In this document: positions 1 to 64,000 of the stretch, piece after piece
Position numbering within the stretch: the first letter of the stretch is position 1
Layout: every line of letters begins with the position of its first letter
Source: Porphyrobacter sp. CACIAM 03H1
GTDB lineage: Bacteria > Pseudomonadota > Alphaproteobacteria > Sphingomonadales > Sphingomonadaceae
Direction: 5' to 3'
Length of the DNA: 64,000 nt
Assembly (NCBI RefSeq): GCF_002215495.1
Contig: NZ_CP021378.1
Span: 248,001-312,000, forward strand
The notes under the pieces: generated by a model
What the model saw: only the letters and a program-made list of their open reading frames with translations
Told to the model about the DNA's origin: nothing
Database searches by the model: none
Program-made: the position numbers and the translations under genes

Positions 1-9
1 GGGGCTGCG

Positions 10-840
10 ATGGATCGCCGCACCCCGACCGTGACCCGTTTCGCACCCAGCCCCAACGGGCGGCTGCACCTCGGCCATGCCCTCTCGGCGATCGTCGCGC
101 ATGATCTGGCGAAGGCGGCGGGCGGGCGCTTCCTGCTCAGGATCGAGGACATCGACGGGCCCCGCTCGCGCCCCGAACTGGCGGATGAATTCAGGCGCGA
201 TCTGGAGTGGCTCGGGCTGGAGTGGGAGGAGGTCCCCGCCCAGTCCACCCGCCTCGCCAGCTACGCCGCCGCCGACGAGACGCTGAAGGCGCGGGGCCTG
301 CTCTATCCCTGCACCTGCACCCGCAAGGAGATCGAGGATGCGGGAGCGGTCGAGGGCAGCGATGGCCCGATCTACCCCGGCACCTGCAAGCGCCGCCCGC
401 CTGATCCCGCCCGGCCTACCGCGTGGCGGCTCGATGCGGACAAGGCCCTCGCCGAAACCGGCCCGCTGGTCTGGGAGGATGCGCTGGCGGGGGCGCAGGC
501 GGCGGACCTCTCCGGGCTCGGCGATGTCGTGCTGGTGCGCAAGGACCTGCCCGCGAGCTATCACCTCGCCGTCACCCTCGACGATGCGGCGGACGGCGTC
601 ACGCTGGTCACGCGGGGCGCGGACCTCTTCGCCGCCAGCCACGTCCACCGCACGCTCCAGGCGCTGCTCGGCCTTCCCGTTCCGCGATGGCACCACCACC
701 CGCTGCTGCTCGGCGAGGACGGCGAGAAGCTCGCCAAGCGCCGCGGCTCCCCCGCCCTGGCCGAGCGGCGCGAGGGCGGCGAGGACGGGCGAATGCTTGC
801 GGCACAACTGAGGTTGCAACATTTCCGGCTTGGAACCTGA
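10..840 (+). CDS. gluQRS: Glutamyl-Q tRNA(Asp) synthetase
   Basis: Truncated class I GluRS-like enzyme that activates glutamate and attaches it to queuosine in the anticodon of tRNA-Asp. The 276-residue protein has the Rossmann nucleotide-binding signature HLGH at residues 20-23 and a KMSKS-like loop KLAKR near residues 240-244. A CTC pair followed by a further Cys (YPCTC ... YPGTC) matches the zinc site typical of this family. The anticodon-binding domain of full GluRS is absent, as expected. The start lies only 9 bases into the window, so an upstream in-frame start cannot be excluded, but MDRRTPTVTRFAPSPNG is a normal N-terminus for the family. Confidence 0.93.
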   Translation: MDRRTPTVTRFAPSPNGRLHLGHALSAIVAHDLAKAAGGRFLLRIEDIDGPRSRPELADEFRRDLEWLGLEWEEVPAQSTRLASYAAADETLKARGLLYPCTCTRKEIEDAGAVEGSDGPIYPGTCKRRPPDPARPTAWRLDADKALAETGPLVWEDALAGAQAADLSGLGDVVLVRKDLPASYHLAVTLDDAADGVTLVTRGADLFAASHVHRTLQALLGLPVPRWHHHPLLLGEDGEKLAKRRGSPALAERREGGEDGRMLAAQLRLQHFRLGT

Positions 841-865
841 GGCCGGAGCGTCCATTTAGGGGCCC

Positions 866-1096
866 ATGACCTATTTTCTCGTCGCCGTGCTCGTCGTCCT
901 CATGGGGCTGACCGCCTTCTCGCTGATCCGCGGGGTGGTGGCCTTCCTCCAGACCACCAAGATCGACCTGGAAACCGGCGAGGGCACCACCGCCACCGAC
1001 ATGCAGCTCGCCCAGAACAAGGCGATGTTCGCGCGGATCAAGTATCAGGGTCTCGCCATCGTGGTGGTGGCGATCATTCTCGCGGTCTCGCGCTGA
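866..1096 (+). CDS. HIG1-domain twin-transmembrane protein
   Basis: Small 76-residue membrane protein with two hydrophobic helices (about residues 3-26 and 55-74) joined by a polar loop containing TDMQLAQNKAMFARIKYQG, the pattern of bacterial HIG1 (hypoxia-induced gene 1) proteins. In mitochondria the family associates with cytochrome oxidase supercomplexes; a similar respiratory role is only inferred here. It starts 25 bases after gluQRS with an AGGGG ribosome-binding sequence and is followed 13 bases later by the adenosyltransferase, so the three genes probably form one transcript. Confidence 0.82.
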   Translation: MTYFLVAVLVVLMGLTAFSLIRGVVAFLQTTKIDLETGEGTTATDMQLAQNKAMFARIKYQGLAIVVVAIILAVSR

Positions 1097-1109
1097 CCCT
1101 TCGCCAGCG

Positions 1110-1685
1110 ATGGTCAAACTCAACCGCATCTACACCCGCACCGGGGATGACGGGACGACGGGCCTCGTCGACGGCTCGCGCTGCCCCAAGCATTCCGCGC
1201 GGATCGCCGCGATGGGCAAGGTCGACGAGGCGAACTCCGCCATCGGCCTCGCGATCTGCGCGCTCGAAGGCGAGGCGGAGCGGGCGCTGCTGACCCGCGT
1301 CCAGAACGACCTGTTCGATCTCGGCGCGGACCTCGCGACGCCTTCGACCGACGGCGATTTCACCCCTTCTGAGATGGTTTTGCGGATCGTGCCCTCCCAG
1401 CCCGAATGGATCGAGGGCCGGATCGACGAGCTCAACGAGCGGCTCGAACCCCTCACCAGCTTTGTCCTGCCCGGCGGGAGCGAGGCGGCAGCGCGCGTCC
1501 ATGTCGCCCGCGCCACCACCCGCGCCGCAGAGCGCGCGATGGTCGCGCTGGCGGCCGAAGATGCAGTCAACCCGGCCGCGCTCGCCTATATCAACCGCCT
1601 CTCCGACCTGCTCTTCGTCCTCGCCCGCGTGGCGAATGACGATGGCCGGGCGGACGTGAAGTGGGTTCCCGGGGCCAATCGCTAG
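1110..1685 (+). CDS. Cob(I)yrinic acid a,c-diamide adenosyltransferase, PduO type
   Basis: Transfers the adenosyl group of ATP to cob(I)alamin to make adenosylcobalamin. The 191-residue protein begins with TRTGDDGTTGL, the N-terminal ATP-binding segment of the PduO/MMAB family, and carries the later signature RATTRAAERAM followed by INRLSDLLFVLAR. Length is normal for the family. There is no obvious Shine-Dalgarno in front of the ATG at 1110, consistent with translation coupled to the HIG1 gene just upstream. It probably supplies cofactor to a B12-dependent enzyme such as methylmalonyl-CoA mutase elsewhere in the genome; that link is inference. Confidence 0.93.
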   Translation: MVKLNRIYTRTGDDGTTGLVDGSRCPKHSARIAAMGKVDEANSAIGLAICALEGEAERALLTRVQNDLFDLGADLATPSTDGDFTPSEMVLRIVPSQPEWIEGRIDELNERLEPLTSFVLPGGSEAAARVHVARATTRAAERAMVALAAEDAVNPAALAYINRLSDLLFVLARVANDDGRADVKWVPGANR

Positions 1686-1761
1686 CCAAATAGGCTGCTA
1701 GCCAGCCGACATCTTCCCCGCTAGGGCGGCTGCTTTGCTGCACTTGCGAAGGACAGGCCTC

Positions 1762-2631
1762 ATGCGCAACATCGCCGTCATCGGCGCCGGTCAGATGGGA
1801 ACCGGCATCGCCCAGACCGTCGCCGCCCAGGGCATGAACGTCATGCTCACCGACGTCGATCTGCCCCGCGCCGAGGCGGGCAAGCAGGCGGTCGAGAAGG
1901 CGCTCGTGAAGCTCATGGGCCGCGGCAAGATCGAGGCAGACGAAGCGGAAAAGCTGCTCGCCCGCATCACCCCCGTCGGCGACTATGCCCCCTTTGCCGA
2001 GGCCGACCTCATCATCGAGGCCGCGACCGAGCGCGAGGAGATCAAGAACGCGATCTTCGAGAAAGCGGGCAAGGTGCTGGCCGCCGACGCGATCATGGCG
2101 TCGAACACCTCGTCGATCCCGATCACCCGCATGGCCAACCACTCGCCGGACCCGGCGCGCTTCATCGGCCTCCACTTCTTCAATCCGGTGCCGGTGATGG
2201 GCCTGATCGAGGTCATCCCGGGCCTTGCCACCTCGAAAGCCACCGCCGACGCCGTCACCGCCTTTGCGCGCGGGCTCGGCAAGGAAGTGGTGCTCTCGCA
2301 GGACGAACCCGGCTTCGTCGTGAACCGCATCCTGCTCCCCATGATCAACGAGGCGGTCTTCGTCCTCGGCCAATCGACCGCGGGTATCGAGGATATCGAC
2401 AAGGGCTGCCGCCTCGGCCTCAATCACCCGATGGGCCCGCTGCAACTGGCGGACTTCGTCGGGCTCGACACCTGTCTCGACATCATCAAGGTGCTCTACA
2501 AGACCACTCGCGACAGCAAGTATCGCCCGGCCCCTCTGCTGGTGAAGTATGTCGAGGCCGGATGGCTGGGCCGCAAGACGGGGCGCGGCTTCTACGACTA
2601 TTCGGGCGAGGCACCGGTCCCGACGCGCTGA
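1762..2631 (+). CDS. hbd: 3-hydroxybutyryl-CoA dehydrogenase
   Basis: NAD(P)-dependent oxidation/reduction of 3-hydroxyacyl-CoA in short-chain fatty acid or butanoate metabolism. The 289-residue protein opens with the dinucleotide fold [12 protein letters not shown]. The catalytic histidine lies in [17 protein letters not shown], and the C-terminal 3HCDH domain shows [12 protein letters not shown] and the closing [11 protein letters not shown]. The in-frame ATG at 1735 would add nine unlikely residues; the ATG at 1762 has GAAGGA upstream and gives the standard N-terminus [10 protein letters not shown]. Confidence 0.93.
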
Positions 2632-2717
2632 TCCGGCGCAAGCCCGGTGCGTCCGGGCGCAAGGGCGGGCAACAATCGGTGCCGTTCGCGGGTTAGGCAG
2701 CGGGAAGGAGAACTCCC

Positions 2718-3203
2718 ATGCCCAAGCCCGACGCCGCGATCCCCGGTCATCCCGAGGGCCTTCCGCCGGAAACTCACAACGACGAGCAGGACCCGAAGGG
2801 CGCACAGGCGCAGGACGTGGCCGATGCCGCGCGGCGCGAGGACAGCCGCACGTCGAGCCCGCTGGAAAGCACCAAGCCCGACTCCCCGGATTATGACCCG
2901 GCCCCGTCCAGCAAGGGCGATCTCGTGGACGAAATGCGCCGCATGGAAGGCGAAGGCCGGATCGACATGTCGGCCTATGCCGGCGAGCCCAACCACGACG
3001 ACGAGGAAGGCACCTACGGCGGCGAGACCACCGACGACGAGGACGACGAGTGGCTGATAGCCGACGGCGAGGACAGCGCCGAGGAAACGGATCTGCTCGA
3101 CGGCGAGGGCCTGATGGAGGAGGTGAGGCTGCTCGAGGAAGCCGAACAGCGCGACGATGATGACGTGCTGCGCGAGGACCTGCCCGACGACGAGGAGGAT
3201 TGA
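2718..3203 (+). CDS. Highly acidic hypothetical protein
   Basis: 161-residue soluble protein with no recognised domain. It is strongly acidic, with runs of Asp/Glu (DDEDDEW, the C-terminal DDDDVLREDLPDDEED), no Cys and no membrane segment or signal peptide. Its N-terminal half is Pro/Ser/Lys-rich and looks disordered. The ATG is preceded by GGAAGGAG, a strong ribosome-binding site, which supports it as a real gene. Function unknown. Confidence 0.7.
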   Translation: MPKPDAAIPGHPEGLPPETHNDEQDPKGAQAQDVADAARREDSRTSSPLESTKPDSPDYDPAPSSKGDLVDEMRRMEGEGRIDMSAYAGEPNHDDEEGTYGGETTDDEDDEWLIADGEDSAEETDLLDGEGLMEEVRLLEEAEQRDDDDVLREDLPDDEED

Positions 3204-3225
3204 ACGCCTGCCGGAAGCGAGCGCG

Positions 3226-3612
3226 TCACTCCGCCTCGGACGCGATTTCCTCGCCGCTGCCGGTAAAGCTCGGCTGGCTGTTGTCGATCCGCGCAGTCGA
3301 GGAAAGCGGCGCGGTCATCGGGTTGCCGCCGGGTGCGGAGGCGGCGGCAGGGGCAGCTGCGGCCGGCTGGCTTGCGGGCGTATAGTCGCCGAAGACCGAA
3401 GGCTCGGCAGCGGCGCTCTCGCCCTCCCCGCCGCCGTTTTGCGCCTCGCTTCCCGAGCTGGCGAGGCGATCGCTATTGGCCTCGACGAAGCCGGTGACGC
3501 GGCCCACGACGCCGCTGTCTTCCGAGGTGCCGACCATCGAGACGGCGCTCAGGATGGTCATCCCCGCAAAAAGGAGCGCGACCTTGCTGTTCTGGAACAC
3601 GGCCTTGTACAT
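3226..3612 (-). CDS. Hypothetical single-pass membrane protein
   Basis: 128-residue protein with one hydrophobic segment near the N-terminus (about residues 10-28, VALLFAGMTILSAVSMVG) followed by an Ala/Pro/Ser/Gly-rich low-complexity tail. No family is recognised. A much longer open frame extends upstream, but that part overlaps mutS in another frame; the ATG at 3612 gives the sensible start MYKAVFQNSK. It lies 26 bases downstream of the mutS stop on the same strand and may be cotranscribed. Function unknown; an inner-membrane-anchored periplasmic tail is inferred. Confidence 0.6.
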   Translation of the reverse strand: MYKAVFQNSKVALLFAGMTILSAVSMVGTSEDSGVVGRVTGFVEANSDRLASSGSEAQNGGGEGESAAAEPSVFGDYTPASQPAAAAPAAASAPGGNPMTAPLSSTARIDNSQPSFTGSGEEIASEAE

Positions 3613-3638
3613 GGCCGCGTGCCCTAGCAGGAACGCGG

Positions 3639-6302
3639 TTAAGCCTTGGTTGAGGCGCGCCCCGCGGCCGTGGGCAGGGCGCGCTTCCATTCGTAGAGCA
3701 GGTCGAGCGCCTCGCGCGGGCTGAGCGCGTCGAGATCGGCTGCCCGCAGCGCCTCGGCGAGCTGCTGTTCGGGCGTCGCCTGCGCCGGTTCGGGGGCGCG
3801 CATCGCGGCGAAGAGCGGCAGGTCGCCCAGCCCCGCGGCGATGCCGCCGGTCGCCTCGCGGGTCGCCTCGAGCTTCTCGAGCACCGCCTTGGCCCGCGCC
3901 ACCACCGGGGCGGGCACTCCGGCGAGCCGCGCGACGGCAAGGCCGTAGGAGCGGTCGGCCGGCCCGTCGGCGACTTCGTGGAGGAGCACCAGATCGCCCT
4001 GCCACTCGCGCGCGCGGACGTGGTGGAGCGAGAGCGCCTCGCAGGTCTCGGCGAGGCGCGCAAGTTCGTGATAATGCGTGGCAAACAGGCAGCGGCAGGC
4101 GATCTGCGAATGCACTGCCTCGGCCACCGCCCAAGCGAGCGCGAGGCCGTCATAGGTCGATGTCCCGCGCCCGACCTCGTCGAGGATCACGAAGCTGCGA
4201 TCCGTCGCCTGCGCCAGAATGGCGGCGGTCTCGACCATCTCGACCATGAAGGTCGAGCGCCCCCGCGCCAGGTTGTCGGCCGCGCCCACCCGGCTGAACA
4301 ACCTGTCGACGAGGCCGACACGGGCTGCCGATGCAGGCACAAAGACCCCCGCTTGCGCCAGCAGCACGATGAGCGCGTTCTGGCGCAGGAAGGTCGACTT
4401 GCCGCCCATGTTGGGGCCGCCGATCAGCCACAGCCGGTTGTCGCCGGAAAGGTGGCAGTCATTGGCCACGAACCGCTCGCCGGACTTCGCCAGCGCCGCC
4501 TCGACAACCGGATGCCGCCCGCCGGTGATGGCGAGGCCCGCATCCTCGGCGATCTCCGGGCGGCACCAGTCGCCCTCCGCCGCCCGCTCGGCATTGCCCG
4601 CGCCGACATCCAATCGGGCGAGGGCGGCGGCGGTCGCGGCGATGCTCTCGCGCGCGGCGACCACCTCGGCCACCAGCGTACCGAAATGCGCTTCCTCGCA
4701 GGCGAGCGCATGGCCGCCTGCCTCGGCGATACGGGCGGCTTCCTCGTGCAGCTTCACGGAGTTGAACCGCACCGCGCCCGCCATGGTCTGGCGGTGGGTG
4801 AAGCCGCTGTTCGGCGCCATCAGCGCATCGGCATGGCGCGCGCCGACCTCGATGAAATAGCCCAGCACCCCGTTGTGGCGGATCTTGAGCGAGGCGATCC
4901 CGGTTTCCTCGCGGTAGCGCGCCTCCATCGCCGCAATCGCGCGGCGCGCGTCGCCCGAGGTGGCGCGCAATTCGTCGAGAGCGGCGTCGTAGCCGTCGGC
5001 GATGAAGCCGCCATTGCCGCGCTCGGTCGGCGGCGAGGGGACGAGCGCGCGGCTCAGAAGATCGGTGAGCGCGCCGTGGCCGGTCAGGCGCGCGGTGACC
5101 TTCTCCAGCAGCGCAGGCGCATCGGGCGCACCCGCCAGCCAGTGGTGGAGCCGCGCCGCCTCGGAAAGGCCATCGCGCAGCTGGCCGAGATCGCGCGGGG
5201 AACCCCGCCCCGCCACCACCCGCCCGAGCGCGCGGCCCAGATCGGGGATGGCGCGCAGGATATCGCGCAGCTGCGCCCGCTCGATGGGCCGGTCGCGCCA
5301 GAACTGCACCAGTGCGAGCCGCGCCTCGATGGCGGCGGAATCGAGCAGGGGCGCGGACAGGTCCTCCGCCAGCAGCCGCGAGCCCGCTCCCGTCACGCAG
5401 CGGTCCACCGCGCCGATCAGGCTCCCTGCCCGGCCCCCTTGCGCGGATTCGAGGATCTCGAGGCTCCCCCGCGTGGCGGCGTCCATCGCCATCGTGCTCC
5501 GGCTCTCGCGCAGCACGGGCGGGAGCAGCAGCGGCAGATTGCCGCGCCCGACATGGTCGAGATAGCTCACCAGCCCGCCCGCTGCCGCCAGCATCGCGCG
5601 GCTGAACGCCCCGAAGGCATCGAGCGTCGCCACCCCGTGGACGGCCTTCAACCGCTCCGCCCCGGCATCGCTGGCGAAAGTCGAGCGGGGCCGGAAAATC
5701 GCCTCGTCCGGGCCGTGCGGCCAGTCTTCCGGCACCACAACCTCGCTCGGAGAAATCCGCGCCAGCACTGCACCGAGGTGATCGGGCGCGCATTCCTCCA
5801 GCACCATCGCGCCGGTCGAGACGTCGACCGCCGCCACCCCCACCGCCTCGCGCAGTTCCGCCAGCGCCACCAGCACGTTGGCGCGGCGCGGCTCGAGCAG
5901 GGCTTCCTCGGTCAGCGTGCCGGCCGTCACCAGCCGCACGATGCTGCGTCCGACCAGCACCTTGGACGAGGGCAGGCCTTCGCGCTTCGCCCGCGCCTTG
6001 GCTTCCTCCGGCGTCTCGACCTGCTCGGCGATGGCGACGCGGCAGCCCGCCTTGATGAGCCGCGCAAGATAGCTCTCCGCCGAGTGCACCGGCACCCCGC
6101 ACATCGGGATCGCCTGCCCGCCATGCTCGCCCCGCGTCGTCAGCGCGATGTCGAGGATCGCGGCGGCGCGCTTGGCATCCTCGAAGAACAGCTCGAAGAA
6201 ATCGCCCATACGGTAGAACAGCAGCGCGTCCCCGGCCTCCTCCCTCAGGCGCAGATATTGCGCCATCATCGGGGTGGGTTTCGGATCGTCGAGCGCGGCC
6301 AT
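3639..6302 (-). CDS. mutS: DNA mismatch repair protein MutS
   Basis: Recognises mismatches and starts methyl-independent repair with MutL. The 887-residue protein has the N-terminal mismatch-reading motif (FYRMGDFFELF, with the Phe-x-Glu pair), connector, lever and clamp domains, and a C-terminal ABC-type ATPase with Walker A GPNMGGKST and Walker B VILDEVGRGTSTYDG. Length is normal for an alphaproteobacterial MutS. It is divergent from maeB across a 152-base gap that contains a perfect inverted repeat. Confidence 0.98.
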   Translation of the reverse strand: MAALDDPKPTPMMAQYLRLREEAGDALLFYRMGDFFELFFEDAKRAAAILDIALTTRGEHGGQAIPMCGVPVHSAESYLARLIKAGCRVAIAEQVETPEEAKARAKREGLPSSKVLVGRSIVRLVTAGTLTEEALLEPRRANVLVALAELREAVGVAAVDVSTGAMVLEECAPDHLGAVLARISPSEVVVPEDWPHGPDEAIFRPRSTFASDAGAERLKAVHGVATLDAFGAFSRAMLAAAGGLVSYLDHVGRGNLPLLLPPVLRESRSTMAMDAATRGSLEILESAQGGRAGSLIGAVDRCVTGAGSRLLAEDLSAPLLDSAAIEARLALVQFWRDRPIERAQLRDILRAIPDLGRALGRVVAGRGSPRDLGQLRDGLSEAARLHHWLAGAPDAPALLEKVTARLTGHGALTDLLSRALVPSPPTERGNGGFIADGYDAALDELRATSGDARRAIAAMEARYREETGIASLKIRHNGVLGYFIEVGARHADALMAPNSGFTHRQTMAGAVRFNSVKLHEEAARIAEAGGHALACEEAHFGTLVAEVVAARESIAATAAALARLDVGAGNAERAAEGDWCRPEIAEDAGLAITGGRHPVVEAALAKSGERFVANDCHLSGDNRLWLIGGPNMGGKSTFLRQNALIVLLAQAGVFVPASAARVGLVDRLFSRVGAADNLARGRSTFMVEMVETAAILAQATDRSFVILDEVGRGTSTYDGLALAWAVAEAVHSQIACRCLFATHYHELARLAETCEALSLHHVRAREWQGDLVLLHEVADGPADRSYGLAVARLAGVPAPVVARAKAVLEKLEATREATGGIAAGLGDLPLFAAMRAPEPAQATPEQQLAEALRAADLDALSPREALDLLYEWKRALPTAAGRASTKA

Positions 6303-6369
6303 CCCCCTCGCCTACCCCCATGCGGTCCGATTCGGGAATGTCGGCACTTGCAGCTTTCCCCGAACCTGG

Positions 6370-6390
6370 TGCGATAAACGACCTATCGCA
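6370..6390. promoter_or_regulatory. Inverted repeat in the mutS/maeB divergent region
   Basis: TGCGATA, seven spacer bases and TATCGCA form a perfect 7-base inverted repeat 64 bases upstream of the maeB ATG and 68 bases upstream of the mutS ATG. The arrangement fits a dimeric repressor site for one or both genes, but no regulator can be named. Confidence 0.35.
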
Positions 6391-6454
6391 TCGGCCTCGC
6401 CGGCGCTAAGCGAGGCGCGATTGACCTTGGGGAAAGCAGAAGGGATCGGGCACC

Positions 6455-8728
<2,274 letters not shown>

Positions 8729-8732
8729 GAAC

Positions 8733-8762
8733 GGCGCGCCCGGCCGCGGGACCGGGCGCGCC
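8733..8762. terminator. Convergent hairpin between maeB and DUF892 gene
   Basis: Perfect 11-base arms GGCGCGCCCGG and CCGGGCGCGCC with an 8-base loop, placed between two converging genes. There is no T-tract, so termination without Rho is uncertain. Confidence 0.5.
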
Positions 8763-8773
8763 CTCCTGCCGGA

Positions 8774-9274
8774 TCAGGCCTCGGCAGCGGCGGGGTTGAC
8801 CTCGCCCGAGGCGATCGCGGTCATCTTCTTGTCGCCGCCGCGCGTGTCTTCGAGGCATTGCGCCAGCACCCCGGCGTCCTCCTCGAGGCCGAGCCTGCGG
8901 GCGAAGGCGGCCGCCGTGCCGTAGCCCGAGATGCCGTAATGGGTCATCCGCTGGTACTGGGCGATGATCGAGGCATCGCGCACGTCCTCGTCGGAGAAAT
9001 CGGCCTCCACCCCGTGCGCGCGGGCCTCGGCGGCGAGGCCTTCCATGCCCTTGCAGTGCTCGCCGCGGGGGTTGGCGTCGTGATTCTCGATCAGGGACTT
9101 GAGCTGCTGCATCCCTTCCTCGATCCCCTCGGCCCCGGCGGAAAGCGCCTTGCGCAGCTCGTTCGACTGGGCCGTGTCGTGCAGCTCGCGGGTGACCTGC
9201 AGGGCCTGGCGGTTGGCGCTGTAGAGGTCCTGCAGCTGGTCGATGTAGAGGTCCTTGAGCGTCGAGATGGTCAT
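8774..9274 (-). CDS. Ferritin-like DUF892 (YciE/YciF-type) protein
   Basis: 166-residue all-helical protein of the DUF892 family, identified by the N-terminal LKDLYIDQLQDLYSANRQAL and the later helix RMTHYGISGYGTAAAFARRLG. Members adopt a ferritin-like four-helix bundle and are often induced by envelope or osmotic stress; the metal role is not certain. The start at 9274 (MTISTLKDLYIDQLQD) has GGAG upstream. Longer frames upstream are out-of-gene readthrough. Confidence 0.88.
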   Translation of the reverse strand: MTISTLKDLYIDQLQDLYSANRQALQVTRELHDTAQSNELRKALSAGAEGIEEGMQQLKSLIENHDANPRGEHCKGMEGLAAEARAHGVEADFSDEDVRDASIIAQYQRMTHYGISGYGTAAAFARRLGLEEDAGVLAQCLEDTRGGDKKMTAIASGEVNPAAAEA

Positions 9275-9418
9275 GTCGGTCGTCTCCGGTGAAAGGGTTG
9301 CGCCCCCGGGAGCGACACTGCCGGGCGACAGGCGGCGATGATCTGACCTGTGTGTGCTATCCTTGCGCGGACCGGACGAGGTGCGGGCCGGCTGCGGCAG
9401 GCCGAAAGGAGCGGCGGG

Positions 9419-9823
9419 ATGACGAAGGCGGGACGGGCGGCGCTGACGTATTGGGGGATCGTCTTCGCGCTCGGCTTCGTGCTGGGCACGGTGCGGGTGC
9501 TGTGGCTCGCGCCGCTGGTCGGGCTGCTCCCGGCCACCGCGCTGGAACTGCCGGTGATGCTGGCGGCGAGCTGGATCGCGGCAGGCTGGGTCACGCGCCG
9601 CTTCGGCATCGCCGGCGCGGGCGAGGCGCTGGCGACGGGCGGCCTCGCCTTCGCGCTGCTGCTGGCGGCGGAATGCGCGCTGGGGGCGGCGACCGGCCAG
9701 ACGCCGGCGCAATGGCTCGCCGGGCTGCGCCAGCCGCACGCGCTGCTCGGCCTCGCGGGGCAGGCGGTGTTCGCGGTGCTGCCGTGGTGGCGGACCAGGC
9801 AGGCGCGCGCCGACCGAATGTGA
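9419..9823 (+). CDS. Hypothetical four-helix membrane protein
   Basis: 134-residue integral membrane protein with about four hydrophobic helices (residues roughly 8-30, 38-58, 70-90, 108-124). A conserved-looking TRRFGI loop lies after helix 2 and a basic C-terminus follows. No named family is recognised. GAAAGGAG lies 10 bases before the ATG at 9419. It is monocistronic between the minus-strand DUF892 gene and the amidohydrolase 76 bases downstream. Confidence 0.65.
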   Translation: MTKAGRAALTYWGIVFALGFVLGTVRVLWLAPLVGLLPATALELPVMLAASWIAAGWVTRRFGIAGAGEALATGGLAFALLLAAECALGAATGQTPAQWLAGLRQPHALLGLAGQAVFAVLPWWRTRQARADRM

Positions 9824-9899
9824 ACGCCGCCGGCAAGGCATTGGCTTTCCTGCGATATCGTGACATGGTCCCGCGCAACAAGGGCGAGGGGAGAACGAC

Positions 9900-11246
9900 A
9901 TGCTGACAGCTTTCCGGCGCGGGGCGCTCGCGGTGCTCTGGAGCGCGGTGATGGCCACGGCCGCCCCGCTGGCGGCGCAGGACGCGCCGGCACCCGAGGT
10001 CATCTTCGCCAATGTCCGCGTGTTCGACGGAACCGCCGACCAACTCTCCGGCCCCACCACCGTGGTGGTGCGCGGCAACACCATCGCCGCGATCGGACCG
10101 GATGCCGCGCCCGCCTCGCCCGATGCCACGGTGATCGACGGGACGGGCCAGACCCTCATGCCCGGGCTGATCGACAACCACGTGCACATGATGTTCAACA
10201 GCCTCTCGCCCGCGCAGATGGCCGCGCCCGACATGAGCCTTGAGAAAATCGTGCAGCTCTCCGCCGAACAGTCGCGCGCAATGCTGCTGCGGGGCTTCAC
10301 CGCGGTGCGCGACGTGGGCGGGCCGTCGTTCATGCTCAAGCGCCTGATCGACAGCGGCAAGGTGATGGGCCCGCGCATCTGGCCGTCGGGACCAATGATC
10401 TCCCAGACCTCGGGCCATGCCGACCTGCGTCATCCCAGCGAACCCTCCCGCCGCTTTTCGGGCAAGATGTCCAAGGCCGAGGAAGTCTGGGCGAGCGTCA
10501 TCGCCGACGGGCGCGACGAGGTGCTGACCGCGGTGCGCGAGAACCTCAGGATGGGGGCGAGCCACATCAAGATCGCGGCGGGCGGCGGCACCAGTTCGGA
10601 GTATGACCCGCTCGACGTGACGCAATACACGCTCGACGAGATGAAGGCCGCGGTCGATGCCGCCTCGGACTGGAACACCTATGTCACCGTCCACGCCTAC
10701 CACCCCAAGTCGGTGCGCCGCGCGATCGAGGCCGGGGTCAAGGTGATCGAGCACGGCAACCTGCTCGACGAGGATACGCTCAGGCTGATGGCCGAAAAGG
10801 GCATCTGGCTGTCGGGGCAGATGCTGGTCGAATCGACCGAGGCGATGGATCCGAAGCGGCGCGAGAAGCGCAAGCCGGTGATCGAGGGGCAGCAGATCGT
10901 CTGGCCGATGGCCAAGCGGCTTGGGGTGAAGCTCGCCTGGGGCACGGACTTCCTGTTCGAGCCCGATCTCAACGCCCGGCAGAACGCCTATATCCTGCGG
11001 CTGAAGCCCTTCTTCACCCCGGCCGAACTGCTGAAGCTGGTCACCTCGCAGAACGCCGAGCTGCTCGCCCTGTCCGGCCCGCGCACGCCCTATGAAGGGC
11101 GGCTCGGCGTGGTCGCGGAAGGCGCGCTCGCCGATCTCCTGCTGGTGCGCGGCGATCCGCTCGCGGACATCGACCTGATCGGCGATCCGGCGGCGAACTT
11201 CACCGTGATCATGAAGGACGGCGTGATCGTGAAGGGCGCGCGCTGA
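9900..11246 (+). CDS. Secreted metal-dependent amidohydrolase
   Basis: 448-residue amidohydrolase-superfamily enzyme with a cleavable signal peptide (about residues 1-26, ending PLAAQD), so probably periplasmic. Metal ligands are visible as the strand-1 motif NHVHMMF, the histidines in VHAYHPKS and KVIEHGNLL, and the closing aspartate in WGTDFLF. The C-terminal GVVAEGALADLLLVRGDPL is the usual composite beta-domain of this family (imidazolonepropionase/prolidase-like subgroup). Substrate is unknown; cyclic imides, dipeptides or organophosphate-like compounds are hydrolysed by relatives. The stop codon touches the ATG of the next gene, implying translational coupling. Confidence 0.87.
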   Translation: MLTAFRRGALAVLWSAVMATAAPLAAQDAPAPEVIFANVRVFDGTADQLSGPTTVVVRGNTIAAIGPDAAPASPDATVIDGTGQTLMPGLIDNHVHMMFNSLSPAQMAAPDMSLEKIVQLSAEQSRAMLLRGFTAVRDVGGPSFMLKRLIDSGKVMGPRIWPSGPMISQTSGHADLRHPSEPSRRFSGKMSKAEEVWASVIADGRDEVLTAVRENLRMGASHIKIAAGGGTSSEYDPLDVTQYTLDEMKAAVDAASDWNTYVTVHAYHPKSVRRAIEAGVKVIEHGNLLDEDTLRLMAEKGIWLSGQMLVESTEAMDPKRREKRKPVIEGQQIVWPMAKRLGVKLAWGTDFLFEPDLNARQNAYILRLKPFFTPAELLKLVTSQNAELLALSGPRTPYEGRLGVVAEGALADLLLVRGDPLADIDLIGDPAANFTVIMKDGVIVKGAR

Positions 11247-12278
11247 ATGCGGCGCGGGTTCTGGCCGCTGGCCCTCGCGCTCGGGGCGGGGGGCTGCGTC
11301 TCCTATCCCGCCGTGCCGCCGCCATCCGGGGCCGTGCCCGCAGCGGACGGCCCGGGCCCGGCGACGATCAGCGTGATGACCTACAACATCGAAGGCCTGA
11401 CCTGGCCCGCGCGTACCGGGCGCAGACCCTCGCTGGAAGCCATCACCGCCGAATTCGCGCGGATGGAGCAGGCGGGCGAGCTGCCCGACGTGATCGTGTT
11501 CCAGGAAGCCTTCAGCACCTCGGCCCTGCGCACCGCATCGGCCACCCCGCACCCGCACTTTGCCCTCGGCCCGCGTGCCCGGACCCGTTCCGGCCTGCCG
11601 CGCACCCGCGATCCGGTGCTGCGCAAACGCAACGTCCTCAACGGCGAATGGGGCATCCGCTTCATGGGCAGCGGCCTTGCCGTCGCCTCGCGCTATCCGA
11701 TCACCGCCGCATTCAGCCAGGCCTACGGCCCGACGAGCTGCGCGGGGCTCGACTGCCTCGCCAACAAGGGCATCCTGCTGGTGCGGATCGCGGTCCCCGG
11801 CTACGCCGATCCCTTCGAGATCGCCACCACGCACATGAACTCGCAAGGCGCCTCGAAAGCGCCGCCCGAAAAGCACCTCGCGGCGCACAACGCCCAGTCG
11901 GCAGAGCTGGCTGCCTTCCTCGACCGGGTGAGCACCATCGCCAGCCCGCTGATCATCGCGGGCGATTTCAACATGCGGCGCAGCCCTGCGCGGCTCGATG
12001 CCTTCGAGACCCAGAACGGCTACCAGCTCGCCCGCCGCTACTGCCTCGAGGCGCGCGAAGACCCGGCGCTGCCGTCCTGCGATATTCGCATGAGCTTCGA
12101 CGGGGACGAACCCTGGCTCGATACGCAGGACCTGCAGATCTACGACAATGGCGCAACCATCGCGCTGCGCCCGATGCGGATCGAGGCGTGGTTCGACGGG
12201 CCGGATTCAGGCGGCAGGCTGTCCGACCACGACGCCTATGTCGTCACCTACGCGATCGAACCGGCCCCCGCGGGCTAG
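11247..12278 (+). CDS. Endonuclease/exonuclease/phosphatase-fold lipoprotein
   Basis: 343-residue member of the EEP superfamily (DNase I, sphingomyelinase and phosphodiesterase relatives). The N-terminus is hydrophobic and ends in GAGGC, a plausible lipobox, predicting a lipid anchor in the envelope. Catalytic motifs are present in order: MTYNIEGL, VFQEAF (metal Glu), TTHMNSQ, IIAGDFNM and the final LSDHDAY with the catalytic Asp-His. The ATG directly follows the TGA of the amidohydrolase, so the two are coupled and may act on the same extracellular substrate. A phosphodiesterase or lipase-like function is more likely than a nuclease, by location only. Confidence 0.85.
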   Translation: MRRGFWPLALALGAGGCVSYPAVPPPSGAVPAADGPGPATISVMTYNIEGLTWPARTGRRPSLEAITAEFARMEQAGELPDVIVFQEAFSTSALRTASATPHPHFALGPRARTRSGLPRTRDPVLRKRNVLNGEWGIRFMGSGLAVASRYPITAAFSQAYGPTSCAGLDCLANKGILLVRIAVPGYADPFEIATTHMNSQGASKAPPEKHLAAHNAQSAELAAFLDRVSTIASPLIIAGDFNMRRSPARLDAFETQNGYQLARRYCLEAREDPALPSCDIRMSFDGDEPWLDTQDLQIYDNGATIALRPMRIEAWFDGPDSGGRLSDHDAYVVTYAIEPAPAG

Positions 12279-12281
12279 GCC

Positions 12282-12983
12282 TCAGCGCCGACGGAAGCGG
12301 AAATACCAGACCTCGTGGCCGTAGACGGTGCGGGCCTTGTGCTCGTAGCGGGTCTCGGGCCAGCCGGAGGGGCGGACCTGCCAGTTCGCGGGCTTCTCCA
12401 CCACCCATTCGAACAGGTCGGTGTGGCGCTGCATCACCATCAGCGCATGGCGCAGATAGACGGCGTGATCGGTGCCGAAGCGGAACTCTCCGCCGGGCTT
12501 CATCTTCTGCGCGAACAGGCGCACCGGACCGTCGTTCATCATCCGGCGCTTGGCATGGCGCGCCTTGGGCCAGGGATCGGGGTGAAGCAGGTAGAGCATC
12601 GTCAGCGCGCCGTCGGGGATCCGCTGGAGCACTTCCAGCGCGTCGCCGTGGTGGAGGCGGACATTGGCGAGCCGCTGGTCGGCGACGTGGGTCAGCGCCT
12701 GCGCCACGCCGTTGACGAAGGGCTCGGCGCCGATGAAGCCGTGATCGGGCAGCAGGTCGGCGCGATAGGCGAGGTGTTCGCCCCCGCCGAAGCCGATCTC
12801 GAAATGGAGCGGGCGGTCGTCGCCGAACAGGGCTTCGGATGTCACCGCCCCCTCGGCCGGCACGGCGATCTGGGGCAGGAGATTGTCGACCAGCGACTGC
12901 TGGTACTTGCGCAGCTTCTTGCCCACGCTGCGGCCATAGAGCCGCGCGATGGTGGTGGGATCGCCTTCCTTGAACGCCGTCAT
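12282..12983 (-). CDS. trmB: tRNA (guanine-N7)-methyltransferase
   Basis: Methylates G46 in the variable loop of tRNA using S-adenosylmethionine. The 233-residue protein has the SAM-binding motif HFEIGFGGGEHL and the family signature LHPDPWPKARHAKRRM, and ends with the conserved RYEHKA ... YGHEVWYFRFRR. The start at 12983 (MTAFKEGDPTTIARLYGRS) is chosen because the longer frame upstream overlaps the neighbouring minus-strand gene. It lies 31 bases downstream of a small hypothetical gene on the same strand. Confidence 0.95.
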   Translation of the reverse strand: MTAFKEGDPTTIARLYGRSVGKKLRKYQQSLVDNLLPQIAVPAEGAVTSEALFGDDRPLHFEIGFGGGEHLAYRADLLPDHGFIGAEPFVNGVAQALTHVADQRLANVRLHHGDALEVLQRIPDGALTMLYLLHPDPWPKARHAKRRMMNDGPVRLFAQKMKPGGEFRFGTDHAVYLRHALMVMQRHTDLFEWVVEKPANWQVRPSGWPETRYEHKARTVYGHEVWYFRFRRR

Positions 12984-13014
12984 GCCGGGCGCTTGGCATC
13001 GGCCCGCGCGGGGG

Positions 13015-13338
13015 TCAATCCTCGAGGCTTTTCGCCTTGCGCTCCGCCCAGTCCTTCCCGGCGTTCCCGCCCCAGAGCAGCCACGCGATGTAACCGGCGC
13101 TCGGATCCTTGTCAGAGCTCCATTCGTGCGTCTTCGTGTCCTTGTCGACCGCGTGGCGCGCAAAGTAGCTCTTCATCGACTTGACGTCCTCGGCGCTGAC
13201 GGGATCGCGATTGGCGAGCTGCCTCGCGCGGCCCACGCCGACCTCGGTCCCGCCGCGCCCGAACTTCTCGCGCAGCCGCAATCCGTGCCGCGCTGCCGAG
13301 GCCATGCGGTGGGTCGGGGTGAAGGTCTTGTCCGCCAC
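13015..13338 (-). CDS. Small hypothetical protein with SAGYIAWLLWGG motif
   Basis: 107-residue basic soluble protein. The C-terminal stretch SAGYIAWLLWGGNAG followed by KDWAERKAKSLED resembles a short segment that, from general knowledge, recurs in phage head-associated proteins and small bacterial proteins. No enzymatic motif is seen. It sits 3 bases after the DUF2945 gene and 31 bases before trmB, so these probably form a small operon. Function unknown. Confidence 0.7.
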   Translation of the reverse strand: MADKTFTPTHRMASAARHGLRLREKFGRGGTEVGVGRARQLANRDPVSAEDVKSMKSYFARHAVDKDTKTHEWSSDKDPSAGYIAWLLWGGNAGKDWAERKAKSLED

Positions 13339-13341
13339 GGC

Positions 13342-13548
13342 TCAGGCCTTCCTGAGCGCCGAGGGCTTGTGGGCGGCCTGCTTGCCCTCGTCGGTCTCGA
13401 CCAGATATTGCGGATCGTCCTTGGAGGCGGCGACCTTGTGGCCCTTGATGTGGCATTCGGAGGTGAGCTTTTTCACCACCTTGCCGTGCGCCGTGCCGCC
13501 GTGGCTGGACCAGGTTACCTTGTCGCCTGCCTTGAGATCGTCGGCCAT
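13342..13548 (-). CDS. DUF2945 (HVA1/Tudor-like) small protein
   Basis: 68-residue protein matching the DUF2945 family: KAGDKVTWSSHGGTAHGKVVKKLTS and the closing HKPSALRKA. Members fold as a small Tudor-like barrel and are often found near DNA repair or stress genes; no activity is established. AAGGAG lies 9 bases upstream of the ATG at 13548, which clearly marks the start. It is probably the first gene of the operon leading to trmB. Confidence 0.85.
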   Translation of the reverse strand: MADDLKAGDKVTWSSHGGTAHGKVVKKLTSECHIKGHKVAASKDDPQYLVETDEGKQAAHKPSALRKA

Positions 13549-13636
13549 TGCTGCTGCTCCTTCTGCTGTCGAAGAAGCAACAGAACCCCGGATGCGCCGT
13601 TCCGGAGCGTTCCCCGAGCCGGGCCGCAATCAAGAC

Positions 13637-13668
13637 GAAACGCCCGGAAGCAAGGCCCCGGGCGTTTC
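13637..13668. repeat. Long perfect hairpin between ctrA and DUF2945 genes
   Basis: GAAACGCCCGG and CCGGGCGTTTC form perfect 11-base arms around a 10-base loop. It lies upstream of the DUF2945 gene and beyond the 3' end of ctrA. It may terminate the ctrA transcript or be a mobile palindrome; no T-run follows on either strand. Confidence 0.45.
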
Positions 13669-13700
13669 ACGGTGATTACGGGAAGCGGGTCGGTCCGAAG

Positions 13701-13786
13701 GGCCGCGAGCGCACGGCGCGAGCCGCAGGCGATCCGGCGCATGGCGCCGGAAATTCGCCGGGGACGAGGGCGCGGAGGCGCCCTCG
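13701..13786. repeat. 3' repeat block of ctrA: conserved 31-base unit plus two hairpins
   Basis: Positions 13701-13731 carry a unit (GGCCGCGAGCGCACG ... GAGCCGCAGGCG) that recurs nearly unchanged at 17880-17911 downstream of ppa. It is followed by two perfect hairpins: CCGGCGC-ATG-GCGCCGG (13734-13750) and CGAGGGCGC-GGAG-GCGCCCTCG (13765-13786). In both places the block lies immediately 3' of a minus-strand gene, suggesting a transcript-end element. Confidence 0.6.
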
Positions 13787-13793
13787 CAACAAA

Positions 13794-14489
13794 TCACGCC
13801 GCTTCGACCTCGGTTTCGCTGTCGCGCAGCACGTAGCCGCGGCCCCACACGGTCTCGATGTAGTTCTCGCCGCCGCAGGCCAGCGACAGCTTCTTGCGCA
13901 GCTTGCAGATGAACACGTCGATGATCTTGAGCTCGGGCTCGTCCATCCCGCCGTAGAGGTGGTTGAGGAACATTTCCTTGGTGAGCGTCGTGCCCTTGCG
14001 GAGCGAGAGCAGCTCCAGCATCGCATATTCCTTGCCGGTGAGGTGCACGCGGGCGCCATCGACTTCGACCGTCTTGGCGTCGAGGTTCACGGCGAGCTTG
14101 CCGGTGCGGATGACCGACTGCGAATGGCCCTTCGAACGGCGCACCACGGCATAGATGCGGGCAACCAGCTCTTCGCGGTGGAACGGCTTGGTGACGTAGT
14201 CATCGGCGCCGAAGCCGAAGCTGCGGATCTTCGAATCCATCTCGGAAATGCCCGAAAGGATCAGCACTGGGGTCTGCACCTTGGCGACGCGCAGCTTCTT
14301 CAGCACGTCGTAGCCGTGCATGTCGGGCAGGTTCAGGTCGAGCAGGATGATGTCGTAGTCATAGAGCTTGCCGAGGTCCAAACCCTCTTCGCCGAGGTCG
14401 GTCGAATAGACGTTGAAGCCTTCGGTGGTGAGCATCAGCTCGATCGCCTTGGCGGTGGTCGGTTCGTCTTCGATGAGCAGAACGCGCAT
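13794..14489 (-). CDS. ctrA: Cell-cycle response regulator CtrA
   Basis: OmpR-family response regulator that in alphaproteobacteria controls cell-cycle, motility and division genes by binding TTAA-N7-TTAA sites. The 231-residue protein has the receiver domain with the phospho-acceptor Asp51 ([11 protein letters not shown]) and the [10 protein letters not shown] dimer face. The C-terminal winged helix has the CtrA-typical [14 protein letters not shown] and [14 protein letters not shown]. The upstream region contains a cluster of TTAA motifs consistent with autoregulation. Confidence 0.98.
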
Positions 14490-14544
14490 TGCTGTACCCC
14501 TGTCTTACCCCTGGTAACCCCCGCTTAGGAGAGGTTGCCGCCTG

Positions 14545-14598
14545 TTAACCACGCTGCTTCTCACCAAAAAAGGTTAATAAGAGGTTTAGGTCGTTAAC
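14545..14598 (-). promoter_or_regulatory. Candidate CtrA autoregulatory sites upstream of ctrA
   Basis: Three TTAA half-sites lie 55-110 bases upstream of the ctrA ATG: TTAAC at 14545-14549, TTAA-N7-TTTA at 14574-14588 (one base from the consensus TTAA-N7-TTAA) and TTAAC at 14594-14598. This A/T-rich island is unusual for this genome. CtrA binding is inferred from the motif and from autoregulation known in Caulobacter. Confidence 0.5.
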
Positions 14599-14693
14599 TT
14601 TTTGGAGTGAGTCTTTCGAGTCACACTGCCGGGTGGTGATAGGCGCGGCGATGATAGCCTTTTGCCTCGCCCGGCCGGCCTCCGCATGAACGC

Positions 14694-16193
14694 CTAGCTG
14701 GCCCCCGCGAGCTTCTTCGCCCGCCGCCGCTCGGCGCTCGATCCGAGACCGATCGCCTCGCGGTATTTCGCCACGGTGCGCCGCGCGAGATCGAAGCCTT
14801 CCTTCTGCAGCATCTCGGCAAGCTGCTGGTCGGACAGGATGTTCTCGGCGGTCTCGGCATCGATCAGCGCCTTGATCCGCGCCTTGATCGCCGCCGAGGA
14901 CGCCCCCTCGCCGTCGGCCGAGGCCACCCCGCTGGTGAAGAAATACTTGAGTTCGAAGGTCCCGCGCGCGCAGGCGAGATACTTGTTGCTGGTGACGCGG
15001 GAGACGGTGCTTTCGTGCATCCCGATCTGCTCGGCCACCTCGCGCAAGGTGAGCGGGCGCAGTTCGGCGACCCCGCGGCGGAAGAAGCCGTCCTGCTGCT
15101 TCACGATCTCGGCAGCGGTCTTGAGGATGGTCTTCTGGCGCTGGTCCAGCGCGCGAATCAGCCAGTGCGCATCGGCGAGCTTCTCCTTGAGCCAGCTCTG
15201 CGATTCGCGGCTGGTCGCCCCGGCATCGAGTTCGAGATAGTAGCCGCGGTTGACGATCAGGCGGGGCAACGTCTCCTCGTTGAGCGCGATGTCCCACCCG
15301 CCGGCGGCATTGGCGCTGACGAGGATGTCGGGCACGACGGTGCCGGTCTCGGAAGGCGCGAAGGCGAGGCCCGGGCGCGGGTTGTAGCCGCGCAGTTCGC
15401 GCAGCATGTCGGCGAAGTCCTCGTCATCCACCCGGCACAGGCGCTTCAGCCGCTCCACCTCGCCGCGCGCGACGAGATCGAGATTGGCGATCAGCGCCGC
15501 CATGCAGGGATCGTAGCGGTCGGCCTCGCGCGCCTGGATGGCGATGCATTCGGCAAGGCTGCGCGCGCCCACGCCCGATGGGTCGAGCGACTGGACGAGT
15601 TCGAGCGCCGCCTCGGCCTCGTAGAGCTCGACCCCCAAGTCCTCGGCGATGTCCTCGAGCGTGGCGGGAAGGTAGCCCGCCTCGTCGAGCAGGCCGATGA
15701 TGTGGCGGGCGATGAAGGCGGTGCGGGCATCGCGGGTGAGCGCGCCGATCTGGCCCTCGAGGTGCTCGACGAGCGTCACCTCGGCCGCGCGCAGCTGCTC
15801 CCAGTCGGGCGTTTCGGCAAAGTCGCCGCCCGTGCCCCCCGCCGCGCCCCATTCGGCATCGCGCATCGAGGGACCTGCCCCGTCGCCGGTGTCGAAATCG
15901 CGGTCGACGGCGGCGAGATCGAGCGGCGCGTCGCCCTCGCCCCCGCCCGCCAGCATCAGCTGGTCGGCGGTCGCCTCCTCACCCGCAGGCGCGGCGATCT
16001 CGATCCGCTCGGGCTCTGCCCCGGGGTCCGCCGGCCCGCCGGTGTCGAGCAGCGGATTGGCCTCGAGCGCCTCGGAAATGAAGGTCTCGATCTCGAGGTT
16101 GGAGGCCGCCAGCAGCTTGATCGCCTGCTGCAATTGCGGCGTCATCACCAGCGATTGCGTCTGCCGGATATCGAGGCGGGGGCCTAATGCCAC
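14694..16193 (-). CDS. rpoN: RNA polymerase sigma-54 factor RpoN
   Basis: Alternative sigma factor needing AAA+ activators to open -24/-12 promoters. The 499-residue protein has the N-terminal Gln-rich activator-interacting region (RQTQSLVMTPQLQQAIKLL), an acidic linker (about residues 50-125), the core-binding domain, an HTH (LREVAEQIGMHESTVSRVTSNK) and the RpoN box ARRTVAKYR at about residues 470-478. It lies downstream of lptB, a pairing common in proteobacteria, but a palindromic repeat fills the 123-base gap. Confidence 0.98.
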   Translation of the reverse strand: MALGPRLDIRQTQSLVMTPQLQQAIKLLAASNLEIETFISEALEANPLLDTGGPADPGAEPERIEIAAPAGEEATADQLMLAGGGEGDAPLDLAAVDRDFDTGDGAGPSMRDAEWGAAGGTGGDFAETPDWEQLRAAEVTLVEHLEGQIGALTRDARTAFIARHIIGLLDEAGYLPATLEDIAEDLGVELYEAEAALELVQSLDPSGVGARSLAECIAIQAREADRYDPCMAALIANLDLVARGEVERLKRLCRVDDEDFADMLRELRGYNPRPGLAFAPSETGTVVPDILVSANAAGGWDIALNEETLPRLIVNRGYYLELDAGATSRESQSWLKEKLADAHWLIRALDQRQKTILKTAAEIVKQQDGFFRRGVAELRPLTLREVAEQIGMHESTVSRVTSNKYLACARGTFELKYFFTSGVASADGEGASSAAIKARIKALIDAETAENILSDQQLAEMLQKEGFDLARRTVAKYREAIGLGSSAERRRAKKLAGAS

Positions 16194-16209
16194 GGACTAC
16201 ACCCTAAAT

Positions 16210-16304
16210 CCGTTCGTGCTGAGCCTGTCGAAGCACTGTCCTTCTTCTTCCGACTGACGATCGAGGAAGAAAAAGCAGCCCTTCGACAAGCTCCGGGCGG
16301 ACGG
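16210..16304. repeat. Dispersed palindromic element, subtype A, between lptB and rpoN
   Basis: The left end CCGTTCGTGCTGAGCCTGTC is mirrored at the right end (GACAAGCTCCGGGCGGACGG). The core contains CTTCTTCTTCC/GGAAGAAAAAG, so the whole unit can fold into one long hairpin. Similar copies lie at 55065-55180 and 63083-63173. Confidence 0.8.
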
Positions 16305-16316
16305 AAGTAGAAAGCA

Positions 16317-17096
16317 TCACAGCGTGAAGCTCTCACCCAGATAGAGCCGCCGCACGTTCTCGTCGGCAACCAGTTCCTGCGGGGATCCGGCGAACAGCAC
16401 CTGCCCGCCGTAGATGATGCAGGCGCGATCGACGATGTCGAGCGTCTCGCGCACGTTGTGGTCGGTGATCAGCACCCCGATGCCGCGCTGCTTCAGATCC
16501 TTCACGAGGTCGCGGATGTCGCTGATCGAGAGCGGATCAATGCCGGCGAAAGGCTCGTCGAGCAGCATGATCGAAGGCTTGGCCGCCAGCGCGCGGGCGA
16601 TCTCGCAGCGGCGGCGTTCGCCCCCGGACAGCGCCATGGCGGGCGATTCGCGCAGGCGGGTGAGGCCGAATTCGGAGAGCAGCCGCTCCAGCTCGCTCGC
16701 GCGGGTCGCCTTGTCCGGCTCAACCAGTTCGAGCACGCAGGCGATGTTCTGTTCCACCGTCATGCCGCGGAAGATGCTCGTTTCCTGCGGAAGGTAACCG
16801 AGGCCAAGGATCGCGCGGCGATACATCGGCAGCTTGGTCACGTCCTCGCCGTCCATCAGGATGCGGCCCGAATCCGGCTTAACCAGGCCCATGATCGAAT
16901 AGAAGCAGGTGGTCTTGCCCGCGCCGTTGGGGCCGAGCAGCCCGAGCACCTCGCCCTTGGCGACGCTCAGCGAGATGTCGGTCAACACCGCGCGCTTGTC
17001 GTAGCTCTTGGCGATCGAGATCACCTCGAGCCCGCTGCCGGTCGGCTGGACAGGATCGGCCTCGCGGGGGGCGTCAGGGAGGGTGGTCGTGCTCAT
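16317..17096 (-). CDS. lptB: LPS export ABC transporter ATP-binding protein LptB
   Basis: Cytoplasmic ATPase that powers LptBFGC extraction of lipopolysaccharide from the inner membrane. The 259-residue protein shows Walker A GPNGAGKTT, Q-loop YLPQETSIF, signature LSGGERRR, Walker B IMLLDEPFAGID and the switch His in ITDHNV. The start at 17096 (MSTTTLPDAPREA) follows a short polar N-terminal extension before the ABC domain; a longer open frame upstream is not credible. lptC and lptA, often placed just upstream, are not in this window. Confidence 0.96.
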   Translation of the reverse strand: MSTTTLPDAPREADPVQPTGSGLEVISIAKSYDKRAVLTDISLSVAKGEVLGLLGPNGAGKTTCFYSIMGLVKPDSGRILMDGEDVTKLPMYRRAILGLGYLPQETSIFRGMTVEQNIACVLELVEPDKATRASELERLLSEFGLTRLRESPAMALSGGERRRCEIARALAAKPSIMLLDEPFAGIDPLSISDIRDLVKDLKQRGIGVLITDHNVRETLDIVDRACIIYGGQVLFAGSPQELVADENVRRLYLGESFTL

Positions 17097-17284
17097 GTAC
17101 CTGCCATCTTTAGCAGCCTTGTCCGGGCGCGAAAGACTCGACACGCACTTGGCAGGATTTTTGCTTAGCCCTGCGGCAATCGGGCGCAAACATCGAACCG
17201 CGCGGGCAACAAGCGGGCGATTAGAAAGGCTTGCATCGCCCCTCTTGCGCCGGGCGCAACATTGTGTCGCGCGGGAGGCAGATG

Positions 17285-17313
17285 TTGCAACTTGAAGACG
17301 GCTTTGCGATACT
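17285..17313 (+). promoter_or_regulatory. Predicted sigma-70-type promoter
   Basis: TTGCAA and GATACT are separated by exactly 17 bases, placing transcription start near 17320. That supports translation from the ATG at 17350 rather than from the one at 17320, which would be at the very 5' end of the transcript. Confidence 0.45.
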
Positions 17314-17349
17314 GCCTGCATGAACACAGACCGTCGGGGAGCGGCACAC

Positions 17350-17727
17350 ATGGCGAATTCGGAACGGCGCATCGGGGGACGCGCCATCCTTGCGGACGGG
17401 GCGCGCGACTGGCGCAAGGCGATGAGCGACCATGTCGCCTACGGCCTGCTGGTCTACACCGCGCTGCAGATCTTCGTGACCGTGAAGGCGCTGTCCGAGG
17501 GTTCCTCGACTGCGCTGCCCTATCTCGCGCTGATCGTGCTGGTGGCGGGGATCATCCCGGTGTGCCGCTGGTTCGAGAAACGCTGGGCCGACCTCGACGA
17601 CGAGCAGGGGACCGACCCGGCGATGGCACCCGCCTTTCGCCGCGACGTGATGACGCTGTGGGCGCTGGCGATCGGCCTGCCCTTCGGCCTGACGCTGATC
17701 TTCAGGATGATCCTGAGCGTCTTTTGA
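17350..17727 (+). CDS. Hypothetical membrane protein, two predicted helices
   Basis: 125-residue protein with a polar N-terminus (about 35 residues), two or three hydrophobic helices (roughly 33-50, 57-75 and 102-123) and a charged cytosolic loop (WFEKRWADLDDEQGTD). No known family is recognised. The ATG at 17350 has GGGGAG upstream; an ATG at 17320 would add ten residues. It is monocistronic, opposite to lptB and convergent with ppa. Confidence 0.62.
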   Translation: MANSERRIGGRAILADGARDWRKAMSDHVAYGLLVYTALQIFVTVKALSEGSSTALPYLALIVLVAGIIPVCRWFEKRWADLDDEQGTDPAMAPAFRRDVMTLWALAIGLPFGLTLIFRMILSVF

Positions 17728-17745
17728 GTTTCGCGGCCCCATCCG

Positions 17746-17822
17746 GGCCCGCGTCCTCGGCGAGCTTCAGGCCCTTCCGGGCCTCATCGCCTGCGGGCGG
17801 CCATTCGGCCTTGCGGTCGCCA
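17746..17822. repeat. Intergenic repeat B (copy 1)
   Basis: This stretch, ending with TTCGGCCTTGCGGTCGCC, has a diverged second copy in the same orientation at 59985-60058. Both start with GGCCCGCG and TCCTCG, contain a small variable hairpin, and end with GCGGCC-TTCGGCCTTGCGG. It lies 3' of a plus-strand gene. Function unknown. Confidence 0.6.
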
Positions 17823-17879
17823 GAGCGACCGAGAACTACACTTCATTGATGCGACAGCACTGAGTTAGGTCGCGCAAGC

Positions 17880-17932
17880 GGCCGCGAGCGCACGCGCCCG
17901 AGCCGCAGGCGCCCCGTGGCGCAAGCCACGGG
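17880..17932. repeat. 3' repeat block of ppa
   Basis: A second copy of the 31-base unit seen downstream of ctrA (17880-17911), followed by a perfect hairpin CCCGTGGC-GCAA-GCCACGGG (17913-17932). Placement immediately beyond the ppa stop mirrors the ctrA arrangement. Confidence 0.6.
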
Positions 17933-17969
17933 AGCAGCACCCGGGACTCAACCGCGCAAAGCGGCGGGA

Positions 17970-18500
17970 CTACTTGGCAGCGTACCGCTCGATCGCCTCG
18001 ATGGTGATCTGGCGCGCCTCGGCGGCGTTGCCCCACTTGCCCACGCGCACCCATTTCTCGGCTTCGAGGTCCTTGTAGTGGGTGAAGAAGTGCTCGATCT
18101 GCTGGAAGATGATGCTCGGCAGGTCGCTCGTCTCGATCACGTCGGCGTAATAGGGGAAGGTCTCGTTCACCGGCACGCAGACCAGCTTCTCGTCGCCGCC
18201 CTGTTCGTCCTCGAGGTTGAGCACGCCGATCGGCCGAGCGCGCACCACGCAGCCGGGGATGAAGGGCGAGCGCGAGATCACCAGCGCATCCAGCGGGTCG
18301 CCGTCGGGCGAGAGCGTGTGGGGCACGAAGCCGTAATTGGCCGGATAGCGCATCGGCGTGTGCAAGATGCGGTCGACGAACAGCGCGCCGCTTTCCTTGT
18401 CGAATTCGTACTTCACCGGCTCCCCGCCGGTCGGCACTTCGATGATGACGTTGAGATCGTCGGGCGGATTGACGCCGGTGGGGATCTTGTCGATGCGCAT
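17970..18500 (-). CDS. ppa: Inorganic pyrophosphatase
   Basis: Family I soluble pyrophosphatase, hydrolysing PPi from biosynthetic reactions. The 176-residue length matches the bacterial hexameric form. Active-site motifs are present: [26 protein letters not shown] and [10 protein letters not shown] with the metal-binding Asp residues, then the later [13 protein letters not shown]. It is divergent from hisS and followed by a hairpin repeat block. Confidence 0.97.
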
Positions 18501-18629
18501 GGGTTCTCCCTTGTGGTTGGCCGCGCGTTTTCGCTTGCGGCGGAGAGGTTGGAACGCGACTTTGCGCCGCCCTTAATGCGTGTCACAGGATTGCGAAAGG
18601 GGCTGTGTGGGCCTAATCGCGCGGGCGTC

Positions 18630-19865
18630 ATGAGCAAGAAAACCCCGCAGGCCATCCGCGGCACCCAGGACATCTTCGGCGCCGAGGCCGAGGCCTTCGC
18701 CTTCGTGGTCGAAACCTTCGAGCGTGTGCGCCGCCTCTACCGCTTCCGCCGGGTGGAAATGCCGGTGTTCGAGAAGACCGAGGTGTTCGCGCGCTCGCTG
18801 GGCGAGACGACCGACGTGGTGTCGAAGGAGATGTATTCCTTCGAGGACCGCGGCGGGGAGAGCCTGACCCTGCGCCCGGAGTTCACGGCGGGGATCGCGC
18901 GCGCCTTCCTCACCAACGGCTGGCAGCAATATGCGCCGCTGAAGGTCGCGACCCACGGGCCCTTGTTCCGCTACGAGCGCCCGCAGAAGGGCCGCTACCG
19001 CCAGTTCCACCAGATCGACGCCGAGGTGATCGGCGCGGGCGAACCGCAGGCGGATGTCGAATTGCTGGCGATGGCGGATCAGCTGCTGAAGGAGCTGGGC
19101 ATCCACGACGTGACCCTGCACCTCAACACGCTCGGCGACGCGGCCAGCCGCGAGGCGTGGCGGGCGGCGCTGATCGACTACTTCCGCGCGGTGAAGGGCG
19201 AGCTGTCGGAAGAGTCGCAGGAGCGGCTCGAAAAGAACCCGCTGCGGATTCTCGATTCCAAGGACCCGCGCGACCGGCCCTTCCTCGCCGACGCGCCGAG
19301 GATCGACGCCTTCCTGTCGGAAGAGGCGAGCGCCTTCTTCGCGGCGGTCACCAGCGGGCTGGATGCGGCGCGCGTGAAGTGGGTGCGCGCCGAAAGCCTC
19401 GTGCGCGGCCTCGACTACTACCGCCACACCGCCTTCGAGTTCATCCCCGACGAAAGCAGCGCCTCGGCGGCTGCGCTCGGCTCGCAGAGCACGGTGCTCG
19501 GCGGCGGGCGCTATGACGGGCTGATGGAATCGCTTGGCGGCGCGCCGACACCTGCCGTTGGCTGGGCGGCAGGGATCGAGCGGCTGGCGATGCTGGTGGG
19601 GGCGCGGGAGGAGGAGCCTGCCGACCTCATCATTGTGGTTGAGGATGATGCGCGGCTTGCCGAGGCGATTGGACACGTGCGTGCGGTCCGTTCTGCGGGA
19701 TACTCGGCAGAACTCGTCGCCTCAGGCTCGCCGAGGAAACGCTACGACAAAGCCATGAAGCGCCCCCACCGGGTAATTCTATCGCTTCAGCCCAATTTGG
19801 AGCACCGCTACTCAGGAGATGATCTCGCCGTCGACGTGCTGGGGGTGATTGGCATCCATCGGTAG
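18630..19865 (+). CDS. hisS: Histidyl-tRNA synthetase
   Basis: Class II synthetase charging tRNA-His. The 411-residue protein has class II motif 2 ([22 protein letters not shown]), the histidine-specific [14 protein letters not shown] and motif 3 region [12 protein letters not shown], plus the C-terminal anticodon-binding domain (about residues 325-411). The start at 18630 gives [15 protein letters not shown]; the longer frame upstream overlaps ppa on the opposite strand. The last 240 bases are visibly less GC-rich than the rest, mostly in the anticodon-binding domain. Confidence 0.97.
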
Positions 19866-19872
19866 CGCCCCT

Positions 19873-19964
19873 CGTCACCCTGAACTTGTTTCAGGGTCCA
19901 TCGCGCCGCATCCACTGCGGCCCGAAACGGACAAACGGATGCTGAAACAAGTTCAGCATGACGA
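19873..19964. repeat. Palindromic element between hisS and prfA
   Basis: CGTCACCCTGAACTTGTTTC at the left is mirrored by GAAACAAGTTCAGCATGACG at the right, with a nested GTTTCAGGGT segment. This is a different sequence family from the CCGTTCG elements elsewhere in the window, but the same size and also intergenic. It could form a hairpin in the hisS-prfA transcript. Confidence 0.75.
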
Positions 19965-19980
19965 TTAAGAGAGCTTGGAA

Positions 19981-21048
19981 ATGCAAATCCCCCCCGAACG
20001 CCTTGACCAGATCGCGCACCGCTTTGCGGAGCTGGAAGCGCGCATGGCCTCGGGCACGCTCGAGGGCGAGGCCTTCGTGCGCGCCAGCCGCGACTATGCG
20101 GAGCTGGAGCCGGTCGCCAAGATCGCCGCCGAGGTGAAGGCCGCGCGCGAGGAGATGGCGGGGCTTTCCGAGATGCTCGCCGATCCGGAGATGAAGGCGA
20201 TGGCCGAGGAGGAGCTTGCCCACCTCAAGGCCAGCCTCCCCGATCTCGAACGTCGCCTCGCCATCGCGCTGCTGCCGCGCGATTCCGCCGACGCCAAGCC
20301 CGCGATGCTCGAAATCCGCGCCGGCACGGGGGGCGACGAGGCCGCGCTGTTCGCCGCCGATCTCTACCGGATGTACGAACGCTACGCCGCCGAGCAGGGC
20401 TGGCGGGTCGAACCCGTCAGCATCAACGCCAGCGACATCGGCGGCTACAAGGAAGTCATCGCCAACGTCACCGGCACCGGCGTCTTCGCCAAATTGAAGT
20501 TCGAAAGCGGCGTCCACCGCGTCCAGCGCGTCCCCGTCACCGAGAGCGGGGGGCGCATCCACACCTCGGCGGCGACCGTCGCGGTGCTGGCGGAACCGGA
20601 TGAGGTCGACGTGCAGATCGAGGACAAGGACCTCAAGATCGACGTCTACCGCGCCTCAGGGGCCGGGGGCCAACACGTCAACACCACCGATTCGGCGGTG
20701 CGCATCACCCACCTGCCGACCGGCACGGTCGTCACCTGCCAGGACGGGCGCAGCCAGCACAAGAACCGCGAGAAGGCGATGCAGGTGCTGCGCACGCGCC
20801 TCTACGACGCCCAGCGCGAGGCCACCCAGGGCGCCGAGGCCGAGGCGCGGAAGGCGATGGTCGGCAGCGGCGACCGTTCGGAGCGCATCCGCACCTACAA
20901 CTTCCCGCAAGGCCGCGTGACCGATCACCGCATCGGCCTGACGCTGCACAAGCTGGAGGAAGTGCTCGCCGGGCCGGGCCTCGCCGAACTGGTCGACGCC
21001 CTGATCGCCGAGGACGAGGGCAAGCGGCTGGCGGCGCTGGCCGAGTGA
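19981..21048 (+). CDS. prfA: Peptide chain release factor 1
   Basis: Reads UAA and UAG and triggers peptide release. The 355-residue protein carries the GGQ catalytic loop in [17 protein letters not shown] and the downstream [10 protein letters not shown]. The peptide-anticodon region lies around [21 protein letters not shown] to [11 protein letters not shown] at 19975 could add two residues; the ATG at 19981 is preferred. It is followed by prmC, which methylates the GGQ glutamine of this protein. Confidence 0.97.
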
Positions 21049-21062
21049 AACGCTTTGCCACC

Positions 21063-21130
21063 CCGTTCGTGTCGAGCGTAGTCGAGACACATGGCGTAGC
21101 GGCCTCTCGACTTCGCTCGAGGCGAACGGG
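21063..21130. repeat. Dispersed palindromic element, subtype B, between prfA and prmC
   Basis: Begins CCGTTCGTGTCGAGCGTAGT and ends with the near-mirror CTTCGCTCGAGGCGAACGG, about 68 bases, foldable into one hairpin. Close relatives lie at 45899-45966 and 57584-57684. It separates two genes that are usually tightly coupled. Confidence 0.78.
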
Positions 21131-21160
21131 AGCCGGAAATCGCCGACCGCGGATTCGGCT

Positions 21161-21982
21161 ATGACCGTCGGCGAAGCCATCCGCGCTGCTGCCGAGGCGC
21201 TCGCCACCGTCAGCGACACGGCGCGGCTAGATGCCGAATTGCTGATGGCGCACGCGCTGGGCCTGACCCGCTCTGACATGCTGCTGAAGGCGATGCGCGA
21301 CCCCGCGCCGGAGGGTTTCCCCGCGCTGGTGGAGCGGCGCGCGGGGCATGAGCCGGTCGCCTACATCACCGGAACGGCGGAGTTCTTCGGCCTCAACCTC
21401 GCCGTCAGCCCCGCCACCCTGATCCCGCGCGGCGACAGCGAGACGCTGGTCGACACGGCGCTGGAGCGGACGGGGCCGGAGGGCCGCGCGATCGACCTCG
21501 GCACGGGCACAGGGGCGCTGCTGCTGGCCGTGCTGGCGAACCGGCCCGCCTGGCAGGGGGTGGGCATCGACGCCTCGCCGGGGGCGCTGGCCGTTGCCGA
21601 AGGGAATGCGGAATCGCTCGGGCTGGCCGAGCGCGCGGCGTTCCGCCTACACGACTGGCGCGTGGCGGGGTGGGCCGACGACCTCGGCACATTCGACCTG
21701 ATCCTTTGCAATCCGCCCTATGTCGAGGACACCGCCGCGCTCGACCCACAGGTGCGCGACTTCGAGCCCGCCGGCGCACTTTTCGCCGGGCCGGAAGGGC
21801 TCGACGATTACCGCATCCTCATCCCCCAGCTGCGCGCGCTGATGAACCCGCAGGCGGCTGCGATCCTGGAAATCGGCGCGAATCAGGCCGAGCCGGTGGG
21901 GGCCCTCGCGCAGGCCTCGGGATTTGCGGTGGAGCTGCGCCGCGACCTTGCCGGGCGGCCCCGCGCGCTGATCCTGACGTGA
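21161..21982 (+). CDS. prmC: Release factor glutamine methyltransferase
   Basis: SAM-dependent N5-methylation of the GGQ glutamine in RF1 and RF2. The 273-residue protein has an N-terminal helical domain, the SAM-binding segment IDLGTGTGALLLA, and the catalytic NPPYVED motif for the amide substrate. It sits 112 bases downstream of prfA, the usual partner, with a palindromic repeat in between. Confidence 0.96.
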   Translation: MTVGEAIRAAAEALATVSDTARLDAELLMAHALGLTRSDMLLKAMRDPAPEGFPALVERRAGHEPVAYITGTAEFFGLNLAVSPATLIPRGDSETLVDTALERTGPEGRAIDLGTGTGALLLAVLANRPAWQGVGIDASPGALAVAEGNAESLGLAERAAFRLHDWRVAGWADDLGTFDLILCNPPYVEDTAALDPQVRDFEPAGALFAGPEGLDDYRILIPQLRALMNPQAAAILEIGANQAEPVGALAQASGFAVELRRDLAGRPRALILT

Positions 21983-22244
21983 GAGAAAAGCGCGGCAAAG
22001 GCTTGGCAAACCCCTTTTGCATCGCTACGTCGGTGTCAGGCCAGATGGATTGCGAAGGGCGCAAACCGCTGGGCCAAGCTCCTAAACTCAGCTGAGACGG
22101 CCGTCAGGGTAAGCCCCCGGCAGCGGCAGCGCGGAGCACGCGGCACGTCTCGGCACGGCCAGGCGTGGCGCATGGGCAAGGGGTCTTCAGACCGCGGGTG
22201 CAGTGGATTTTTTCGCGCCAGGTCGCTGATAAGGAACGTTTTCC

Positions 22245-22994
22245 TTGAATAACAATCGCAACAACCGGCGTCGCGGTCGCGGCAACCGCAACCAGGGCGG
22301 CAATGGCGCCCAGCTCAACCGGATCGACAGCCGGGCGCGCGGCAATGCCCCGCAGATGCTCGACAAGTACAAGAAGCTCGCCCAGGACGCCCAGCACAAC
22401 GGCGACCGGGTGCAGATGGAATACTACCTCCAGTTCGCCGACCACTACTTCCGCGTGATCGCCGACAACAAGGCCCGCCAGGACGAACAGCGCGGCGGCG
22501 GCGGGCAGCGGCGCAATGACGAGCGCGAAAGCACTGAGGACTTCGAGGACGATTTCGACTTCGGCCGCCGCGGCGACACGCCGACGCGCTCGCCCTACGA
22601 GCAGCCCGACACGGCCGGCAATGCCGACGTGACCGAGGGCGAGCCGGGGCAGGAAGGCGAGAGCTTCCTTGCCGAGGATGGCGGCGAGACCCGTGGCGAC
22701 GAGCGTGACGACAATCGCGGCGAGGGGCGCCAGCGCGGCCAGCGGCGCCAGCCGCGCAAGGAGCGTGACGGCAATCGTACCGACCGGCCCGAGCGCAGCG
22801 AGAAGCGCGCCGAGCGTCCGGAGCGCAGCGAACGCGGCGATGCGAAGCCCGCCCGCGGCCGCAAGCCCCGCAAGGGCGCGCCTGACGCAGATGGCGCCGG
22901 CGAACAGCGCGGCATCGACAGCTCGATCCTCCCGCCCTCGATCCGCGGTGACGACGCGGGCGGTGACAGCGGCGCGCTCGAAACCGTCGAGTAA
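22245..22994 (+). CDS. DUF4167-domain protein with basic disordered tail
   Basis: 249-residue protein with the alphaproteobacterial DUF4167 domain in the first ~80 residues ([41 protein letters not shown]). A long, highly charged Arg/Glu/Gly-rich tail contains repeats such as [16 protein letters not shown]. It is probably nucleic-acid associated, but no function is established. No ATG fits; translation starts at TTG with AAGGAACG placed correctly upstream. lnt follows 5 bases after its stop. Confidence 0.86.
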
Positions 22995-22999
22995 GGTTC

Positions 23000-24616
23000 A
23001 TGATGGAGCGGCTGGCGGCAGTGCCCGCGCTGGCGCAGCGCCGGCCTGCGCTGGCGGCGATCCTGCTCGGGCTGGTCGCAGCCTGCGCCTATCCCCCCCT
23101 GCACCTCTGGCCGCTGGGCCTCGCCGCGCTGGCGGGGTTCGTGTGGCTGATCCATTCCGCCGAAGGCTGGCGGCAGGCGCTGTGGCGCGGCTGGTGGTTC
23201 GGCTGGGCGCACCTGACGCTCGCCAACAACTGGATCGCGACCGCCTTCACCCATCAGGCCAAGATGCCCGAATTCCTCGGGTGGCTCGCGGTGCCGCTCC
23301 TGTGCATCTACCTCGCGTGGTATCCCGCCCTCGCCGCGCTCGCCGCGCACGGGCTGGCGCGGAAACGTCCGCTGTGGGCCTTCGGACTGGTGCTGGCGGG
23401 TGCGTGGATCGTCACCGAATGGCTGCGCGGCTGGGTGTTCACCGGCTACCCCTGGCCGCCCGTGGGGCTGATGCTGCTGGGGACGTGGGACACGCCGGGG
23501 ATGGCGCGGCTGCTCCCCTTCACCGGCACCTATGCCCTGTCCGGACTGGCGCTGCTGATCGCCGCGATGCTGCTGGCCGCGCTCGCCTCGCGGCGCTGGC
23601 TGATTTCTGCCGGCGGTGCTCTGGCCCTCACCGCGCTGATGGTCGCGCCGAGCCTGCATGTCGAGGTGACGCAGCCCGCCGACCCGGTCGAATACACCCT
23701 CGTCCAGCCCCATATCCCGCAGTCCGAGATCAACGACGGCTCCAAGTTCGAGGAGCAGTTCGCGCGCCTCACCCGCCTCACCGCGCCCGGCCAGAACCAG
23801 TCGCGCATCGTGTTGTGGCCGGAAAGCGCGGTGCCGGACTATCTCGAGGAGGGCTACCCGGACCGCTACTATTTCCAGATGACGGCGGGCGGCGATCCGG
23901 TGCTCGCCCGCAAGCGCATCGGCAAGGTGATCGGCCCGCAATCGACCCTGCTGACGGGCGTGGTCAATCTCAACATCGGCGTCCGTCCCGATGGCATCCC
24001 TGCGGCCGTCAGCGCGCGCAATTCGGTCATGGCGATCGATGGCGCGGGCGCCATTGTCGGCGGCTACGACAAGGCGCACCTCGTGCCCTATGGCGAATAC
24101 CTGCCGATGCGCCCGATCCTCGAACCGCTCGGCCTGTCGCGGCTGGTGGCGGGGAGCATCGACTATCTCCCCGGCCCCGGCCCGCGCACGCTCGATCTTG
24201 GCGAGCACGGCAAGGCGGGGGTGATGATCTGCTACGAGATCGTCTTCTCGGGCGCGGTCGCCGAGGACGCGAATCGCCCCGATTACATCTTCAACCCCTC
24301 GAACGACGGCTGGTTCGGCGCGTGGGGACCGCCACAGCACCTCGCGCAGGCGCGGATGCGGGCGATCGAGGAGGGGCTGCCGGTGCTGCGCTCGACCACC
24401 ACCGGGATCAGCGCGGTGATCGACGCCAACGGCGTGGTGCGCGGGACGATCGGCATGGGCAAGGCCGACAAGCTCGAAGGCTTCGTCCCTGCCGCCGCTC
24501 CGCCGACGCTGTTCGCGCGGTGGGGCCATGGCCTGACGCTGGCCTGGGCGGCGCTGCTGATCGCGCTGGGCCTCGCCCTGCCGAGAGTGCTTGCGCTTGC
24601 CCGCGCGCGCGGCTAG
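23000..24616 (+). CDS. lnt: Apolipoprotein N-acyltransferase
   Basis: Inner-membrane enzyme adding the third acyl chain to lipoproteins. The 538-residue protein has about six N-terminal helices and a periplasmic nitrilase-like domain. The catalytic triad is represented by [10 protein letters not shown] (Glu), the Lys in [12 protein letters not shown] and the nucleophile Cys in MICYEIVF. A last C-terminal helix follows. Its upstream partner in the pathway, lspA, is also in this window at 56.6 kb. Confidence 0.96.
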
Positions 24617-24639
24617 GGCGGACAGCGACACAGCGGGAC

Positions 24640-24667
24640 ATAAAGGTTTCCTTATATCTCTATAAGG
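24640..24667 (+). promoter_or_regulatory. metK: Candidate operator in the metK leader
   Basis: Three related half-sites are packed together: ATAAAGG (24640-24646), CCTTATA (24650-24656) and TATAAGG (24661-24667). The last two are a perfect 7-base inverted repeat with a TCTC spacer. From memory this resembles the ATAAAG-type palindromes recognised by the ArsR-family regulator SahR upstream of methionine-cycle genes. It could alternatively be an RNA hairpin in the leader. Confidence 0.5.
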
Positions 24668-24714
24668 TCATCTTCCCCCGCGTCGCACCGCACTTTCAGC
24701 CCCCGGGGGAATTC

Positions 24715-25962
24715 ATGCGCACCAACTACCTGTTCACCTCCGAAAGCGTGTCGGAAGGCCATCCCGACAAGGTCTCCGACCAGATTTCCGACGCCATCGT
24801 CGACCTGTTCCTGTCGAAGGACCCCGAGGCGCGCATCGCCTGCGAAACCCTGACCACCACCCAGCTGGTGGTGCTGGCGGGCGAGATTCGCTGCAAGGGC
24901 GTCTACGAGCACGGCCGCGAGGAGTGGAAGGACAACGACTACTGGGCTCCGGGCGCCAAGGAGGAGATCGAGCAGGTCGTTCGCGCGACGGTGAAGCGCA
25001 TTGGCTACGAACAGGAGGGCTTCCACTGGGAGTCCTTCCGCTTCGAGAACAACCTTCACGGCCAGTCCGCCCACATTGCGCAGGGCGTGGACGCGGGCGC
25101 GAACAAGGATGAAGGCGCGGGCGACCAGGGCATCATGTTCGGCTACGCCACCGACGAGACCCCGGGCCTGATGCCGGCCACGCTCTACTACAGTCACAAG
25201 ATCCTCGAGCGCATGGCCGCCGACCGCCACTCGGGCGCCGCGCCCTTCCTCGAACCCGACGCCAAGAGCCAGGTGACCCTGCGCTACGAAGGCTCGCTGC
25301 CGGTGGCTGCGACCGCGGTGGTCGTCTCGACCCAGCACAAGCAGGGCTACTGCCTGACCGGCGACCATGCCGACCCGGCCAAGTATGCCGAGCTCGAAGC
25401 CTATGTGAAGAAGGTCGTCGCGGACGTGATCCCGCCCGTGCTGCTGCGCGGGACCAAGTATTACATCAACCCGACGGGTGCTTTCGAGATCGGCGGCCCG
25501 GATGGCGACGCGGGCCTGACCGGTCGCAAGATCATCGTCGACACCTACGGCGGCGCGGCCCCGCATGGCGGCGGCGCGTTCAGCGGCAAGGACCCGACCA
25601 AGGTCGACCGTTCGGCGGCCTACATCACCCGCTACCTCGCCAAGAACGTGGTCGCCGCGGGCCTTGCCACGCGCTGCACCATCCAGATCGCCTATGCGAT
25701 CGGCGTGTCGGAGCCGCTGTCGCTCTATGTCGACACCCATGACACCGGCACCGTCGGCGACGACAAGATCGAACAGGCGATCCTCGGCATCGCCAAGCTC
25801 GGCGGGCTGACCCCGCGCGCGATCCGCACGCATCTCGGCCTCAACAAGCCGATCTACCAGCCGACCGCCGCCTATGGCCATTTCGGCCGCACCGCCGAGG
25901 GCGACTTCTTCCCGTGGGAGCGGCTCGACCTGGTCGACGATCTCAAGGCTGCGCTCGCCTGA
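24715..25962 (+). CDS. metK: S-adenosylmethionine synthetase
   Basis: Makes SAM from ATP and methionine. The 415-residue protein has the signature segments [20 protein letters not shown], the family hexapeptide-like [12 protein letters not shown] and the glycine-rich P-loop-like [16 protein letters not shown]. Length is typical for the alphaproteobacterial form. The start at 24715 follows GGGGGAATTC. An operator-like palindrome lies about 50 bases upstream. Confidence 0.98.
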
Positions 25963-25984
25963 TTTTCGGTTAAGGGTGCTGTCC

Positions 25985-27178
25985 ATGACGGCACCCTCAC
26001 CGCCCCCTGACCGCATCCTCGCGCTCGATGCGCTGCGCGGGATCGCGGTGGCCGGGATCGTGGGGATGAACGTCCTCGCCTTCGCCCTGCCGGCACCCGC
26101 CTATTACAACCCGATGAGCTATGGCGCCACCGGCCCCGCCGATTACTGGGTGTGGCTGGGAAGCTTCGTCTTCATCGAGGACAAGTTCCGCACCCTGTTC
26201 GCGATGCTGTTCGGGGCGGGCTGCCTGATCCTGATCGAGCGCGGGGGAGCGAGGCCGTGGCGGGCGCATTATGCCCGCATGATCGTTCTGTTCGCGATCG
26301 GCCTTGCCCACGCGATCCTCTTCGCCAGCAACGACGTGCTGCGCGCCTACGCACTCGCGGGGCTGGCCCTGCCGCTGCTGGCGGGGCTTTCCGCGCAGGC
26401 GCTCGTCAAGGTCGCCCTCGGCCTTGTCTGCATCCACCTGGCCCTCGGCATGACAGCGCTGGGGACCCCCTTGGTCATGTTCTACATGGAGCAATGGGGT
26501 TCCGACCCGCTGCTCTGGGCCGAGCGCCAGTTCGGCCGCGACACGGCGACCATCGCCATGCTGCTCGAACAGGGGCGCGAGGGATTGGGCGAGCGGGTGG
26601 TGCGCCGCAGCCTCGGGATCCCGGGTCAGATGACGGCGCTGGTGGCCTCGCTGCCGCTCAACCTGGCGGCGATCGCGCTCGGCATGGGGCTGTGGCGGGG
26701 CGGGATGCTGAAGGGCGAGTGGCGCACCTTCCGCCTCCAGCGCCTGGCGGGCCTCGCCGCGCTGGTGGCGCTGCCGGGGCTGCTGGCACTCGCCGGCTGG
26801 CTGGTCGCGAGCGGCTTTCCCGCCGCGCTGGTGGGGCCAGTGGCGCTGGTGCTCTCCGCCCCCTTCGATGTCGCCCTGGCGACGAGCTACGCCGCGCTGG
26901 CAATGGCTTTCCTCACGAGGGACAAGGGCCTGACCGCAAGGCTCGCCGCGGCGGGCAGGCTGTCGCTGACCAATTATCTGATGACCAGCGTGATCCTGTC
27001 GGCGATCTTCGCCAGCTGGGGCCTCGGCCTGTTCGGCAATGTCACCCGCTGGCAGGCTGTCGCGCTCGCCCTGGTGCCGGTGGCGGCAATGCTGCTGTGG
27101 TCGCCGCCGTGGCTGGCGCGCTTGGGGCAGGGGCCCTTCGAGCGGCTGTGGCGCGCAGGCGCAAGGGCGCTCGCCTAA
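25985..27178 (+). CDS. DUF418-domain integral membrane protein
   Basis: 397-residue multi-pass protein starting DRILALDALRGIAVAGIVGMN, the hallmark opening of DUF418/acyltransferase-3-like membrane proteins. The conserved FIEDKFRTLFAMLFGAGC and the late GRLSLTNYLMTSVI also fit DUF418. Roughly ten hydrophobic helices are visible. No substrate can be assigned; related families move or modify surface lipids. It starts 22 bases after metK and overlaps the convergent CoA transferase by 4 bases. Confidence 0.85.
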   Translation: MTAPSPPPDRILALDALRGIAVAGIVGMNVLAFALPAPAYYNPMSYGATGPADYWVWLGSFVFIEDKFRTLFAMLFGAGCLILIERGGARPWRAHYARMIVLFAIGLAHAILFASNDVLRAYALAGLALPLLAGLSAQALVKVALGLVCIHLALGMTALGTPLVMFYMEQWGSDPLLWAERQFGRDTATIAMLLEQGREGLGERVVRRSLGIPGQMTALVASLPLNLAAIALGMGLWRGGMLKGEWRTFRLQRLAGLAALVALPGLLALAGWLVASGFPAALVGPVALVLSAPFDVALATSYAALAMAFLTRDKGLTARLAAAGRLSLTNYLMTSVILSAIFASWGLGLFGNVTRWQAVALALVPVAAMLLWSPPWLARLGQGPFERLWRAGARALA

Positions 27179-28329
27179 CCGTGCTCCCCGTGGATCGGCG
27201 AGGGCCGGTCGAGCGCCAGTTCGGCATCGGAGAAGACGAAGGGGCTGCGTACCCCCGGCATCCCGCCGAGTTCCACCCTGAGGCCCCGCGCCACCACCTG
27301 CGGGTCGGCGAATACCTCGTCCAGCCGGTTGATCGGGCCGGCCGGAACCCCTGCCGCGTGGCAGGCGTCGAGCAGGCCCTGCTTGGTCCATGAGGCAGTC
27401 GCCGCAGCGATCTCCGCGTCCAGCGCCTTGGCATTCGCCGTCCGGTCGCCGTTGGCGAGGAAGCGCGGATCGGCCTTGAGATGCGCGAGGCCGAGCAGGT
27501 CCATCAGCTTGTGGAACAGCCCGTCATTGGCGGGCGCGAGGATCACGTGCCCGTCGCTCACCGCGAAGACCCCGTAGGGCGCGACCTGGGCGTGGGCATT
27601 GCCCATGCGCGGCGGGTTCTCGCCCGTGGTGAGGAAATAGGTCGCCTGGTTGGACAGCAGCGCCACCGATGAATCCATCAGGCTGATGTCGACCTGCTGG
27701 CCCTTCCCCGTGCGCGCCCGCATCAACAGCGCGGCCTGGATACCGTTCGCCGCCCAGACGCCGGTGGATAGGTCGCTGATCGAGATGCCCATCTTGACCG
27801 GATGCCCCTCGGGCTCGCCAGTCAGCGACATGAAGCCGCTCATCCCCTGCACCACGAAGTCGTAACCCGCCTCGTGCGCGCGGGGGCCGGTGAGGCCGAA
27901 GCCGGTGATCGAGCAATAGACGAGGCCCGGATTGGCGGCGGCGCAAGCAGCGTAGTCGAGGCCGAACTTGGCGAGGCTGCCAGTCTTGAAGTTCTCGATC
28001 ACCACGTCCGCCCCGGCGATCAGGGCCTTCACGCGGTCGAGATCGTCGGCCTTGGCAAAGTCGGCGATGATCGAACGCTTGCCGCGGTTGCAGGCGTGGT
28101 AATAGGCGGCCTCGCGGTGGACCTTGCCCTGCGCATCGGTGCGCTCGACCCAAGGCGGGCCCCAGAGGCGGGTGCCGTCGCCCTCCGGGCTTTCGACCTT
28201 GATGACGTCCGCGCCGAGATCGGCGAGTATCTGCCCGCAGAACGGCCCCGCCAGAACGCGGGCGAGCTCGACCACCTTGAGCCCCGCCAGCGGCGCGTCG
28301 GGGTTGCGTGGTTCAGGGAACCACATCAC
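27175..28329 (-). CDS. Family III CoA transferase (CaiB/BaiF type)
   Basis: 384-residue CoA transferase; family III enzymes move CoA between acyl groups by a covalent Asp intermediate. Recognisable are the N-terminal GLKVVELARVLAGPFCGQILADLGADVIKVE, a segment with YSSITGFG-like form (YCSITGFGLTGP), and GRTLK-type VARGLRVE near the C-terminus. The substrate acyl group is unknown. Its ATG directly follows the stop of the upstream hydrolase gene, so it belongs to the minus-strand acyl-CoA group. Confidence 0.92.
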   Translation of the reverse strand: MMWFPEPRNPDAPLAGLKVVELARVLAGPFCGQILADLGADVIKVESPEGDGTRLWGPPWVERTDAQGKVHREAAYYHACNRGKRSIIADFAKADDLDRVKALIAGADVVIENFKTGSLAKFGLDYAACAAANPGLVYCSITGFGLTGPRAHEAGYDFVVQGMSGFMSLTGEPEGHPVKMGISISDLSTGVWAANGIQAALLMRARTGKGQQVDISLMDSSVALLSNQATYFLTTGENPPRMGNAHAQVAPYGVFAVSDGHVILAPANDGLFHKLMDLLGLAHLKADPRFLANGDRTANAKALDAEIAAATASWTKQGLLDACHAAGVPAGPINRLDEVFADPQVVARGLRVELGGMPGVRSPFVFSDAELALDRPSPIHGEHG

Positions 28330-29214
28330 CTATTCCCCCAGATGCCGCTTCAGAAAGGCAACGCTGTCCGCCAGCACCGGCCCCTTGCCCCGGAACGGCA
28401 CCGAGAGCGCCATCACCACCTCCTCGTGATCGAGCGGGCCGTAGTTCCTCACCTCCACCGGCGCGCCGAGTTCGCGCAGCCGCGCGCCGAGGTTGTTGGC
28501 GTTCTTCGGCCGCACCGTCTCGTCGCCGTCCGAAGTGACGAGCAGCAGCGGGGGCGCATCCTTGCGGGCGAAGGCGATCGGCTGGGTCTCCTCCGGGCGC
28601 GGCCACTGGCTGAAGGCGGCGATGGCGCGCTCGGAGGTGAAGGGGTGGAAGTCGTAGGGGCCGGAGAGGCCCACGCCCGCCTTGATGGTCGCAGGGTCAG
28701 CCCCTGCCGCCGCCAGCCGCTCGGCATCCAGCGCCAGCATCACCGCCTGCCAGGCTCCCGCCGAATGGCCCATCACCGCCACCCGTGCCGGATCGCCCCG
28801 ATAGCGGGCGATGTTGTCCTCCACCCACGCCACCGCCTCGGCCCCGTCCTCGAGGAAGGCGGGAAAGAGCACCTGCGGCACCTTGCGGTAATCGGGGATG
28901 ACCACGAGAAATCCGGCCTTCGCCAGCGCGCGCCCGGCGAAAGCATAGGAGGTGCGATCCCCCTTGGCCCAGCCGCCGCCGTACCAGAAGATCACCACCG
29001 GCAAGGGCGCCTTCGCCATGTCGTTGGGCGCCCAGATGTCGAGCCTCTGCCCGTGGCTGCCGAAGGGCACGCCCTCCGCCGCCGGGTACGAGCCCTCGCG
29101 CCCGCCCGCCAGCCGGTCGTAATGCGACAGCAGCCGCGGCGGGGACACGAAGGCCAGCATCCCGCCGATCACCCCTGCAAGCGCGAGAACGCCAAGCGCC
29201 GCCGCACGCAGCAT
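28330..29214 (-). CDS. Alpha/beta hydrolase, hormone-sensitive-lipase-like
   Basis: 294-residue alpha/beta hydrolase with a hydrophobic N-terminus (residues 1-25) that may anchor or export it. The oxyanion-hole motif FWYGGGW, the nucleophile elbow GHSAG, the acid in VTSDGDETV and the base His in GPLDHEEV are all present, so it should be an active carboxylesterase. Substrate unknown. It overlaps scoB by one base and is followed directly by the CoA transferase, suggesting hydrolysis of an ester followed by CoA activation; that is inference. Confidence 0.86.
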   Translation of the reverse strand: MLRAAALGVLALAGVIGGMLAFVSPPRLLSHYDRLAGGREGSYPAAEGVPFGSHGQRLDIWAPNDMAKAPLPVVIFWYGGGWAKGDRTSYAFAGRALAKAGFLVVIPDYRKVPQVLFPAFLEDGAEAVAWVEDNIARYRGDPARVAVMGHSAGAWQAVMLALDAERLAAAGADPATIKAGVGLSGPYDFHPFTSERAIAAFSQWPRPEETQPIAFARKDAPPLLLVTSDGDETVRPKNANNLGARLRELGAPVEVRNYGPLDHEEVVMALSVPFRGKGPVLADSVAFLKRHLGE

Positions 29215-29867
29215 CAGACCACGTAATGGGCGGTGGTGGTGGCGGCGATGTCCTCTGCGGTGACACCCGGCGCCATCTCGATGAGGCGGAAGGGCTCGCC
29301 CTTGGCGGGGCGCTGGAACACGGCGAGGTTGGTGATGATCATGTCGACCACCCCCGCGCCGGTCAGCGGCAGGGTGCAGGCGGGGATGAACTTCGGCGTC
29401 CCGTCCTTGGCGGTGTGGTCCATCACCACGATGATCTTCTTGACGCCCGCGACGAGGTCCATCGCCCCACCCATGCCCTTGATCATCTTGCCCGGGATCA
29501 TCCAGTTGGCGATGTCGCCGTTCTCCGCCACCTCCATCGCACCCAGCACGGTCAGGTCGATATGCCCGCCGCGAATCATCGCGAAGCTCGTCGCGCTGTC
29601 GAAATAGGCGCTGTGCGGCAGCTCGCTGATGGTCTGCTTGCCCGCATTGATGAGGTCGGGATCGACCTCGTCGTCATAGGGGAACGGCCCGATGCCGAGC
29701 ATCCCGTTTTCGCTCTGGAGCGTCACCATCATCCCTTCGGGGATGTGGTTGGCGACCAGCGTCGGGATGCCGATGCCGAGGTTGACGTAATAGCCGTCCT
29801 TCAATTCGCGGGCGGCGCGCGCCGCCATGTCGTCGCGGGTCCAGCCGGGGGCAAGCGTCGTCGTCAT
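29214..29867 (-). CDS. scoB: 3-oxoacid CoA-transferase, beta subunit
   Basis: Subunit B of succinyl-CoA:acetoacetate CoA transferase (family I), which activates ketone bodies. The 217-residue protein has the family pattern [22 protein letters not shown] and the active-site Glu region [14 protein letters not shown]. The MGGAMDLV segment is also typical. The alpha subunit gene is 0.9 kb upstream; the two are separated by a lipoprotein gene overlapping scoB by four bases, which is unusual. Confidence 0.95.
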
Positions 29868-30775
29868 GGTGCCGTGTCTCCCTCGGCGGTCAGCAGCGGA
29901 TCGGTGAAGAACCAGCCGTCGCCGATGATCGGCTCGAGCAGCGCGCCGGCTTCGGGGGTCTTCAGGTAGCGGAAACGGTCGTCGAAATCGGGGCGTTCGT
30001 CGCCGCCGATGGCGATGATGCAGGAGGTCGCCGCGAGGCTCTCGCGCCGGGTCTGCTTGTCCTCGTCACGGCGCAGCGAGATGATGTCCTCGCCGCGCGG
30101 ATCAAGGCCCGACTGCGCGAGCGCGTCGCGCAGGGCGCCGGACTGCTCGACCGGGAGATCGGAGATCCATGCGATCACCACGCGCGCCTCGCGCAGCACG
30201 GCGAAACCGAGGATCGTGCTCTGCCGCCGGGCGGGCGTCGCGGGCACCGCAAAGACCCCGCCGGCAGGATCGAGGTCGATCAGGACCACCGGCTGCACGC
30301 CGGGCGCACAGCGGCGGCGCTGGCCGTCGAGCGCGTAGGGATCGCTGAGCATGGCCGACAGCATCCCCGTCTCGGGCCCGCGGGAGAGCGACACGGCGCG
30401 GCCATAGCGGACCAGCCGGGCAAAGCCGGTGGTGCGGGTCGTGTCGGTCGCGGGGGTGTTTTCCGCGGCCGCGGGCTGGGGCGCGGGAGCCGCAGCCACC
30501 ACGGCGGGCGCGGGAGCAGAGGCAGGCGAGGCGGCCGCCGGTGCCGAAGCAACCGGCGCAGGCGCGCGCGGCGGGGCGGGAGCCGCCACGGGAGCCGGAG
30601 CGGGTGCAGGGCTCGGGGCCTGCCGCGCCGCGTCGTCTTCATCGCCCGGGCCGACGATCTCGCGGCCCGCGAGTGCCGACCCGGCCAGCGCCGGGATCGC
30701 CACCGCCACGCAGCCGCTCAAGGCTGTCCCGGCGAGGGCCAGCAGCGGCAGAAGCACGAGATTGCGCTTCGTCAT
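29864..30775 (-). CDS. HAD-like lipoprotein between scoA and scoB
   Basis: 303-residue predicted lipoprotein: N-terminal signal with lipobox LSGC, then an Ala/Pro-rich linker (about residues 50-110). The globular C-terminal domain appears to carry all four HAD-phosphatase motifs: LIDLDP (DxD), WISDLP (Ser), a Lys in DEDKQTRRE and [12 protein letters not shown]. This resembles class IIIB surface acid phosphatases; the match is by motif reading only. It overlaps scoA (TGATG) and scoB (4 bases), so all three are translated as a coupled unit. A conserved phosphatase activity is likely but the substrate is unknown. Confidence 0.7.
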
Positions 30776-31497
30776 CACGCGGCCTCCCGTTCCCGCACGG
30801 TGCGGAACTCGATCTTCTTGTCGTAGGGCGCGCCGCAGACGATGCGGTTCACGAAGACGCCGGCAAGGTGGATCTGGTCGGGATCGAGGCTGCCCGCCGG
30901 CACCACCTCCTCGACCTCGGCCACGCAGATCTTCCCGCAGGTCGCGGCGGGCAGGTTGAAATTGCGCGCGGTCTTGCGGAACACGAGGTTGCCGGTCTCG
31001 TCGGCCTTCCACGCCTTGACGATCGACAGGTCGGCGAAAATGCCGTGTTCGAGGATATAGGTCTGCATCACCCCGTCGCGATCGGGGAAGTCCTTGTGCT
31101 CCTTGCCCTTGGCGACCTCGGTGCCGACGCCGGTGCGGGTGTAGAAGCCGGGAATGCCCGCGCCCCCGGCCCGCATCCGCTCGGCCAGCGTGCCCTGCGG
31201 GCAGAACTCGACTTCCAGCTCGCCGGCCAGATACTGCCGCTCGAACTCCTTGTTCTCGCCGACATAGGAGCTGATCATCTTCCTGACCTGCCGCGTGCGC
31301 AGCAGCTTGCCGATGCCCTCGTTGTCGATCCCGGCATTGTTGCTGGCGAAGGTCAGGCCGGTCACGCCGCTGTCGCGAATCGCGTCGAGCAGTCTTTCGG
31401 GGAGGCCGCAAAGGCCGAAGCCTCCGGCGGCGATCAGCATGTCGTTGCGCAGCACGCCCTCGAGCGCGCTGGCGGCATCGGGATAGAGCTTGGTCAT
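30775..31497 (-). CDS. scoA: 3-oxoacid CoA-transferase, alpha subunit
   Basis: Subunit A of succinyl-CoA:3-ketoacid CoA transferase. The 240-residue protein begins TKLYPDAASALEGVLRNDMLIAAGGFGLCGLPE, typical for family I alpha subunits, and includes SYVGENKEFERQYLAGELEVEFCPQGTL. It is probably the first gene of a five-gene minus-strand unit (scoA, lipoprotein, scoB, hydrolase, CaiB-type transferase). The upstream 470 bases hold several palindromes that could control it. Confidence 0.95.
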   Translation of the reverse strand: MTKLYPDAASALEGVLRNDMLIAAGGFGLCGLPERLLDAIRDSGVTGLTFASNNAGIDNEGIGKLLRTRQVRKMISSYVGENKEFERQYLAGELEVEFCPQGTLAERMRAGGAGIPGFYTRTGVGTEVAKGKEHKDFPDRDGVMQTYILEHGIFADLSIVKAWKADETGNLVFRKTARNFNLPAATCGKICVAEVEEVVPAGSLDPDQIHLAGVFVNRIVCGAPYDKKIEFRTVREREAA

Positions 31498-31607
31498 CGG
31501 GCCTGCCTGCTATCTGTTGTATCGTGCAAGGACGATCCCTCTCTCGGGGACAGGCAGTGATTAGTGCGTTCCGGCGAGGCTGTCACGCCCGCGCGCACGA
31601 CAAAGTC

Positions 31608-31633
31608 GAATCGCGATTCATGTTGCGATGCAA
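31608..31633. promoter_or_regulatory. Palindromes upstream of scoA
   Basis: A perfect 12-base palindrome GAATCGCGATTC (31608-31619) is followed by TTGC-GAT-GCAA (31623-31633). They lie 110-135 bases upstream of the scoA start and could be regulator sites for the ketone-body operon. No named regulator is assigned. Confidence 0.35.
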
Positions 31634-31698
31634 TAGGGTCTGGAGGCGCCATTCGTGCCCACTCTTTGAGCGATTGCCACCAAAATAGGCAGCAATTT

Positions 31699-31720
31699 GC
31701 AAGTTTGCGCACAAACTTGC
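31699..31720. promoter_or_regulatory. Perfect 9-base inverted repeat in the scoA/CDC48 intergenic region
   Basis: GCAAGTTTG, the spacer CGCA and CAAACTTGC form a perfect inverted repeat, with an A/T content higher than its surroundings. It is midway between the scoA start and the predicted small RNA. It looks like a dimeric-repressor operator (TetR-like spacing), but the regulator is unknown. Confidence 0.45.
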
Positions 31721-31773
31721 ATCGTTAAGGCACTTGATTGCGTTCTTTGCATCTTTCCGGGTATCTTTCGCAC

Positions 31774-31802
31774 TTGCACAATGTCCCGGTTTGCGCCATT
31801 AA
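31774..31802 (+). promoter_or_regulatory. Predicted promoter of the candidate small RNA
   Basis: TTGCAC and CATTAA are separated by 17 bases and would start transcription near 31808, exactly where the first hairpin of the candidate small RNA begins. The -10 match is weak (three of six consensus bases). Confidence 0.35.
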
Positions 31803-31807
31803 GAAGC

Positions 31808-31866
31808 TGCCTTTCAGGCATCCTCTCCCAAACTTTTCAAGCCCGGCCTCGTGCCGGGCTTTTTTC
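31808..31866 (+). ncRNA. Candidate small regulatory RNA with intrinsic terminator
   Basis: A compact non-coding unit of about 59 bases. It has a 5' hairpin TGCCT-TTC-AGGCA (31808-31820), an unpaired pyrimidine-rich segment TCCTCTCCCAAACTTTTC (31821-31838), and a strong Rho-independent terminator. The hairpin / exposed CUCUCCC / terminator layout is that of trans-acting bacterial sRNAs that pair with Shine-Dalgarno sequences. No protein gene lies between 31498 and this terminator, so the terminator needs its own transcript. Confidence 0.55.
31839..31866 (+). terminator. Rho-independent terminator
   Basis: AAGCCCGGC and GCCGGGCTT pair perfectly around a CTCGT loop and run into a T-tract (TTTTTC after the stem). 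This is the clearest intrinsic terminator in the window. It lies upstream of the CDC48-like gene with no protein gene in front of it. Confidence 0.8.
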
Positions 31867-31970
31867 TTGCCTGCGGTCCGGCCACCAGCCCCGCCCGCCG
31901 CGCCGCCGATTGCATTCGATTGGCGCGCTTCCTAGCTATCGGTCCTGCAACCCCAGCACAGGAACGCCCG

Positions 31971-34277
31971 ATGGCCGACGCCGAAACCGCCGCCCCCGCC
32001 CGCACCGTCCGGCTCCAGGTCGCCCCTGCGCGGCAGGAGGAATCCGGCGCCGGGATCGCGCGGATGCCGCGCAGCGCCTTCCAGAAGCTCGGGATCACCG
32101 AGGGCGACGTGGTCGAGATCCGGGGCAAGCGCGTCACCGCCGCGATCGCCATGGCCGCCTACCCCGAGGACGATGCGCTCGACGTGGTGCGCCTCGACGG
32201 CCTGCAGCGCGGCAATGCGCAAGGGGGGTCGGGCGAGCATGTCGAGATCGCCCGCGGCGAATCGCGCCCCGCCACCCGCGTGGTCTTCGCCCCCGCCCAG
32301 CGCGAGATGCGGCTCCAGGGGCCGACCCAGGCCTTGAAGCGCAACTTCTTCCGCCGCCCGCTGGTCGCCGGCGACCTCGTCGCCACCACCGGCCAGCAGC
32401 CGGTGCAGAACATGCCCGCCGACGTGCGCCAGCTGCTGCGCGCGCCGGCCTATGCCCTGACCCAGATCCGCCTCACCGTGGCTTCGACCAGCCCCAAGGG
32501 CATCGTCCACATCGACGAGAACACCGAGGTCGAGCTGCGCGCCGAGTTCGAGGAACCGCGCGATGGCCGCGCCGTCGTCAACTATGACGATGTCGGCGGG
32601 ATGGAGGAGACCATCCGCGCCCTGCGCGAGATGGTCGAGCTGCCGCTGCGCTATCCCGAACTCTTCATCCGCCTCGGGGTCGAGCCGCCCAAGGGTGTGC
32701 TGCTCCACGGCCCGCCGGGCACCGGCAAGACCCGCCTTGCGCAGGCCGTCGCGAACGAGAGCGACGCCGAGTTCTTCACCATCAACGGGCCCGAGATCAT
32801 GGGCTCGGGCTATGGCGAATCCGAGAAGCGCCTGCGCGAGGTGTTCGAGGAGGCGACCCGCGCCGCACCCGCAATCATCTTCATCGACGAGATCGATTCG
32901 ATCGCTCCCAAGCGCACCCAGGTGCCGGGCGAGGCGGAGAAGCGCCTCGTCGCCCAGCTGCTGACGCTGATGGACGGGCTGGAGCAGCGTGCCAACCTCG
33001 TTGTCATCGCAGCGACCAATCGTCCCGATGCCATCGACGAGGCGTTGCGCCGTCCGGGCCGCTTCGACCGCGAGATCGTGATCGGCGTCCCCGACCAGCG
33101 CGGGCGGCGCGAGATCCTCGCGATCCACACCCGCGGGATGCCGCTTGAGCAGGCCGTCGACCTCGACGAACTCGCCCGCGTCACCCACGGCTTCGTCGGC
33201 GCGGATATCGCCGCGCTGGCCCGCGAGGCCGCAATCGAGGCGGTGCGCCGTATCATGCCGCGCCTCGACCTCGACGAACGCACCATCCCGCCCGAGGTGC
33301 TGGAAGACCTGTGCGTCACCCGCGACGATTTCCTCTCCGCCCTCAAGCGCGTCCAGCCCTCGGCGATGCGCGAGGTGATGGTGCAGGTGCCGAACATCGG
33401 CTGGGACGACATCGGCGGTGCGGGCGATTCGGTCGACAGGCTGAAGGAGGGGATCGAGCTTCCCCTCAAGAACCCCGACGCCTTCCGCCGCCTCGGCATC
33501 CGCCCGGCCAAGGGCTTCCTGCTCTACGGCCCACCGGGCACCGGCAAGACCCTGCTGGCCAAGGCCGTCGCCAAGGAGGCGGAGGCGAACTTCATCTCGA
33601 TGAAATCCAGCGACCTGCTGTCGAAATGGTACGGCGAGAGCGAGCAGCAGATCGCCCGCCTCTTCGCCCGCGCCCGCGCGGTCGCGCCTTGCGTGGTCTT
33701 CATCGACGAGATCGATTCGCTGGTCCCCGCGCGCGGCTCCGGGCAGGGCGAGCCGCAGGTCACGGGGCGGGTGGTCAACACCATCCTCGCCGAGATGGAC
33801 GGGCTGGAGGAGCTGCAATCGGTGGTGGTGATCGGCGCCACCAACCGGCCGACGCTCGTCGATCCCGCCCTGCTGCGCCCCGGCCGCTTCGACGAGCTGG
33901 TCTATGTGGGCACCCCCGACAAGGCTGGGCGCGAGCACATCCTGAAGATCCACACGGCGAAGATGCCGCTGGGCGAGGATGTCGATCTGGCGGGCCTTGC
34001 CGCCGAGACCGACCGCTTCACCGGGGCGGACCTCGAAGACCTCGTGCGCCGTGCGGGCCTAGCCGCCCTGCGCCGCGTGGGGGGCGAGGTGAGCGCGGTC
34101 GAGGGCCGCGACTTCGCCGCCGCGCTCAAGGATTCGCGCGCCACGGTGACGCCCGAGATGGAGAGCGAATACCTCAAGATGCGCGGCGAGCTGAAGAAGC
34201 GCGCGGCGGCGGTGCAGCCGATCGGCTTCCTCTCGCCCGAGATGCTGACCCCGACGCGGGAGAAAAAGCACGATTGA
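31971..34277 (+). CDS. CDC48/VCP-like double AAA+ ATPase
   Basis: 768-residue protein built like archaeal VAT and eukaryotic p97: an N-terminal double-psi barrel-type substrate domain (about 1-190, [20 protein letters not shown]) and two AAA+ domains. D1 and D2 each have Walker A GPPGTGKT, Walker [17 protein letters not shown] and arginine fingers ([18 protein letters not shown]). D2 includes the pore-loop segment [10 protein letters not shown]. Such unfoldases extract or remodel proteins; the substrate in bacteria is largely uncharacterised. The start at 31971 has AGGAACG upstream. The gene is convergent with polA, 24 bases away. Confidence 0.93.
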
Positions 34278-34301
34278 TGCGGGCTTCCGCGCGCGCGGTG
34301 C

Positions 34302-37154
34302 CTAATGCGCCGCGTCCCACGACAGCCCGGTGCCGATCTCGACCCCGAGCGGCACCGTCAGTTCCACCGCAGGCAGCGCGGCTTCGGCCATCACCTGCCG
34401 GATGATCGGCGTGGCGGCCTCGACGCGGGCTTCGGGCAGCTCGAACACCAGTTCGTCGTGCACCTGCAGCAGCATCCGCACATCGTGCAGCCCCGCCTCG
34501 GCCAAGGCAGGCAGCATCCGCGCCATCGCGCGCTTGATGATGTCGGCGCTGGTGCCCTGGATCGGCGCGTTGATCGCGGCGCGCTCGCTGCCCTGCCGTT
34601 CGGCCTGGTTCTTGGAATTGATCCGCGGGAACCACGTCTTGCGGCCGAACAGCGTCTCGGAATAGCCGCGCGTCCGCACGCTCTCGAGCGTCTCGTGGAT
34701 ATACCTCTGGATGCCCGGGAAGCGCTGGAAATAGGTGTCGATCATCGCCTGCGCCTCGTCCGGCTCGACTTCGAGCCGCGCGGCGAGGCCCCAGCGGCTG
34801 ATGCCGTAGAGGATCGCGAAGTTGATCGTCTTGGCCCGGGCGCGGGTGTCGCGCGTCACCTCGCCGAACATCTCCTGCGCGGTGCGGGCGTGGATGTCCT
34901 CGCCGTGGGCGAAGGCCTCCTTGAGGCTCGCGACATCGGCCATGTGCGCGGCGAGGCGCAGTTCGATCTGCGAATAGTCCGCCGCCAGCAGGACGTTGCC
35001 GGCTTCGGGCACGAAGGCCTCGCGGATCTGGCGGCCGATGGCGGTGCGGATCGGGATGTTCTGGAGGTTCGGATCGGTCGATGACAGCCGCCCGGTCTGC
35101 GCGCCGACGAGCGAGTAGCTGGTGTGGACGCGGCCCGTATCGGGGTTGATCGCCTCCTGAAGCGCATCGGTATAGGTCGACTTCAGCTTCGCCAGCTGCC
35201 GCCATTCGAGCACCAGCCGGGCGATGGGCGCGCCTTCCGCCGCGAGCTTCTCCAGCACGGTCACGTCGGTCGAATACTGCCCGCTCTTGCCCTTCTTGCC
35301 GCCCTGGTAGCCGAGCTTGTCGAACAGGATGTCGCCCAGTTGCTTGGGGCTGCCGACGGTGAACTCCTGCCCGGCGGCGGCGTGGATCTCGCCCTCCAGC
35401 CGGGCGATCTCGCGCGAGAATTCCTCCGACAGCTTCGCCAGCCGCGCGCGGTCGACCTTGATGCCCTCGCGCTCCATGCGGGCGACGACGGGGATCAGCG
35501 GGCGGTCGACGCGCTCGTAAACCCGGCTGCCGCCCTCGATGGCGAGGCGCGGCTTGAGGTGGCAATGGAGCCGCCAGGTGATGTCGGCATCCTCGGCGGC
35601 ATAGGCAGTGGCGCGCTCGAGCGGCACCTCGTTGAAGCCGATCGCCTTCTTGCCGGTGCCGCACAGGTCCTTGAACGGGATCGGGGTGTGGCCGAGGTGG
35701 CGCTGCGACAGCTCGTCCATCCCGTGCCCGCCGCCGATGCCTTCCTCCGAGCGGCCTGCGTCGAGCGCGAAGCTGATCACCATCGTGTCGTCGATGGGGG
35801 CGACCGCGATCCCGCGCCGGGCGAGGATGTTGAGATCGTACTTGCCGTTCTGGAACACCTTGAGCACCGCCTGGTCCTCGAGCAGAGGCTTCAGCGCGGC
35901 GAGCGCGGCGGCCTCCTCGATCTGCTCGGGGCGCTCGGCGAACATGTCGCTGCCACCGTGGCCGAGGGGAATGTAGCAGGCATCGTTGGGGCCGAGGGCA
36001 AGGCTGATGCCGCACAGCCCGGCGCGCATCGGATCGAGCGAGGTGGTTTCGGTGTCGACCGCCACCATCTGCGCGGCGCGGGCGCGCGCGATCCACGCCT
36101 CGAGCCGCTCCATCGTCTGCACCGTCTCGTAGGCCGCGTGGTCGATCGCGGCGAAATCGGGGAGAGGCTGGCGGTTCGCCTCCCCTGCCCCGGCACCGTT
36201 CGCCCCGGCGGTGGTGGGCTTGGGCGGATTGAGCTGCACCGAAGGCGACGGACTCCCCGCCCCCGCATCCAGCCGACGCAGCAGCGAGGTGAAGCCGTGC
36301 TCGGTCAGGAAGGCCGCGAGCGGCGCGGGCGGGACCGGGCCGAGCTTCATCTCCTCGAGCGGCTGGGGGAGGTCGCAATCTTCCTTGAGCGTGACGAGGA
36401 TCTTGGAAAGCTCGGCATCGCCGCGCCCTTCGATCAGGCGCTCCTTGAGCTTGCCGGCCTTCATCGCGGGGGCAGCATCGAGCGCGGCGGTGAGCGAGCC
36501 GTGCTCGGCAATCAGCTTGCTCGCGGTCTTGGGGCCGATGCCGAAGATGCCGGGCACGTTGTCGACCGAATCGCCCATCAGCGCCAGCACATCGCCCACC
36601 AGTTCCGGGCCGACGCCGAACTTCTCCTCGACCTCGGGGAGCCAGATGCGCTGGTTCTTCATCGTGTCGAGCATGTCGATGCGGGCCGGACCGTCCGGGC
36701 CGTCCACCTCGGAGATCAGCTGCATCAGGTCCTTGTCGGAGGAGACGATGGTCACGTCCCACCCCCGGCGCTGCGCCTCGCGGGCGTAGGAGGCGATGAG
36801 GTCGTCGGCTTCCAGCCCCTCGACCTCGATGCAGGGCAGGCTGAAGGCGCGGGTGGCGTCGCGGATCAGCGGGAACTGCGGCTTCAGGTCCTCGGGCGGT
36901 TCGGGGCGGTTGGCCTTGTAGTGTTCGTAAAGCTCGTTGCGGAAGCTCACGCCGCTCGCATCGAGGATCACCGCGAGGTGCGTGGGGCCGTCGGCCGCGT
37001 CGAGATCGGCGGCGAGCTTCCACAGCATCGTCGTGTAGCCGTAGACCGCACCAACCGGTGTGCCTGCGGGGTTCGTCAGCGGCGGCAGGCGGTGATAGGC
37101 CCGGAAGATGTAGGACGAACCGTCGACGAGATAGAGATGCTGCTTATCGGCCAT
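34302..37154 (-). CDS. polA: DNA polymerase I
   Basis: Replaces RNA primers and fills repair gaps. The 950-residue protein has the 5'-nuclease domain (about 1-290, with ILDASGVSFRNELYEHYKAN and GDSVDNVPG). The 3'-5' exonuclease domain carries the active Exo I motif VDTETTSLD, and the family A polymerase domain shows motif A DYSQIELRLAAH, motif B RAKTINFAILYG and motif C QVHDELVFELPE. Both nuclease activities look intact. The start at 37154 (MADKQHLYLVDGSSYIFRAYH) is the standard N-terminus. Confidence 0.98.
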   Translation of the reverse strand: MADKQHLYLVDGSSYIFRAYHRLPPLTNPAGTPVGAVYGYTTMLWKLAADLDAADGPTHLAVILDASGVSFRNELYEHYKANRPEPPEDLKPQFPLIRDATRAFSLPCIEVEGLEADDLIASYAREAQRRGWDVTIVSSDKDLMQLISEVDGPDGPARIDMLDTMKNQRIWLPEVEEKFGVGPELVGDVLALMGDSVDNVPGIFGIGPKTASKLIAEHGSLTAALDAAPAMKAGKLKERLIEGRGDAELSKILVTLKEDCDLPQPLEEMKLGPVPPAPLAAFLTEHGFTSLLRRLDAGAGSPSPSVQLNPPKPTTAGANGAGAGEANRQPLPDFAAIDHAAYETVQTMERLEAWIARARAAQMVAVDTETTSLDPMRAGLCGISLALGPNDACYIPLGHGGSDMFAERPEQIEEAAALAALKPLLEDQAVLKVFQNGKYDLNILARRGIAVAPIDDTMVISFALDAGRSEEGIGGGHGMDELSQRHLGHTPIPFKDLCGTGKKAIGFNEVPLERATAYAAEDADITWRLHCHLKPRLAIEGGSRVYERVDRPLIPVVARMEREGIKVDRARLAKLSEEFSREIARLEGEIHAAAGQEFTVGSPKQLGDILFDKLGYQGGKKGKSGQYSTDVTVLEKLAAEGAPIARLVLEWRQLAKLKSTYTDALQEAINPDTGRVHTSYSLVGAQTGRLSSTDPNLQNIPIRTAIGRQIREAFVPEAGNVLLAADYSQIELRLAAHMADVASLKEAFAHGEDIHARTAQEMFGEVTRDTRARAKTINFAILYGISRWGLAARLEVEPDEAQAMIDTYFQRFPGIQRYIHETLESVRTRGYSETLFGRKTWFPRINSKNQAERQGSERAAINAPIQGTSADIIKRAMARMLPALAEAGLHDVRMLLQVHDELVFELPEARVEAATPIIRQVMAEAALPAVELTVPLGVEIGTGLSWDAAH

Positions 37155-37381
37155 GCCGCCTGCTAGCAGGCGCGGGCGGGTGCGGGTAGAGGTTTGGGCG
37201 GGCGCCTCTTGTGTGAATTGTGGCCGAATTGCGGCAAGATTGAGGCGCCTTGCCTCATTTGATCTTGTCACGCCCCTGCCCCGTCCCTAGCTTGGCACAC
37301 GAACCGGACGAGAGAGAACCCGGTCGCCGCGCCCGTCTGCAAGGGTCGCGTGTCATCCGCAGGAACATAAGGAAACACATC

Positions 37382-37669
37382 ATGCGCAAGATCATCCTCG
37401 CTGCCGCCATCGCCACCTCGGCGCTCGGCCTCGCCGCGTGCAGCAACAACACCGAAACCGAAACCGAAGAAGCCGTCGACGCGATGGCCGCCGACGCCGA
37501 AGCCAATGCCGACAGCGCGGGCGAAGCCATCGAAGGCGCGACCACCGAAACCGCGACCGACGTCGAAGCGGCTGCCGACGGCGCCGCTGCCTCGGCCGAG
37601 CGCACCGCCGACGAAATCGCCGCCGACGCCGCCAACGTGGCTGCGGAAGCCGAGGAAGCCGCCGAGTAA
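37382..37669 (+). CDS. Small alanine-rich lipoprotein
   Basis: 95-residue predicted lipoprotein: signal ending in lipobox LAAC at about residue 20, then a very Ala/Glu/Thr-rich helical region (repeated AxxA patterns such as ADAEANADSAGEAIEGA) likely to form a coiled coil in the envelope. No family is recognised; it is comparable in style to small entericidin or apolipoprotein-like envelope peptides. The ATG at 37382 has AAGGAAAC upstream. The gene ends just before a two-way terminator. Confidence 0.72.
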   Translation: MRKIILAAAIATSALGLAACSNNTETETEEAVDAMAADAEANADSAGEAIEGATTETATDVEAAADGAAASAERTADEIAADAANVAAEAEEAAE

Positions 37670-37702
37670 TCCGGCGCTCCCCGCCACCGCGGACGGAAAA
37701 GG

Positions 37703-37736
37703 AAAAGGGCGGCTGCCGCGAGGCGCCGCCCTTTTT
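37703..37736. terminator. Bidirectional terminator between lipoprotein and beta-lactamase-like genes
   Basis: AAAAGGGCGGC and GCCGCCCTTTT form an 11-base stem with an 11-base loop. On the plus strand it ends in TTTTT and on the minus strand the same stem also runs into Ts, so it can serve both converging genes. Confidence 0.75.
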
Positions 37737-37763
37737 CATGGCCGCTATCCGCGAGGAAGGGCG

Positions 37764-38795
37764 TCAGCCGCCGGTGGCGTAGGGGGCGCTCGCCCAGTTG
37801 CGGGTCGGGTTGGCCTGGGCCTTGACCGCGAAGCCATCGTAGAGCGCACGCGCAATCGCGGCGATCCGCTCCTCGCGGGCGAGCTTGCTGCCCTGCCCGG
37901 TGACGTAGATCGCGACCGCGATCACCCGCCCGTCGGGACATTCGATCAGGCCGATGTCGCTCGAGGTGTTGTTGAGCGAGCCGGTCTTGTGGCTGACCCG
38001 CGCCTCGAGCGGGATATGCGCCGGGATACGGCGCTTGCCGGTGACGGTGCGGCTCATGGCGGAAAGGATCACCCGGCGGCTCTCGTCGGAGAGATACTCG
38101 CCCCGGTAGAGCCCCGCGAGCAGGCGCACCATCGCGCGCGGGGTGGCGGCATCCCGGGTGTCGATGTGGGTCGCGGGGTTGTATTCGCCGTCGTCGCGCA
38201 CCAGCGTGGCGATGTCGCGATTGATCGAGAAGGGCGCGATGCCCTTGCGCTGCATCCATGCGTTGACCGCCTGCGGCCCGCCGACCGCCGCCAGCAGCGC
38301 GTCGGTGGCGGGGTTGGACGAGCGGGTGATCATGATCTCGATCAGGTCGATCGCCGGCATGTACTGCCCGGGACGCACCGGCGCGCGGGCCGAGGAGAAC
38401 TTGGCCGAGGCGACGGGCATCATCAGCGGGAATTCGCTGGTGAGCGAATAGCGGCCCTGCTCGACCAGCTCCATGAAGGTCGCGGCGACCGCGATCTTGC
38501 TGGTCGAGGCCATCGGGAACAGCTGGTCGCCGAGCACCATCACTTCCTCGCCCGTGGCAAGGTCAATGGCGGCAACGCCGATGCGGCCCATCGCCGGATT
38601 GGCGAGATCGGCGATGCGCTGCTCGAAGCTCGAAGCGTAGATCGCATCGAAGCTCTGCGGCTGGCGGACCTGGGTGCCGAAGGTGCTGTCGAAGGTGGCC
38701 TGGAGCTCGTCTTGGCTCGCCGCTGCCGGACTGGCGAGCGCCGCGAGCGAGGCGGCAAGGCCGGTCAGGACGGCGAGGAAGCGGGGGCGTGCCAT
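37764..38795 (-). CDS. Class A beta-lactamase-fold serine hydrolase
   Basis: 343-residue exported protein (signal peptide about 1-27, ending PAAAS). The serine-hydrolase SxxK motif is S97-TS-K100 (MASTSKIAVAATFME), the second motif is SSN (RSSNPATD) and the third KTG (SHKTGSLNN). The omega-loop reads DGEYNPATHIDTRDAATP, which aligns a Asp rather than the usual Glu at Ambler position 166 while keeping the Asn at 170. It could be a weak beta-lactamase or a non-antibiotic serine hydrolase. The promoter region is shared with the divergent DUF305 gene. Confidence 0.85.
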   Translation of the reverse strand: MARPRFLAVLTGLAASLAALASPAAASQDELQATFDSTFGTQVRQPQSFDAIYASSFEQRIADLANPAMGRIGVAAIDLATGEEVMVLGDQLFPMASTSKIAVAATFMELVEQGRYSLTSEFPLMMPVASAKFSSARAPVRPGQYMPAIDLIEIMITRSSNPATDALLAAVGGPQAVNAWMQRKGIAPFSINRDIATLVRDDGEYNPATHIDTRDAATPRAMVRLLAGLYRGEYLSDESRRVILSAMSRTVTGKRRIPAHIPLEARVSHKTGSLNNTSSDIGLIECPDGRVIAVAIYVTGQGSKLAREERIAAIARALYDGFAVKAQANPTRNWASAPYATGG

Positions 38796-39074
38796 GCGCA
38801 AAGAATACTCCAACAGGGTTGCGGCGGGCTTAACGGCCGGACTTATCCACGCCCGACTCGGCGCGGCAAGGGGGCAATTTGCCGCTTGCGATGAACGGTG
38901 CGCCGCCCACGACCGGCTCGCCGCACCGCCGGTCGGCGCGGGGCGACACGGCAAGCCCTTGCTCGACCATGATAGCAGGTTCGTCGATTGGGCTCTTGCG
39001 GCACCTCGGAGGCACTTGACTGCACGCGGGGCTGCGGCAGTCTGGCGGTCAAGACCGATCCAAGGGGACCATCC

Positions 39075-41339
39075 ATGACCGATACCGCCACCCGCGCCGC
39101 CGCGCGCGCCGTCGTTGCCGCCCTGCTGCTCTCCGCCTCGGGCCTCGCCCATGCGCAGAGCGTTCCGATCGTGCAGCCGGGCGCGCCGGGCAAGGCGAGC
39201 AGGACGCTCTCCGCCGACGAGGCGACCAAGCTCGCGCAGGCGAGCTACACGCCGTCGGACGTCGCCTTCATGCAGCAAATGATCGTCCACCACCAGCAGG
39301 CGGTCGACATGGCGAAGCTGGTCAAGGACCGCACCAACACCGAGGAACTCAAGACCATCGCCGGCCGGATCGAATCCTCGCAGGCCGACGAGATCGCCTT
39401 CATGCGGGCCTGGCTCAAGGAGCGCGGCGAGCCGGTCGAGGACCCGGCGATGAAGGGCCACGGCCACCACATGCACCACATGATGAAGGGCATGGCCTCG
39501 CCCGAGGACATGAGGGCGCTGGCTGCGGCCAAGGGCACCGATTTCGACCGGAAGTTCCTGACCCTGATGATCGCCCACCACGACGGCGCGCTCGACATGG
39601 TGGAGACACTGCTCGACGAGGACGGCACCGCCGCCGATCCGGTGCTGTTCCAGTTCGTCGGCGACGTCGAGAGCGAGCAGAAGGCCGAGATCGGCAAGAT
39701 GGACAAGCTGCTCGCCAGCCTTTCGAGCGATCCGCGCTCGGGCCTTGCGGCGGGCTTCGACAATGCCGGCGAGGCGATCATGGGCCTCACCAAGGTTGCG
39801 AGCCTGAGAAAGCCCGCGGGCTTCTTCAACCCCGCCAACCCCGCCGACCTGCGCCCGCCGGTGCCGCCCAAGAAGGGCAAGGAGGAGAAGGCCGAAGCCG
39901 CGCCCGCGCCCGCCGCCGGGACCGCTCCGGCCGCCACCCCGCCCGCGCGGGAGGAGGAAGACCTCACCGAATTCGCCGAGCGTTCGCCGCTGCTCGACTT
40001 CGCCAACACCGACATGGCCTTCTTCGGCGATGTCATGGTCGCGGGCTCCTATCACGGCTTCAACATCTACAAGCTCGGCGCCGACGGCGTGCCCAACCTG
40101 ATGAGCTCTGTCGTGTGCCCCGGCGGGCAGGGCGACGTGTCGGTGGCGGGCAACATCCTCGTCATGAGCGTCGAGCAGACCCGCGGGCGGATCGACTGCG
40201 GGCTCGAGGGCGCCCCGGGCAAGGTCAACGAGGAACGCTTCCGCGGCCTTCGCATCTTCGACATCTCCGATCTCGCCCGCCCGGTGCAGGTCGGCGGGGT
40301 GCAGACCTGCCGCGGCAGCCACACCCACTCGATCGTCAGCGCCGACGACACGCGCCTCATCGTCTACAACTCGGGCACCGCCGGCATCCGCGACGAGAAG
40401 GAACTGGCGGGCTGCATCGGCGGCACCCCGGGCGACACGCGCACCGCGCTGTTCTCGATCGACGTGATCGAGATTCCGGTGGCGGACCCCTCCAAGGCCC
40501 GGATCGTCAAGAGCCCCCGCGTCTTCGCCGACGAGACCACCGGCGAGATCGCCGGCCTGTGGAAGGGCGGCGACCACGGCGACGGCACCCAGAACACCTC
40601 GCGCACCGACCAGTGCCACGACATCACCGTGTTCCCCGCATTGAAGCTGGCGGCGGGCGCGTGCTCGGGCAACGGCATCCTATTCGACATCGCCGATCCG
40701 CTGAACCCCAAGCGCATCGACGTCGTCACCGACACCGGCTTTGCCTACTGGCACTCGGCGACCTTCAACAATGACGGCACGAAGGTGATCTTCACCGACG
40801 AATGGGGCGGCGGCGGGCGTCCGCGCTGCAAGGCGAGCGACCCCAAGACCTGGGGTGCCAACGCGATCTACGACATCGTCGACGGCAAGCTGGTGTTCCG
40901 CGCCCACTACAAGATGCCCGCACCCCAGACCGACAAGGAAAACTGCGTCGCGCACAACGGCTCGATCATCCCGGTCCCGGGCCGCGATCTGTTCGCGCAG
41001 GCGTGGTACCAGGGCGGCCTTTCGGTGATGGACTTCACCGACAGCGCCAATCCCAAGGAGATCGCCTATTTCGACCGCGGGCCGATCGACATGAAGCAGA
41101 TGGTGCTGGGCGGCTACTGGTCGGTCTACTGGTACGGCGGCCACATCTACGGCACCGAGATCAGCCGCGGGATCGACGTTTTCGCCCTCGCCCCGTCCGA
41201 GCACCTGACCGAGGCCGAAATCGCCGCCGCGAAGGCCGCCAAGTTCGAGGACAACCGCTTCAACCCCCAGACCCAGACCCGCGTGACGTGGGACGCTGCC
41301 ACCATCGAAGCGGCGGAAGCGAGCCGCAAGGGGGGCTAG
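39075..41339 (+). CDS. DUF305-LVIVD fusion, exported
   Basis: 754-residue protein with signal peptide (about 1-28). The N-terminal half is a DUF305 ferritin-like domain with two copies of the His/Met motif: FMQQMIVHHQQAVDMA (about residues 66-80) and FLTLMIAHHDGALDM. Between them is a His/Met-rich stretch, KGHGHHMHHMMKGM, suggesting copper or other soft-metal binding. An Ala/Pro linker (about 275-300) leads to a C-terminal region of LVIVD-type repeats (GLRIFDISDLARPVQVGGV, GILFDIADPLNPKRI, GLSVMDFTDSANPKEI), predicted to form a beta-propeller. Function is unknown; the fusion suggests a secreted metal-binding propeller protein. Confidence 0.85.
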   Translation: MTDTATRAAARAVVAALLLSASGLAHAQSVPIVQPGAPGKASRTLSADEATKLAQASYTPSDVAFMQQMIVHHQQAVDMAKLVKDRTNTEELKTIAGRIESSQADEIAFMRAWLKERGEPVEDPAMKGHGHHMHHMMKGMASPEDMRALAAAKGTDFDRKFLTLMIAHHDGALDMVETLLDEDGTAADPVLFQFVGDVESEQKAEIGKMDKLLASLSSDPRSGLAAGFDNAGEAIMGLTKVASLRKPAGFFNPANPADLRPPVPPKKGKEEKAEAAPAPAAGTAPAATPPAREEEDLTEFAERSPLLDFANTDMAFFGDVMVAGSYHGFNIYKLGADGVPNLMSSVVCPGGQGDVSVAGNILVMSVEQTRGRIDCGLEGAPGKVNEERFRGLRIFDISDLARPVQVGGVQTCRGSHTHSIVSADDTRLIVYNSGTAGIRDEKELAGCIGGTPGDTRTALFSIDVIEIPVADPSKARIVKSPRVFADETTGEIAGLWKGGDHGDGTQNTSRTDQCHDITVFPALKLAAGACSGNGILFDIADPLNPKRIDVVTDTGFAYWHSATFNNDGTKVIFTDEWGGGGRPRCKASDPKTWGANAIYDIVDGKLVFRAHYKMPAPQTDKENCVAHNGSIIPVPGRDLFAQAWYQGGLSVMDFTDSANPKEIAYFDRGPIDMKQMVLGGYWSVYWYGGHIYGTEISRGIDVFALAPSEHLTEAEIAAAKAAKFEDNRFNPQTQTRVTWDAATIEAAEASRKGG

Positions 41340-41352
41340 GGCGCTCCCGACG

Positions 41353-41387
41353 CCCCGCCGCCCGGGCAAAACCCGGGGTGGCGGGGG
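41353..41387. terminator. GC-rich hairpin downstream of the DUF305-LVIVD gene
   Basis: CCCCGCC-GCCCGGG and CCCGGGG-T-GGCGGGG surround a CAAAA loop. It is 14 bases after the stop codon and is terminator-like, without a T-tract. Confidence 0.5.
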
Positions 41388-41426
41388 TGCCGGGGCCGCC
41401 GTGACGAGGGTTGCGACGGGAGAGAA

Positions 41427-42047
41427 ATGGTGATGCTCGCAATAGTCCTGCTCTCCCTCGCCGCCAGCGATCCGCAGCCGCCCCCGCGCGCGGTCTTCGA
41501 ACAGCCGCCGGTGGCCGTCGAGCCGGAGGGGCCGGTCGAGGCCGTGCTGCTCCACCCCCTGTTCCGCGAACCCTTCGTCTGCGGCGATCACGCGGCGGGG
41601 GAAGAGGCGATCGCCGGCGATGCGCTCGGCACGGATTGCCAGATCATCGGCGACACGCGCGGCGCGGGCCGCGGCTTCGGCCGGCTCTACCGGACCGACG
41701 GCAAACGCAACGAGGACTGGTATTCCTGGGGCGCCGAGGTGCTCGCCCCGGCCGACGGCGTGATCGTCGGTCTACTGCCCAATCCCCGGGTCAACGAACC
41801 CGGCACGAGAGGCAAGCCGCCCGCAGGCCTGCTCCAGATCCGGACCCCCGGCGGGGCGGTGATCCTGATGGCGCACCTCACCGATTTTGCGGTCGCGCCG
41901 GGAGACAGCGTCACCGCGGGACAGGTGGTCGCGCGGGTTGGCAACAATGGCCCTTCCTATGCACCCCACGTCCACGTGGGCGCCTCGCGCGGTGCCACGC
42001 CGCTCCAGATCCGCTGGGACCAGAAGGCGATGGGAGCCACCCCCTGA
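41427..42047 (+). CDS. M23-like peptidoglycan peptidase, possibly non-canonical
   Basis: 206-residue protein with an N-terminal hydrophobic start (MLAIVLLSLAAS) that suggests export. The C-terminal half matches the lysostaphin/M23 LytM fold: EVLAPADGVIVGLLPN, GGAVILMAHL, GDSVTAGQVVARVGNNG and the closing HVHVGAS zinc motif. The first zinc motif (HxxxD in standard members) is replaced by NEDWYSWGAEV, so the first His is missing and catalysis is uncertain. GGGAGAG precedes the ATG at 41427. Confidence 0.78.
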   Translation: MVMLAIVLLSLAASDPQPPPRAVFEQPPVAVEPEGPVEAVLLHPLFREPFVCGDHAAGEEAIAGDALGTDCQIIGDTRGAGRGFGRLYRTDGKRNEDWYSWGAEVLAPADGVIVGLLPNPRVNEPGTRGKPPAGLLQIRTPGGAVILMAHLTDFAVAPGDSVTAGQVVARVGNNGPSYAPHVHVGASRGATPLQIRWDQKAMGATP

Positions 42048-42240
42048 GGCCGGCCGCAAGCCGGGCATGATCCGCCCTTTGCGCCAGCGGCCGGCACTCC
42101 CGAAACCCGACCTTTCTCGCGCTTTCCTACCGGCGGGCTTCCCGCTAGCCTCGGGCGGTTCTTTCGCATTGTCGATGCCGCGCGCCATCGCCGCGCAAGG
42201 CTGTCCAGCTCCCCGTCAGGGCGAGAAAACGCAGAACACG

Positions 42241-42332
42241 GTGTCAACTTCGGTTTTGCCGAGCAACACGCTGAAATGTCACCCGAAATCCCGTAGGAAA
42301 TCGAAGTTTACAGTGTCAACTTTGTAAACTTC
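42241..42332. repeat. Direct repeat and inverted repeat in the 42 kb intergenic gap
   Basis: GTGTCAACTT occurs at 42241-42250 and again at 42313-42322. The second copy is the exact loop of a perfect inverted repeat GAAGTTTACA (42303-42312) / TGTAAACTTC (42323-42332). The 288 bases between the M23-like and hydroxylase genes hold no gene; this A/T-rich patch is their only structured part. Confidence 0.55.
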
Positions 42333-42335
42333 GCC

Positions 42336-43214
42336 CTAGCCTTCCGCCGCCTGCTTCTTCTCGAGCCACGGGCGCAAGGGGAAGAGCCACTGCTCCTTGA
42401 TCGACAGCCGCTTGCGATCGTCCTGCCCGACAATCGCGCTCTCGCCTTCCTTGTAGGTGCCGAACACCCTATCCCAGAAGATCACCGAATTGCCGTAGTT
42501 GCAGCGCGTGTCCTCGTAGCTGAGGGCGGTGTGGTGCAGCGAGTGGTTGCGGATGGTGGTGAAGAAGAAGCCGTACCAGATCGGCGGATCGGCCTTGACG
42601 TTGGCGTGGGCATAGGTCGCGATGGCGCCCCCGACGGTGAAGCTGGCGAACAGGGCGTTGAGATCGACATCGAGCAGCGCGGTCACCCCGAGGCTGATCA
42701 GGAACAGCTCGATCGGATTGCCGATATAACCCTTCATCGCGTTGAGCTGGGTCACGTGGTGGTGCGGTGCGTGGGTCAGCCACAGGGGCGTCCAGTTGTG
42801 CATCGCGCGGTGCATCCAGTACTGGCCGAACTCGAAGGTGAACAGCACCACCATGACCTGCACGAGGAAGGGCAGCTCGGCGAGCCAGGGGGTGCCGATG
42901 CCCCAATCCGCCTTCAGTTCGCGCAGGGGCGAGTTGACCAGCGTGTCGGAGAGATAGCCGATCACGAGGAAGCCGAAGGCGGTGTAGAAGATGTCGGTCG
43001 CGAGCTCCGTGCGGTTGATGCGCCAGCCCTCGTGCCGCTCGAACACCAGCTCGAGCAGCTGGACGAAGACGATGGTGGTGACCGCGACCAGCGGGAGCGT
43101 CCAGGGTTGCTCGACAAGGCCGGCAGGCGCGAGGCCCCAGAAGGCGAGGATCGCCGCAAGCGTCGCGGGCGGCAGAAGGTTGACGAGAGACTGTTTCACC
43201 GGATCGCACCCCAA
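42336..43214 (-). CDS. Fatty acid hydroxylase / sterol desaturase family protein
   Basis: 292-residue membrane di-iron oxygenase-family protein with several hydrophobic helices. The histidine clusters HRAMHN (HX3H), HAPHHH and HSLHHT are all present, so the metal site looks complete. Substrate (fatty acid, carotenoid or hopanoid-like lipid) cannot be told. A GTG at 43199 (VKQSLVNLL) is an alternative start. It lies 79 bases after the NTF2-like gene on the same strand and may be the last member of the E1/lipoyl cluster. Confidence 0.87.
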   Translation of the reverse strand: MGCDPVKQSLVNLLPPATLAAILAFWGLAPAGLVEQPWTLPLVAVTTIVFVQLLELVFERHEGWRINRTELATDIFYTAFGFLVIGYLSDTLVNSPLRELKADWGIGTPWLAELPFLVQVMVVLFTFEFGQYWMHRAMHNWTPLWLTHAPHHHVTQLNAMKGYIGNPIELFLISLGVTALLDVDLNALFASFTVGGAIATYAHANVKADPPIWYGFFFTTIRNHSLHHTALSYEDTRCNYGNSVIFWDRVFGTYKEGESAIVGQDDRKRLSIKEQWLFPLRPWLEKKQAAEG

Positions 43215-43293
43215 TTTGGCCCCACGCTGTAGGGCCGCGTCCCGGAGCCGGAGAATACGCCATTCTGCGCAGGGCGTCGAGAGGGGGCGCCGG

Positions 43294-43680
43294 TCACGCC
43301 CGGGCGGCGACCTCGGCGGCGTCGAAATAGTGGATGCTCAGGGTCTTCAGGAGCCCGTCCTCGAAGGTGCCGGCCTCGCAGATCGTCTGGGTGAAGGGCT
43401 CGGAGCCGTCCTTGGGGTGCATGGTGAGGCGGATCACCATCACCGCATGGGTCTCGCCCCCGGTGCAGTCGAGGATCTCGAGGTGGGTGTTCGCCCAGGT
43501 GCCGTACATGGCGGCGGCGCAGCGCTGGAGCGCGTCCCTGCCCCGCCACTCGCCCGCGAAGGGCAGCGAGTTCGCCTCGTAGAGCACGAAGTCGGGGTGG
43601 ATCAGCGCCTCGACCGCGTCCCAGTCGCGGGTGCCGGCGGTGGCGTAGACCTTCGCCAGCATTTCCCGGGGACTAGCCAC
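43294..43680 (-). CDS. NTF2/SnoaL-like protein
   Basis: 128-residue protein with the cone-shaped alpha+beta NTF2 fold pattern: AKVYATAGTRDWDAVEALIHPDFVLYE, then FAGEWRGRDALQRCAAAM and the later MVIRLTMHPKDGSEPFTQTICEAGTFEDGLL. Members are ligand-binding proteins or small enzymes such as cyclases and isomerases. Translation is best from GTG at 43680, with GAGGAGGG embedded in the end of the lipoyl gene; no ATG fits. The gap to that gene is 5 bases, so it is in the same operon and probably handles its product or substrate. Confidence 0.75.
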   Translation of the reverse strand: MASPREMLAKVYATAGTRDWDAVEALIHPDFVLYEANSLPFAGEWRGRDALQRCAAAMYGTWANTHLEILDCTGGETHAVMVIRLTMHPKDGSEPFTQTICEAGTFEDGLLKTLSIHYFDAAEVAARA

Positions 43681-43685
43681 GATGA

Positions 43686-43922
43686 TCAGCCCTCCTCGAT
43701 CGTGCCGATCAGATCGCCAACCTTGTAGACCGCGCCTTCCTCGCCGGTGGGGTGGATGATCCCGCTGGCTTGGGCCTCGATCTCTGTGGTGCTCTTGTCG
43801 GTCTCGACGGTGTAGATGATGTCGCCCTTCGCGACCCGCTCGCCATCGCCGAACATCCATTCGACGAGGGTCATTTCGACGGCGCTCATGCCGAGCTTGG
43901 GGATGCGGATTTCCGTGGCCAT
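43686..43922 (-). CDS. Stand-alone lipoyl-domain protein
   Basis: 78-residue protein consisting of a single lipoyl/biotinyl domain, with the modified lysine expected at K43 in VETDKSTTEIEA and the conserved GDxIxTIE ending (VGDLIGTIEEG). Full-length dehydrogenase E2 subunits have this domain followed by a subunit-binding and a large acyltransferase domain; neither is here or elsewhere in the window. It overlaps the E1-beta stop by one base. It is probably a free acyl carrier for the adjacent E1 pair. Confidence 0.9.
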   Translation of the reverse strand: MATEIRIPKLGMSAVEMTLVEWMFGDGERVAKGDIIYTVETDKSTTEIEAQASGIIHPTGEEGAVYKVGDLIGTIEEG

Positions 43923-44908
43923 TAGAGCTTTCCGAGAGAGGCTTTGATCTGTTCGACGATCTGCGGCTTGGTCGGGATCCACGCCTGTTCGAGGTGGCTG
44001 GCGAAGGGCACTGCCGAGAAGGTCCCGCCGATGCGCCGCACCGGGCCCTTGAGCTGGTCCCAGCACTTCTCCTGGATGTTGGCGGCGAGTTCCGCCCCGG
44101 TGCCGAAGGGCCGCACCGCCTCGTGCAGGGTGAGCGCGCGGCCCGTCTTGCGAACCGATGCCAGCACCGTCGCCTCGTCGTAGGGGGCGATGGTCCGGAG
44201 GTCGACGACCTCCACGCTGATGCCCTCCTTGGCGAGGTCCTCGGCCACCGCGAGCGCGTCGAGCACGGTGCGGCCATAGGTGATGATCGAGATGTCGGTC
44301 CCCTCCCGCGCAACCGCCGCCTTGCCGAGCGGCACGCGGTAGCCCGGGCCCGGGTCTTCCGCCTTGAGGCCGTAGCACAGGATGTTCTCGATGAAGATCA
44401 CCGGGTCATTGGCGTCGATCGAGGCGCGCATCAGCCCGCGCGCGTCGGCGGGGTTGGACGGCGTCACCACATGGATGCCCGCGACGTGCGCGAACCACGC
44501 CTCGAGCATGTCCGAGTGCTGCCCGCCGAAGCCGACGCCCACGCCGGTGGTGGTGCGGATCACGATCGGGCACGGGGTCTGCCCGCCGCTCATGAAGCGA
44601 AGCTTGGCGGCGTGGTTGACGATCTGGTCCATGCACACGCCGACGAAGTTCATCAGCATGATCTCGGCGATAGGCCGCTGCCCGGCGAGCGCCGCGCCCA
44701 CCGCCGCACCGACGATGGCGGTCTCGGAGATCGGCGTCGCGCGGATGCGGTGTTCGCCATATTTCTCGGTCAGGCCGGCGGTGACCTTGAACACCCCGCC
44801 GCCCTGCTTGGCGGAAACGTCCTCGCCGAGGCAGAAGACGCCCGGATCCTCCGCCATCGCCTCGTCGATCGCAAGGTTCAGCGCCTGGGTCATGGTGATC
44901 TGGGCCAT
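43922..44908 (-). CDS. 2-oxoacid/acetoin dehydrogenase E1 component, beta subunit
   Basis: 328-residue beta subunit of a thiamine-diphosphate-dependent dehydrogenase, of the pyruvate/acetoin type: TMTQALNLAIDEAMAEDPGVFCLGEDV, HRIRATPISETAIVGAAVGAALAG, then TPSNPADARGLMRASIDANDPVIFIEN. The alpha start codon overlaps its stop-start junction (TGATG), so alpha and beta are coupled. The substrate is undetermined: pyruvate, acetoin and branched-chain 2-oxoacids are all used by relatives. Confidence 0.93.
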   Translation of the reverse strand: MAQITMTQALNLAIDEAMAEDPGVFCLGEDVSAKQGGGVFKVTAGLTEKYGEHRIRATPISETAIVGAAVGAALAGQRPIAEIMLMNFVGVCMDQIVNHAAKLRFMSGGQTPCPIVIRTTTGVGVGFGGQHSDMLEAWFAHVAGIHVVTPSNPADARGLMRASIDANDPVIFIENILCYGLKAEDPGPGYRVPLGKAAVAREGTDISIITYGRTVLDALAVAEDLAKEGISVEVVDLRTIAPYDEATVLASVRKTGRALTLHEAVRPFGTGAELAANIQEKCWDQLKGPVRRIGGTFSAVPFASHLEQAWIPTKPQIVEQIKASLGKL

Positions 44909-45876
44909 CAGGCGGTCTCCTCCAGCACGTCCTTGTAGATTTCGTCGGTATCCGGCAGCGGGGCGGCGAGCGCGTGTTCGACCGCTGCGTTGATCTGGGC
45001 ATCGATGTCGGCGACGATCGCGTCCAGCTCTTCCTCGGTGAACTGGTAGTCGAGCATCACCTTGCGCAGCTTGGGCAGCGGGTCCTCGGCCTTCATCTCG
45101 GCGATGTGCTCGGGCGGCATGTAGCTGAAGTCGCTGCCGAAGAAGTGGCCCATCATGCGGTAGCACATGGCCTCGACCAGCGTCGGCCCCTCGCCGCGGC
45201 GGGCGCGGTCGACCGCTTCCTTCACCGCCGGGTAGATCTGATGGACATCATTGCCGTCGACCGTCACCCCCGGCATCCCGTAGCCCGCCGCGCGGCTCGC
45301 GATGTTGGGGCTGTCGGTGTGGTCGGCATAGGCGGTGTGCTCGCCGTAGCGGTTGTTCTGGCACAGGAAGACGACCGGCAGCTTGTAGAGCTGGGCCATG
45401 TTCATCGCTTCGTGGAAGCCGCCGATATTGGCCGCACCGTCGCCGAAGCTGACGAGGGTCACGCGCCCGTCGCCGTTGTTCTGACTCGCCATGGCGAGGC
45501 CGTTGGCGATCGGAAGGCCCGAGCCGACCACGCCGGTCGTCACCATGATGCCGGTCTCGGGATCGGTGATGTGCATGGTGCCGCCCTTGCCCTTGCAGGT
45601 GCCTGTCGCCTTGCCGAGGCATTCGCCCCACCACTTCTCCATCGGGATGCCCTTGGCGGTCTGCTCGCCCTGCCCGCGATAGGTGCAGACGACGTAATCG
45701 TCCTTCTCCAGCGCCGCCATCGCCGCGGCCGAGACCAGCTCCTGCCCGCGCACGCAGTAATACATCACCGCGACCTTGCCGCCCATCAGCAGCTCGCGGA
45801 ACTTCTCGTCGGTGCGGTTCACCTTCATCGTGCGGGTGTAGATGTCGAGCAGCTTGTCGCGGTCGATCTGCGCCAT
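44908..45876 (-). CDS. 2-oxoacid/acetoin dehydrogenase E1 component, alpha subunit
   Basis: 322-residue alpha subunit binding thiamine diphosphate, shown by the GDGAANIGGFHEAMNMAQLYK...CQNN motif, which starts GDG and ends NN, and by RGQGEQTAKGIPMEKWWGE for the heterotetramer interface. The ATG at 45876 (MAQIDRDKLL) has GGAAGGTAAGGAAG upstream; an in-frame TTG at 45894 is a weaker choice. It begins the coupled trio alpha-beta-lipoyl and follows a palindromic repeat. Confidence 0.93.
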   Translation of the reverse strand: MAQIDRDKLLDIYTRTMKVNRTDEKFRELLMGGKVAVMYYCVRGQELVSAAAMAALEKDDYVVCTYRGQGEQTAKGIPMEKWWGECLGKATGTCKGKGGTMHITDPETGIMVTTGVVGSGLPIANGLAMASQNNGDGRVTLVSFGDGAANIGGFHEAMNMAQLYKLPVVFLCQNNRYGEHTAYADHTDSPNIASRAAGYGMPGVTVDGNDVHQIYPAVKEAVDRARRGEGPTLVEAMCYRMMGHFFGSDFSYMPPEHIAEMKAEDPLPKLRKVMLDYQFTEEELDAIVADIDAQINAAVEHALAAPLPDTDEIYKDVLEETA

Positions 45877-45898
45877 GTCTTCCTTACCTTCCAAGGTT

Positions 45899-45966
45899 CC
45901 GTTCGTGTCGAGCGAAGTCGAGACACCCCGCTTGCATGCCTCTCGACGACGCTCGAGGCGAAGGGG
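45899..45966. repeat. Dispersed palindromic element, subtype B, upstream of the E1-alpha gene
   Basis: CCGTTCGTGTCGAGCGAAGT at the left and CGACGCTCGAGGCGAAGGGG at the right can fold together. It lies in the 99-base gap between the SDR stop and the E1-alpha start, so it is probably transcribed within the operon and may affect expression of downstream genes. Confidence 0.78.
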
Positions 45967-45975
45967 GTTGCTCTG

Positions 45976-46740
45976 TTAGAACTGCACTCTCTGGGTGAAG
46001 CCGCCGTCTACCACGATGTTCGCGCCGGTCATGTAGGGCACCGCCGGGCTCGCCACGAAGACGATCGCCTTGGCGACCTCGACCGGCTCGCCGAAGCGGC
46101 CCGTGGGCATCTTGGCGAGCGTCGCATCGAACAGCGGCTTCATGTGCTCCTCGATGATCTCCCAGTTGCCGCCCTTGTAGTAGATCGCGCCCGGGCTGAC
46201 GGTGTTCACGCGGATGCCCTTGGCCGCCATCGCCTGGCTGAGCTGCGAGGCATAGGTGATCAGCGCCGCCTTGATCGCGTTGAAGGGGTTGGGGGCGATG
46301 AAGGTCTCGAGCGCGGCGGTCGAGGACAGCATGACGATCGAGCCGGTGCCCGACTTCTCGAGGTGGGGCGTGAGGGTCTCGACCGCATAGGCCGCGCCCT
46401 TCAGGTCCATGTCGAGACACGCCTGCCAGTCGCCCGCGCCGCCGGTGCCCGAGGCGCTGGCGGTGTGGACGAAGATGTCACAGCCGCCGAGTTCGGCCAC
46501 GGCCTTTTCCAGCCACGCCTGGTAGGCCTCGGTGCCGCTCGCCATGTCGAAGACTTCGGCGAAGACCTTGCCGGGGCCTGCAGCGTCGATCGCGGCCTTG
46601 GCGGCCTCGATCTTGTCTTCCTTGCGCGAGAAGAAGGCGACATCCGCACCCTCGGCGGCGAACAGCTTGAGGGATTCGAGGCCGAGCCCGTGGGCCCCGC
46701 CGTTCATGATGACCTTCTTGCCCTTCAGTCCCAGATCCAT
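45976..46740 (-). CDS. SDR-family oxidoreductase, catalytic Tyr replaced by Phe
   Basis: 254-residue short-chain dehydrogenase/reductase of normal length. The cofactor-binding glycine motif is present (NGGAHGLG, residues 13-20), as are the active-site Ser (LSSTAA, about 139-140) and the late segment PGRF-like PTGRFGEPVEVAKAIVFVAS. At the catalytic YxxxK the sequence is F153-N-A-I-K157 (NPFNAIKAALIT), encoded by an unambiguous TTC; a Phe cannot donate the proton, so activity may be lost or altered. Its position at the head of the E1/lipoyl gene cluster suggests a linked function. Confidence 0.9.
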   Translation of the reverse strand: MDLGLKGKKVIMNGGAHGLGLESLKLFAAEGADVAFFSRKEDKIEAAKAAIDAAGPGKVFAEVFDMASGTEAYQAWLEKAVAELGGCDIFVHTASASGTGGAGDWQACLDMDLKGAAYAVETLTPHLEKSGTGSIVMLSSTAALETFIAPNPFNAIKAALITYASQLSQAMAAKGIRVNTVSPGAIYYKGGNWEIIEEHMKPLFDATLAKMPTGRFGEPVEVAKAIVFVASPAVPYMTGANIVVDGGFTQRVQF

Positions 46741-46804
46741 CGCGCCTCTCCCCGGCTTGTGCTTGTGATCCGAGGGGATAGCCCAGCGGGCGGGTGGGGC
46801 GTAT

Positions 46805-46818
46805 CGTCAATTTTGACG
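46805..46818. promoter_or_regulatory. Small inverted repeat upstream of the SDR gene
   Basis: CGTCAA-TT-TTGACG, about 65 bases ahead of the SDR ATG and 15 bases after the GH15 stop. It could be an operator for the SDR/E1/lipoyl cluster or a short termination element; the sequence alone cannot decide. Confidence 0.3.
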
Positions 46819-46832
46819 GGGTGGCCGCCGCT

Positions 46833-48689
46833 TTAGCGCACGTCGCTCCACGGCTTGGAGAGCAGGCCCGCGCAGTTGATCACGCCGACCAGCGAATAGG
46901 TCTGGGGGAAATTGCCCCACAATTCGCCGGTGACGAAGTCGATGTCCTCGCTCAGCAGGCCCGAGGCGGTGGTGTGGCTGAGCATGGTCGAAAAGAGCCC
47001 GCGCGCCTCGTCGCTGCGACCGGCAAGGTGCAGCGCCTCGATCAGCCAGAAGGTGCAGACGTTGAAGGCGGTCTCGGGCAGGCCGAAATCGTCCTCGGCA
47101 GCATAGCGCAGCATGAAATCGCCGCGCCTGAGCTGCTCCTCCACGGCGGCGAAGGTGGACAGGAAGCGCGGGTTGTCGGGCGCGAGGAACCTGAGTTCGA
47201 CCATCTGGAGCAGGCTCGCATCGAGATAGTCGCTCTCGAAGCTGGCGCCGTAGTGGCCGCCGTCCTCGCCTCCATCAACCCACGCCTCGGCCTCGATCGT
47301 CGCGCGGATGGCGTCGGCCCGCGCGCGCCAGAGTTGGGCGCGGTCGGTCTTGCCGAGCCAGTCGGCGGCCATCGCCAGCCGGTCGCAGGCGGCCCAGCTC
47401 ATCACCGCCGAATAGGTGTGCACCTCCTTGCGGGTGCGGAACTCCCACAGGCCCGCATCGGGCTGGTCGTGCATCGCATAGGCCATCTCGCCCACCGCCT
47501 CGAGGCTCTCGAAATCGCGCTCGTCGGCGATGCGCAGCAAGCGCTGGTCGATGAAGCCCTGCACCGTCGGCAGCACGATCTGGCCGTAGCAGTCGTGCTG
47601 GACCTGCTGGTAGGCGGCATTGCCCACGCGCACCGGCCCCATCCCGCGATAGCCCGCCAGCGCGGGCGCGGCGGTCTCGTGCAGTTCGGATACGCCCATC
47701 ACCGAATAGAGCGGCTGGATCTGCCCGCCCTTGGCCGCATCGACGATGTTCCTGAGATAGGCGAGATATTTCTCCAGCACATCCAGCGCGCCCAGCCGGT
47801 TGAGCGCCTGCACGGTGTAGTAGGAATCGCGGATCCAGCAGTAGCGGTAGTCCCAGTTCCGCTCCGAATGGGGCGCCTCGGGGATCGAGGTGGTGAGCGC
47901 GGCGACGATCGCGCCGGTCTCCTCGTGCTGGCACAGCTTCAGCGTGATGGCGCAGCGGATAACCTCGGGCTGCCATTCGACGGGTGTCGCGAGGCCCCGC
48001 ACCCAGCGTTGCCAGTAATCGCGCGTCGCCTGCTCCATGCGACGGATTTCCTCGCGCAGGGGGCCGCCGAAGGGCTCGTCGGGGCCGAGGAAGAAATGCG
48101 TGTCCGCCTCCAGCCGGAAGGGGCGCCCCTCTAGCACGTAGCCGACCGGTGCGTCGGTGGTGAGCCGCAGCGCCTGGGGGCCGGTGAGATAGCGGATGTG
48201 GTTGGTGCCGTGGGTGGTCTCGGCCCGCGCGGCCCCGTAGTCGCGCATCGGCGTGAGAACCACGCGGATGCGCGGGGATCCCGCCACCGGCCGCACGATC
48301 CGCCCGATCGCCACGGGGCGGTACATCCGCCCCTTGCCCTCGTGCCGCGGGCAGAAATCGAGCACCTCGACGGCGCTGCCGTCCTCCGCCTCGAGGCGGG
48401 TGACGAGGATCGGGGTGTTGCGGATATAGGACTGCGAGGCGGACACCTGCCCGACCAGTTCGATCCGCCAGACGCCGTCCTCGCGGTTCGCGCCGTTCAT
48501 CAGCGAACAGAACACCGGATCGCCATCGACGCGCGGCACGCAGGCCCACACGATCGCGCCCTCGCGGTCGACGAGCGCGCTGATCTGGCAATTGCCGATC
48601 GGCCAGAGTTCGAGGTCGGGGGTCGCCGGGGAAGCCACGCCCGGTGGCATAAGGGCCTGGGGCCGGTGGTCAAAAGCCGCACCCGCCAT
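46833..48689 (-). CDS. Glycoside hydrolase family 15 protein (glucoamylase/trehalase-like)
   Basis: 618-residue cytosolic-looking enzyme. The N-terminal super-sandwich domain (about 20-240, with LELWPIGNCQISALVDREGAIVWACVPR) is followed by the (alpha/alpha)6 barrel. Typical landmarks are RNWDYRYCWIRDSYYTVQAL, GHYGASFESDYLDASLLQMV (catalytic region) and FWLIEALHLAGRSDEAR. No signal peptide is seen. Bacterial GH15 enzymes hydrolyse alpha-glucans or trehalose; which one cannot be told. The start could be 48650 instead of 48689. It may be controlled by the regulator 123 bases upstream. Confidence 0.87.
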   Translation of the reverse strand: MAGAAFDHRPQALMPPGVASPATPDLELWPIGNCQISALVDREGAIVWACVPRVDGDPVFCSLMNGANREDGVWRIELVGQVSASQSYIRNTPILVTRLEAEDGSAVEVLDFCPRHEGKGRMYRPVAIGRIVRPVAGSPRIRVVLTPMRDYGAARAETTHGTNHIRYLTGPQALRLTTDAPVGYVLEGRPFRLEADTHFFLGPDEPFGGPLREEIRRMEQATRDYWQRWVRGLATPVEWQPEVIRCAITLKLCQHEETGAIVAALTTSIPEAPHSERNWDYRYCWIRDSYYTVQALNRLGALDVLEKYLAYLRNIVDAAKGGQIQPLYSVMGVSELHETAAPALAGYRGMGPVRVGNAAYQQVQHDCYGQIVLPTVQGFIDQRLLRIADERDFESLEAVGEMAYAMHDQPDAGLWEFRTRKEVHTYSAVMSWAACDRLAMAADWLGKTDRAQLWRARADAIRATIEAEAWVDGGEDGGHYGASFESDYLDASLLQMVELRFLAPDNPRFLSTFAAVEEQLRRGDFMLRYAAEDDFGLPETAFNVCTFWLIEALHLAGRSDEARGLFSTMLSHTTASGLLSEDIDFVTGELWGNFPQTYSLVGVINCAGLLSKPWSDVR

Positions 48690-48728
48690 CCGCCGCGAGT
48701 GGTGGCGGGGACACGGCGAGCCGCAGGT

Positions 48729-48747
48729 CCGGGGCGCGCGGCCCCGG
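48729..48747. terminator. Hairpin downstream of the winged-helix regulator
   Basis: CCGGGGC and GCCCCGG form a perfect 7-base stem around a GCGCG loop. It lies 66 bases beyond the regulator stop and 40 bases ahead of the GH15 start, so it could terminate the regulator transcript. Confidence 0.4.
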
Positions 48748-48812
48748 TGCCCCGATCCTCAGCGCCGTTCCTTGGGCAGGTGTCGGCGCACCACAGTGTT
48801 CGGCGGCGCCGG

Positions 48813-49250
48813 TCAGTCCGGGATTCTGGCGAGGTAGGAGTTCAGATCCTTCATCTTCCGATTGAGGAAGCCACGGATCTCGAAGGTGTAATCGGCGTCG
48901 CCGATCTGCGCCGGAAAAAGGAAGCCGCGGCCCGATCGCCTCAGATAGCCGCGCGCGACGAGGCCGTTGACCCGCCGCCGTGTGGTCTCGCGGCTCATGC
49001 CTAGGCTGGTGTAGATGAACTTGAGACTGACCGCGGGCCGGGCCTCGTCGGGGATCGCGGCATCCTCGTTCGCGAAGGTGCGCGTTAGGAACGGGTCCTT
49101 CCTGAGCTCCCGGGTGCTCTCGGAGGCGACGAGGCAGATGATCGCGACCTCCTCGACGGTGAGATCGTTCTGGTGAACGCCGAAGCGCAGGAATTCGCTG
49201 AACAGCTCGACGAAGAACGACGCGACATAGCGCGATGCGACACCCGACAT
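48813..49250 (-). CDS. Winged-helix transcriptional regulator
   Basis: 145-residue protein with a helix-turn-helix segment near its middle: SLKFIYTSLGMSRETTRRRVNGLVARGYLRRSGRGFLFPAQ, a classic DNA-recognition helix plus wing. The first 60 residues are amphipathic helices that may dimerise. No ligand domain is recognised. The ATG at 49250 has AAGAGG upstream; the longer frame upstream would read through the tRNA-Thr region. Regulation of the adjacent GH15 gene is inferred from proximity. Confidence 0.75.
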   Translation of the reverse strand: MSGVASRYVASFFVELFSEFLRFGVHQNDLTVEEVAIICLVASESTRELRKDPFLTRTFANEDAAIPDEARPAVSLKFIYTSLGMSRETTRRRVNGLVARGYLRRSGRGFLFPAQIGDADYTFEIRGFLNRKMKDLNSYLARIPD

Positions 49251-49376
49251 ATCGACCTCTTGCCCCAACCGGCCCCGGTCGCGCCTTGACGCGCCGCGAC
49301 TCTCCCCGCGAAGGCTGGCATGGTTAACGAACGATATGAAGGGACACGCCCCAGATTGGGCTAAAGTCATGAAATA

Positions 49377-49451
49377 TGGTGCTGCTGGGGAGGATTGAAC
49401 TCCCGACCTCACCCTTACCAAGGGTGCGCTCTACCACTGAGCTACAGCAGC
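49377..49451 (-). tRNA. tRNA-Thr (anticodon GGT)
   Basis: A complete 75-base cloverleaf on the minus strand. The 5' end GCTGCTG pairs with CAGCAGC; the anticodon stem/loop is CACCC-TTGGTAA-GGGTG with anticodon GGT; the T-loop GTTCAATCC is standard and CCA is encoded at the 3' end (TGG at 49377-49379 on the plus strand). It reads the ACC/ACT threonine codons. Confidence 0.97.
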
Positions 49452-49540
49452 GCCGGAAACAGGCGCGCCCTATTGTCGCGCCTCCCCGCAATGTCAAGCG
49501 GGGGTTGAAGCTGTGCTCCCATATCGGCAATGCGTTTCGC

Positions 49541-49690
49541 ATGAGTGAAGACCCTCGCAAGAATATGTCACGCGAAGAGCGGCTCGCGGCCAAGCTGCGC
49601 GAGAACCTGCGACGCAGGAAGGCGCAGGCGCGGGCGATGGGCGATTCGGATGTGACGGAATCGCTTCCCATTCGCTCGGACGAAAGCTAA
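49541..49690 (+). CDS. Small conserved basic protein
   Basis: 49-residue, highly basic protein: MSEDPRKNMSREERLAAKLR continuing into an Arg/Lys-rich amphipathic helix, ending in ESLPIRSDES. This type of short protein upstream of phosphoglycerate mutase is common in sphingomonads by my recollection. No function is known. The helical RRRKAQARA part could bind RNA or protein; that is inference. Confidence 0.65.
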   Translation: MSEDPRKNMSREERLAAKLRENLRRRKAQARAMGDSDVTESLPIRSDES

Positions 49691-49725
49691 CCCCCCGCCC
49701 TCAACCGCACTGACGGAAAGCGACA

Positions 49726-50412
49726 ATGCCCAAGCTCATCCTCGTCCGCCACGGCCAGAGCCAGTGGAACCTCGAAAACCGCTTCACCGGCTGGTGGGAT
49801 GTCGACCTAACCGAAAAGGGCGTCGCCGAGGCCACCGCCGCCGGTCACCTGCTGCGCGAGAAGGGCGTGCTGCCGACTTATGCCTTCACCTCGCTCCAGA
49901 CCCGCGCGATCAAGACGCTGCACCTAGCGCTGGAGGCGGCAGGGCGGCTGTGGATCCCTGAGGTCAAGGACTGGCGGCTCAACGAGCGCCACTATGGGGG
50001 CCTCACCGGCCTCGACAAGGCCGAGACCGCGGCCAAGCACGGCGATGATCAGGTGAAGATCTGGCGCCGCAGCTTCGACATTCCCCCGCCGGTGCTGGAA
50101 GCGGGGAGCGAATTCGATCTCGCCAGCGACCCGCGCTATGCCGGGATCGCGATCCCCTCGACCGAGAGCCTAAAGCTCACGATCGAGCGCGTGCTGCCCT
50201 ATTGGGAAAGCACCATCCTGCCCGTGCTGGCGCGCGGCGAGACGGTGATCATCGCCGCCCACGGCAATTCCCTGCGCGCGCTGGTGAAGCACCTTTCGGG
50301 CATCTCCGACGCGGACATCACCGACCTCGAGATTCCCACCGGCCAGCCGATCGTCTACGACTTCGATGGCGACCGGGTCGCAGGTGAACGCCACTATCTG
50401 AAGGACGCGTGA
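49726..50412 (+). CDS. gpmA: 2,3-bisphosphoglycerate-dependent phosphoglycerate mutase
   Basis: Interconverts 3- and 2-phosphoglycerate in glycolysis and gluconeogenesis. The 228-residue protein has the phospho-histidine motif [10 protein letters not shown] near the N-terminus, [17 protein letters not shown] and the second catalytic His in [15 protein letters not shown]. It overlaps purE by one base (TGATG), so it is cotranscribed with the purine genes. Confidence 0.97.
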
Positions 50413-50902
50413 TGGACGCCATCGGGGGGAAGGTCGCGATCGTGATGGGCAGCCAGTCCGACTGGCCGACCATGAAGGCCGCCGCCGAGGTGCTCGACGA
50501 GCTGGAAGTGCCCCACGAGGCGCGGATCGTCTCGGCCCACCGCACGCCCGACCGGATGGTCGCTTTCGCGAAGGGCGCCGAGGGCGAGGGCTTCTCCGTC
50601 ATCATCGCCGGCGCGGGCGGCGCGGCTCACCTGCCCGGGATGATCGCCAGCATGACGCACCTCCCGGTGCTGGGCGTTCCGGTGCAGTCGAAGGCATTGA
50701 GCGGCATGGATAGCCTGCTCTCGATCGTGCAGATGCCGGGCGGCATTCCCGTCGGCACGCTGGCGATCGGCGAGGCGGGGGCGAAGAACGCGGGGCTGCT
50801 GGCGGCCTCGATCCTGGCGCTCTCGGACGAGGATCTCTCCGAACGCCTGCAGGACTGGCGCGCCGCGAAGAGCGCGGGCGTGGGCGAGGTGCCGGAGGAC
50901 TG

Positions 50903-50903
<1 letters not shown>
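50412..50903 (+). CDS. purE: N5-carboxyaminoimidazole ribonucleotide mutase
   Basis: Converts N5-CAIR to CAIR in purine synthesis. The 163-residue protein has [19 protein letters not shown] and SAHRTPDRM, the class I signature, and the glycine-rich [17 protein letters not shown]. The start overlaps the gpmA stop and the stop overlaps the purK start. Confidence 0.97.
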
Positions 50904-52487
<1,584 letters not shown>

Positions 52488-52488
<1 letters not shown>

Positions 52489-53429
52489 TGCGCTGGCTCG
52501 ATCACCGCGAGACGATGCCCGAGCCCTTGCGGGGCGCCGTGATCGCGCTCGGCAATTTCGACGGGTTCCATCGCGGGCACCAGGCGGTTGCGGGCGAGGC
52601 GATCCGCTGGGCACACGCCGAGGGCCGCCCCTCGATCATCGCCACCTTCGATCCCCACCCGGTGCGCTTCTTCCGCCCCGATGTGCCGCCCTTCCGCCTG
52701 ACGACGCTGGAGCAGCGGCAGGAATTGTATCTGGCGGCAGGCGCGACCGCGATGCTGGTGTTCCACTTCGACGCGGAACTCGCCGGGACGAGCGCGGAGG
52801 ATTTCATCCAGCGCATCCTGATCGACCGCTTCGGCGCACACGGCGTGGTCACTGGGGGTGACTTCACCTTCGGCAAGGGCGCGAAGGGCAATGTCGATCT
52901 GCTGCGCACCCTCGGCGGCGAGCTGGGGCTGCAATCGCGGGTCGTGGACGCGGTGGCCGAGGGCGGAGAGGTCGTCTCCTCCAGCCGCATCCGCCAGGCC
53001 CTGCGCGACGGCGACCCGCAGGAGGCCGCGCGGTTGCTCACCCGGCCCTTCGCGATCCGCGGCATCGTCGAACATGGCGACAAGCGCGGGCGCACCATCG
53101 GCTATCCCACTGCCAATCTCGGCGTGGAGAATTACCTGCGCCCCAAATACGGCATCTACGCCGTGACGGGCCGCATACTCGCCACGGGCGAGGTGCTGAA
53201 GGGCGCCGCCAACATCGGCATCCGCCCGCAGTTCGAACCGCCCAAGGAGCTGCTCGAGCCCTATTTCTTCGACTTTGCCGGCGACCTCTACGGTCAGGAG
53301 ATCGAGGTGGCCTTCCACCACTACCTGCGCGGCGAGGCGAAGTTCGACAGCCTCGAGGCGCTGATCGCCCAGATGGACAAGGATTGCGCCGAGGCGCGGC
53401 GGTTGCTTTCCTCGTCATTGCGAGCGTAG
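52488..53429 (+). CDS. ribF: Bifunctional riboflavin kinase / FAD synthetase
   Basis: Phosphorylates riboflavin to FMN and adenylates it to FAD. The 313-residue protein has the N-terminal FAD synthetase part with LGNFDGFHRGHQ and FDPHPVRFFRP, GDFTFGKGAKGN, SSSRIRQAL, and the C-terminal kinase with GYPTANLGVENYLRPKYGIYAV. The last few codons and the stop lie inside a palindromic repeat beginning at 53411, so its C-terminus probably was rewritten by repeat insertion. Confidence 0.96.
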
Positions 53430-53498
53430 CGCGGCAATCTAGGGCGACACGCGATGCGCTCTGGATTGCCGCGCGGCTCCGCCGCTCGCAATGACGAG
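53411..53498. repeat. Palindromic element at the 3' end of ribF
   Basis: CTCGTCATTGCGAGCG at the left is mirrored perfectly by CGCTCGCAATGACGAG at the right; inside, GCGGCAATC pairs with GATTGCCGC. It is about 88 bases long and could fold into one long hairpin. The ribF stop (TAG at 53427-53429) lies in its left arm. It is a different family from the CCGTTCG elements. Confidence 0.85.
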
Positions 53499-53539
53499 CC
53501 TTTGCAGTTGCGGGATGAAAGGCTAAGGCCCCGCGCGAT

Positions 53540-56500
53540 ATGTCCGACGAACCCACGCAGCGCGATTACCGGGACACCGTCTTCCTGCCGAAGACCGATT
53601 TCCCCATGAAGGCCGGCCTCCCCCAGAAGGAGCCGGGCATTGCCGCGCGCTGGGAAGCGATTGGCCTCTATGACGCGCTGCGCAAGAGCCGGAAGGGCCG
53701 GGAAAAGTTCATCCTCCACGACGGCCCGCCCTACGCCAATGGCGACATGCATATCGGCCATGCGCTCAACCACATCCTCAAGGACATGGTCTGCCGCACC
53801 CAGAACCTGCTGGGCCGCGATGCGCCTTACGTGCCGGGCTGGGACTGCCACGGCCTCCCCATCGAATGGAAGGTCGAGGAGCAGTACCGCAAGGAGAAGA
53901 AAGCCAAGCCCGTCCTCACCGGCAAGGGGCGTGACGAGGCGGCGGTGAAGGCCTTCCGCGACGAGTGCCGTGCCTATGCGCAGCACTGGGTCGACGTGCA
54001 GCGCGGGCAGCTGAAGCGCCTCGGCATCATGGGCGACTGGGACCACCCCTACCTCACCATGCAGAAGGAGAGCGAGGCGGTGATCGTCGCCGAGCTGCTC
54101 AAGCTGGTCGAGGCGGGGAACCTCTACCGCGGCTCGAAGCCGGTGATGTGGTCGCCCGTGGAGCAGACCGCACTGGCCGAGGCGGAGGTCGAATACGAAG
54201 ACATCACCTCGACCCAGATCGACGTGGGCTTTGAGATCGTCGAGAGCCCGATCCCCGAACTGGTCGGCGCCCACGCGGTGATCTGGACGACGACGCCGTG
54301 GACGATCCCGGTGAACCAGGCTTTGGCCTATGGGCCCGAGGTTGAGTACGCCTTGTGCTCCATAGAGTACGATTTTGCCGCTGGCCTCTTGGATCCGGAC
54401 AACCTGCCGGACGACACATCTGATCGTTCGGGACGCATTCGTCGCAAAATGATCGAGGAGATAAAGAAGTCATCTCGCAAGAGGGCGCGGTTCTTCGTGG
54501 CACGAGACCTTGTCGAGAGCTTTACAAGCCGCCTGAAAGCCGATGTGGTGAGGCAGGTCGAAGCGAAGACAATGCCTCCGAATGCATCAATAGTAGCTGT
54601 CGACATAGAGCAAACCTTTAGAGGCGCAGACCTCGCCGGCACCCTCGCCCGCCACCCGATGCACCATCTCGGCGGGTTCTACGCGGCCCCGCGCCCGCTG
54701 CTTCCCGGCGACTTCGTCACCACCGATAGCGGCACCGGCCTCGTCCACATGGCGCCCGATCATGGCGAGGACGACTTCGAGCTGTGCAAGGCGAACGGCA
54801 TCAACCCGGTCTTCGCGGTGATGGACGACGGGCGCTACCGCGACGACTGGGGCTGGCTCGGCGGCGCGGATGAGCGGCGCATGAGCGTCATCAACCCCAA
54901 GTTCAACGCGCCCGACGGCCCGATCTGCTCCGACCTCGCCGAAGCCGGCGCCCTGCTGGCGGCGAGCGCGGACTATGCGCACTCCTACCCCCATTCGTGG
55001 CGCTCCAAGGCCAAGGTGATCTTCCGCTGCACGCCCCAGTGGTTCGTGCCGATGGATCAGAAAACCGTTCGCCCTGAGCTTGTCGGAAGCGTAGCTGATC
55101 CGCAGGATCAACGGCTGTCCTTCTCTTCAACCGACGGTGCTGAAGAAAGTGCAGGGCTTCGACAGGCTCAGCCCGAACGGAGTTTGAGGGACGTAGCCCT
55201 CGCCGAGATCGCACGGGTGAAATTCATCCCCGAAAAGGGCCGCAACCGCATCGGCGCGATGGTCGAGGGCCGGCCCGACTGGGTGCTGAGCCGCCAGCGC
55301 GCCTGGGGCGTGCCGATCACTTTGTTCGTGCGGCCCGACGGCTCCTACCTGCAAGACCCCGCCGTGAACGCCCGCATCGTCGCGGCGGTGAACGCGGAAG
55401 GCATGGACGCGTGGAACAGCGCCAACAAGGCGGCCTTCCTCGGCCCGGACCATGACCCGGCAGAATTCGAGATGGTCACCGACATTCTCGACGTGTGGTT
55501 CGATTCGGGCTGCACCCATGCCTTCGTGCTTGAAAGCGGGCGCTGGCCGGACCTGCAATGGCCCGCCGACCTCTATCTCGAAGGCTCTGACCAGCATCGC
55601 GGCTGGTTCCAGTCCTCGCTGCTGCAATCCTCGGCCACCCGCGGCCGCGCGCCTTACGACCAGGTTCTCACCCACGGCTTCACGATGGATGCCAAGGGCA
55701 AGAAGATGTCCAAGAGCCTCGGCAACACGGTCGATCCCTTGAAGGTGATGGAGACCTACGGCGCGGACATCATCCGGCTGTGGGCGCTGAGCGTCGACTT
55801 CACCGAGGATCACCGCATCGGCGACGAGATCCTGAAGGGCGTCGGCGACCAGTATCGCAAGCTCCGCAACACCTTCCGCTATCTGCTCGGCGCGCTCGAC
55901 GGGTTCGTGGGCGACTGGAGCGACGCGGGCGAGCTGCCGGAGCTGGAGGTCTACGTCCTCTCGCTGCTCAGCGAGCTGGACGGGAAGCTGAAGGCGGCGG
56001 CGGAGGCCTACGACTTCAACACCTACACCCGCCTGCTGGTCGATTTCTGCAACGAGGACCTCAGCGCCTTCTTCTTCGATATCCGCAAGGACTCGCTCTA
56101 TTGCGACGGGCCGGAGAGCACCACGCGCAACGCCTATCGCACCGTGCTCGACCTGCTGTTCCACGCGCTGGTGCGCTACGCCGCGCCGGTGCTGGTGTTC
56201 ACGGCGGAGGAGGTGTGGCTCAGCCGCTATCCCGAGGATGGCGAGGCGGATGACGCGGGCCAGCGCGGCTCTGTCCACTTGCTCGAATGGCCGAGCATCC
56301 CCGGCGTCGTCGCCGACCGCGCGAAGTGGAACGCCCTCAGGGCCCTGCGCGACCAGGTCAACGAAGCGATCGAGCCGCTGCGGCGTGACAAGACCATCCG
56401 TTCGAGCCTTGAGGCCGAAGTGGTCGTCCCGGCAGCGGCCGTGCCGGACGGCATCACCGACGAACAGCTCGCCGAACTGTTCATCACCGCGACAGTCACC

Positions 56501-56632
56501 CGCGGGCAGGGCGAGGCCGTGATCGTGACCAAGACCAGCCACCACAAGTGCGGCCGCTGCTGGCGCCACCTGCCCGACGTGGCCGTCGAGGGGTCGTTGT
56601 GCACCCGTTGCGATGCGGTTGTCGGGTCATGA
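53540..56632 (+). CDS. ileS: Isoleucyl-tRNA synthetase with two insertions
   Basis: Charges tRNA-Ile and edits misactivated valine. The 1030-residue protein has HIGH (residues 71-74), KMSKS (722-726), the CP1 editing domain and a C-terminal zinc motif (CGRCWRH...CTRCD). It is about 90 residues longer than the E. coli enzyme. Two extra stretches explain most of this: roughly residues 271-360, A/T-rich with four ATA codons, in the editing domain; and residues about 509-547, the in-frame translation of a palindromic repeat (55065-55180). It overlaps lspA by four bases. Confidence 0.97.
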   Translation: MSDEPTQRDYRDTVFLPKTDFPMKAGLPQKEPGIAARWEAIGLYDALRKSRKGREKFILHDGPPYANGDMHIGHALNHILKDMVCRTQNLLGRDAPYVPGWDCHGLPIEWKVEEQYRKEKKAKPVLTGKGRDEAAVKAFRDECRAYAQHWVDVQRGQLKRLGIMGDWDHPYLTMQKESEAVIVAELLKLVEAGNLYRGSKPVMWSPVEQTALAEAEVEYEDITSTQIDVGFEIVESPIPELVGAHAVIWTTTPWTIPVNQALAYGPEVEYALCSIEYDFAAGLLDPDNLPDDTSDRSGRIRRKMIEEIKKSSRKRARFFVARDLVESFTSRLKADVVRQVEAKTMPPNASIVAVDIEQTFRGADLAGTLARHPMHHLGGFYAAPRPLLPGDFVTTDSGTGLVHMAPDHGEDDFELCKANGINPVFAVMDDGRYRDDWGWLGGADERRMSVINPKFNAPDGPICSDLAEAGALLAASADYAHSYPHSWRSKAKVIFRCTPQWFVPMDQKTVRPELVGSVADPQDQRLSFSSTDGAEESAGLRQAQPERSLRDVALAEIARVKFIPEKGRNRIGAMVEGRPDWVLSRQRAWGVPITLFVRPDGSYLQDPAVNARIVAAVNAEGMDAWNSANKAAFLGPDHDPAEFEMVTDILDVWFDSGCTHAFVLESGRWPDLQWPADLYLEGSDQHRGWFQSSLLQSSATRGRAPYDQVLTHGFTMDAKGKKMSKSLGNTVDPLKVMETYGADIIRLWALSVDFTEDHRIGDEILKGVGDQYRKLRNTFRYLLGALDGFVGDWSDAGELPELEVYVLSLLSELDGKLKAAAEAYDFNTYTRLLVDFCNEDLSAFFFDIRKDSLYCDGPESTTRNAYRTVLDLLFHALVRYAAPVLVFTAEEVWLSRYPEDGEADDAGQRGSVHLLEWPSIPGVVADRAKWNALRALRDQVNEAIEPLRRDKTIRSSLEAEVVVPAAAVPDGITDEQLAELFITATVTRGQGEAVIVTKTSHHKCGRCWRHLPDVAVEGSLCTRCDAVVGS
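54350..54625 (+). other. ileS: Compositionally atypical patch inside ileS
   Basis: This stretch of the editing domain is visibly richer in A and T than the rest of ileS and uses codons that are otherwise rare here, including four ATA Ile codons (encoding the Ile in SIEYD, EEIKK, SIVAV and DIEQ). The encoded protein is Lys/Arg/Asp-rich. Flanking CP1 sequence is normal, so this looks like an acquired or recombined segment. Confidence 0.7.
55065..55180. repeat. ileS: Dispersed palindromic element, subtype A, inserted in-frame in ileS
   Basis: The ends CCGTTCGCCCTGAGCTTGTC and GACAGGCTCAGCCCGAACGG are mirror copies. The element is 116 bases but adds a whole number of codons together with flanking bases; translation gives about 38 extra residues ending LRQAQPERS, between MDQKT and LRDVALAEIARVKF, which are normally almost adjacent. 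The frame stays open throughout. Confidence 0.85.
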
Positions 56633-57165
56633 GCGGGCTGTTCACCCGAAATCGCGTGATCGGCCTCGCGCTTGCCGCCTTCGTGGCGGTGATCGACCAG
56701 GCGGTGAAGCTCTGGGTGATCGGCCCGCTCGACCTGCGCCGCGTGCTGCACATCGACCTGCTGCCCTTCTTCGACCTCACCTACATGGAGAACCGCGGCA
56801 TCTCGCTCGGGATGTTCCAGGCGAACGACATGGAGACCCGCTGGCTGCTGGTCGCGCTCACCGCGGCCATCGCGCTGGTGGTGCTGGTGTGGATGATGCG
56901 CGAGAAGGCCCTCGCCGACATCGTCGGGCTGGCGCTGATCCTCGGCGGGGCGCTGGGGAATATCCGCGACCGCTATGACCTCGGCTATGTCATCGACTAT
57001 GCCGATTTCCACATCGGGGACTTCCGCCCCTTCCTGATCTTCAACATCGCCGACGCCGCGATTACCCTCGGCGTCGTCATTATCCTTGCCCGCAGCCTGC
57101 TGGTGCGCGACAAGGGCGACACCGAAACCGGGGACGCGCCCCATGGAGAGCAACACAATGCGTAA
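56629..57165 (+). CDS. lspA: Lipoprotein signal peptidase II
   Basis: Inner-membrane aspartyl protease that removes lipoprotein signal peptides. The 178-residue protein has four helices and the conserved boxes: DQAVKLW, ENRGISLGMF, GGALGNIRDR and the catalytic pair in YVIDYADFH and FNIADAAITLG. The start overlaps the ileS stop (ATGA), a conserved pairing. Confidence 0.96.
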   Translation: MSGLFTRNRVIGLALAAFVAVIDQAVKLWVIGPLDLRRVLHIDLLPFFDLTYMENRGISLGMFQANDMETRWLLVALTAAIALVVLVWMMREKALADIVGLALILGGALGNIRDRYDLGYVIDYADFHIGDFRPFLIFNIADAAITLGVVIILARSLLVRDKGDTETGDAPHGEQHNA

Positions 57166-57574
57166 GATGGCACCCCTGATCCTGCTGGCCGGCGCGGCCG
57201 CGATGCTGGCGGGTTGCGGCGGCGGCGGCGGGGTGTTCAACCGCGCGCGTCCCGACGAGTTCGCCGTGCAGCGCCAGGCGCCGCTGGTGGTTCCGCCCGA
57301 TTTCACCCTCACCCCGCCCGCACCCGGCGCCCCGCGCCCCGCGGAAGGCACCGCCTCGGAACAGGCGCTCGAAGCCCTGTTCGGCGGCCCCGCGCCGCGC
57401 AGCCGGGTCGAGGCGAGCGTGCTTGATCGTGCCGGAAGCGCCGCGCCGAGCATCCGCTCGCAGGTCGGCGACACCGGGACCAACACCGTCGCCAAGGGCC
57501 GCGTCACCCGCGACATCATCGCGGCGCCGGAAGGTGACGGCCAGTCGGCTTCGACCGTAATCCCGAGCGCCTGA
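57158..57574 (+). CDS. DUF3035-type lipoprotein
   Basis: 138-residue predicted lipoprotein with lipobox LAGC at about residue 20, a glycine run directly after it, and a conserved-looking RPDEFAVQRQAPLVVPPDFTL segment typical for DUF3035. The rest is Pro/Ala-rich and likely unstructured. The ATG at 57158 has GGAGAG upstream; it overlaps lspA by eight bases and would be a substrate for that peptidase. Function unknown. Confidence 0.8.
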   Translation: MRKMAPLILLAGAAAMLAGCGGGGGVFNRARPDEFAVQRQAPLVVPPDFTLTPPAPGAPRPAEGTASEQALEALFGGPAPRSRVEASVLDRAGSAAPSIRSQVGDTGTNTVAKGRVTRDIIAAPEGDGQSASTVIPSA

Positions 57575-57583
57575 CAGCAACAT

Positions 57584-57684
57584 CCGTTCGCCTCGAGCCC
57601 TTCGGCAGGCTCACGATGAACTGCGGACTTCGTCGTCAGTCGAGAGGCCCGGTCAGGTGTCTCGACTGCGCTCGACACGAACGG
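57584..57684. repeat. Dispersed palindromic element, mixed type, 3' of the DUF3035 gene
   Basis: Begins CCGTTCGCCTCGAGCCCTTC, ends CTGCGCTCGACACGAACGG, and contains inner CGAGAGGCC-type arms. The ends match subtype B, but the left arm carries the GGCAGGCTCA seen in subtype A. It sits between the DUF3035 gene and the convergent transporter gene. Confidence 0.75.
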
Positions 57685-57700
57685 GGTTGAGGCTTGCTTC

Positions 57701-59005
57701 TCAGTCCCCCTCGACCACCTTGCTCACCAGCAGCTTGTCGATGCGGCGGCCGTCCATGTCGACCACCTCGAAACGCCAGCCCTGGTCGGTGAAGTGCTCG
57801 CCTTCGTGCGGCAGCTTCTTCATCACCGACAGGGCATAGCCCGCCGCCGTCCCGAACTCGCGGTCCTCGCCGTAATCGAGCCCCAGCCGGTCGGCGAGCG
57901 CATCGGCCGAGAGCGATCCGGAGACCAGCAGCGATCCGTCCTCGCGCTCCACCACGCTCGGCAGGTCGCCGTCGTCGCTGTCGCTGGCGAAGTTGCCGAC
58001 GATCGCGGTGAGCAGGTCGACGGGGGTGACGATGCCTTCGAAATGCCCGTATTCGTCGTGCACGACCGCCATCGCCACCTCGGCGGATTGCAGCACGCGC
58101 AGCGCATCCATCGCGTCGAGCTGATCGGGGACGACCTCCACCCTGCGCATCATTGCGCGCAGCGCGACGGGCCGACCGGCGACCAGCGCGGCGAGCACAT
58201 CGCGCACCTTGACGACGCCGAGGATCGTGTCGGGCGAGCCTTCCGCGACCGGCAGAAGCGAGTGGGTGCTTTCCTCGATCGTCTCGCGCATCTCCGCCGC
58301 GTCGGCATCGGCATCGATCCAGTCGACCTCGGTGCGCGGGGTCATCATCTCGCGCACCGGTCGCTGGGCAAGGCGCACGACGCCGGTGAGGATCTGGCGC
58401 TGCTCCGCCTCGATCACGCCCGACCGGGTCGCCTCGGCGAAGATCATGCGCAGTTCCTCGGCGGTGACGCGGCCCTCGTCGCCGCTGCGGATGCCGAACA
58501 GGCGGATGATCGCGGCGGAGCTCGAATCGAGCACCCAAACCAGCGGTGCTGCGGCCTTGGCGAGGAAGGCCATCGGGCGCGCCATCACCAGCGAGACCGG
58601 CACCGCCGCCTGGAGCGCCAGCTGCTTGGGCACCAGCTCGCCGACGATCAGGCTGAGATAGGTGGTGACGGCGATCACCAGCGCGAAGCCGCTTTCGTCG
58701 GCGTAGCGTTCGGGAACCCCCAACGCCGCAAGCCGCTCGCCCACCGGGCCGCCGAGGCTCGCGCCCGAATAGGCGCCGGCGATGATCCCGATCAGCGTGA
58801 TGCCGATCTGCACGGTCGAGAGGAACTTGCCCGGGTCCGCCGCGAGCGTGATCGCGATGCGCGCCGACGTCGATCCTGCTTCCGCCTTCGCCTCGAGCGC
58901 GCTGGTCTTGGCAGAGACGATCGCCAGCTCCGACATGGCGAACACGCCGTTGAGCACGACGAGCGCGAGGATGATGAACAGATCTGTCCAGGGAAAGGGT
59001 GTCAC
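57701..59005 (-). CDS. CNNM/CorC-family membrane protein (hemolysin-type)
   Basis: 434-residue protein with the DUF21 membrane domain (about 1-175: LFIILALVVLNGVFAMSELAIVSAKTSALEAKA, helices, IVGELVPKQLAL), a CBS pair (about 200-330) and the C-terminal CorC/HlyC transporter-associated domain. Members handle Mg2+/Co2+ resistance or efflux. GTG at 59005 gives VTPFPWTDLFIILA, the normal beginning; an ATG at 59098 would add 31 unlikely residues. It stands alone, opposite the neighbouring OmpA gene. Confidence 0.9.
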   Translation of the reverse strand: MTPFPWTDLFIILALVVLNGVFAMSELAIVSAKTSALEAKAEAGSTSARIAITLAADPGKFLSTVQIGITLIGIIAGAYSGASLGGPVGERLAALGVPERYADESGFALVIAVTTYLSLIVGELVPKQLALQAAVPVSLVMARPMAFLAKAAAPLVWVLDSSSAAIIRLFGIRSGDEGRVTAEELRMIFAEATRSGVIEAEQRQILTGVVRLAQRPVREMMTPRTEVDWIDADADAAEMRETIEESTHSLLPVAEGSPDTILGVVKVRDVLAALVAGRPVALRAMMRRVEVVPDQLDAMDALRVLQSAEVAMAVVHDEYGHFEGIVTPVDLLTAIVGNFASDSDDGDLPSVVEREDGSLLVSGSLSADALADRLGLDYGEDREFGTAAGYALSVMKKLPHEGEHFTDQGWRFEVVDMDGRRIDKLLVSKVVEGD

Positions 59006-59206
59006 GCCCTTCGCGCTAGCACAATCCGGGTCGCTTGCCAGCCTTGCAACAGTGCAACGAGCCGCGCGGGCGCACGGCGTGGCGGGTTTGTTCAACATGG
59101 GTCAAGGAAAGGACTTTCAAGAACCTTAGCGTCGCGCCGGATCGACGGCTTGTCGCCGCTGAGGCGACATGGCATCGTCGCGAAGAGTAAAGAGGGAGGC
59201 AACGTC

Positions 59207-59905
59207 ATGAACATTTCACGTATCCTGCTTTCGGGCACCGCAGCCGTCGCGCTGCTGGGCACGAGCGCCTGCGTCACCGACCCCAACACCGGCGAGAAGA
59301 AGGTCTCCCGCACCGCGATCGGGACCGGTCTCGGCGGCACGCTCGGCTATCTGCTGGGCGGGGCGATCGGCGGGGACACCGGGCGCATCATCGGCGCCGG
59401 CATCGGCGGTTCGGCCGGTGCGATCCTCGGCAAGCAGTACGACGACCAGATCCGCGAGCTGAAGGAACAGACCGCGGGCAGCGGCGTGGATGTCGAGGAA
59501 GTGGGTGATCAGGACGCGATCCTCGTGCGCCTGCCCGACGGAGTGACTTTCTCCACCGGCTCGGCGGCGATCAATCCCGGCTTCTACGACACGCTGAACT
59601 CGGTCGCCGAGACGCTCATCAAGTATCCCAACAGCCTGATCGACGTTTACGGCTTCACCGACACCACCGGCTCGCCGGCGACCAACCAGCGCCTGTCGGA
59701 ACAGCGCGCCCAGGCCGTCGCCGACTATCTCGCCGCGCGCGGGGTTGCGCGGGCGCGCATGGCGACCAGGGGCTTCGGCGAGAGCTACGATCACCTTCGC
59801 GTGAAGACCGGCGACAACGTCAACGAGCCGCTCAATCGCCGGGTCGAGATCAAGATCATCCCGGTCAGCCAGGACGACGTGAACGCCGCGCGCGCGGGCC
59901 GCTGA
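59207..59905 (+). CDS. OmpA-family lipoprotein
   Basis: 232-residue outer-membrane lipoprotein. Signal peptide with lipobox TSAC (about residue 22), then a glycine-zipper segment (about 38-72, GTGLGGTLGYLLGGAIGGDTG), a short helix, and a C-terminal OmpA peptidoglycan-binding domain with DVYGFTDTTGSPATNQRLSEQRAQAVADYL. Strong AGGGAGG upstream of the ATG. It probably tethers the outer membrane to peptidoglycan. A hairpin terminator follows. Confidence 0.92.
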   Translation: MNISRILLSGTAAVALLGTSACVTDPNTGEKKVSRTAIGTGLGGTLGYLLGGAIGGDTGRIIGAGIGGSAGAILGKQYDDQIRELKEQTAGSGVDVEEVGDQDAILVRLPDGVTFSTGSAAINPGFYDTLNSVAETLIKYPNSLIDVYGFTDTTGSPATNQRLSEQRAQAVADYLAARGVARARMATRGFGESYDHLRVKTGDNVNEPLNRRVEIKIIPVSQDDVNAARAGR

Positions 59906-59928
59906 TCGAGGGAATTACGTGAATTCTG

Positions 59929-59965
59929 GACGGGTCGCCCCCGGTGGGCGGCCCGTCTTGGTTGT
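59929..59965 (+). terminator. Hairpin terminator downstream of the OmpA-type gene
   Basis: GACGGGTCGCCC (59929-59940) and GGGCGGCCCGTC (59946-59957) form a 12-base stem with one G-U pair, followed by TTGGTTGTT. It lies 24 bases after the stop codon. Confidence 0.65.
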
Positions 59966-59984
59966 TCGGCTGCGCGCGCCCTCC

Positions 59985-60058
59985 GGCCCGCGAAATCCTC
60001 GCTCATGCGACCTCAAGGTCGCGTCGCTGCGAGCGGCCGTTCGGCCTTGCGGGTCGCC
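59985..60058. repeat. Intergenic repeat B (copy 2)
   Basis: Diverged copy of the sequence at 17746-17822, with the same order of blocks: GGCCCGCG, TCCTCG, a small hairpin region with GACCTCAAGGTC, and the closing TTCGGCCTTGCGG. Confidence 0.6.
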
Positions 60059-60075
60059 CTGACGGGCGGCCCGTT

Positions 60076-60852
60076 TCAGCGCAGCGCCCTCGCCCGTTCC
60101 GCCAGCCGTTCGACCGCCGCCGCATGGATTGCGGGTGAGCACACCAGCACGCCGAAATCGCGCGGGTCGTGCTTGTTGTAGGCGAGCGGCCGGCCGAAGG
60201 CGTCGGTGACCTCCGCCCCCGCCTCGCGCGCGATCAGGGTCGCGGCGGCGATGTCCCATTCGTAGCCCCAGCGCAGCGTCGCCACCAGATCGGCTCGGTC
60301 GTCGGCCACCATCGCGATCCGGAGCGCGATCGAGTTGGGCTGCTCGACCGCGACGAGATCGCTGTCCTCCTTGGGCAAGCTGTGGGTCGGCACGCGGGCG
60401 CCGGCGAATTCGGTGCGCCGGCTCGCCGTGATGGGGGCATCGTTGAGCGTCGCGCCCTGCCCCGCCACCGCGATCCACTCCTCGCCCCGGGCCGGCGCGG
60501 CGAGCATTCCGATCAGCGGCTTTCCGGCACTTACCAGCGCCACCGAAACCGCCCAGCCATCGCGCCCGCGCACGAAATCGCGGGTGCCGTCGATCGGATC
60601 GACAAGCCAGATAAGGCCGCTCCGGGTGCGCAGCTTGTCGTCGGCGGTTTCCTCGGAAAGCCACGCGGCGGATGGTAGCAGCCGGCGCAGCTCGCGCTTG
60701 AGGAAGCGGTCGACCTCGAGGTCGGCCTCGCTCACCGGATTGCCCGGCGTCTTGTCCCAGCTGTGCAGCGCGTGCCCAGACCCCGGCCAGCGCGAAAGGG
60801 CGATCCTGCCCGCCTCGCGGACGATGGTCTGAAGGTGCGCCCTGTCAATCAT
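60076..60852 (-). CDS. cysQ: 3'(2'),5'-bisphosphate nucleotidase / inositol monophosphatase family
   Basis: 258-residue metal-dependent phosphatase. Motifs: WLSEETADD (metal Glu), VDPIDGTRDFVRGRDGWAVSVAL (metal Asp cluster) and the late EWDIAAATLIAREAGAEVTD. CysQ removes the 3'-phosphate from PAP generated in sulfate assimilation; IMPase activity is the alternative. ATG at 60852 is preferred over an upstream TTG at 60891. It is divergent from sucC. Confidence 0.88.
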   Translation of the reverse strand: MIDRAHLQTIVREAGRIALSRWPGSGHALHSWDKTPGNPVSEADLEVDRFLKRELRRLLPSAAWLSEETADDKLRTRSGLIWLVDPIDGTRDFVRGRDGWAVSVALVSAGKPLIGMLAAPARGEEWIAVAGQGATLNDAPITASRRTEFAGARVPTHSLPKEDSDLVAVEQPNSIALRIAMVADDRADLVATLRWGYEWDIAAATLIAREAGAEVTDAFGRPLAYNKHDPRDFGVLVCSPAIHAAAVERLAERARALR

Positions 60853-60964
60853 GAGAGGCTTGCTGTTGCCCCTGCACAGGGCACTTTTCAAGAGGGACGA
60901 TCCGTGCTTAGGCCCCGCGTGGACGAACCTCTCCCCAGGAATGCATTGAAGGGATCGATACGCA

Positions 60965-62164
60965 ATGAACGTTCACGAATATCAGGCCAAGGAACTGCTC
61001 GCCAAGCACGGCATCGCGGTGCCCGCCGGCCATGCCGCTCTCAGCGTCGAAGAAGCGGTTGAGGCCGCCAAGAAGCTGCCCGGGCCGCTCTATGTCGTGA
61101 AGGCACAGATCCACGCGGGTGGCCGCGGCAAGGGCAAGTTCAAGGAACTGGGCCCCGACGCCAAGGGCGGCGTGCGCCTCGCCAAGAGCCTCGATGAAGT
61201 GGAAGCTCACGCCAAGGAAATGCTCGGCAACACTCTGGTGACGATCCAGACGGGCGAAGCGGGCAAGCAGGTCAACCGCCTCTACATCACCGACGGCGTC
61301 GACATCGCCAAGGAATACTACCTCTCGCTGCTGGTCGACCGCGCCACCGGCCGCGTCGCCTTCGTCGTGTCGACCGAGGGCGGGATGGACATCGAGACCG
61401 TGGCGCATGACACGCCCGAGCTGATCACCACCTTCACCGTCGACCCGGCGCAGGGCTTTCAGCCGCACCACGGCCGCGCGGTGGCCTTCGCGCTGAAGCT
61501 CCAGGGCGATCTCAACAAGCAGGCGCAGAAGCTGGCGAAGCAGCTCTACGACGCTTTCCTCGCCACCGATTGCGAAATGCTGGAAATCAACCCGCTGGTC
61601 GAAAGCGAAGACGGCAAGCTGCTGGTGCTCGACGCCAAGATGAGCTTCGACGGCAACGCCCTTTACCGCCACCCCGACATCGAAGCCCTGCGCGACGAGA
61701 CCGAGGAAGACCCGGCGGAAATCGAAGCCAGCGAATACGACCTCGCCTACATCAAGCTCGACGGGAACATTGGCTGCATGGTGAACGGCGCGGGCCTCGC
61801 CATGGCGACGATGGACATCATCAAGCTGAATGGCGCTTTCCCGGCGAACTTCCTCGACGTGGGCGGCGGCGCCACCACCGAGAAGGTGACGGCGGCCTTC
61901 AAGATCATCCTCAAGGACCCGGCAGTCGAGGGCATCCTCGTCAACATCTTTGGCGGGATCATGAAGTGCGACGTGATCGCCAACGGCATCGTGCAGGCAG
62001 CGAAGGACGTGAACCTCCAGGTCCCGCTGGTGGTGCGCCTCGAAGGCACCAACGTGGCCGAGGGCAAGGCGATCCTCGCCAATTCGGGCCTCGCGATCGT
62101 GCCGGCCGACAACCTCGGCGATGCGGCGAAGAAGATCGTCGCGGAAGTGAAGAAGGCGGCCTGA
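60965..62164 (+). CDS. sucC: Succinyl-CoA synthetase (ADP-forming) beta subunit
   Basis: TCA-cycle enzyme making ATP/GTP from succinyl-CoA. The 399-residue protein has the ATP-grasp start [16 protein letters not shown], the [19 protein letters not shown] nucleotide site and the C-terminal CoA-ligase-like domain ending [25 protein letters not shown] precedes the ATG. sucD is not directly downstream in this window; the next gene is etfB, 156 bases on. Confidence 0.97.
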
Positions 62165-62240
62165 CACGGGCCTCGACATCCCGGGCGAGCGTGGCCGCGT
62201 ATCACGCTCGCCCGGCCTGATTGCAGCCCGCCTCGCTTGA

Positions 62241-62254
62241 CGTTTACGTAAACG
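62241..62254. promoter_or_regulatory. Candidate LiuR-like operator upstream of etfB
   Basis: A perfect 14-base palindrome CGTTTACGTAAACG, flanked by CTTGA and CAAG, in the 156-base sucC-etfB gap and 67 bases before the etfB ATG. By memory it matches the site of the MerR-family regulator LiuR, which controls branched-chain amino acid and electron-transfer flavoprotein genes. TTGACG at 62237-62242 overlaps it and might be a -35 element. Confidence 0.5.
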
Positions 62255-62320
62255 CAAGCTAGGCGGGCGGCCAAGGCGCGAAGTGCGTCACGTGATTCTT
62301 TGAGAGGAAGGACAAGCCCC

Positions 62321-63070
62321 ATGAAGATCCTCGTCCCCGTCAAGCGGGTGATCGATTACAACGTCAAGCCGCGGGTCAAGGCCGACGGCACGGGCGTCGA
62401 TCTTGCCAACGTCAAGATGAGCATGAACCCCTTCGACGAGATCGCCGTCGAGGAAGCCATCCGCCTCAAGGAAAAGGGCGCGGCGACCGAGATCGTCGCT
62501 GTCTCGATCGGCCCGGCCAAGGCGCAGGAAACCCTGCGCACCGCGCTGGCAATGGGCGCCGACCGTGCGATCCTGGTGGAAACCGAGGAAGAGGTCGAGC
62601 CGCTGGCCGTCGCCAAGATCCTCAAGGCCATCGCTGACGAAGAAGCCCCCGGCCTCGTCATCCTCGGCAAGCAGTCGATCTCGGACGATTCGAACCAGAC
62701 CGGCCAGATGCTCGCCGCCCTGATGGGCCGCCCGCAGGGCACCTTCGCCAACACCGTCGAAGTCGAGGGCGACTCGGTCACCGTGAAGCGCGAAGTCGAC
62801 GGGGGCCTCCAGACCGTGAAGCTCGCCCTCCCCGCGATCGTCACCACCGATCTGCGCCTCAACGAGCCGCGCTACGCCTCGCTGCCCAACATCATGAAGG
62901 CCAAGCAGAAGCCGCTCGCGACCAAGACCGCCGCCGATTACGGCGTCGACCTCACCCCGCGCCTCAAGACGCTGAAGGTGCAGGAACCCGCCGTGCGCCA
63001 GGCCGGCGTCAAGGTCGCCGACGTCGCCGAACTGGTCGGCAAGCTCAAGACCCTCGGCATCGCCGATTGA
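62321..63070 (+). CDS. etfB: Electron transfer flavoprotein beta subunit
   Basis: Carries electrons from acyl-CoA dehydrogenases to ETF:quinone oxidoreductase. The 249-residue protein starts [20 protein letters not shown] and has the AMP-binding [26 protein letters not shown], typical of the beta subunit. AGGAAGGA lies upstream. It is separated from etfA by a palindromic element instead of the usual few bases. Confidence 0.97.
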
Positions 63071-63082
63071 TTTGAACCACCC

Positions 63083-63173
63083 CCGTTCGTGCTGAGCTTG
63101 TCGAAGCACCGTCCTTCTTGAGGCGCGCGGGGAAAAAGGAAGTGCGGCCCTTCGACAAGCTCAGGCCGAACGG
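63083..63173. repeat. Dispersed palindromic element, subtype A, between etfB and etfA
   Basis: CCGTTCGTGCTGAGCTTGTC is mirrored by GACAAGCTCAGGCCGAACGG, with a GTCCTTCTT/AAGGAAGTG inner region. Ninety-one bases long and foldable. It lies wholly inside the etfB-etfA gap (121 bases). Confidence 0.85.
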
Positions 63174-63191
63174 TTGAAAGAGGATAACGAG

Positions 63192-64000
63192 ATGAAGACT
63201 CTGGTTCTCGTCGAACATGACAACACCAAGCTGCAGGACGCGACGCTGGCTGTCGTCACCGCCGCATCGAAGCTGGGCGAAGTGCACCTGCTGGTCGCCG
63301 GCCACAATTGCGGCGCGGTCGCCGAGGCTGCCGCCAAGATCGCGGGCGTGGGCAAGGTCCACGTCGCCGACGACGCGGCCTATGCCAACGGCCTTGCCGA
63401 AAACGTCGCCCCGCTCGCTGCCGAGCTGATGGGCCACCACGACGCCTTCCTCGCAGCCGCCACCACGCAGGGCAAGAACGTCGCCCCGCGCGTCGCCGCC
63501 CATCTCGACGTGATGCAGGTCTCCGAGATCCTGTCAGTCGAAGGCCCCAAGACCTTCACCCGTCCGATCTACGCCGGCAACGCCATCGCCACCGTCGAAT
63601 CGACCGATGCCAAGCTGGTCCTCACCGTGCGCGGCACCGCCTTCGAGAAGGCCGCGACCGAGGGTGGCTCGGGCACCATCGAGGCCGTCAGCGGCCCGGG
63701 CGACGCGGGCACCTCGAGCTTCGTAAGCTCGGAAATCGCCAAGAGCGAGCGTCCGGAACTGACCAGCGCGAAGATCATCGTCTCGGGCGGCCGCGCCCTC
63801 AAGGACGCGGAGACCTTCGAGGCGACCATCACCCCGCTCGCCGACAAGCTCGGCGCCGCCATCGGCGCGAGCCGCGCGGCGGTCGATGCGGGCTATGTCC
63901 CCAACGACTACCAGGTCGGCCAGACCGGCAAGATCGTCGCCCCCGAAGTCTACTTCGCCATCGGCATCTCGGGCGCGATCCAGCACCTTGCGGGGATGAA
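63192..64000 (+). CDS. etfA: Electron transfer flavoprotein alpha subunit, partial
   Basis: The frame runs off the right end of the window without a stop; 269 codons are visible. MKTLVLVEHDNTKLQDATL, then the FAD-binding C-terminal part with VSGGRALKDAETFE, IGASRAAVDAGYVPNDYQVGQTGKIVAPEVYFAIGISGAIQHLAG, are typical of the ETF alpha subunit. GAGGATAACGAG precedes the ATG at 63192. About 40 residues are missing at the C-terminus, judging from the usual length near 310. Confidence 0.96.
   Translation, partial: MKTLVLVEHDNTKLQDATLAVVTAASKLGEVHLLVAGHNCGAVAEAAAKIAGVGKVHVADDAAYANGLAENVAPLAAELMGHHDAFLAAATTQGKNVAPRVAAHLDVMQVSEILSVEGPKTFTRPIYAGNAIATVESTDAKLVLTVRGTAFEKAATEGGSGTIEAVSGPGDAGTSSFVSSEIAKSERPELTSAKIIVSGGRALKDAETFEATITPLADKLGAAIGASRAAVDAGYVPNDYQVGQTGKIVAPEVYFAIGISGAIQHLAGM

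Follow-up and report, generated by a model that had tools for sequence, protein, structure and literature searches.

Why does a palindromic repeat lie within the reading frame of an essential isoleucyl-tRNA synthetase? In the stretch of DNA analysed here (the window, 64,000 nucleotides of the genome G000, from a bacterium of the Erythrobacter group), ileS (53540..56632, plus strand) encodes an isoleucine--tRNA ligase of 1030 aa, recognised from its open reading frame and the TIGR00392 profile (741.8 bits, cut-off 621.4). At 55065..55180 (plus strand) the gene bears an imperfect palindrome of 116 nt with the ends CCGTTCG...CGAACGG, as had been proposed in a sequence-only reading of the window, and the frame 53540-56632 runs through it without a stop, also as proposed there. 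As RNA, the element folds into one long hairpin of -56.1 kcal/mol, compared with -38.9 (sd 3.6) for 200 shuffled sequences (z -4.74), none of which folded as well.

The element belongs to a dispersed family, here family A. Its suspected likeness to two stretches at 16210..16304 and 63083..63173 (both plus strand) was found again; both copies lie outside recognised genes, the first (L032) with no open frame of 25 or more codons on both sides and the second (L033) with only a 105-codon frame devoid of coding signature. The family A arm, CCGTTCGNNCTGAGCNTGTCGAAG, occurs 107 times with at most three mismatches in the 3,525,023 bases (one contig) of G000, against a single occurrence of the reversed pattern used as control, which rules out that the likeness is due to chance or confined to the ends. 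From an alignment of 47 of the 48 two-armed copies (one of the two in L038 was left out), the left arm reads CCGTTCG-NNCT-GAGCTTGTCGA-AGNN and leads into a core that varies, after which the right arm stands in inverted orientation; by eye, the stem bases co-vary as hairpins would (TGCT/AGCA, GGCT/AGCC, TCCT/AGGA, CCCT/AGGG). The copy in ileS carries ~24 nt of additional internal sequence, the mark of a longer subtype to which five copies located outside recognised genes also belong (L042, L045, L161, L166 and L173). A profile search of G000 for PF01797 (RAYT-type Y1 transposase) gave 0 matches, while the control finds PF01797 in 5 of 14 known genomes; on this search, a RAYT-driven REP was rejected as the source of family A. 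Over the whole window, Rfam at gathering cut-offs returned only a tRNA and the mmgR/suhB small RNA (RF00519, 31802-31875, 48.2 bits, gathering 41).

In the protein, the whole variable loop extends from WFVPMD to LRDVA and covers residues 507-548 (QKTVRPEL...QPERS; 55058..55183, plus strand). The insert had been put at ~38 residues; the loop stands, and its size is refined to 42 residues; most of the short relatives have 7-8 here, so that on balance ~34 are gained. Its flanks, described as nearly adjacent in a normal IleRS, are so in the short relatives and in the solved IleRS 8c9e, where 2 residues separate them and the insert falls in this 2-residue link (the alignment with 1ffy is less clean there), but such short turns are the minority (28 of 103 distinct loci), and a long loop other than a repeat is found in 59. 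We take the position to be between the return strand of the CP1 editing domain and the next helix of the catalytic half. Note that the AlphaFold model of this IleRS (33 close sequences) has a mean pLDDT of 55.4 and leaves the catalytic core likewise unresolved.

We compared the loop after WFVPMD among 61 genomes of the genus and 80 named contigs, mostly Erythrobacteraceae with a few Sphingomonadaceae; 119 of 130 loci were parsed, with parsers that took open frames only, and 103 distinct loci were left after dropping 16 duplicates. The loop is native-looking and long in 59, short (up to 13 residues) in 28, and made of a palindromic repeat in 16, from four families (D in 6, C in 5, A in 4 and B in 1). 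The ileS loci of Porphyrobacter sp. HT-58-2 and E. sanguineus DSM 11032 carry B and D. The loop peptide of the window recurs only where family A is present, which rules out a native insertion conserved in most relatives. The picture of a solitary insert in an otherwise fixed join has to be given up: the loop is hypervariable, several unrelated repeat families occupy it in relatives, and sites in valS, trmD, glyS and truB behave alike. A scan of the 103 genes with DNA patterns of families A to D (at most 2 substitutions) detects arms in the loop of 15 and elsewhere only in L158, where by their position they lie in the variable editing segment. The certainty of repeat identity differs by family: compared with repeats in the other fetched loci, loops of families A and B gave many hits in most cases (L001 55, L002 95, L119 54, L015 38, L027 3), and loops of families C and D gave 0-6, no better than some native loops (L062: 4). 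Those repeat loops that were folded form long hairpins, from -37 to -89 kcal/mol. Filled and empty turns are found in neighbours (C in L018 vs short in L089; A in L119 vs short in L108), and L064 has D added to the native loop type N5 that L011 carries alone. The loop of L145, whose peptide suggested family B, was rejected as such since its DNA does not match the B arms; part of it matches, on the other strand, DNA that directly precedes this ileS (L145 9936-9988), with 88.7% identity over 53 nt.

A second hypervariable segment is present in the editing domain of IleRS (window 54341-54637, residues ~268-366). Of the 103 loci, 93 were parsed for it; its length there is 25-111 residues, and it falls into 41 single-linkage clusters, one of which holds 48 loci; among the first 25 listed pairs of loci with at least 90% whole-protein identity, one has the segment type in common, and L092 and L156, 75% identical overall, have segments alike at 66%. 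The GC content falls to 0.55-0.58 in this segment. Another inverted repeat, CGTCATTGCGAGCG...CGCTCGCAATGACG, lies between ribF and ileS (53413-53500) and contains the stop codon of the ribF frame.

Elsewhere in the window's genome, the surroundings of 100 of the 107 family A arms resolve into at least 58 places (48 two-armed), 7 of which are in frame in recognisable genes, namely ileS, valS, the glyS beta gene, trmD, truB, dnaE and the gene of a 2-oxoacid dehydrogenase E2, coding being judged from the base composition of codon positions and by eye. Family B, which occupies ileS and valS loops in relatives, has two copies in the window, at 21063..21130 (CCGTTCGTGTCGAGCG...) and at 45899..45966, the latter between two minus-strand frames, directly behind the stop codon of the first (neither copy is assigned to a strand), and a single arm downstream of ileS (57659..57684, plus strand; C1:305659-305684; L225, R-only). 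Among its 49 listed places (41 two-armed), five are in frame in genes: glyS at another site, ligA, the RNase R gene, where it is a single degraded arm, and genes of an MmdA-type carboxyltransferase and a NirA-like reductase, both of which score below curated cut-offs. Most listed copies of the two families thus lie outside recognised genes.

Comparison with insert-free relatives was made for the inserts of ileS, valS, trmD, glyS and truB. Members of the genus show in-frame repeats of three to five types at a single site of valS, of trmD and of truB and at two sites of glyS, next to relatives in which the turn is short and empty. In valS (20 chosen loci, all parsed), the site after TLGWP is filled in 6 of 21 genomes of the genus, with A in G000 and, as a composite, in G036, B in G011 and G031, C in G007 and D in G016, and is a short turn in 15; in 119 valS proteins of the 120 best matches to an insert-bearing query, 56 are short and 63 carry repeats (A 32, C 16, B 6, D 6, E 3). 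For trmD, glyS and truB the loci were the best 30 of the 59-60 genomes matching an insert-bearing query. The trmD site (28 loci parsed) is short in 13 and otherwise holds E (5), A (4), B (3), C (2) or another sequence (1); glyS site 1 (29 loci, the reference gene L282 being left out) is short in 11 and holds D in 8, some of them divergent, C in 4, A in 3, B in 2 and E in 1; glyS site 3 (26 sequences) has repeats in 8 (D 5, B 1, C 1, E 1), a short turn in 9 and other long sequences in 9. In truB, of which 25 loci were parsed and read by eye, 9 carry repeats of three types (A 2, RHAELVSAS-type 5, RHPGAGRDP-type 2), the others being short or native. For family E and the two extra truB types, the recurring peptide is the sole identifying feature. 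As many of these loci are best matches to insert-bearing queries, the shares for trmD, glyS, truB and the protein sets are biased upwards, and it is the variety at one site that counts, not the share. Among solved relatives, the flanks of these sites adjoin each other in ValRS (1gax) and are separated by 4 residues in TrmD (9ue5) and by 6 in GlyRS (7yse, site 1). Besides the window's genome, G034 ranked highest in the ileS search; it likewise has family A in ileS and trmD, and differs from the window's genome in valS (empty vs A) and at glyS site 1 (A vs B in the window's genome). For trmD, one internal stop codon is reported in each of the matches in G002, G006 and G045, and the stop in G043 is the gene's own end. 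In glyS of relatives (L282-L311), the segment between LRL.L and LLDFFAD is comparable to the second hypervariable segment of IleRS: it differs greatly in sequence and length, with some versions alike across genomes (L287/L304, L292/L306) and with family A filling it in G000 and L288.

We consider it likely that non-autonomous repeats insert widely, and that essential genes retain only those insertions that keep the frame and fall in indel-tolerant turns, which would turn these places into shared landing pads. The ileS insert would then be one copy of a non-autonomous dispersed palindromic repeat, with two inverted hairpin arms around a variable core, which landed in the gene by transposition, is translated as a loop at the presumed border of the editing domain and persists because the turn accepts extra residues at a nearly neutral cost. 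More generally, resident repeats of several unrelated families would be copied by a putative machinery and inserted at many places; a landing in an essential gene would survive only if it is in frame, free of stops and in an indel-tolerant turn, the others being purged, so that the same few turns of IleRS, ValRS, GlyRS-beta, TrmD and TruB would be refilled repeatedly. The native long loops of ileS suggest that the turn tolerates length change whatever its source. The absence of PF01797 matches in G000 counts against this explanation.

The same scatter could have arisen if inserts were gained few times and then spread by recombination of synthetase genes between lineages, which we regard as unlikely. 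On a quick ileS tree, computed with the loop removed and the second hypervariable segment trimmed only in part, loop types are scattered, with 47 changes for 11 labels and with the native type N1 and short forms alternating, as such a spread would produce. Families A, B, C and D (4, 2, 5 and 6 rows) need 4, 2, 5 and 6 changes, and if only well-supported branches are considered, the minimum is 3 for A, 2 for B, 4 for C and 5 for D; these label changes may be gains, losses or allele transfers. No sister rows fall within one repeat family, and the window and G034, both with family A, stand in an unresolved fork, so that they could share one ancestral insertion.

What speaks against transfer is that the family at a site tracks, for B and less so for D, the load of repeats resident in the genome. 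Family B arms are most numerous, among 61 genomes, in G031 (76), whose ileS carries B. Family A arms number 100 in both G000 and G034, which have A in ileS, and 112 in G013, which is without a parsed ileS loop; family D arms number 26 in G055 and 20 in G016, both with D in ileS, and 29 in G001, which yet carries C. Family C arms number 17 in G001, with 7 for the reversed control in the same genome; note that the C pattern is of low complexity and that its reversed control hits the same genomes. Over 127 site-genome cells from ileS, valS, trmD and glyS site 1, the association gives p of 0.001 (A), 1e-6 (B), 3e-5 (C) and 0.003 (D) with the sites' own arms counted. After subtraction of two arms per occupied site, it gives 2e-6 (B), 0.004 (D), 0.003 (A) and 0.08 (C) by cells, and 0.0002 (B), 0.04 (D), 0.086 (A) and 0.19 (C) when each genome is taken once. 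The link between a family at these sites and a larger number of resident copies is therefore firm for B, fair for D, doubtful by genome for A and absent for C. That it is firm for B only leaves some room for transfer, and its failure for C and weakness for A by genome also count against repeated landing of resident repeats. Transfer is further opposed by the occurrence of the same family in ileS and valS of G000 (A), G031 (B), G016 (D) and G007 (C); no such match is seen in G036, whose ileS holds C and whose valS holds an A-like composite, or in G011, where B in valS accompanies a native ileS.

Repeats might instead be kept for a function, with the loop or an mRNA hairpin altering the enzyme, its expression or its recognition by phages or toxins, and the repeats serving as raw material for surface diversification; we hold this to be improbable. 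The genes hit are not random, which is a point for function and is not predicted by tolerance alone: among the listed copies, families A and B are in frame in 11 genes, 5 of which encode tRNA synthetases or tRNA-modifying enzymes, and the chance of at least 5 in 11 is 1e-6 if 2% of all genes, or 0.003 if 10% of essential genes, are tRNA-related (both shares are assumed). The strong RNA hairpin and the extreme variability of the second, non-repeat segment of IleRS go in the same direction. Between the window and G034, dN/dS is 0.195/0.389, i.e. ~0.50, in the insert (34 codons), below 1 as selection on the insert would have it, and 0.053/0.351, i.e. ~0.15, in the rest of ileS outside the variable segment; the insert is relaxed, not clearly free. 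In close relatives, however, the turn is empty or holds a different family, and the peptide is wholly different between families, which speaks against a function of the insert.

A related and quite unlikely proposal is that the repeats form a standing supply of ready-made loops that remodel the surfaces of tRNA enzymes under diversifying selection, exerted for instance by synthetase-binding phage or toxin factors. If true, such selection would account both for the convergence of unrelated repeats on shared turns in IleRS, ValRS, GlyRS, TrmD and TruB and for the fast-changing cassette that a further segment of IleRS forms.

It also appears rather improbable that landing itself is targeted, through recognition of the DNA or its surroundings at these turns by the insertion machinery, in which case the hotspots would reflect a landing bias and not survival. 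Six sites in five genes, each used by three to five repeat types, and arms elsewhere in ileS in only 1 of 103 loci are what a landing bias would give. By eye, however, the junctions vary by several codons within the loop and the empty sites inspected display no common motif; unrelated families would moreover need a common preference. Since the junctions vary in this way and since so many ileS loci (59 of 103) have native long loops, tolerance is favoured over target choice.

That the repeat is absent from the protein, through ribosome bypass or removal from the mRNA or protein, is very improbable: elements bypassed by ribosomes are stable hairpins, as is this one, but the frame is kept through the repeat in the genes parsed (by parsers that took open frames only), the listed ileS rows show no internal stop, and the gene-borne family A copies (81, 81, 81, 93, 93, 94 and 116 nt) have lengths divisible by three in 5 of 7 cases, the other two (94, 116) being in frame with their flanks, unlike the 40 non-coding copies, which spread 14/13/13 over the residues modulo three.

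Repeated landing in tolerant turns thus remains the explanation that we favour. In essential translation enzymes, mobile palindromes seem to return to a few landing pads, whose empty and differently filled versions in close relatives amount to a natural insertion-scanning experiment. Whether repeat-derived peptides alter essential enzymes, and whether the hotspots arise from target choice or from protein tolerance, can be tested in cultured strains.

Several known systems resemble these repeats in part. REPINs, mobilised by RAYTs, consist of two inverted hairpin arms forming one unit, with a Y1 transposase and a GTAG tag. Family A likewise has two inverted hairpin arms as one unit (arm pairs and paired stem changes were read by eye); it differs by the lack of a GTAG tag and of a PF01797 Y1 transposase found in G000. 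Judged on its ends, the terminal inverted repeats CCGTTCG/CGAACGG, it is like a MITE.

That repeats can lie within genes, including those of tRNA synthetases and truB, is already published: PMC3733652 lists REPs of the GTAG/CGTC superfamilies for tRNA synthetases (X. oryzae, E. lithoralis and S. alaskensis), for truB (three species), for dnaE and for the gene of a DNA ligase, and proposes flexible loops as neutral REP sites. It also mentions an RPE-1 copy in truB of R. conorii. According to this paper, REPs in genes that share a functional category sit at different positions, apart from recB of two Xanthomonas, where the position is about the same; here, in contrast, six sites are each reused by three to five repeat types. 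By the tags described in that paper, family A has neither (its 47 aligned copies begin with CCGTTCG or close to it), nor has family B in the copies read. Family D, by eye, resembles the CGTC-1 REPs as described there, being CGTC-ACCCCAGC-GAAA-GCTGGGGT with the tag, an 8-bp stem, a 4-nt loop and head-to-head pairing, but the A-T pair required at stem position 2 is missing in the arm compared.

The analogy drawn at the outset with Rickettsia palindromic elements holds in outline, a dispersed palindromic repeat being fused in frame into an essential synthetase gene. According to the available parts of PMC10969869 and PMC2229807, those elements are ~105-150 bp long, lie in frame in many conserved protein genes and also in intergenic DNA, and in guanylate kinase the element-bearing protein is translated and active. 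Family A shares with them the palindromic repeat in frame in protein genes. Compared by these partial descriptions, which do not mention site sharing, the present case differs in its hosts and in that several unrelated families occupy the same protein sites, a reuse that did not turn up in our searches of an open-access library. Overall, the observation is real and extends further than first noted: palindromic repeats in coding genes are a known kind of event, met here in a new pattern of shared landing turns in tRNA enzymes.
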